Virus record (IMG/VR): IMGVR_UViG_3300043466_000118
Location: 1 to 24,012 of that record
Strand: one strand, 5' to 3'
Length of the DNA: 24,012 nt
From: a virus
The position numbers and the translations under genes were made by a program. Below the pieces are notes generated by a model, which saw only the letters and a list, made by a program, of their open reading frames with translations, ran no database searches and was not told where the DNA came from. Shown here one piece after another: positions 1 through 24,012 of this stretch (the stretch's first letter is position 1; the number at the start of each line of letters is the position of its first letter).

Positions 1-2
1 AT

Positions 3-434
3 AGTCCAAAGGTGCGTTCTTGCATAGAAAAGGAGTTATTAAAGGTAAAAGATAGAGTATTGATACAGTATATATACAGTATGGATACACATACGCAAGA
101 AGAACAAGAACAAGAACAAGAAGAAGAACAAGATAAAGAACAAGAACAAGTAAATATAGATTTTGAATGGTTTTGGAATGATTATGATAAAAAGGTAGGG
201 GATAAGCAAAAGCTAAAAAAGAAGTGGATTAAATTAACCGATGAGGAAAGGCAAAATGCAATGAATTATATTGACCTTTACAAGCAATCAGTACCAGACA
301 AACAATTCCGTAAAAACCCAGAAACCTTTTTAAACAACAAATCTTGGAACGATGAAATCATTAACCGAAGTATTACCCCAATCCATAAACTCTCTTACGC
401 AGAACGAGAGGCTAATGCACTTAGAAGTCTATAA
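3..434 (+). CDS. C-terminal part of a phage replication-initiator-like protein (5' truncated)
   Basis: The frame is open to the left edge of the window, so this is probably the end of a longer protein. If it began here, GTG at 12 or ATG at 81 would be the options. A Glu/Gln-rich linker (about 28-47 counted from the GTG) is followed by a compact basic helical domain with the pattern F-W-N-D-Y, K-K-K-W, then F-R-K-N-P-E-T-F-L-N-N and S-W. That pattern is typical of the C-terminal domain of phage DNA replication proteins (replisome-organiser type), where a winged-helix N-terminal half is joined by a low-complexity linker. The N-terminal half lies outside the window. Its position upstream of recombination and packaging genes fits replication. 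The family assignment is by resemblance only. Confidence 0.55.
   Translation, partial: SPKVRSCIEKELLKVKDRVLIQYIYSMDTHTQEEQEQEQEEEQDKEQEQVNIDFEWFWNDYDKKVGDKQKLKKKWIKLTDEERQNAMNYIDLYKQSVPDKQFRKNPETFLNNKSWNDEIINRSITPIHKLSYAEREANALRSL
96..150 (+). repeat. CAAGAA/GAA-type low-complexity repeat inside the linker
   Basis: Imperfect tandem units of CAAGAA and GAAGAA encode the Glu/Gln-rich linker of the replication-like protein. Units of 3 and 6 bases keep the frame, so copy-number changes would only alter linker length. Confidence 0.7.
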
Positions 435-1086
435 CAAACTTGAACCAGATGAATTAAAGGTTGTGGTTGCTTTAGATACAATGAGTGTTAGCAGATGCTC
501 ACCTATTGAGGTAAAAGAGCATTTAAAAACCTGTATTGCTTTAAGCGGATGTCAAACACCTACAATAGAGTTATTTCAGTTCTTATGTGAATTTGTTATA
601 AAGAATTACGGCAACTTTAAACTAAAGGAACTTGGAGTGGCTTTTGAACTTTACGCAATGGGGAAATTATCAGTTGACAAAGCGATTACTTTTAACCCAA
701 AGTTTTTCGGTGATGTTATGTCAGCTTACAAACCAATAGCAATTCAAGTAAGAAACAAGACATATACCCAGCCACCAGCATTAGACATTCCAAAAATCAA
801 TGATGATGAAATTATAGAGGCATTATACCAAAATTGGGATAAGTCGGCTAAAAAGGATTGGAAACTGCTTAACATTATGGCTTTTGACATTCTTTGGAAG
901 CGCAAAGATTTAAACACAACCAATCTATCTAAGGATGTAGCTGAAAAGATAAAGGCTAAGGTAATTGCTTATTACAAGGTCAATGCTAAAACAGATAAGG
1001 AGTTGGAAAGATTAACGGATGAATTATTTATAAAAAACGAGTGCAAAAGATATTCTTTGTACTTACATTTACAAAACCAACTATGA
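415..1086 (+). CDS. Helical phage protein next to the replication gene, function unknown
   Basis: A 223-aa protein when started at ATG 415, which is preceded by GAGAGG and overlaps the upstream gene by 20 bases, like its neighbours. ATG 352 is also in frame (244 aa) but would overlap by 83 bases. The protein looks almost entirely alpha-helical, with a Cys-containing segment early on and a lysine-rich C-terminal third. The middle section (F-E-L-Y-A-M-G-K-L, then F-N-P-K-F-F, then M-S-A-Y-K) recalls phage proteins that sit beside replication initiators and load or assist the helicase, but I recognise no catalytic motif. Its stop overlaps the next start as ATGA. A replication accessory role is inference from context. 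Confidence 0.75.
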   Translation: MHLEVYNKLEPDELKVVVALDTMSVSRCSPIEVKEHLKTCIALSGCQTPTIELFQFLCEFVIKNYGNFKLKELGVAFELYAMGKLSVDKAITFNPKFFGDVMSAYKPIAIQVRNKTYTQPPALDIPKINDDEIIEALYQNWDKSAKKDWKLLNIMAFDILWKRKDLNTTNLSKDVAEKIKAKVIAYYKVNAKTDKELERLTDELFIKNECKRYSLYLHLQNQL

Positions 1087-1202
1087 AACAATTAACATTT
1101 ATTTATGAATTGCTAAAGTTTATGCTGATTAGCGTTCCTTTAGCTTGTTGCATTTATTTAACTGCACATTTATACTTTGAAATAAAACGATTATTGAGAT
1201 GA
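1083..1202 (+). CDS. 39-aa small membrane protein
   Basis: The start ATG at 1083 overlaps the previous stop as ATGA, and its own TGA overlaps the next start in the same way, so it is bracketed by two translational-coupling junctions. The peptide has a short N-terminal amphipathic stretch, then one hydrophobic segment (about residues 13-30, including two adjacent cysteines) and a basic end. This predicts a single-pass inner-membrane peptide. Function is unknown. The precise tiling between two genes is the main argument that it is real. Confidence 0.6.
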   Translation: MKQLTFIYELLKFMLISVPLACCIYLTAHLYFEIKRLLR

Positions 1203-1396
1203 CAGGAATAGATAACAACATTGAAGTAAGATTAATTTATTTAGATACAAAAGAGGAGATAGAATTTAGGTCAATAGCTAAAGCAGTTAGGTTTTTACAT
1301 ACTGATTACAAAACAATTATGACCTATATGAATCCAATTAACAAGAAACGCTACAAGCATAACGAAAGATTATGTGTTGTTAGATTGAAAAAGTAA
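1199..1396 (+). CDS. NUMOD1-like small DNA-binding protein
   Basis: A 65-aa basic protein. A beta-hairpin-like start (V-R-L-I-Y-L-D-T-K-E-E-I-E-F) leads into S-I-A-K-A-V-R-F-L and a second helix, T-D-Y-K-T-I-M-T-Y. This is the layout of NUMOD1-type modules, the small helix-turn-helix DNA-binding domains usually found at the end of homing endonucleases. No nuclease domain is attached or encoded next to it in a form I recognise. Its start overlaps the preceding stop as ATGA. It may be a free-standing DNA-binding protein or regulator. The family call is by eye and moderate. Confidence 0.6.
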   Translation: MTGIDNNIEVRLIYLDTKEEIEFRSIAKAVRFLHTDYKTIMTYMNPINKKRYKHNERLCVVRLKK

Positions 1397-1407
1397 CCCT
1401 AATTTTG
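1377..1407 (+). promoter_or_regulatory. Bacteroidota-type promoter, leaderless, for the NinG-like gene
   Basis: TTG (1377-1379), 20 bases, then TAATTTTG (1400-1407) matches the Bacteroidota consensus TTG-N17-23-TAnnTTTG. The next ATG begins 5 bases after the final G, so transcription would start at or beside the start codon. Confidence 0.55.
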
Positions 1408-1411
1408 CTTT

Positions 1412-1771
1412 ATGCCATTGATACCTTTACCAAAGTTGTTAGAAAAGACCCAAAAGGTAGTAAATGCGTACATAAGGAAAAGGGATGAAGGTTTACCTTG
1501 TATTAGTTGTGGAAGCTACAATGGTAATCAAGCTGGACACTACTTTACAGTTAAGGGATATTCGGCATTAAGGTTTAACGAATGGAATATACATTTACAA
1601 TGTGCTGGATGCAATATGTTTAAGCACGGCAATCAAGCAATGTACAGGATTGGACTTGTAGAACGAATAGGAGAGAAAGCAGTTAAAGAATTAGAGTTTG
1701 AAGCGGTTAACAATAGACTTAAAAAATGGCAAAGAGCAGAATTAAACGAATTAATTGACAGATACAAATAA
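1412..1771 (+). CDS. ninG: NinG/Rap-like phage recombination protein
   Basis: A 119-aa protein resembling the NinG (Rap) family, known in lambda for cutting branched recombination intermediates. The N-terminal helix (about 8-25, K-x-x-x-x-x-x-x-A-Y-I-R-K-R-D) precedes a metal-binding core: C30-x2-C33, A-G-H-Y with H43, a conserved L-R-F-N, H61, C64-x2-C67 and H72. The C-terminal helices carry Y-R-I-G-L-x-x-R-I-G and a V-x-x-L-E motif, both typical of the family. Lambda NinG is longer; this compact form keeps the Cys/His core. It is preceded by the promoter candidate with the best -33/-7 match in the window. Expected role: resolving or nicking branched DNA during phage recombination. Confidence 0.85.
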   Translation: MPLIPLPKLLEKTQKVVNAYIRKRDEGLPCISCGSYNGNQAGHYFTVKGYSALRFNEWNIHLQCAGCNMFKHGNQAMYRIGLVERIGEKAVKELEFEAVNNRLKKWQRAELNELIDRYK

Positions 1772-1931
1772 CATATTTGAAACGTGCAAAGAGCAAGAAA
1801 TAGCAGGTTATCCTTGCTATGTTTTTGACATTGATGGTACTACGCACTATGTATTTGGGGAAACACAAGAACAAAGATTTGATTTTATGGCAGATTTAAT
1901 TAATAACTATAATGGCAAAATTAGACAGTAA
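1755..1931 (+). CDS. 58-aa hypothetical protein, TTG start
   Basis: This frame opens right after a TAA (1752-1754) with TTG at 1755 and runs to TAA at 1929-1931. It overlaps the NinG-like gene by 17 bases and the next small gene by 20 bases, and otherwise fills a gap that no other frame explains. The peptide is acidic, with C-Y-V-F-D-I-D-G-T-T-H-Y-V-F-G in the middle, which looks like a small beta-hairpin, and a helical end. The only internal ATG is near the C-terminus, so TTG initiation or an unusual start is required. I do not recognise the family. Confidence 0.5.
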   Translation: MTDTNNIFETCKEQEIAGYPCYVFDIDGTTHYVFGETQEQRFDFMADLINNYNGKIRQ

Positions 1932-2031
1932 AGGCAAACAATCATTTGGGAAAAGAAAGTGTGGCAAGTACAAAAAGACATCTGGTCCAAAGGACAAGGC
2001 AGTTAAACCATATAACAGACAAGGCAGATAA
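1912..2031 (+). CDS. 39-aa very basic protein
   Basis: ATG 1912 to TAA 2031, whose last A is the first base of the next ATG. About a third of the residues are Lys or Arg, there is one cysteine, and the composition (Gly, Ser, Lys) suggests a disordered nucleic-acid- or ribosome-contacting peptide. Function is unknown. The tight junctions on both sides support it as a real gene despite its size. Confidence 0.55.
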   Translation: MAKLDSKGKQSFGKRKCGKYKKTSGPKDKAVKPYNRQGR

Positions 2032-2222
2032 TGAAAGATACATACGGAAAGAAGCTATATACTTGTAAATGCGGTTCAGTTACCGAAGGCTATGTTTGGT
2101 TTGGTAAAATAAAAGAAACCCAATTTGAATGTACTAAGTGTGGCAAATGGGTAGGATATGACAATTTAGAAAAGAAAGTAGATAGCATTATATCAATAAG
2201 AACACCAACAAAAAACCGATAA
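2031..2222 (+). CDS. Small zinc-ribbon protein
   Basis: A 63-aa protein with C12-x-C14 and C34-x2-C37, the two knuckles of a zinc ribbon, separated by a beta-hairpin-like stretch with aromatic residues (Y-V-W-F-G). The tail after residue 45 is basic. Such small ribbons bind DNA, RNA or a protein partner, and which applies here cannot be told. It is coupled to both neighbours by shared bases at stop and start. The first knuckle is C-x-C rather than C-x2-C, a tolerable variant. Confidence 0.7.
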   Translation: MKDTYGKKLYTCKCGSVTEGYVWFGKIKETQFECTKCGKWVGYDNLEKKVDSIISIRTPTKNR

Positions 2223-2656
2223 TGAACATAAACGAAATCAAACCTAATCCTAACAACCCAAGAAAAATTAATGGTGATGACTTTGCCAAGTTGGTTAAGT
2301 CTATTCAAGAAGACCAAAAGTTACTTGAAGCAAAGCCGTTAATCATAGATGAAAATAATGTAATCTTAGGAGGTAATCAAAGGTATCGTGCTTGTTTAGA
2401 ATTAGGCATCCAAGATGTACCTGTAATTAAAATGCCTAACTTAACCGAAAGAGAAAAGCAAAAGTTACTCGTAATTGATAACACTCACTATGGAATGTGG
2501 GATATGGATATGTTAGCAAATAATGATTGGGGAATTGCTGATTTAGAAGAATGGGGTGTTAATGTTGACTTTCTCGTTCCAAGTAATGAAGAACCAAAAT
2601 CAATAGACAATACCAAAAAAGGAAAGGTTTGCCCTAATTGTGGCATATCTTTGTAA
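2222..2656 (+). CDS. ParB-like (ParB/sulfiredoxin fold) protein
   Basis: A 144-aa protein. The N-terminus has the ParB signature I-K-P-N-P-x-N-P-R (6-14), a helix with L-x-x-S-I, a P-L-I-I-D stretch and the key motif L-G-G-N-Q-R-Y-R-A (49-57), which in the ParB/Srx fold forms the phosphate- or nucleotide-binding loop. The second part (about 75-115) is helical and rich in Trp/Met. It ends in a single C-x2-C knuckle (C137, C140) five residues from the terminus. Chromosomal ParB is about twice as long with a helix-turn-helix and a dimer domain, both absent here. In phages such proteins often lie just before the terminase and may help DNA processing or modification; the role here is inference. 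Confidence 0.8.
   Translation: MNINEIKPNPNNPRKINGDDFAKLVKSIQEDQKLLEAKPLIIDENNVILGGNQRYRACLELGIQDVPVIKMPNLTEREKQKLLVIDNTHYGMWDMDMLANNDWGIADLEEWGVNVDFLVPSNEEPKSIDNTKKGKVCPNCGISL
2646..2653 (+). promoter_or_regulatory. Candidate -7 box TATCTTTG before the terminase genes
   Basis: This matches TAnnTTTG and sits in the last codons of the ParB-like gene, 19 bases before the ATG at 2673. No TTG lies at the usual -33 spacing (the nearest is 14 bases upstream), so the call is weak. Confidence 0.3.
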
Positions 2657-2672
2657 AAACAATGGAAATACA

Positions 2673-3020
2673 ATGGCTGGAATAGATAATTTAGTACACT
2701 TTGAAAAAGGGCAATCTGGTAATCCAAATGGTCGACCTAAAGGAGTTCAAAACTCAAAGACTCGTTTACTTAGATTGCTTGAATTAGTACAAAAGAAAAG
2801 AAATCCAATTACAGGCGAAGAAGAAGATTTTACTGTGCTTGAGTTAATGGATATGCAAATGATATCAAAAGCATTAAGAGGCGACCAAAGGGCATATGAG
2901 GCAGTAGTTGATAGATTAGAGGGTAAACCAAAGCAAACCACCGACATCACCGCTGACATTAAGGGTAATGTGCAAATCACAATAGAACCAGATGCAGATT
3001 GTCAACCAATTAAAGATTAA
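2673..3020 (+). CDS. Putative small terminase subunit (DUF5681-like)
   Basis: 115 aa from ATG 2673. A GTG at 2640 in the same frame would overlap the previous gene and adds an unconvincing N-terminus. The N-terminal motif G-Q-S-G-N-P-N-G-R-P-K-G (13-24) is the hallmark of DUF5681-type proteins, which in phages commonly stand directly before the large terminase. A helix rich in Leu and Arg follows, then an acidic E-E-E-D stretch and a helical segment ending in V-V-D-R-L-E-G-K-P. The end overlaps the terminase start by 29 bases. It would recognise phage DNA and present it to the ATPase. The function is inferred from position and the N-terminal motif. Confidence 0.7.
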   Translation: MAGIDNLVHFEKGQSGNPNGRPKGVQNSKTRLLRLLELVQKKRNPITGEEEDFTVLELMDMQMISKALRGDQRAYEAVVDRLEGKPKQTTDITADIKGNVQITIEPDADCQPIKD

Positions 3021-4158
3021 GGCTACACCTGTCTTTTATGCCAATAAAAAGGCATACGAGGATGGTTATCCTATAATATGCAATGAAGGTGGGTCAAGGT
3101 CAAGCAAAAGTTATTCGGTTGTTCAATTGTTAATTCACATAGCTTTAACCAAACCAAATACAAGGATTTCGTGCGTTTCTCATTCGCTACCACATATTAA
3201 GCGTGGAGTTTATAGAGATTTCAAAGGTATTATGGAGCAATGGAACATCTGGGATGAAAAGGATTTTCGGTATACTGATTTTATTTATACATTTAAGAAT
3301 GGCTCATACATTGAATTATTTGGATTAGAAGACCCAGATAAAGCAAAAGGACCAGCAAGGGATATACTATTTGTAAACGAGGCAAACCTTATTAGTAAGG
3401 CTTTGTTTGACCAGCTTTTGATTCGTACAACTGGACAATCATTCTTAGACTGGAATCCAGCCGACTTTATTTCTTGGGTTTACGAGGTAGCTGATAACCC
3501 AAAGAACAAGCGCATACATTCTACCTACCTAAACAACATAAGTAACTTAAGCGAAAGCCAAATAAGAAACATCGAGCAGTACAAAGACTTGCCAGATGAC
3601 TTTATGTGGAAAGTTTACGGATTAGGAGAACGAGGTTCAGCAAAGGAAATTATATACACTCAATGGAAACAATACGATGAAGCACCAGATGGGGATGTGT
3701 TCTATGGATTGGATTTTGGTTATGTCCATCCAGCTGCACTTATAAAGGTTACACACTATGAAGGACAAAACTACTTTGAGGAAATAGTTTACCAAAGCGG
3801 ATTGACTTTAAGCGACTTATCAAGATTGATTAAGGAGAAACTACCAGAACGAGCAACAATCTATGCGGATGCAGCCGAGCCTAAATCTATTGAGGAACTT
3901 TACCGACAAGGCTTTAACATTAAACCAGCGCAAAAGGATGTATGGGCAGGAATTGTAAAGATGAAGTCTTATCCAATAAACTTGCACTACAATAGCAAAA
4001 ACTTAAGAAGGGAGTTTATGTCTTACAAATGGAAAAAGGATAAAAACGATAATGTAATAGAAGAACCTGTAAAGGCAAATGATGACTTGATGGATGCTTG
4101 TAGGTATGCCGTATTTACGCATTTAACCAAGCCTAAATTTGAGGTGTCGGTATTTTAG
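2992..4158 (+). CDS. terL: Terminase large subunit
   Basis: A 388-aa packaging motor protein with both catalytic halves. The ATPase half has a Walker A-like G-G-S-R-S-S-K-S (33-40), a Walker B hydrophobic strand ending D-I-L-F-V-N-E-A-N (124-132) and the coupling motif L-D-W-N-P (152-156). The nuclease half (RNase H-like) shows G-L-D-F-G (239-243, D241), Y-A-D-A-A (291-295, D293) and D-D-L-M-D-A (364-369, D368) as metal-binding acids. The arrangement is that of PBSX/Terminase_3-type large subunits, and the length is normal. It would translocate DNA into the prohead through the portal encoded next and cut the concatemer. It overlaps the small-subunit candidate by 29 bases, suggesting coupling. 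Confidence 0.95.
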   Translation: MQIVNQLKIKATPVFYANKKAYEDGYPIICNEGGSRSSKSYSVVQLLIHIALTKPNTRISCVSHSLPHIKRGVYRDFKGIMEQWNIWDEKDFRYTDFIYTFKNGSYIELFGLEDPDKAKGPARDILFVNEANLISKALFDQLLIRTTGQSFLDWNPADFISWVYEVADNPKNKRIHSTYLNNISNLSESQIRNIEQYKDLPDDFMWKVYGLGERGSAKEIIYTQWKQYDEAPDGDVFYGLDFGYVHPAALIKVTHYEGQNYFEEIVYQSGLTLSDLSRLIKEKLPERATIYADAAEPKSIEELYRQGFNIKPAQKDVWAGIVKMKSYPINLHYNSKNLRREFMSYKWKKDKNDNVIEEPVKANDDLMDACRYAVFTHLTKPKFEVSVF

Positions 4159-4169
4159 TATAAATTGTC

Positions 4170-4177
4170 TAACTTTG
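4170..4177 (+). promoter_or_regulatory. Candidate -7 box TAACTTTG before the portal gene
   Basis: This is the consensus TAnnTTTG in the 35-base gap between the large terminase and the portal, with the ATG 17 bases after the final G. No TTG lies at the -33 spacing, so only half of the consensus is present. Confidence 0.4.
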
Positions 4178-4193
4178 TTAAAATTCATATATA

Positions 4194-5573
4194 ATGGGAT
4201 TACTTGACTTTTTTGGTAAAAAACAAAAACTATCTACCGTTCTACCTCAAATTCCTTTTAACGGACAAGTTGCAATACAACAAGGGATAATAACTTGGCA
4301 AGGTGGCGATAACATTAGTTTCGTTAATGATGGTTATTCAGCAAATGACATAGTTTATTCAATCGTTAAATTAATTGCGGACAAAGCAAAACTTGCTCCA
4401 TTCCACGTTTATAAAGTAAAGGATGAAAGTTCTGCAAAGAAATACAAGTCTTTAATGAGCCAACCAGATAAGATTGAGAACTGGAAAGATGTAGAAAAGC
4501 TACATAAAAAAGCATTTGAATTATATACAGGTGATGCAAGATTAAACGAGTTATTAAAATATCCAAATGAAGAAGATACATTTGGCGATTTCGTAGAGGC
4601 TTGGTGTACTTTTAAATTAGTTACAGGTAACTCTTTTGTTTACGCAAAGATGATTGAAGGTGGTAACAACGATGGTAAGCCGTTTGAGATGTACGTATTG
4701 CCTTCTCAATATATGTACGTATTAGCAGACATTCAAAACTTTCCCCCAACTATTAGCGGTTACCAATTAAATTATGGTCCATTATGGAACTTTAGTAAAA
4801 AAGAGGTACTACAAGATAAATACATAAACTTACAATGGAATACAACTGGGAATCAACTATATGGTCAATCACCATTGATGGCTGCTGCGAGAAACTTAAC
4901 TCGTTCGAACGAAGCCAAGACTGCGGCGGTTGCATCTTTCCAGAATGGTGGTCCAGCTGGAGTTCTTTTTATGAATGATGATAGGTTTGACCCTATTAGT
5001 GGAACACAACAAGCACAAGCACTTAAGAGAGCAGTAAGCGAGAAAGGTGGCTCTGCTAACTTTAATTCAATTGCGGTTAGTGGTTATAAAGTAGACTGGA
5101 AACAAATCGGATTGAGTCCTGTTGAATTAGATATCATTGAGAGTGAGAAGTGGGATATGAAAGCACTTTGTAATATTTATGGAGTACCATCTCAATTATT
5201 AAACGATGCTGATAACAAGACTTACAACAACCAAAGAGAAGGTGAGAAAGCATTGACAGTTCGTTGTGCTATTCCTTTGTTGGTTGGTATTAGAGATAAC
5301 TTAAATAGAAAACTACACTCTGATTGGGGTTATCGTGGAAGCGATATTTATGTTGACTTTGACCCAACTGTTTATAGCGAATTAGAAGCTAATAAAGCGG
5401 AGCAAGTAGAATGGTTGGATAAGGCTTGGTGGATTGCACCTAAGCAAAAGATGGATATTATGGGATTAGAGATTCCACCATACATTGACGAAGCAGAAAT
5501 GGAAAAATTATACATTCCATCAAGTTTACAATCACCAGATGAGTTTCAACCTTTAACTTTACCAAATGAATAA
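4194..5573 (+). CDS. Portal protein (HK97 family)
   Basis: 459 aa, the usual size for HK97-type portals. It begins with the typical short hydrophobic start M-G-L-L-D-F-F-G. N-D-I-V-Y-S-I-V-K-L-I-A-D-K follows near 50-65, then an F-V-x-A-W stretch, a beta-rich wing region and the conserved Y-G-Q-S-P-L-M-A-A-A (near 221-230), leading to a stem with G-G-P-A-G-V-L. Late motifs include I-x-x-x-Y-G-V-P-S-Q-L-L and Y-N-N-Q-R-E. It forms the dodecameric ring at the capsid vertex through which DNA enters, docks the terminase and carries the connector. A promoter-like box lies just upstream, and the stop overlaps the next start by 8 bases. Confidence 0.92.
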   Translation: MGLLDFFGKKQKLSTVLPQIPFNGQVAIQQGIITWQGGDNISFVNDGYSANDIVYSIVKLIADKAKLAPFHVYKVKDESSAKKYKSLMSQPDKIENWKDVEKLHKKAFELYTGDARLNELLKYPNEEDTFGDFVEAWCTFKLVTGNSFVYAKMIEGGNNDGKPFEMYVLPSQYMYVLADIQNFPPTISGYQLNYGPLWNFSKKEVLQDKYINLQWNTTGNQLYGQSPLMAAARNLTRSNEAKTAAVASFQNGGPAGVLFMNDDRFDPISGTQQAQALKRAVSEKGGSANFNSIAVSGYKVDWKQIGLSPVELDIIESEKWDMKALCNIYGVPSQLLNDADNKTYNNQREGEKALTVRCAIPLLVGIRDNLNRKLHSDWGYRGSDIYVDFDPTVYSELEANKAEQVEWLDKAWWIAPKQKMDIMGLEIPPYIDEAEMEKLYIPSSLQSPDEFQPLTLPNE

Positions 5574-5958
5574 TGTACAGAAATTCGTACAGTTAGCTAA
5601 TCAGTTAATAAGCGAAATCAAGAAAACAACAGGCATCAATCGTAGTGGTATTACACAAGCTGCTTCATTAGTAAGTCAAGGCAAAGTAATTAGTTCAAAT
5701 AGTTGGAATCCACCAAGTGCAAGTGAAGAAAACGCATACATTGAGGAAAACGGAATGGCTGCTTATGGTAAGTGGTTTTTAGGCATTGATGCAAACGCTG
5801 ATATGGAAACTAAAGAACATTGGAAATATATTTATACAAGTGATTTTGTAAACGTTGACAGAGCAGGACTTATTGCGATTAGACAAAGAGCAGGTCAACA
5901 AGGTCAAACAGATGTATTTAATGCAGCTGGTAAGTTACTTGAAAAAATAGATGCATAA
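5566..5958 (+). CDS. Conserved head-region phage protein, function unknown
   Basis: A 130-aa protein overlapping the portal end by 8 bases and the minor head gene by one base. After a helical N-terminus it has W-N-P-P-S-A-x-E-E-N, then Y-G-K-W-F-L-G-I-D (about 67-75), and later the pattern T-S-D-F-x-x-V-x-R-A-G-L-I-A-I-R-Q-R-A-G-Q, ending in a helix with A-A-G-K-L-L-E-K-I. This Y-G-x-W-F-L-G to A-G-Q domain recurs in the head gene clusters of many phages, so a structural or assembly role in the head is likely. I know of no assigned activity. Confidence 0.7.
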   Translation: MNNVQKFVQLANQLISEIKKTTGINRSGITQAASLVSQGKVISSNSWNPPSASEENAYIEENGMAAYGKWFLGIDANADMETKEHWKYIYTSDFVNVDRAGLIAIRQRAGQQGQTDVFNAAGKLLEKIDA

Positions 5959-6839
5959 TGATTTGGCAAGATTATAGGAAACTATACTTAAACGCAATAA
6001 AAACCTACTCACCAAAGTTCAAGAAAGAACTACAAAGGCAAGTGGATACTTATTGCGATACCCAAGATTTAAACGCTATTAGCGATAAAAGAATAAAAAA
6101 GACCATCCAAAACGTTCATATTGCAATGGGCGTTAAGATGGCACAAATTGCCGAGAAAAACGTTTCTAAATCGGTTAAAGGTAATTACGGACCAGAGGAG
6201 TTTAAGAATAATAAAACTGATTTGTTTACTTACCTTATGTTAGCTTATTTAGAACAAAAAGGATTAGATAAAGTAGCTAAGGAAATAACTCAAACAACTA
6301 AAAATCAGATTCAACAATACTTGATGAAGTCGGTTGAAGAAGGTTTGACAATGCAAGAAACAATCAAGCTATTAAGAACGGCTGGGATAACGGATTACAG
6401 AGCCGAAATGATAGCAAGAACGGAAACAGGTAAAGCTGCAAATTATGGTTCTATGATTGGTGTAAGTGCAACTGGTCTTGTAACTATGAAAGAGTGGATA
6501 GCATCAAGAGATGCAAGAACAAGGAGAGTTCCACCAGATGCGTTTGACCATTTTAATATGGATGGTATAAAAGTAGCATACGATGAAAAATTTAATGTTA
6601 AAACTAAGAATGGCGGTTTTGAGCAAATGTTACATCCTTGCGACCCAAGCGGAAGTGCTGGGGATGTTATCAATTGCCGTTGTACGTTAGGTTATGAAGC
6701 CGTTAGAGGCGAAGATGGTAAGCCAAAAAGATTGCAAGATAACCCACCAAGAGGAGATATGGGCTTAGTGTGGAATCTGATAAATAATGTGGCTTTGATG
6801 CAAATTTCTAACTTAATAAGAGATTTGTTAGCAGATTAA
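5958..6839 (+). CDS. Minor head protein, Mu gpF / SPP1 gp7-like
   Basis: 293 aa. The N-terminal half is helical with many Lys and Gln. The C-terminal half carries the head-morphogenesis signature: a helix leading to A-R-T-E-T (153-157), then W-x-A-S-R-D-A-R-T-R (180-189), D-H-x-x-M-D-G (197-203) and the closing I-N-C-R-C (238-242). Proteins with this signature lie next to the portal and are few-copy head proteins; in SPP1, gp7 binds the portal and affects DNA ejection. The cysteines and the His may bind a metal. The start shares a base with the preceding TAA. A promoter-like box follows its stop. Confidence 0.9.
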   Translation: MIWQDYRKLYLNAIKTYSPKFKKELQRQVDTYCDTQDLNAISDKRIKKTIQNVHIAMGVKMAQIAEKNVSKSVKGNYGPEEFKNNKTDLFTYLMLAYLEQKGLDKVAKEITQTTKNQIQQYLMKSVEEGLTMQETIKLLRTAGITDYRAEMIARTETGKAANYGSMIGVSATGLVTMKEWIASRDARTRRVPPDAFDHFNMDGIKVAYDEKFNVKTKNGGFEQMLHPCDPSGSAGDVINCRCTLGYEAVRGEDGKPKRLQDNPPRGDMGLVWNLINNVALMQISNLIRDLLAD

Positions 6840-6857
6840 AAAAAATTAATAACTTTG
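6825..6857 (+). promoter_or_regulatory. Bacteroidota-type promoter, leaderless, for the prohead protease
   Basis: TTG (6825-6827), 22 bases, then TAACTTTG (6850-6857), fitting TTG-N17-23-TAnnTTTG. The ATG at 6862 starts 5 bases after the last G, the same spacing as at 1412 and 15296. Confidence 0.55.
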
Positions 6858-6861
6858 TTAT

Positions 6862-7605
6862 ATGAGTAAGATTGAAAACAAAAGCTACAATGATATGATT
6901 TTGGATATAGAGCCAGAATCAAGAACAGTAAAAGCGTGTTGGTCAAGAATTGGAAACGTTGATTTAGACAATGATATTATCGTTGCTGAAGCGTTTACCA
7001 AGACTATCAAAGAACGTGGACCGAAAGGTAAAAATATGATTTGGTCTTTAGTAGACCATAAAGCTGATATGGCGCACACTTTGGGTAAGCCTAAAGAGTT
7101 ATACATAGAAGGCGATATGCTTGTTGCGGTTACTGACTTAATAGAAACTGAATGTGGCGAAGATGCTATCAAATTATATGAAGCTGGTTTAATCAATCAA
7201 CACTCAATCGGTTTTAGTACGTTAAAGTCGGATGTAAACCAAAAGACTGGTGTGCGTACAATCACGGAATTAAAACTATATGAAGGTTCTGCGGTTCTTT
7301 GGGGTGCTAATCCAGAAACACCAACATTGGGTTTCAAGGGTGAGTTCAAAGAAACTAAAGAAAACTTATCAATGAGATTAGAAAACTTAATTAAGGCATT
7401 TAGAGGTGGTACATTCACAGATGACACCTTTGCTTTAATGGAGATTCAAATAAAACAAATACAAGCCGAGTTATTGGCTTTGGAAATTACTGAAACAATC
7501 ACTCAACCCGCAGAAGCAGTTGAGCCGACACCAGTGGTTGAAGAAAAGAATAACGAAGAAGTATTAAAGGCAATTAAGCAATTTAACAATCTATTTAAAA
7601 AGTAA
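6862..7605 (+). CDS. HK97-type prohead protease with C-terminal extension
   Basis: 247 aa. The protease domain covers about 1-165: the strand R-T-V-K-A-C-W-S, the G-N-V-D-L-D-N-D motif where this family has its conserved D-x-x-x-D loop, the catalytic His in L-V-D-H-K (H66), the catalytic Ser in Q-H-S-I-G-F-S (S115) and the E-G-S-A-V-L-W-G-A-N-P strand (E141). These match the HK97 gp4 (U35/S78-like) fold. The rest (about 165-247) is helical, acidic and Pro/Glu-rich, and ends in a basic helix. This could act as a scaffold-like delta region, since no separate scaffold gene is present. The protease would trim the capsid N-terminus and itself during maturation. It has its own promoter candidate and lies 2 bases before the capsid gene. 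Confidence 0.88.
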   Translation: MSKIENKSYNDMILDIEPESRTVKACWSRIGNVDLDNDIIVAEAFTKTIKERGPKGKNMIWSLVDHKADMAHTLGKPKELYIEGDMLVAVTDLIETECGEDAIKLYEAGLINQHSIGFSTLKSDVNQKTGVRTITELKLYEGSAVLWGANPETPTLGFKGEFKETKENLSMRLENLIKAFRGGTFTDDTFALMEIQIKQIQAELLALEITETITQPAEAVEPTPVVEEKNNEEVLKAIKQFNNLFKK

Positions 7606-7607
7606 AA

Positions 7608-8702
7608 ATGGAAAATTTAATCAACGAAATGGCTGAGAACCTTAAAGGTTTCCAAGCTAATGCAGAAGCTCAAATCAAAGAGGTATCTGCACAAGTAACT
7701 GTTGTAAAGGACGAGTTACAAAAGCAAATCGACTCTCAATTAGCTACACAAAAGAAAGCAGCTAAGAAAGAAGTTAAGTTTATGGATGAAGTTATCTTAG
7801 AGAAATTAGATGGTAACTTTGACGCAATGGAGAAGTCTTTAAAGAATAGCGGTAAATTCCGTTTAGACTTATCTGATGTTAAGACAATGACTTTGAGTGG
7901 TAACTTAACTGGTGATTCTCAAGCAACTTATGCTCCGAACCCAGCTATCCAACCAGCACAAAGCATCAACTTTAGAGATTTAATCCCTACTGTAAGAAGC
8001 GAAACTGGATTGTATGTTTACTATCGTGAGAACGCTGGTTTAACTAACAACATCGCTGCTCAAACTGAAGGTAACGATAAAGGTGAGAACAACTACTCTT
8101 TAACTGAAGTTAAGGTTGTAAACGATTACTTAGCTGGTTTCTCTACTTTCTCTAAGCAAATGTTGAAGTCATTACCTTTTATGACTCAAACTTTACCAAG
8201 AATGTTACAAAGAGATTTCTTTAAGGCTGAGAACGCTGCATTCTTTACTGCTGTATCTGGTGCTGCAACTGGTTCAACTACAACTGCTGAAACTAACGAT
8301 TTGTTACAATTAGTAGATTATATCGGTAACCAAAAAGCTGCAAACTTTGTACCTTCTTATGCTTTAGTATCTCAACAACAAATGGGTCGTTTATTGAAAG
8401 CAACTATCGCTGCTGGTTACTATGCTGGTGCTGGTTCAGTTATTGTAAACCCTAATGGTGGTATCACAATCTGGGGAGTTCCTGTAATTTCTGCATCTTG
8501 GGTAACTGATGACAAAGTATTAATCTTTGATTCAAGCTACTTAGAAAGAGTTGAAGTTGAAGGTTTAGCTATCGAGTTCTCTTACGAGAATGGCGAAAAC
8601 TTCCAAAAGAACTTGGTAACTGCTCGTATCGAGTGTTATGAAGACATCAACTTAATGTTGACTACATCTGCAATCTTTGCTGATATGGGTAACGTAGGTT
8701 AA
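7608..8702 (+). CDS. Major capsid protein (HK97 fold)
   Basis: 364 aa. Residues 1 to about 60 form a charged, Lys/Glu/Gln-rich coiled coil like the HK97 delta domain. The fold proper starts with D-L-S-D-V-K-T-M-T (about 86-94), then an N-arm, the E-loop region with E-T-G-L-Y-V-Y-Y-R and a long spine helix, and ends with I-E-C-Y-E-D-I-N-L-M, the strand typical of HK97-type capsids. It self-assembles into the shell with the protease just upstream. Codon choice differs from neighbouring genes (many AAC, ATC, TTC and GCT codons rather than AAT, ATA, TTT), as expected for a highly expressed protein. An intrinsic terminator follows 22 bases after the stop. Confidence 0.95.
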   Translation: MENLINEMAENLKGFQANAEAQIKEVSAQVTVVKDELQKQIDSQLATQKKAAKKEVKFMDEVILEKLDGNFDAMEKSLKNSGKFRLDLSDVKTMTLSGNLTGDSQATYAPNPAIQPAQSINFRDLIPTVRSETGLYVYYRENAGLTNNIAAQTEGNDKGENNYSLTEVKVVNDYLAGFSTFSKQMLKSLPFMTQTLPRMLQRDFFKAENAAFFTAVSGAATGSTTTAETNDLLQLVDYIGNQKAANFVPSYALVSQQQMGRLLKATIAAGYYAGAGSVIVNPNGGITIWGVPVISASWVTDDKVLIFDSSYLERVEVEGLAIEFSYENGENFQKNLVTARIECYEDINLMLTTSAIFADMGNVG

Positions 8703-8724
8703 TCTTAAGGATTAGTAAATAATG

Positions 8725-8752
8725 ACCCCTGCCAATTCGGTGGGGGTTTTTT
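8725..8752 (+). terminator. Intrinsic terminator after the major capsid gene
   Basis: A 9-bp stem (8725-8733 with 8739-8747, including two G-T wobbles) with a 5-base AATTC loop is followed by a run of six T at 8747-8752. It would end or attenuate the capsid transcript before the connector gene. Confidence 0.85.
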
Positions 8753-8768
8753 ATTGGAATAAATTAAG

Positions 8769-8776
8769 TAATTTTG
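8769..8776 (+). promoter_or_regulatory. Candidate -7 box TAATTTTG restarting transcription after the terminator
   Basis: This TAnnTTTG match lies 17 bases after the terminator T-run and 12 bases before ATG 8789, with AAAAGG in the short leader. A TTG exists only 12 bases upstream, too close for the -33 element. Confidence 0.4.
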
Positions 8777-8788
8777 TAAAAAAAGGAT

Positions 8789-9331
8789 ATGTCTTATTCT
8801 AATTATATTAATGACTTTAGTGCCGTTCCTATCGCACCAATAGTAGAGCCAGTTACTTTAGCAGAAGCAAAATTGTATTGCCGTGTTACTACAACCGCCG
8901 AAGATACTTTGATTACGTTAATGATTACACAAGCAAGGGAAGCTATTGAAGTGGCAACAGGATTGAGTTTAATACCAAAAGACATAACTACTTATTTTAA
9001 CAACGTGAGTGGCAATTTTGATATTCCTTTCGGACCGATTGACATTGATACGTTTGAGTTGTTTGATATGGAACAAAACGGATTAGAGGTTACACCACCT
9101 AACTTACAATTAATAGGCAACGAGTTCCCTAAATTAGTTTCTCCAAGATATGCCAACTTAAAGGCTACTTATGAAGCTGGTTACACAACTATCCCTAAAG
9201 ACCTTAAATTAGCCATATTAGACCAAATTAGCTACGATTACGAAAATAGAGGTTTAGATGGTGATTCTGGTATTTGTGAGAAGTCTTGGAAAGCGTGTCA
9301 AAGATGGACAAGAATAAGCCCAATTTTATAA
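8789..9331 (+). CDS. Head-tail connector (gp6-like)
   Basis: 180 aa. The pattern V-T-L-A-E-A-K-L-Y-C-R-V (about 22-33), then D-T-L-I-T-L-M-I-T-Q-A-R-E-A-I-E, is the signature start of HK97 gp6 / SPP1 gp15-like connectors. A beta-rich middle follows with G-P-I-D and a Y-E-A-G-Y-T-T-I-P-x-D-L-K-L-A-I-L segment, which is conserved in the family. The protein forms a ring below the portal. It is the first gene after the capsid terminator and has its own promoter-like box. The last 25 residues (W-K-A-C-Q-R-W) are helical. Confidence 0.87.
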   Translation: MSYSNYINDFSAVPIAPIVEPVTLAEAKLYCRVTTTAEDTLITLMITQAREAIEVATGLSLIPKDITTYFNNVSGNFDIPFGPIDIDTFELFDMEQNGLEVTPPNLQLIGNEFPKLVSPRYANLKATYEAGYTTIPKDLKLAILDQISYDYENRGLDGDSGICEKSWKACQRWTRISPIL

Positions 9332-9332
9332 T

Positions 9333-9674
9333 ATGAAGTTAGGAAAAGCGAAAGCAAACTATATTGATGCCAACACGATGACTCGTGAGGTCAAAATCTA
9401 TGCTGCCACAAGAACAAGTGATGGTCAAGGTGGGTACACTACCACGTTTGCCCTACAAAGCACTGTTTGGGGCGATTTAAGACCAGATAATCAAGTTCGT
9501 GAGGTAGGAGAGTCGGAATTGCAATTTGACCAAAGAAACCGCCTTTATATTCGTTTTGGTGCTGCTATAACAGATTCAGATGAAGTTGAGGTAGAAGGCG
9601 ATAGATTTACAATACATTCCATTAAGAACGTAGAGAACCAAAATAGGTTCTTGGAGTTAATAATTTACAAGTAA
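9333..9674 (+). CDS. Head-closure / head-tail adaptor protein
   Basis: 113 aa. It shows the SPP1 gp16-like adaptor pattern: T-x-x-V-K-I-Y, then D-G-Q-G-G-Y-T-T-T-F, W-G-D-L-R-P, and a terminal beta pair with F-T-I-H-S-I and R-F-L-E-L-I. It would cap the connector and close the head after packaging. There is one base between the previous stop and this ATG, and its stop shares a base with the next start, so it is firmly part of the neck operon. Confidence 0.85.
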   Translation: MKLGKAKANYIDANTMTREVKIYAATRTSDGQGGYTTTFALQSTVWGDLRPDNQVREVGESELQFDQRNRLYIRFGAAITDSDEVEVEGDRFTIHSIKNVENQNRFLELIIYK

Positions 9675-10246
9675 TGGCATTTGGAATTGACTTATCTGGC
9701 ATCCCAAGACTTGAAAAAAAGTTAGCTGACCTTAATAGTAAGATAGCTAATGACATAGCTAAAGAAATGTCAGCATCAACATTGAAGATTGAAAGGGATG
9801 CTAAAAGAAATGCTCCTGTAAATTTGGGTACTTTAAGACAAAGTATTCACGCTACAAGTAAAGATAAGTTAACGCATTATGTAGAGGTTGGAGTGTCTTA
9901 TGGTGCTTATGTTGAATTTGGTACAGGTGGAAAGGTTTCAATACCATCTGGATATCAAGATTATGCTGCAACATTTAAAGGGAATAAAGGTGGTAGTTTA
10001 AATGATATGATTCAAGCGTTAACTTTGTGGGTAAAAAGGAAAGGATTAGCTGGTACTTATAGTGTAAAAAGTGGTAGAAGGTTAGGTGGTAGGTCAACAC
10101 AAACATCACAAGATGAAAAGTTGGCAAGGTTTTTAGCTATAAAAATATTAAAGAATGGTATTACACCACAACCATTTTTAATACCAGCTTATGAAGCAGA
10201 AAAGCCTAAATTAATAGAAAGATTAAAAAAGATATTAAATGCTTAA
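9674..10246 (+). CDS. HK97 gp10-like neck/tail protein
   Basis: 190 aa. An N-terminal helix is followed by R-N-A-P-V-N-L-G-T-L-R-Q-S-I (about 53-66), then H-Y-V-E-V-G-V-S-Y-G-A-Y-V-E-F-G-T-G, and a C-terminal T-P-Q-P-F-L-I-P-A-Y. These three blocks, in this order, define the HK97 gp10 family of tail-completion proteins. A Gly/Lys/Ser-rich insertion (about 95-145) lies between the second and third blocks and looks flexible. It acts at the head-tail joint. It overlaps the next gene by 8 bases. Confidence 0.9.
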   Translation: MAFGIDLSGIPRLEKKLADLNSKIANDIAKEMSASTLKIERDAKRNAPVNLGTLRQSIHATSKDKLTHYVEVGVSYGAYVEFGTGGKVSIPSGYQDYAATFKGNKGGSLNDMIQALTLWVKRKGLAGTYSVKSGRRLGGRSTQTSQDEKLARFLAIKILKNGITPQPFLIPAYEAEKPKLIERLKKILNA

Positions 10247-10646
10247 CCCTAATATAGAAATAAAAAAGTGGTTTTATACTAACTTGACAAGTGCAAGTGG
10301 ATTAGTCGTTTACGATGGTTTTGCTCCAGAAGGTGCAGGAAATGAGTATATTGTAATGACAGGTAGAACATCAAGCCAAGAACAAGGTAAAGCAGGATAC
10401 ACAAATAGTATTAGCATCACAGTTGATATTATTACAAAAAATGCTAACTTTGGTTATAAACGTGCTGAAGCTATAAGCGATTTGATATTAGAAGATATAA
10501 ACTCTGATTCAGTTATAACCTTGACAAATGGGTTTACTGCATCAAGTTTAAGTGTAGAAAGTATTAGAAATTTAGATGGCTTAAACCCTTTGGATAACGT
10601 TTTTAGAGTATTGATAACTTATAATATAATAATAACTCAAATTTAA
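10239..10646 (+). CDS. Putative tail terminator / tail-completion protein
   Basis: 135 aa. A helix near the N-terminus, then V-V-Y-D-G-F-A-P-E-G-A, the strand E-Y-I-V-M-T-G, S-I-S-I-T-V-D-I-I-T, a second helix (Y-K-R-A-E-A-I-S-D-L-I-L-E) and a final strand pair. This alpha-beta order, and the place between the gp10-like gene and the tail tube gene, fits tail-terminator proteins such as SPP1 gp17 or DUF3168-type proteins, which cap the finished tail. Sequence identity to any named member cannot be judged here. Confidence 0.65.
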   Translation: MLNPNIEIKKWFYTNLTSASGLVVYDGFAPEGAGNEYIVMTGRTSSQEQGKAGYTNSISITVDIITKNANFGYKRAEAISDLILEDINSDSVITLTNGFTASSLSVESIRNLDGLNPLDNVFRVLITYNIIITQI

Positions 10647-10657
10647 AATTAAATAAA

Positions 10658-11107
10658 ATGCCAGAAACAAAAGTAAGCGCAAGAGATTATATTCTTTTAG
10701 CTGACATAAACAATGATGGAACATTCAAGCCTGTTGCTTGTTTAACTACCAACTCATTAACATCGACTAACGACACAATAGATGCAACTTCTAAGTGTGG
10801 TAACGAGTTCACTCCAGCTCCTTCTTTTTCTCAATCTTTTGAGTGTGAAGGTTTTGCTATTGATGAAACAGGAACTCCATCTAAGGATAGCTACCAACAA
10901 TTGTATGCTGCTCACGCTGCTAAAACTTTATTCGCAATTAAGATGGGTAAAGCAACTCCAACATCTGGCGATATCACTTATGGTGGTGCTGGTTCTTTAG
11001 TATTTATTAGCGATTTCGGTGTAACTGCAGACGATAAAGATGATGTTAAATTTACTGCAACTTTTGTAGTAAGTGTTCCTCCTATTGCACAAACTGAAAC
11101 TGTATAA
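10658..11107 (+). CDS. Major tail tube protein
   Basis: 149 aa, close to the size of short siphophage tube proteins. It is beta-rich: Y-I-L-L-A-D-I near the start, a strand with A-C-L-T-T-N-S-L-T-S, a T-S-K-C-G loop, S-F-E-C-E-G-F (about 63-69), a helix (Y-Q-Q-L-Y-A-A-H-A-A), and a closing D-D-V-K-F-T-A-T-F-V-V-S strand. This is the layout of the TP901-1/phi13-type tube fold. The place, just before the chaperone pair and the tape measure, agrees. Codons are enriched in AAC, GCT and ATC/ATT, suggesting high expression, and an A-rich leader precedes the ATG. Confidence 0.8.
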   Translation: MPETKVSARDYILLADINNDGTFKPVACLTTNSLTSTNDTIDATSKCGNEFTPAPSFSQSFECEGFAIDETGTPSKDSYQQLYAAHAAKTLFAIKMGKATPTSGDITYGGAGSLVFISDFGVTADDKDDVKFTATFVVSVPPIAQTETV

Positions 11108-11120
11108 TAAATAAAAAACT

Positions 11121-11474
11121 ATGTACGAATTAAAGACTGACAACAACACAATCCACCTAAAGTGGGGAACTTGGGCTATGAAAAGGTTTTGCGAATTAGA
11201 GAATAAAAATCTAATGCAGCTAATTGAGGTTTTATCTGTAGGTGTTTATGACTTAGATACAATCGTTCATATCGTACAAGCCGCAGCAGAAAGTGGATGC
11301 AAGAGCCTTAAAAAGCCTATTGACTTTGATGAGTTTGATGTGTGCGAATGGATAGACCAAGTTGGTGGGTTATCGGCAAAAGATGGACAATTAGTTGAGT
11401 TTATGAAATATATGCAAGACTCAATGACTCCAGATTTAAAGCCAGAGAAGGAAACGGACGAAAAAAAAAATTAG
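11121..11474 (+). CDS. Tail assembly chaperone, short form (gpG-like)
   Basis: 117 aa, ending at a TAG just after a run of ten A (11461-11470). The N-terminal half has I-H-L-K-W-G-T-W-A-M-K-R-F-C-E-L (about 10-25), a pattern seen in tail assembly chaperones that keep the tape measure soluble before tube assembly. The C-terminus is acidic and Lys-rich. Position between tube and tape measure is the classic place of the G/GT pair. The next ORF is in the -1 frame and is open from the slippery run, so a fraction of ribosomes should make a 219-aa fusion (11121 to 11779). Confidence 0.85.
   Translation: MYELKTDNNTIHLKWGTWAMKRFCELENKNLMQLIEVLSVGVYDLDTIVHIVQAAAESGCKSLKKPIDFDEFDVCEWIDQVGGLSAKDGQLVEFMKYMQDSMTPDLKPEKETDEKKN
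11461..11474 (+). promoter_or_regulatory. Slippery sequence for -1 frameshifting (ten A before the stop)
   Basis: In the zero frame the codons read GAA AAA AAA AAT TAG. The heptamer A-AAA-AAA (11462-11468) allows both tRNAs to slip back one base without mismatch, continuing as AAA TTA GGG TTT. The +1 frame closes 13 bases after the A-run. Transcriptional slippage on the A-run would give the same product. Confidence 0.8.
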
Positions 11475-11779
11475 GGTTTTATAGTTGGGACTCAATAATT
11501 ATTCTCGCTATTGAAGTTGGCTTAACGATTAACGAGTTTTGGCAATTGACGTGGCGAGAATTTTTGTTGTATAAAACGGCTTATCAAAACAAGGAAGTAA
11601 GGGAATGGGAAAGGACAAGGATGGTGGCTTATTTGATTTATAAAGTAAATACAAGTGAGAAAAGTCCAAAGAGTTTAAAATCATTTTTCCCTTTACCAAG
11701 TGATGAAGTTGAAGATGATAAGCCAAAGTTGACACAAGAACAATTGGCAAGGACTTTAAAGTTGTATGGAGTAAAATAA
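11462..11779 (+). CDS. Tail assembly chaperone, frameshift extension (gpT-like)
   Basis: This is the -1-frame half of the chaperone, read as a fusion from 11121. The frame is open from the slippery run and begins L-G-F-Y-S-W-D-S, a conserved-looking start that lies before any possible start codon. The first candidate initiator is a TTG at 11546, and the first ATG (11621) is far into the helix, so independent initiation is unlikely. The middle T-I-N-E-F-W-Q-L-T-W-R-E-F and R-E-W-E-R-T-R-M are helical and aromatic-rich, as in lambda T-like domains that bind tube subunits and the tape measure. It stops 4 bases before the tape measure gene. Confidence 0.8.
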   Translation, partial: KKKLGFYSWDSIIILAIEVGLTINEFWQLTWREFLLYKTAYQNKEVREWERTRMVAYLIYKVNTSEKSPKSLKSFFPLPSDEVEDDKPKLTQEQLARTLKLYGVK

Positions 11780-11783
11780 TAAA

Positions 11784-13319
11784 ATGGCACAAGAAACGTT
11801 AAAACTAACTATAACCGCTGACACGGCAGAAGCGTTAGCAAATTTAAATAACTTTATAAAGACATCTAAAGGTTTAAAAACCGAGATGCAAAACTTTGGT
11901 AATGTTAGCGGACAAGCCACAAATGCTTTAACAAATTTATCAAGGGTTGCACAAGATGCTCCTTATGGATTTATAGGTATTGCGAATAACTTAAATCCTT
12001 TACTTGAATCCTTTCAAAGGTTAAGTAAAGAGGCTGGAGGTTCTGGTGCTGCTTTGAAAGCAATGGCAGGTGGTTTAATGGGTCCAGCAGGTATTGGTTT
12101 AGCTTTGGGTGCAGTTTCATCAATTTTAGTCGCATTTGGTCCTAAAATAGCTGATTTTATAAGTGGGACAACTGAAGCATCTAAAGCTGAAAATAAGTTT
12201 GCACAAAGTTTAAGAGATGCAAGAGCCGAAGCAAGTGAAACTGGAATAAGATTACAAGCATATTTAACTATAAGTGAAAATGCAAATGTTAGTGAGCAAA
12301 AAAGAGCAGAAGCATTTAAAGCGGTTGTAACTGAATTAAGCAAGGTAAATAAAGCATACGCATCAACAATTACAACTGTTGACCAAGCAAGAGTAGCAGT
12401 TGATTTATATACTCAATCTTTAGTAAATCAAGCAATTACTACAAGATACATTGATGAAATTGCTAATAAAACAATTGCTTTAGCTGAAGCAAATAAAAGA
12501 ATAATACAAACAGGAAGGGAATATTATGCAACTTTAGAGTCAACTAAATTAGCTATTAATGGTTATGCAGACGCATCTGTTTATCAAGCAAGTGCAATTG
12601 AAAAAGCAAAGAATGCTAACATAGAGGCAAGAAATGAAGCATTGGCATTAAGAAGTGGAATTATAAGTTTAAGAACTTCAGTAAATGATTTATATGTTGC
12701 TGCTACTAAAGACCCTTTTTTCACATTTACTAAAGGCGCGAATGAGACTACTAAAGCGACTGAAAAAGCAACTAAAAGTATTGAGAAATTAGGTAAACAG
12801 GCAAGAGTATTAAAGGTTAGTACAACTCAAATTATACAAACCGAAAATGAAATTAAAACACCTGCAACACCAAATAACTTAAGTAAGAATTTACCAATGT
12901 TTGCTCAAAAATATACTGCTGAACAAATATTTAAAAATGAAGCAGCATTAAAAGCATATAATGCACAATTACAATTAGCAAACGGAATAACAGATACAAT
13001 CACACCAGCATTTGAAGCAATGTTTCAAGCAATGGCAAATGGTGAAAATATAGGTAAAGCATTGGAGCAATCATTTAAACAAATAATTATTCAATTAACT
13101 ACTATGATTGTAAAGGCTTTAATTTTTAAAGCTATTATGAGTGCATTAGGAATACCAACTATGGGTGGCGGTGGTGGTGGATTTACAAACTTTAATCCAA
13201 TTGGCGCAGCTGGTGATGGTGGTGGTGCATTTGTTCTTAGAGGACAAGATTTATTATTAGCTACAAATAGAGCGCAAAAGGCATCTAATCTTAAAGGACA
13301 AAACATTAGTTTAGCATAA
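11784..13319 (+). CDS. Tail tape measure protein (short)
   Basis: 511 aa. The N-terminus (T-L-K-L-T-I-T-A-D-T) and a long Ala/Asn/Lys/Glu-rich helical body fit tape measure proteins, which fill the tube and set tail length. A hydrophobic Gly/Ala-rich segment lies at about 90-125 (G-L-M-G-P-A-G-I-G-L-A-L-G-A), the usual membrane-active region. There is also a D-A-P-Y-G-F-I-G-I-A-N-N-L-N-P-L motif seen in this family, and a Gly-only run of six near residue 463. The size is modest; at roughly 0.15 nm per residue it implies a tail of around 75 nm. Its stop shares a base with the next start. Confidence 0.87.
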   Translation: MAQETLKLTITADTAEALANLNNFIKTSKGLKTEMQNFGNVSGQATNALTNLSRVAQDAPYGFIGIANNLNPLLESFQRLSKEAGGSGAALKAMAGGLMGPAGIGLALGAVSSILVAFGPKIADFISGTTEASKAENKFAQSLRDARAEASETGIRLQAYLTISENANVSEQKRAEAFKAVVTELSKVNKAYASTITTVDQARVAVDLYTQSLVNQAITTRYIDEIANKTIALAEANKRIIQTGREYYATLESTKLAINGYADASVYQASAIEKAKNANIEARNEALALRSGIISLRTSVNDLYVAATKDPFFTFTKGANETTKATEKATKSIEKLGKQARVLKVSTTQIIQTENEIKTPATPNNLSKNLPMFAQKYTAEQIFKNEAALKAYNAQLQLANGITDTITPAFEAMFQAMANGENIGKALEQSFKQIIIQLTTMIVKALIFKAIMSALGIPTMGGGGGGFTNFNPIGAAGDGGGAFVLRGQDLLLATNRAQKASNLKGQNISLA

Positions 13320-15286
13320 TGGCATACGGATTAAGATATACAATAACACAAGAGTTAAGAGATGAAACATCATTAATAGTTAAGATATACGAAAAAAGCT
13401 ATGTTGGTTCAACTGTTACTTCATATATAGGAACAAATGTTTCTTTAGTACCAAATGCTACAAATGAAGACCCAATTGCTTCTATAATATCTTCGCAGTT
13501 AAATGTGTCTTTTATTATATCTGACCAAGATGATTACGATAATTTCCCTGACTTATTAAACTTTGATGAAACAAAATATTATGTTGAGTTAGTTATTAAT
13601 AATGTAATTAAATGGAGAGGTTTTTTACTTAACGATTATATACAAGTTCCATTTACAACAGGTAACCAAGAAGTAACTATGGCTTGTATTGATGGACTTT
13701 CATTTTTAAGATACATATATTATGATGGTGATGTAAATACAAATTCATTAATTAAATTAATTGACATCATAGGTACTTGCTTAAATGCATTGCCATTTGA
13801 AGATATGATATTTATTTACGCTTGTTGTTCTTACTATGCAGATGGAATGTTTGATAGAGGCGATGCTGGTGGGGATGAACCATTTAGTCAAACTTATCAA
13901 TACAAAAGGGATTTTTATAAATTAGATTATTACACTATTTTAGAAAATATAATTAAAACTTTTGGTTGTAGGTTATTCCAAGCAAATGGAGATTGGTATA
14001 TTTTACCAATGAATCAACAAGCCGAAACAATTTATTATACAAGATATGTTGTTGAAGATGCGCCAACTGTAAGTGGTAGTGGTATATTAACAAATACAAT
14101 AAACATTCAACCTTATCAAGAAGGTAATGTCCATTTTGTAAATAATAGTCAAACAAAAATAGTTAGAAAAGGTTACCCTACTATTGAAGCAACTTTGCCG
14201 TATCAATATGCTAATAATTATATATATAACGGCACTTTTAAATTTACTACTGGCTCTGGTTCTTCATTAAGAGCGAATGGTTGGAGTGAGTTTGAGGTTG
14301 CGCCATCAAGAGCAACTTTGGTTGTTTTACCAGAAGACCAATCAAATAGATATGAAATCTTTTATTTAGGTGGTAGCACAAATGCTTATATACAAAACTA
14401 TTTTGCATTGCCTACAGCTTATGAATATTTGCCAAAAATGTATGGAACAAGTGCATCTTTATCTTTTGAATATCAAGGAGGAAATGCTGGTAATAGAATA
14501 AGACTTTACATAACTGCTTTTATTGGTGGTACAACTTATTATTTAAGAGATAATGATATTTGGTCAACTTCAGTACATTTTAGAGATATTGTTTATGATA
14601 CATTTAACACTTATGTTTCTTATAATGTAAATATTCCTATGGGGTATTCACAAGATTTAAGTTTAACTATTGAAGGTTTAATAGGTATTAAGTTTGAAGC
14701 AGCAAATGGTGCGGTTGGTGGATATATTAAGAATGTAAAATTAACACAAGGAGATGCTTCTATTAAGCAAGTTGTGTTAACAAGAAATATTGGTGCATCA
14801 TCTCAAATAGCAACAGATATAGACATTCCTTATAGTGCTATTTATCCATTTCAAGGTGCATCACCAATACAAAATAATGTAGGTCTATTATTTGATGTAA
14901 ATGGTGTTATATTGAGAGATTGGTATAGATACGGATATCCACCAGAAGATTTTGGTATGTTGGCTGAATTAATTATGCGTCAATATTCAAACTTACTAAG
15001 TAAGAATATAGCTACTTTAGAAGGCGATTTGGGAGCAATATCTGGAACAAATGGGTTTATTTATCTTGATAAAACATATACAATAGAAGATTCAAGTACA
15101 AATGCTTTGTCTTATAATAACAAGAAGTTTTTAATAAATAGGCTTACATCAACTCCTTATTTGGATGAAACAAGCCAAATACAACTTTTAGAAATTACAA
15201 TGGTCGATAATGCTTCAACTGCTACTGTTGATTACATTGGAGATGTTACCATAGAAACTCCAAAAAGATATTTTAATAATGCGTAA
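13319..15286 (+). CDS. Tail-tip protein with probable carbohydrate-binding insert
   Basis: 655 aa, located where siphophages encode the distal tail or baseplate hub. Residues 1-130 are beta-rich and end in G-N-Q-E-V-T-M-A-C-I-D-G-L. Residues 130-290 include a helix with Y-T-I-L-E-N-I-I-K-T-F-G-C-R-L-F and W-Y-I-L-P, a block shared by large tail proteins of Bacteroidota phages. At about 300-477 a jelly-roll-like module begins Y-N-G-T-F, has an early G-W and closes with G-G-Y-I-K-N-V-K-L, the layout of CBM4_9-type galactose-binding domains. The end (480-655) returns to tail-type sequence. It would form the tip and perhaps touch surface glycans. No enzyme motif is seen. Confidence 0.7.
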   Translation: MAYGLRYTITQELRDETSLIVKIYEKSYVGSTVTSYIGTNVSLVPNATNEDPIASIISSQLNVSFIISDQDDYDNFPDLLNFDETKYYVELVINNVIKWRGFLLNDYIQVPFTTGNQEVTMACIDGLSFLRYIYYDGDVNTNSLIKLIDIIGTCLNALPFEDMIFIYACCSYYADGMFDRGDAGGDEPFSQTYQYKRDFYKLDYYTILENIIKTFGCRLFQANGDWYILPMNQQAETIYYTRYVVEDAPTVSGSGILTNTINIQPYQEGNVHFVNNSQTKIVRKGYPTIEATLPYQYANNYIYNGTFKFTTGSGSSLRANGWSEFEVAPSRATLVVLPEDQSNRYEIFYLGGSTNAYIQNYFALPTAYEYLPKMYGTSASLSFEYQGGNAGNRIRLYITAFIGGTTYYLRDNDIWSTSVHFRDIVYDTFNTYVSYNVNIPMGYSQDLSLTIEGLIGIKFEAANGAVGGYIKNVKLTQGDASIKQVVLTRNIGASSQIATDIDIPYSAIYPFQGASPIQNNVGLLFDVNGVILRDWYRYGYPPEDFGMLAELIMRQYSNLLSKNIATLEGDLGAISGTNGFIYLDKTYTIEDSSTNALSYNNKKFLINRLTSTPYLDETSQIQLLEITMVDNASTATVDYIGDVTIETPKRYFNNA

Positions 15287-15291
15287 ATTTG
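15284..15291 (+). promoter_or_regulatory. Leaderless-type -7 box TAAATTTG
   Basis: The first three bases are the stop codon of the tail-tip gene. The ATG at 15296 begins 5 bases after the last G, the same spacing as at 1412 and 6862. No -33 TTG lies at a permitted distance. Confidence 0.4.
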
Positions 15292-15295
15292 TAAT

Positions 15296-15988
15296 ATGGG
15301 AGCAGTAATAGGAAATAATGTAATGCTTTATTGGCATAGAACAGATGTAGACCCAGAGGTCGATGTCGCTTTTGCTTGTAGTACAAGTTGTACGTTTAAC
15401 GTAAACGTAGAGCAAAAAGAGGTAACAAGTCAATCAAGTGCTTGGTTTAGAGAATATAAAAACGATGTGGCTACTTGGAATGTAACTTGTGATGGGTTAA
15501 TTACTTTAAGTGGTTTTTCTTATTTGTTTATGCTTGAGAAGCAGTTATCAAGAACACCAATAGAAATTAAGTTTGTGGTTGATAACGGAGTTGATGGTTT
15601 AACAATTATTAACGGAATTTGTAATATATCAAGTTTAGCAATAAACGCACCACAAAAGGATGTGGCTACTTATAACGTGAGCCTACAAGGTAGCGGAGCA
15701 TACAATACAACAGGAACAGAGGTTGACCCAAGCGGTGTGATTATCGTAGGTGCAAACCCAGTTAAGACAAAAGGTTACACGGCAAGTGGTGGCGAAACAT
15801 CAATTACTTTTGCGGACACAATCGGTTATGCTTGTCTTTACGTTTCAAGAGGTGGTGTGGATGCGCAAAACATTTTAGCAACAGGAACTCCAACAGGGGA
15901 TGATGTTAGATTTGTGAGTGCAACAGGGGTTCTTACTTTTGGTAGACCTTTAGCAGCTGGGGAATATATTAGAGGATTATTTCAATAA
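15296..15988 (+). CDS. Second tail-tube-like protein with C-terminal beta domain
   Basis: 230 aa. Residues 1-140 follow the tube-protein plan: a strand with A-F-A-C-S-T-S-C-T-F-N-V, a V-T-S-Q-S-S loop, W-N-V-T-C-D-G-L, a helix with Y-L-F-M-L-E-K-Q-L, a Y-N-V-S-L-Q-G-S-G end. This mirrors the tube protein at 10658-11107 block for block, though identity is low. Residues 145-230 form a separate beta domain ending F-G-R-P-L-A-A-G-E-Y-I, like small adhesion or assembly modules of Bacteroidota phage tails. Its place after the tape measure and before the fibre suggests a tube-like ring at the tip that anchors the fibre. An alternative is a baseplate spacer. Confidence 0.65.
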   Translation: MGAVIGNNVMLYWHRTDVDPEVDVAFACSTSCTFNVNVEQKEVTSQSSAWFREYKNDVATWNVTCDGLITLSGFSYLFMLEKQLSRTPIEIKFVVDNGVDGLTIINGICNISSLAINAPQKDVATYNVSLQGSGAYNTTGTEVDPSGVIIVGANPVKTKGYTASGGETSITFADTIGYACLYVSRGGVDAQNILATGTPTGDDVRFVSATGVLTFGRPLAAGEYIRGLFQ

Positions 15989-15994
15989 AATATT

Positions 15995-18900
15995 ATGAGT
16001 CAATTACAAGTAACAGGCGAAGCAAAGATTAGGGATATACAAGGTCCAGTAGTGGCTAATGATGGTGTTATAACCGCTTTAGATGGTGCTGCTTCTCAAT
16101 ATGTACGAGGAGATGGTACGTTAGCTGATTTCCCAACATCAAGCGGTGGAGGTAGTTCGGTTTCTTACTATCTTAACTCAAGTGTTTCACAAGGTACAAT
16201 CGGAGGGGTTGCTTATAGAGAGTTAAGTAAAGAACCAATCATAGGTGCTGGAACTGACATTGCTATATCGGCTAATGGATATGTAGCGAGTTACTTAACT
16301 GATGCTAATGACCCAGATGTATTATCAATTCCTGGCGGTAACTTTAATTGTGAGTTTTACTTTAGTGTAAACAACAATACAGGCAATCCTTTTTTTTATG
16401 CAGAACTTTATAAGTACGATGGTACAACTTTTACCTTATTAGGGTCAAGTGTTGGTGTTCCAGAGTATATTAATCAAGGAACTATCATAGCACCTTATTA
16501 TTTTGCTATTCCTGTTCCTACAAGTGCATTAGCTTTAACGGATAGATTAGCAATTAGAATATATGTAAACGTAGATGGTAGAACAGTTACTTTGCATACC
16601 GAGAATGGACATTTGTGTCAAGTAGTTACTACTTTATCTAAGGGGATGGTTTCTTTAAATAACTTAACCGACCAATCACAATTTTTAACCACAGGAACAA
16701 GCGGAACAAACTTTGCTATCGTTTCAAGTGGGGATACGCATACTTTTAATTTACCTATTGCTTCGGCTACAAATACAGGTAAGTTAAGTTCAACGGATTG
16801 GAGTACGTTTAATAACAAACAAGCTGCTTTAACATTTACTGCTCCATTAGATAACACAAGTAATACTATATCAATAGCAGCTGCATCTGCTTCGGTTGAT
16901 GGTTATTTAGATAATTTAGATTGGACTAAATTCAATACTGCTTACAATGATTCAATCATAAGTGCAGCGGTTACAGGAACAACTACTAAAACTTTAACGC
17001 TTAACCAACAAGATGGTGGTACAATAACTGCTTCTTGGACAGATGACAATACTGATGCGGTTACAAGTGTATTTGGTAGAACAGGTGCGGTTGTAGCAGT
17101 TAGTGGCGATTACAATACATCACAAGTAACAGAGTTAACAAACCTTTACTTTACGGATGCAAGGTCAAGAGCTGCTTTAAGTTTTACGGCTGGAAGTGGT
17201 GCTTACAATAGCACAACAGGGGTAATAACAATACCTACAAATAATAACCAAATCACAAATGGCTCTAATTTTATAACCTTAGGTTCTTTAAGTGCAGGTA
17301 CAGGAATAAGCTATAACAATACAACAGGGGTAATAGCTTCAACAATTACTCAATATACCGATGCTTTAGCAAGAGCAGCAATTAGCTTAACTACAACAGG
17401 TACAAGCGGTGCAGCTACTTACAATTCTACAACAGGGGTTTTAAATATTCCTAACTATGCACCTGATTTAAGTGGATATGTTACTTTAGGTACTGCTCAA
17501 ACAATAACATCAGCTAAGACATTTACAGCTAGAATTACTCAAAATACAGATGATAACTATTTAGTATTAAACAGAAGTGCAGTAAATAAATTTTTTGGTG
17601 TATTATATCAAACCGCAGGAACTAATCAATGGTTTGTTGGCTTAAGAGAACTTAATACAAATCACTATTACATTTACAATGAAGTTTTAGGAACAAATGC
17701 GGTTACAATAAATATAGCAAATAATAACGCAACATTTGGAGCGACTATATCTGCAACTAATTTTAGTGGAAGTTCATCAGGAACAAATACAGGCGACCAA
17801 ACATTAGCAGGTTTAGGTGGAGTTGGTGGAACAGGAACGATTAATACAGTACCTAAATTTACTGCTGCTTCTACTATTGCAAGTTCAAACATTTATGTAA
17901 ATGGAAATTTTGTAGGAATTAATCAATCATCTCCAAGTACATACGCTTTAGATATACATTCTGCAAATTCTTCATTTAATTTAAGATTATTTCAACCTTT
18001 AACTGCTACTGATACATACAATAGTATGTTTATAACAGGTAATATGACTACTGTTGCTGCTTATTTTGGAATAGGAGGTGCTACAACTGGAAATCCTTCA
18101 TTTAGAGATGTTGCAGTTATAGGTACACAATCTTCACATCCTTTAGTATTTAATACTTCTGATACTAATCAAATGCGTTTGTTTGCTAATGGCAATCTTC
18201 TTTTAGGTACAGGTACTACAGACGCAGGATTTAAATTAGATGTTAATGGTACAGGAAGGTTTGGCGGTGCATTAAGTGGTACAAGTGCTACGTTTAGTGG
18301 GAATGTTACATCTAATGGCACTTTTGTAGCTGCTTCAACAGGTGGTAATATTCAATTAAAAGGTTCTACTGATGGTTTCTTAGGAGTAAATAATAGTAAT
18401 ACACTATTTTTAACAGATTGGGCTACTGCTGCAAAGGGCTTACAAATAAATCTTTCTACTGGTGCTGCTACATTCTCAAGTAGTGTAACGGCAGTAGGAA
18501 ATGTAAATACAAGTAATAGTTTTGTTTCAAATATTATTAATGGGTATGGTTTAGTATTAAATAGGTCTGCGGTTACTACTTATAATGGAATAAGTTTACA
18601 AACTGCTGGTGTAGCTCAATGGTTTGTTGGAATGAGAGAAAATCTTAGTTCTAATAACTATATTATATATAATGAAAATGGTACAGATGCATTGACTATT
18701 TCTAAGTCTAATTCTAATGTATTAATCAATACCCCATCAGGTATAAGCGGTGGTGGTGCATTACAAGTTAATGGTAATGTAAATATTAACGGGGTATTTC
18801 AAATTAATGGAACTACTATTGGTGGTGGTGGTGGAAGTGGTGTAACAGGAAGTGGTACTACTAATTTTATTCCAAAATGGTCTGGTGGAACATCATTATC

Positions 18901-19585
18901 AAATTCTGCAATGCTTGAAGAAGCAGGTGGTATTCAATATTTTGGAGGTAGTTCAAGTGGTGGTAATCCAACTGCTACACCTAAGTTTTTTAGATTTAAT
19001 AATGATTATTCAAGTGGGTATACAGATGCGTCATTAAAAATTTATCTTTTTAACGAAGGTGGTACAAGACAAGGATTTACATCTGGACCAGCTTACGATA
19101 TTCAGTATCATTCAAGTGGAAGCGCATCTGGAAGACACGCTTTTTATGTAGGTAATACTGAAATAATAAGATTTAATCAAACAAATGTATTAATAAATAG
19201 AATCACAAGTGCAGGATACACATTTGATGTTAATGGTACAGGAAGATTTACAGGTCAATTAACAGGTACAGATGCTTTATTTGCAGGTTCAGTTACCGCA
19301 TCAAGTGGTTTCTTTGATACATCTGATAGAAGATTAAAGATTATTGTTAAAGATTACGAACAACCAAAAGGAATTGAAAATGTTAAATCAAGGATGTATG
19401 TTAAAAATGGCAAAAAAGAATTAGGTTATTTTGCACAAGATTTACAAGAAATATTGCCAAGTGCAGTTGGTCAAGGTGATGATGGATTCTTAACTTTATC
19501 TTATAGTCAAGTACATACTGCAAAGATTGCTTATTTAGAAGAAAAGGTTGCACAATTAGAAAATCTTATTAAATCTTTATTATAA
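15995..19585 (+). CDS. Tail fibre with C-terminal S74 intramolecular chaperone
   Basis: 1196 aa, Gly/Ser/Thr/Asn-rich and beta-repetitive. Short repeats of N-S-T-T-G-V type lie at about 405-495. Two related 50-residue modules (523-572 and 853-902) both begin L-V-L-N-R-S-A-V and contain Q-W-F-V-G. D-V-N-G-T-G-R-F repeats occur near 749 and 1078. The C-terminal domain from 1110 is the S74 chaperone: S-D-R-R-L-K with catalytic Ser1110 and Lys1115, G-Y-F-A-Q-D-L-Q-E-I-L-P, L-S-Y-S-Q, and a final coiled coil. In this family the chaperone trimerises the fibre and then cuts itself off just before the Ser, releasing about 87 residues. The mature fibre would bind the host surface. Confidence 0.9.
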   Translation: MSQLQVTGEAKIRDIQGPVVANDGVITALDGAASQYVRGDGTLADFPTSSGGGSSVSYYLNSSVSQGTIGGVAYRELSKEPIIGAGTDIAISANGYVASYLTDANDPDVLSIPGGNFNCEFYFSVNNNTGNPFFYAELYKYDGTTFTLLGSSVGVPEYINQGTIIAPYYFAIPVPTSALALTDRLAIRIYVNVDGRTVTLHTENGHLCQVVTTLSKGMVSLNNLTDQSQFLTTGTSGTNFAIVSSGDTHTFNLPIASATNTGKLSSTDWSTFNNKQAALTFTAPLDNTSNTISIAAASASVDGYLDNLDWTKFNTAYNDSIISAAVTGTTTKTLTLNQQDGGTITASWTDDNTDAVTSVFGRTGAVVAVSGDYNTSQVTELTNLYFTDARSRAALSFTAGSGAYNSTTGVITIPTNNNQITNGSNFITLGSLSAGTGISYNNTTGVIASTITQYTDALARAAISLTTTGTSGAATYNSTTGVLNIPNYAPDLSGYVTLGTAQTITSAKTFTARITQNTDDNYLVLNRSAVNKFFGVLYQTAGTNQWFVGLRELNTNHYYIYNEVLGTNAVTINIANNNATFGATISATNFSGSSSGTNTGDQTLAGLGGVGGTGTINTVPKFTAASTIASSNIYVNGNFVGINQSSPSTYALDIHSANSSFNLRLFQPLTATDTYNSMFITGNMTTVAAYFGIGGATTGNPSFRDVAVIGTQSSHPLVFNTSDTNQMRLFANGNLLLGTGTTDAGFKLDVNGTGRFGGALSGTSATFSGNVTSNGTFVAASTGGNIQLKGSTDGFLGVNNSNTLFLTDWATAAKGLQINLSTGAATFSSSVTAVGNVNTSNSFVSNIINGYGLVLNRSAVTTYNGISLQTAGVAQWFVGMRENLSSNNYIIYNENGTDALTISKSNSNVLINTPSGISGGGALQVNGNVNINGVFQINGTTIGGGGGSGVTGSGTTNFIPKWSGGTSLSNSAMLEEAGGIQYFGGSSSGGNPTATPKFFRFNNDYSSGYTDASLKIYLFNEGGTRQGFTSGPAYDIQYHSSGSASGRHAFYVGNTEIIRFNQTNVLINRITSAGYTFDVNGTGRFTGQLTGTDALFAGSVTASSGFFDTSDRRLKIIVKDYEQPKGIENVKSRMYVKNGKKELGYFAQDLQEILPSAVGQGDDGFLTLSYSQVHTAKIAYLEEKVAQLENLIKSLL
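17561..17710 (+). repeat. 50-codon fibre module, copy 1
   Basis: It encodes residues 523-572 of the fibre. Copy 2 lies at 18551-18700 in the same frame. By my ungapped count 27 of 50 residues agree, concentrated in L-V-L-N-R-S-A-V and Q-W-F-V-G. Confidence 0.75.
18239..18258 (+). repeat. 20-bp exact repeat in the fibre gene, copy 1
   Basis: GATGTTAATGGTACAGGAAG is repeated exactly at 19226-19245. It encodes D-V-N-G-T-G-R at the start of a short beta module that occurs twice. Confidence 0.8.
18551..18700 (+). repeat. 50-codon fibre module, copy 2
   Basis: It encodes residues 853-902. It has the same length as copy 1, begins with the same ten bases, and has diverged mainly in the middle third, where a one-residue shift is needed. 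This suggests an old internal duplication. Confidence 0.75.
19226..19245 (+). repeat. 20-bp exact repeat in the fibre gene, copy 2
   Basis: This is the second copy of the repeat at 18239-18258, just before the S74 domain. The surrounding modules are similar at protein level. Confidence 0.8.
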
Positions 19586-20190
19586 TGCCTTGGGTAAGTT
19601 TAGCAAATAATCAAGCAATTACTTTTAACAATCTTTGGGATGCTGTTAATATTGGTGTTTTTGTTCAAAAGCAACCTATTCCTACTTCTAATGAATGTAT
19701 TACAAAAGCTGACGCAAATGATTATGTATATATAAATACGTCTTATGCTTCTTACGCAGCTAAAGCATCTAATCAATTAGTAGTAAAACAAGATTTACAG
19801 GCTGCAACTCCAAGCAATGTTATTGTTTATACTCCTTCAACTGGAGTTTATCCTTTAAGTGGTAGCACATCTGTTTCTACTTCTGGAACAATTACAAGCT
19901 ATTATAGTTTTGATGTTTACTTGTATGTTGGTTTTAATAGTGCAGGACTAAATAGTGGTACTGTAAATAATGATTCTATGCTAATTGTTCCTCAACCAGC
20001 AAAAAGTATTAGTGGTGCAACAATTACTTCTTTTGGTCAGGTAATAACTTCTGGCATTGCTCAACGATATATACTTACTCCAAGCACAACTTATAATATA
20101 ACTTTAACTAAAGGTGATTTATTAGGTGGTGGTAGTACAGTAAGATTCTATTATTCATTATGTGATTTATGCGTACAATTTCCTTTATAA
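19585..20190 (+). CDS. Fibre-adjacent tail protein, function unknown
   Basis: 201 aa, beta-rich and low in charge, directly coupled to the fibre gene (shared base at stop and start). It contains E-C-I-T-K-A-D-A-N-D-Y-V-Y-I-N near 37-51, Ser/Thr-rich strands in the middle, and C-D-L-C-V-Q-F near the end. Proteins of this kind follow tail fibres in many Bacteroidota phages. It could be a fibre-tip adhesin or a fibre assembly factor. No motif settles this. Confidence 0.6.
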   Translation: MPWVSLANNQAITFNNLWDAVNIGVFVQKQPIPTSNECITKADANDYVYINTSYASYAAKASNQLVVKQDLQAATPSNVIVYTPSTGVYPLSGSTSVSTSGTITSYYSFDVYLYVGFNSAGLNSGTVNNDSMLIVPQPAKSISGATITSFGQVITSGIAQRYILTPSTTYNITLTKGDLLGGGSTVRFYYSLCDLCVQFPL

Positions 20191-20212
20191 AATAAAATAA
20201 AATAAAATAAAA
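20188..20212 (+). repeat. (TAAAA)5 tandem repeat forming the leader of the next gene
   Basis: Five perfect copies run from the stop codon of the preceding gene to the base before ATG 20213. The repeat serves as an A-rich initiation region. Copy-number change would alter the leader length without touching the reading frame. Confidence 0.85.
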
Positions 20213-20557
20213 ATGAAAACAATTCAACCAGTCTCAATATGGGACAATGGACAAAACTTACAGGCTACATTATTAAATGCTTATGCCGTAAACGTAACTT
20301 TAGGAACAAGTGCTACTTTTTACTACGCTTTATTTGCTGAAAATGCAGATGGTAGTCAAGGTACTCAAGTTGCACAAGGTAATCTTAATATGACAGGCGA
20401 AGCCTATGCACAATGGACTATTGATTCTTATGCTTGGGATTGGGTAGCTGCTCAACTTAATTTAACAATCACAGGTGATTATGTACCACCAGTACCTCCT
20501 CAACCAGAGCCAACTCCAGAACCAATTGTTGAAGAAAATATAGAAGAATCAATTTAA
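20213..20557 (+). CDS. Small tail/adhesion accessory protein with Pro/Glu-rich tail
   Basis: 114 aa. Residues 1-88 look like a single beta-sandwich (I-W-D-N-G, A-T-F-Y-Y-A-L-F-A, W-T-I-D-S-Y-A-W-D-W-V). From 90 the chain turns into a Pro/Glu/Gln-rich flexible stretch and an acidic end. It lies last in the tail-tip group and just before the lysis genes. I do not recognise a named family. A structural or adhesion role is inferred from neighbours. The TAAAA repeat forms its leader. Confidence 0.6.
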   Translation: MKTIQPVSIWDNGQNLQATLLNAYAVNVTLGTSATFYYALFAENADGSQGTQVAQGNLNMTGEAYAQWTIDSYAWDWVAAQLNLTITGDYVPPVPPQPEPTPEPIVEENIEESI

Positions 20558-20570
20558 TTCAATATTTAAC

Positions 20571-20578
20571 TATATTTG
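20571..20578 (+). promoter_or_regulatory. Candidate -7 box TATATTTG at the start of the lysis group
   Basis: This matches TAnnTTTG in the 38-base gap after the tail genes, with an A-rich leader and the ATG 17 bases after the last G. No -33 TTG is at the right distance. The position suggests a separate transcript for lysis genes. Confidence 0.4.
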
Positions 20579-20595
20579 TATATAAAATAAAAACT

Positions 20596-20739
20596 ATGAT
20601 AACAATTAATCAAGAACAAATCAAGGAATTAGAAGCGTTTATTAACACTATCCCAACTGCTTATGGTTTACCATTATTGCAATTTTTGGGTAAGTTAAAC
20701 GCAGAGCAAAATCCACCACAAGAAACAACTGAAGCGTAA
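20596..20739 (+). CDS. 47-aa small protein at the start of the lysis group
   Basis: ATG 20596 to TAA 20737-20739, the last A being the start of the next ATG. A predicted helix of Glu/Gln/Lys-rich sequence leads to I-P-T-A-Y-G-L-P-L-L-Q-F-L, then a hydrophilic Pro/Gln/Glu end. It has no clear membrane segment. Function is unknown. The case for it rests on the upstream promoter-like box and the tight coupling to the membrane protein gene behind it. Confidence 0.55.
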   Translation: MITINQEQIKELEAFINTIPTAYGLPLLQFLGKLNAEQNPPQETTEA

Positions 20740-20912
20740 TGGTACATAATAGCAATCAATCGGACTTGTTAACTATTCTTAGCGGTACAACCGCATTTAT
20801 TAGTGTTGTAAATGTGCAACCAGTAGTTAGTCTTATAGCGAGTTTGATTGCTATTGTTTCTGGTCTTTTTGCTATTCGTTATTACATTAAGGCAGCTAAA
20901 AGATTTAAGTAA
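20739..20912 (+). CDS. 57-aa two-segment membrane protein, holin-like
   Basis: Two hydrophobic stretches (about 10-26 and 29-47) are separated by a short N-V-Q-P turn, with a basic end (K-A-A-K-R-F-K). This is the topology of small class II holins: a short N-terminus, two membrane helices, a charged C-terminus. It is coupled to both neighbours by shared stop and start bases. Size and context allow a holin, but a second candidate lies at 22357. Confidence 0.6.
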   Translation: MVHNSNQSDLLTILSGTTAFISVVNVQPVVSLIASLIAIVSGLFAIRYYIKAAKRFK

Positions 20913-21460
20913 TGTATAAGAATATTGTAATAGCAATTTTGGTTATTATAGTATTTCTTTTCATTAAGGATAAATCTTCATACATAGGTCAACCATCGGT
21001 TATTATAGATACGGACACAGTTTACCAACAGAAAACTTTTACAAAGTACATCAAAGGGAAATCAATCCCTTTTGTCGTTTTAGACACAACCTACCTTATT
21101 GATGAAGTTCACGATACAATTACAATCGTTAAGGACTATAACCAAGTAAAGGTTTATTCCGATACTATGCGTATAGATTCATTGGGATACGCATACATCC
21201 AAGATACAATAAGCCAAAATAAGATACAAGGCAGAGGATTTAGTGCCAATTTTAACCTTCCTACTATAACAATTACCAAAGTAATTACACCAAAGCCTAA
21301 AAGCGAGGTTTATTTGGGTGTTTTAGGCGATTTAAGGGCATTTGACAATAAAGTAGGCTTAGGACTTGGTCTTGGGTATAAAACGGCTAAAAACGGCTTA
21401 TTTACAATAAACGCAACTACTAATCATTATTCATTAGGTTACTATAAAAAATTATTCTAA
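20912..21460 (+). CDS. Membrane-anchored envelope protein with D-T repeats
   Basis: 182 aa. One membrane helix at about 4-18 (I-V-I-A-I-L-V-I-I-V-F-L-F) is followed by a periplasmic region with regularly spaced D-T pairs (I-D-T-D-T-V, L-D-T-T-Y, H-D-T-I-T, S-D-T-M, Q-D-T-I), probably a beta structure. The C-terminal 50 residues alternate in hydrophobicity with Gly (V-G-L-G-L-G-L-G-Y) and end in Phe, as outer-membrane strands do. This resembles DUF6808-like proteins from Bacteroidota phages as far as I can judge. A role in bridging the envelope during lysis is possible but unproven. Confidence 0.6.
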   Translation: MYKNIVIAILVIIVFLFIKDKSSYIGQPSVIIDTDTVYQQKTFTKYIKGKSIPFVVLDTTYLIDEVHDTITIVKDYNQVKVYSDTMRIDSLGYAYIQDTISQNKIQGRGFSANFNLPTITITKVITPKPKSEVYLGVLGDLRAFDNKVGLGLGLGYKTAKNGLFTINATTNHYSLGYYKKLF

Positions 21461-21461
21461 A

Positions 21462-21731
21462 ATGGCTTTACCTGTATCATTTAAAGACTTCGCAAAGAAT
21501 CCTGTTGTAGCTACTTTATTTATCGTTCTATGTGGAATATCTGCATTGTATATTGATGTTCGTTCTACGTTTAAAGACCAAATCACAAGCCAAGCGGTTA
21601 AAGTGCAGAAATTAGATGAAAAGGTTGACATTATGCAATTGGCTTTAAGAAGATGTGATTCATCTTTGGCATCTGCAACCGCTAAATTAAGCACACTTGA
21701 AAGTTTAGGCAAAATTCAATCTATTAAGTAA
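21462..21731 (+). CDS. Membrane plus coiled-coil protein, inner-membrane spanin-like
   Basis: 89 aa. The N-terminal tail is basic, with one membrane helix at about 14-31 (P-V-V-A-T-L-F-I-V-L-C-G-I-S-A-L). The rest is a helix with heptad-like spacing (V-x-x-L-D-E-K-V-D-I-M-Q-L-A-L, then L-A-S-A-T-A-K-L-S-T-L-E-S-L). An N-anchored helix reaching into the periplasm is the plan of inner-membrane spanins. The next gene, one base away, encodes an exported and possibly lipid-modified coiled-coil protein. A function as a spanin pair is inference. Confidence 0.55.
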   Translation: MALPVSFKDFAKNPVVATLFIVLCGISALYIDVRSTFKDQITSQAVKVQKLDEKVDIMQLALRRCDSSLASATAKLSTLESLGKIQSIK

Positions 21732-22057
21732 TGAAATACTTATTATTTATATTTTTAATGGGGTGTACTGCATCTGCTCAAAACCAAAGCGAGGAAACAA
21801 AAGAAGACATTGAGTTCCAAAAGTTAATGAATAAGGTAACTCAAACGAATAATTTGTCGGTACAAGTACAAGCAAAGGCGAGTAAAAAAGAAGCGGAATT
21901 GGTACAAAAGGCGGTTGAAACTATTAAGGAATTAAAAAGTGAAGTTACAATATTAAAAACGGAATTAAACGATGTTAAAGCAACTTTGGATAGTGTTAGT
22001 AATGATTCTGGTATCAGTTTCAAGTTACTCCCAATATCCGATAATAAAAAAAATTAA
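21731..22057 (+). CDS. Exported, possibly lipid-modified coiled-coil protein
   Basis: 108 aa. A signal peptide (1-12) ends L-M-G-C, close to the lipobox L-x-[GA]-C, so Cys12 may be lipid-modified; cleavage after A-S-A by signal peptidase I is the alternative. The mature chain is acidic and helical, with a clear coiled coil about 50-92 (A-V-E-T-I-K-E-L-K-S-E-V-T-I-L-K). This is compatible with an outer-membrane spanin subunit. The last 86 bases also encode the start of the next gene in another frame. Confidence 0.6.
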   Translation: MKYLLFIFLMGCTASAQNQSEETKEDIEFQKLMNKVTQTNNLSVQVQAKASKKEAELVQKAVETIKELKSEVTILKTELNDVKATLDSVSNDSGISFKLLPISDNKKN

Positions 22058-22355
22058 ACAAGATTCGGTTGTTATTATGACCATTGAGCAAGGCAAAGAA
22101 ATAAACGCTTTGTATTTAGGTTATAACAAGACAATAGATTCATTACAAATTAAAACAAGATATTATGATTCAGCAATTAATCAAATTAGTAAAAAGCAAG
22201 ATACAATCAACCTTTACAGATATCATATCGAAAATATTAAACCAGCCACAGGAATTGACCAAGAGTTCAAAGAAGCCTTCGAGAAAGAAAAAGGCATAAA
22301 TAGACTTTGGACATTGATGTTGTTTATGGCATTAGTACTTATTAAAACACAATAA
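21972..22355 (+). CDS. Exported protein with C-terminal membrane segment
   Basis: 127 aa from ATG 21972. This start gives a convincing signal peptide (W-I-V-L-V-M-I-L-V-S-V-S-S-Y-S), whereas ATG 22002 would leave too short an N-terminus. It therefore overlaps the upstream gene by 86 bases in another frame. The middle is helical with D-S and Q-I-S-K-K-Q-D segments. The end has a single membrane helix (L-W-T-L-M-L-F-M-A-L-V-L-I) and stays in the inner membrane. A signal peptide with a C-terminal membrane anchor recalls unimolecular spanins, but no lipobox cysteine is present. Confidence 0.6.
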   Translation: MLKQLWIVLVMILVSVSSYSQYPIIKKIKQDSVVIMTIEQGKEINALYLGYNKTIDSLQIKTRYYDSAINQISKKQDTINLYRYHIENIKPATGIDQEFKEAFEKEKGINRLWTLMLFMALVLIKTQ

Positions 22356-22356
22356 A

Positions 22357-22587
22357 ATGAAATGGATAGCAAATTTATTAAGCGATGAAAGAGGTTCAAT
22401 TAGCACTAAAAGGGTAATAGCTTTAATGAGTGCTTTATTTTTATGTATTACTTTATTGGCTAATTCATTTAGCCACGTTGAAGTAGCACCAAGCGACAAA
22501 CTTGTTGACTGCGTTATGGCTATTTGCATAGCTGCAATGGGTACAAGTACTATTGATAAATTCTCAACTAAGAAGGATGCCGAATAA
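22357..22587 (+). CDS. Holin-like two-helix membrane protein
   Basis: 76 aa. An amphipathic start (W-I-A-N-L-L-S-D-E-R-G-S-I-S-T-K-R) leads to a first membrane helix (V-I-A-L-M-S-A-L-F-L-C-I-T-L-L-A), a polar loop with P-S-D-K-L-V-D, a second helix (V-M-A-I-C-I-A-A-M-G) and a charged end with D-K-F. This layout, directly before the peptidoglycan hydrolase genes, is what I expect of a Bacteroidota phage holin, which would open the inner membrane at the set time. It is the better holin candidate of the two. Confidence 0.7.
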   Translation: MKWIANLLSDERGSISTKRVIALMSALFLCITLLANSFSHVEVAPSDKLVDCVMAICIAAMGTSTIDKFSTKKDAE

Positions 22588-22660
22588 CGAAAAAAGAGCA
22601 TTTGCAATTGGATTTACCTTATGGGTAATATTATTAACTTATTTTTTTTATAACGTATGA
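22577..22660 (+). CDS. 27-aa membrane peptide
   Basis: ATG 22577, preceded by AGAAGG, runs to TGA 22660, which overlaps the next start as ATGA. It begins inside the holin-like gene's last codons. After a polar start of seven residues comes one hydrophobic helix with many aromatics. It could be a lysis regulator (antiholin- or pinholin-like) or just a coupling peptide that helps translate the hydrolase gene. Its small size keeps confidence low. Confidence 0.45.
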   Translation: MPNNEKRAFAIGFTLWVILLTYFFYNV

Positions 22661-23121
22661 AACTATCACAACACTTATCATTAAGCGAGGTTACTCGTAG
22701 CGAGTCAGCAAAAAGAAACGGAATAAGTAATATGCCTACAGAACAGCATATTGCTAATTTCAAGTTATTAGCAGAAAAAGTATTTGAGCCTGTTAGAGTT
22801 CACTTTGGAGTACCTATTCATATATCCAGTGCTTACAGGTCTATTGAACTTAATCGTGTGGTGAAGGGAAGTTTGACCAGTCAGCATTGCACAGGTGAAG
22901 CGATTGACGTGGATATGGATGGTTCTCCAAGCGGTGTAACTAATAAAATGGTATTTAATTACATTAAAGATAATCTTGAATTTGACCAATTAATCTGGGA
23001 ATTTGGAACAAAAGAAAATCCAGATTGGGTTCACGTTTCTTATGAATCAACAGGCAGACAAAGAAAGCAAGTATTAAGAGCAGTTAGGGCAAATGGTAAA
23101 ACAACCTACCAAAACTACTAA
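22657..23121 (+). CDS. Peptidase M15-family endolysin
   Basis: 154 aa. It matches the M15A (D-Ala-D-Ala carboxypeptidase-like) group: an N-terminal helix, a strand with I-H-I-S-S-A-Y-R-S (54-62), S-Q-H-C-T-G-E-A-I-D (75-84) providing zinc ligands H77 and D84, and W-V-H-V-S-Y (124-129) providing H126. It would cut peptide cross-links in peptidoglycan. No signal peptide is present, so release through a holin is expected, agreeing with the holin-like genes upstream. A second hydrolase gene follows one base after its stop. Confidence 0.9.
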   Translation: MKLSQHLSLSEVTRSESAKRNGISNMPTEQHIANFKLLAEKVFEPVRVHFGVPIHISSAYRSIELNRVVKGSLTSQHCTGEAIDVDMDGSPSGVTNKMVFNYIKDNLEFDQLIWEFGTKENPDWVHVSYESTGRQRKQVLRAVRANGKTTYQNY

Positions 23122-23122
23122 T

Positions 23123-23716
23123 ATGATTCCCAAAAAGGCTATTGAACTAATTATCAAACACGAGGTTGGAGGTAGAGCCGTTTATGAACGCAGATACCAA
23201 AAACCTATCTTAACCGAGAACGGAGTAGTTATTGGAATAGGATACAATTTGAGTGAGGTTAGGGATAATAAATTCTTTAGCGATTGGGATGGCTTAAATT
23301 TAAACTTCTTACACGCATTAAGGAAAGTGGTCGGTATAAAAGGTGAAGCCGTTAAATCAATGATGCGAGGCGAAATACTACAAGTTAGGATTCCGTACAA
23401 TTTTGCATACGATGTATTCGTTAATAAGTCGCTACCTAAGTATTATGCAATGACTAAGGCAATTTACCCAGAATTAGACAATTTAAACGAGGACACAAGA
23501 GGTGCTTTGGTTTCAATGATTTATAACAGAGGGAACAAGTTAGATGGCGATAGTCGAAAGGAAATGAGGGCAATAGTTGACCTTGTGGCAAAAGCGGATT
23601 ACGAGGGCATTGCCGACCAAATAGAACGCAGTAAAAGGCTATGGGAAAATGGATTAGATGGATTGGTCAAACGCAGAGAAGAAGAAGCAGATTTGATACT
23701 AAACTCACTAACCTAA
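23123..23716 (+). CDS. Lysozyme-like muramidase (pesticin / T4-lysozyme-like)
   Basis: 197 aa from ATG 23123, one base after the previous stop. An in-frame ATG at 23093 would overlap that gene by 29 bases. The N-terminus has I-I-K-H-E-V-G-G, with Glu14 as the likely acid, followed by G-V-V-I-G-I-G-Y-N-L, the strand loop found in pesticin-type and T4-like lysozymes. A large helical lobe with A-L-V-S-M-I-Y-N-R-G matches the substrate-cleft helix (A-L-x-S-x-x-Y-N-x-G). It should split the glycan strand, complementing the M15 peptidase. No signal peptide is seen. Confidence 0.82.
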   Translation: MIPKKAIELIIKHEVGGRAVYERRYQKPILTENGVVIGIGYNLSEVRDNKFFSDWDGLNLNFLHALRKVVGIKGEAVKSMMRGEILQVRIPYNFAYDVFVNKSLPKYYAMTKAIYPELDNLNEDTRGALVSMIYNRGNKLDGDSRKEMRAIVDLVAKADYEGIADQIERSKRLWENGLDGLVKRREEEADLILNSLT

Positions 23717-23725
23717 AATAAACCT

Positions 23726-24012
23726 ATGGCAACAACAAAAAACAAAGGCGGAAGCAAAACCACAATGAGTGGAAAAATAGTCTTGGACTATTTAGCTAAA
23801 TATCCTCAATGGATGCCTTCTAACACTTTAGCTTCTTTGATTATGAAGGAGCAAAGCGCACACTTTGACAATCAAGAGAATGTTAGATACTTGATAAGAT
23901 ATTACAGGGGTAAGGCAGGAGAAACTAAAAGTGTAAGAGGTGTAAACAAGCAATTTGTAGAAGATTTTAAACGTACAGGCTCACACTTTGTGCAACCGCC
24001 TACTTGGGTAGA
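23726..24012 (+). CDS. Unknown protein, N-terminal 95 residues, cut by the window edge
   Basis: ATG 23726 opens a frame with no stop up to the right edge. After a flexible Thr/Lys/Gly-rich start the segment is helical: I-V-L-D-Y-L-A-K-Y-P, M-P-S-N-T-L-A-S-L-I, V-R-Y-L-I-R-Y-Y-R-G-K-A-G. A small helix-turn-helix-like domain ending R-Y-Y-R-G-x-x-G occurs at the start of some phage proteins that continue into a metallophosphoesterase or nuclease. Whether that is so here depends on the missing part. The gene would start a new functional group after lysis. Confidence 0.6.
   Translation, partial: MATTKNKGGSKTTMSGKIVLDYLAKYPQWMPSNTLASLIMKEQSAHFDNQENVRYLIRYYRGKAGETKSVRGVNKQFVEDFKRTGSHFVQPPTWV

Follow-up and report, generated by a model that had tools for sequence, protein, structure and literature searches.

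We describe a fixed dual-coding overlap in the late lysis cassette of a sizeable group of uncultivated phages of the Bacteroidota type, in which the same DNA encodes the end of an exported protein, l731, and, in a second reading frame, the signal peptide of the protein encoded downstream, s972. Comparison of related sequences demonstrates that both the dual coding and the position of the s972 start are conserved. With moderate confidence, we consider it most likely that i462, l731 and s972, encoded consecutively in this cassette, constitute a spanin-like bridge. The window, meaning the whole stretch of DNA that was analysed, comprises 24,012 nucleotides of the IMG/VR virus record IMGVR_UViG_3300043466_000118, and the cassette genes discussed here lie on its plus strand.

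In the window, l731 (21731–22057) and s972 (21972–22355) share exactly the 86 nt from 21972 to 22057, with s972 in the +1 frame relative to l731. Frame 0 of this stretch contains the last 28 codons of l731 and its stop codon, and the +1 frame contains the s972 signal peptide and the first mature residues. The preliminary description had placed the s972 start 86 nt inside the previous gene, and these coordinates are confirmed. Read from the ATG at 21972–21974, the N-terminus of s972 is MLKQLWIVLVMILVSVSSYSQYP, which combines a Lys-bearing n-region, a hydrophobic core and the cleavage-like motif SYS↓QYP. The codons in frame ahead of this ATG are TAA and ACG, so that a longer s972 N-terminus starting from ATG, GTG or TTG is impossible. 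The tail of l731 within the overlap, DVKATLDSVSNDSGISFKLLPISDNKKN, contains four Asp and four Lys residues; it is neutral because the former are balanced by the latter, and its earlier designation as an acidic C-terminus was wrong.

Relatives were collected from IMG/VR by a first scan of 45 loci, to which further loci were added by profile scans with l731, s972 and i462 and then by wider s972 scans. The wider scans contributed the best 80 of 259, the best 80 of 98 and the best 80 of 145 relatives, so that the resulting 141 distinct s972 loci represent a sample. Recruitment is biased in that the QYP search motif falls inside the overlap and was the sole motif in the s972 scan with 98 relatives; the other s972 scans also used motifs outside the overlap, and two further scans queried l731 and i462. 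Identical stretches were merged in the 141-locus set and in a set of 76 distinct l731–s972 stretches, and a close-group listing comprises the window and 46 loci, duplicates included. The 141-locus set omits nine loci in which s972 runs off the contig end, four of which (L089, L119, L197 and L274) are one contig, and it retains L046 despite an interrupted s972, of which 45 aa were read. One of the 141 loci has no measurable l731 start (n = 140), and removal of L252, cut by a contig end, leaves the 139 loci used for synonymous-pair and frame-openness counts.

In all 76 distinct stretches, the two genes overlap by 77–92 nt in phase +1, and an in-frame TAA is located zero or one codon ahead of the s972 start. 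The overlap measures 77–95 nt in every one of the 141 sampled loci, the phase is +1 in all 140 measurable loci, and the in-frame stop upstream of the s972 start is zero or one codon away in 138 loci and four to five codons away in three. These s972 sequences form 62 clusters at 90% identity, 25 at 70%, 13 at 50% and 6 at 40%; l731 was found in 141 and i462 in 139 of the 141 loci. Relatives of s972 that lack the overlap and carry a separate signal peptide were searched for, and none was present among the sampled loci.

Outside IMG/VR, a search of genome contigs yielded a single relative; its contig (L205, positions 1–2600) bears the title Candidatus Taylorbacteria, carries the same cassette with an 89-nt l731/s972 overlap and is probably a mis-binned phage contig. 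INPHARED contained neither a DNA match to 20500–23720 nor a match to s972, and a distant s972 query returned a single match at E 0.8. One i462-like match was obtained from INPHARED, in a 634-kb uncultured phage (L206), and a distant i462 query led to the same record. At positions 3001–3814 of this locus, an i462-like 74-aa gene is followed by a 198-aa membrane coiled-coil-like gene; l731 and s972 were looked for in this phage and neither was recognised. In L034 and L037, the small membrane protein encoded after s972 is a distant form (~35% identity), b912 and the first holin-like gene are ~47–50% identical, and i462, l731, s972 and the M15 gene are 81–97% identical, a mosaic that suggests modular exchange.

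We compared synonymous change inside and outside the overlap for both reading frames. All-pairs counts repeat shared history many times, and we therefore also used 62 disjoint pairs drawn from the 139 loci. For l731, these pairs show synonymous change at 105/1461 inside the overlap versus 753/4462 outside, with 255 expected inside after amino-acid matching (Fisher P 2e-22), and for s972 at 108/1324 inside versus 791/4939 outside, with 211 expected inside (P 1.5e-14), where the P values are rough because the codons of one pair are not independent trials. Synonymous change is thus approximately halved in both frames over 21972–22057, and it is lower inside the overlap in 55 of 62 pairs for l731 and in 53 of 62 for s972. 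The all-pairs count for l731 falls from 0.250 synonymous differences per same-amino-acid pair outside to 0.080 inside among the 40 close-group sequences (P 5e-5 by codon permutation, the lowest value attainable with 20,000 permutations), and from 0.356 to 0.196 over all 76 stretches, where the overlap is the lowest sliding window. The all-pairs count for s972 shows no drop inside the overlap, neither in the close group (0.125 outside, 0.145 inside) nor over all 76 stretches (0.273 and 0.274). Both frames appear to be constrained in the overlap, that of l731 more clearly. Together with a start 77 to 95 nt before the l731 stop end in every sampled locus, this upholds the earlier proposal of a single stretch of DNA that specifies the end of one exported protein as well as the signal for secreting the following one.

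The arrangement is far from chance, as judged from the sequences. The +1 frame is open across the overlap in 139 of 139 loci, whereas in 116 of the 139 it is interrupted by a stop when 28 codons of the l731 body are read instead, and the +2 frame is closed within the overlap in all 139. Random synonymous recoding of l731 tails from 13 representatives produced a start and an open signal-like frame in 0.3–15% of recodings per representative; all 13 real sequences possess both. Among 31 window genes examined, l731 is the only one with a signal-like end overlap of such size; the gene at 23093–23716, also among the 31, has an open overlapping start, but this start is not hydrophobic.

The 127-aa protein s972 is predicted to consist of a signal peptide, a beta-hairpin (residues 24–35), a long helix (38–89) and a C-terminal hydrophobic helix (96–126). 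The predicted signal peptide, MLKQLWIVLVMILVSVSSYS, is encoded by 21972–22031, and cleavage would follow residue 20. Lys or Arg occurs at residues 2–6 in all 141 loci, with a best 10-residue hydropathy of at least 2.35; 139 of the 141 proteins contain QYP among their first 30 residues, and Gln occupies residue 21 or 22 in all 76 distinct stretches. Signal peptidase I (SPase I) has a preference for Gln at +1. No lipobox is present in s972: where a Cys directly precedes QYP, it follows Tyr or Phe, not Gly, Ala or Ser, and the window has no such Cys. The AlphaFold2 model (mean pLDDT 68.6, pTM 0.22) contains the signal helix, the hairpin, the long helix and the C-terminal helix. TM segments were assigned by hydropathy, and the C-terminal hydrophobic stretch reaches a median of 2.35 with a weak minimum of 0.58. 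With its signal peptide and this C-terminal segment, s972 is probably a type I (N-out, C-in) inner-membrane protein. A fold search against BFVD gave one match with E ≤ 0.001, an uncharacterised protein of an uncultured phage, and sequence comparison with PDB entries gave no match at E ≤ 0.01.

The upstream partner l731 (108 aa) is exported and coiled-coil-like, and in the window it carries a lipobox-like LMGC (Cys12), which points to an outer-membrane lipoprotein. The lipobox pattern occurs in 104 of 140 l731 sequences, a plain signal peptide of three N-terminal types in 35, and the remaining one (L252) is cut by the contig end. No substitute lipobox ORF was found within −1.5 to +2.5 kb of the 35 lipobox-less loci, which belong to lineages represented by L116, L122, L124, L125, L128, loci within L207–L226, L263, L266 and loci within L323–L337. 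In the three examples compared (L116, L263 and L328), i462 has a different C-terminal part, and l731 and i462 look as if they had changed together in these lineages. The gene i462 (21462–21731) encodes an N-terminal hydrophobic segment, clear by eye and a putative TM, followed by a coiled-coil-like part, and resembles an i-spanin gene. A 1-nt overlap joins the i462 stop to the l731 start in the window and in 86 of 141 loci. A Cys after the TM of i462 is found in 102 of 137 loci, and in 32 of 137 none of the proteins i462, l731 and s972 contributes a periplasmic Cys; two loci were skipped in this count and two without the TM anchor pattern were left out. Usually upstream of i462 lies b912 (20912–21460), modelled at low confidence (pLDDT 42.8) with a TM helix at the N-terminus and, at the C-terminus, four strands that end in Phe, a last residue found in 58 of 130; according to this model, b912 could extend to the outer membrane in the manner of an OMP. 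None of the cassette proteins gave a convincing match to a spanin family, the best being single-member PHROG matches at E ~2.5e-4, and the same l731 set matches head scaffolding families equally well, as coiled coils do.

The l731/s972 pair is located between holin-like and endolysin genes. Upstream, a holin-like small membrane protein (20739–20912) matches phrog_33315, of unknown function, at E 2.3e-4 and, weakly, the holin family phrog_1350 at E 0.0095. Downstream, a small membrane protein (22357–22587) is holin-like by sequence and position only, with no PHROG match and no Pfam match better than E 0.022, and is followed by an M15-family peptidase endolysin (22657–23121; phrog_894 endolysin 1.2e-33, PF08291 2.6e-18) and a phage lysozyme-type endolysin (23093–23716; phrog_7 3e-7, PF00959 4.7e-7). 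The latter two, in tandem over 22657–23716, overlap by 29 nt as called, and an in-frame ATG at 23123 would remove this overlap. Promoter-like sites within 20200–23800 are not in excess (12 versus a shuffle mean of 15.6); four terminator-like sites were found versus a shuffle mean of 1.9, none of them within the overlap. The Bacteroidota −7 promoter box has the consensus TAnnTTTG, and TATATTTG at 20571–20578, upstream of the cassette, resembles it. A terminase-like protein (2992–4158) matches 783 phage records from many hosts, all below 60% identity, the best 20 being Bacteroides phages at ~39%, and the virus group appears to infect Bacteroidota. Phage B40-8 has Bacteroides as its host. For this phage, PMC6139136 mentions a separated spanin pair, whereas a 2025 survey states that Bacteroidetes phages use unimolecular spanins exclusively (PMC12596118).

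Comparison with known spanins brings out likenesses and differences. According to PMC6139136, 228 of 528 two-component spanins are overlapped, the overlap measuring 70 bp in T5, and a figure legend states that the shared DNA encodes the o-spanin signal sequence; at least one periplasmic Cys is reported in 507 of the 528 pairs, and set beside this the 32 of 137 loci that lack one tell against a spanin-like role. Like l731/s972, the overlapped spanins (P2; T5) combine an out-of-frame end overlap, shared DNA that provides the export signal of the second protein and a setting among lysis genes, which for spanins is frequent though not invariable, and in the overlapped families discussed in that paper the upstream C-terminus is variable, as it is here. 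The likeness to spanins raised in the preliminary description therefore stands as far as an end overlap carrying the signal of the second gene is concerned, but not for the usual Rz/Rz1 order: s972 has no lipobox, and l731/s972 is consequently not an Rz/Rz1-type pair in that order. The same description had set the overlap of ends alone apart from spanins, a contrast that disappears with the overlapped class, which does just that. Two arrangements in that source allow the difference to be specified further. In lambda, Rz1 is likewise an exported gene read in the +1 frame relative to Rz, the gene before it, but it lies embedded in Rz, whereas s972 shares only 86 of its 384 nt with l731. The T1 unimolecular spanin gp11 has a C-terminal TMD after a periplasmic domain, as proposed here for s972, but bears its own lipoprotein signal, whereas the lipobox is found on the neighbouring l731; s972 does not unite lipobox and C-terminal TMD, the mark of unimolecular spanins. 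In overlapped spanins the lipoprotein gene comes after that of the i-spanin. Here, it is the lipoprotein-like l731 that comes first, followed by s972, whose signal is of the SPase I type and whose TM is C-terminal, so that the pair has the end overlap and the endolysin neighbours of this class but no lipoprotein as its downstream member. Since overlapped spanins have already been described, the phenomenon as such is known, and what differs is that the order is reversed, that the downstream protein looks type I and that the overlap is invariant. A literature search at the level of titles and abstract openings returned no description of the cassette.

A spanin-like role of the cassette is likely on these sequence data, and we propose the following mechanism. 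Translation of s972 would begin at its own start within the l731 message, independently of l731, and cleavage at SYS↓QYP would remove the signal peptide. Mature s972 would be held in the inner membrane by its C-terminal anchor, with the hairpin and helix reaching into the periplasm; l731 would be an exported helical protein, in most lineages with a lipid anchor in the outer membrane, and i462 would provide a coiled coil fixed in the inner membrane in type II orientation. Together, the three proteins would form an inner-to-outer membrane bridge that completes lysis after holin and endolysins have acted. The overlap may save space and keep the l731–s972 pair together.

A less probable but serious alternative is that the overlap is dual-coding and reflects mere genome compaction, the envelope proteins acting as holin or endolysin regulators or as envelope modifiers. 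The 35 of 140 l731 sequences that have neither a lipobox nor a substitute lipoprotein nearby are in line with this alternative, as is the lack of a convincing spanin family match. It also gains from L202, which manages without s972. Among 365 loci, s972 is absent in 13, namely L202, the 634-kb phage and 11 loci cut there by the contig end, and L202 is the only l731-bearing relative without s972 that is not explained by a contig end. On this single contig, i462 and l731 are present, an ORF for a small membrane protein begins 8 nt ahead of the l731 end, a peptidase-like ORF (by eye) comes next, and the l731 tail is unlike all others, with a closed +1 frame. That the locus without s972 has a different tail and a closed frame in turn speaks for the dual-coding reading. 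L202 suggests that l731 can exist without s972. The converse, s972 without l731, was not seen in any of the 141 sampled loci; the signal peptide may therefore have been overprinted onto the l731 end, or s972 may have been lost in L202. Against compaction alone, none of the 141 sampled loci lacks the overlap, whereas separated members occur in some of the overlapped spanin families (PMC6139136), and the succession of inner-membrane protein, outer-membrane lipoprotein and inner-membrane protein beside endolysins would fit bridging better than regulation.

A start of s972 further downstream, at GTG 21993 (−65) or ATG 22002 (−56), would leave an overlap without a full signal peptide and make the upstream ATG a chance occurrence, which we regard as very improbable. 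Candidate codons for such a start are frequent: another in-frame ATG or GTG precedes QYP in 66 of the 76 distinct stretches, and 75 of 76 have one if TTG is counted. The remaining 10 of 76 have no other ATG or GTG before QYP, however, and with 9-nt shifts allowed for, L004, L005, L028, L034 and L035 lack the −56 ATG and L041–L043 lack the −65 GTG; starts at 22002 or 21993 were rejected because these codons are not conserved. Only the first ATG or GTG, at −77 to −95 relative to the l731 stop end, is present throughout (ATG in 114 and GTG in 27 of 141 loci), and it alone yields the Lys/Arg n-region and the full hydrophobic core, which speaks for 21972 as the start in place of 22002. In the close group, l731 N/K-D-V corresponds to an ATG at −86 (or −77) and l731 S-E-V/L to a GTG at −89 (or −80). 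One of these two start types is found in 46 of 47 rows, the remaining row being L046, read from its downstream piece only; in L004, L005, L035 and L039 the start is shifted by 9 nt and l731 is three residues shorter. The overlap is thus near-obligatory: the s972 start moves by one codon, from ATG to GTG, yet it is present in every sampled locus.

Least probable of all, and rejected, is programmed frameshifting that fuses l731 and s972 into a lipoprotein-to-TM (u-spanin-like) protein, for which the frames do overlap and an A run lies just before the l731 stop in the window, but an unbroken run of at least seven A occurs in only 5 of 32 distinct close-group rows, the shift required is +1 (or −2) and not −1, no conserved RNA structure is predicted across 13 sequences, no Rfam family was found in the window, and the conserved start codon, n-region and cleavage-like motif would be needless for a fusion.

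Returning to the spanin-like bridge, PMC6139136 considers that type I proteins carrying a C-terminal TMD might serve as i-spanins, and an OMP as an o-spanin; it raises the former possibility in a passage that gives no example. The topology proposed for s972 fits this suggestion of 2018, and s972 would be, to our knowledge, its first concrete candidate. More tentatively, and with a probability clearly below even, the three-part bridge could be a third spanin layout, in which s972 as the type I member acts together with a type II coiled coil and with the outer-membrane lipoprotein encoded upstream of it, and the signal peptide of s972 resides permanently in the 3′ end of the lipoprotein gene. 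If this holds, lineages without a lipid anchor on l731 would grip the outer membrane otherwise, perhaps via the C-terminal strands of b912. The same paper reports that gene callers are biased against overlaps, and overlap-averse callers may truncate s972 and lose its signal peptide. The cassette is common in IMG/VR, with 259 s972 relatives in one scan. Accounts of the way in which Bacteroidota phages get through the outer membrane are sparse, and the cassette would represent a candidate multi-protein alternative to the unimolecular spanins reported for them in PMC12596118.
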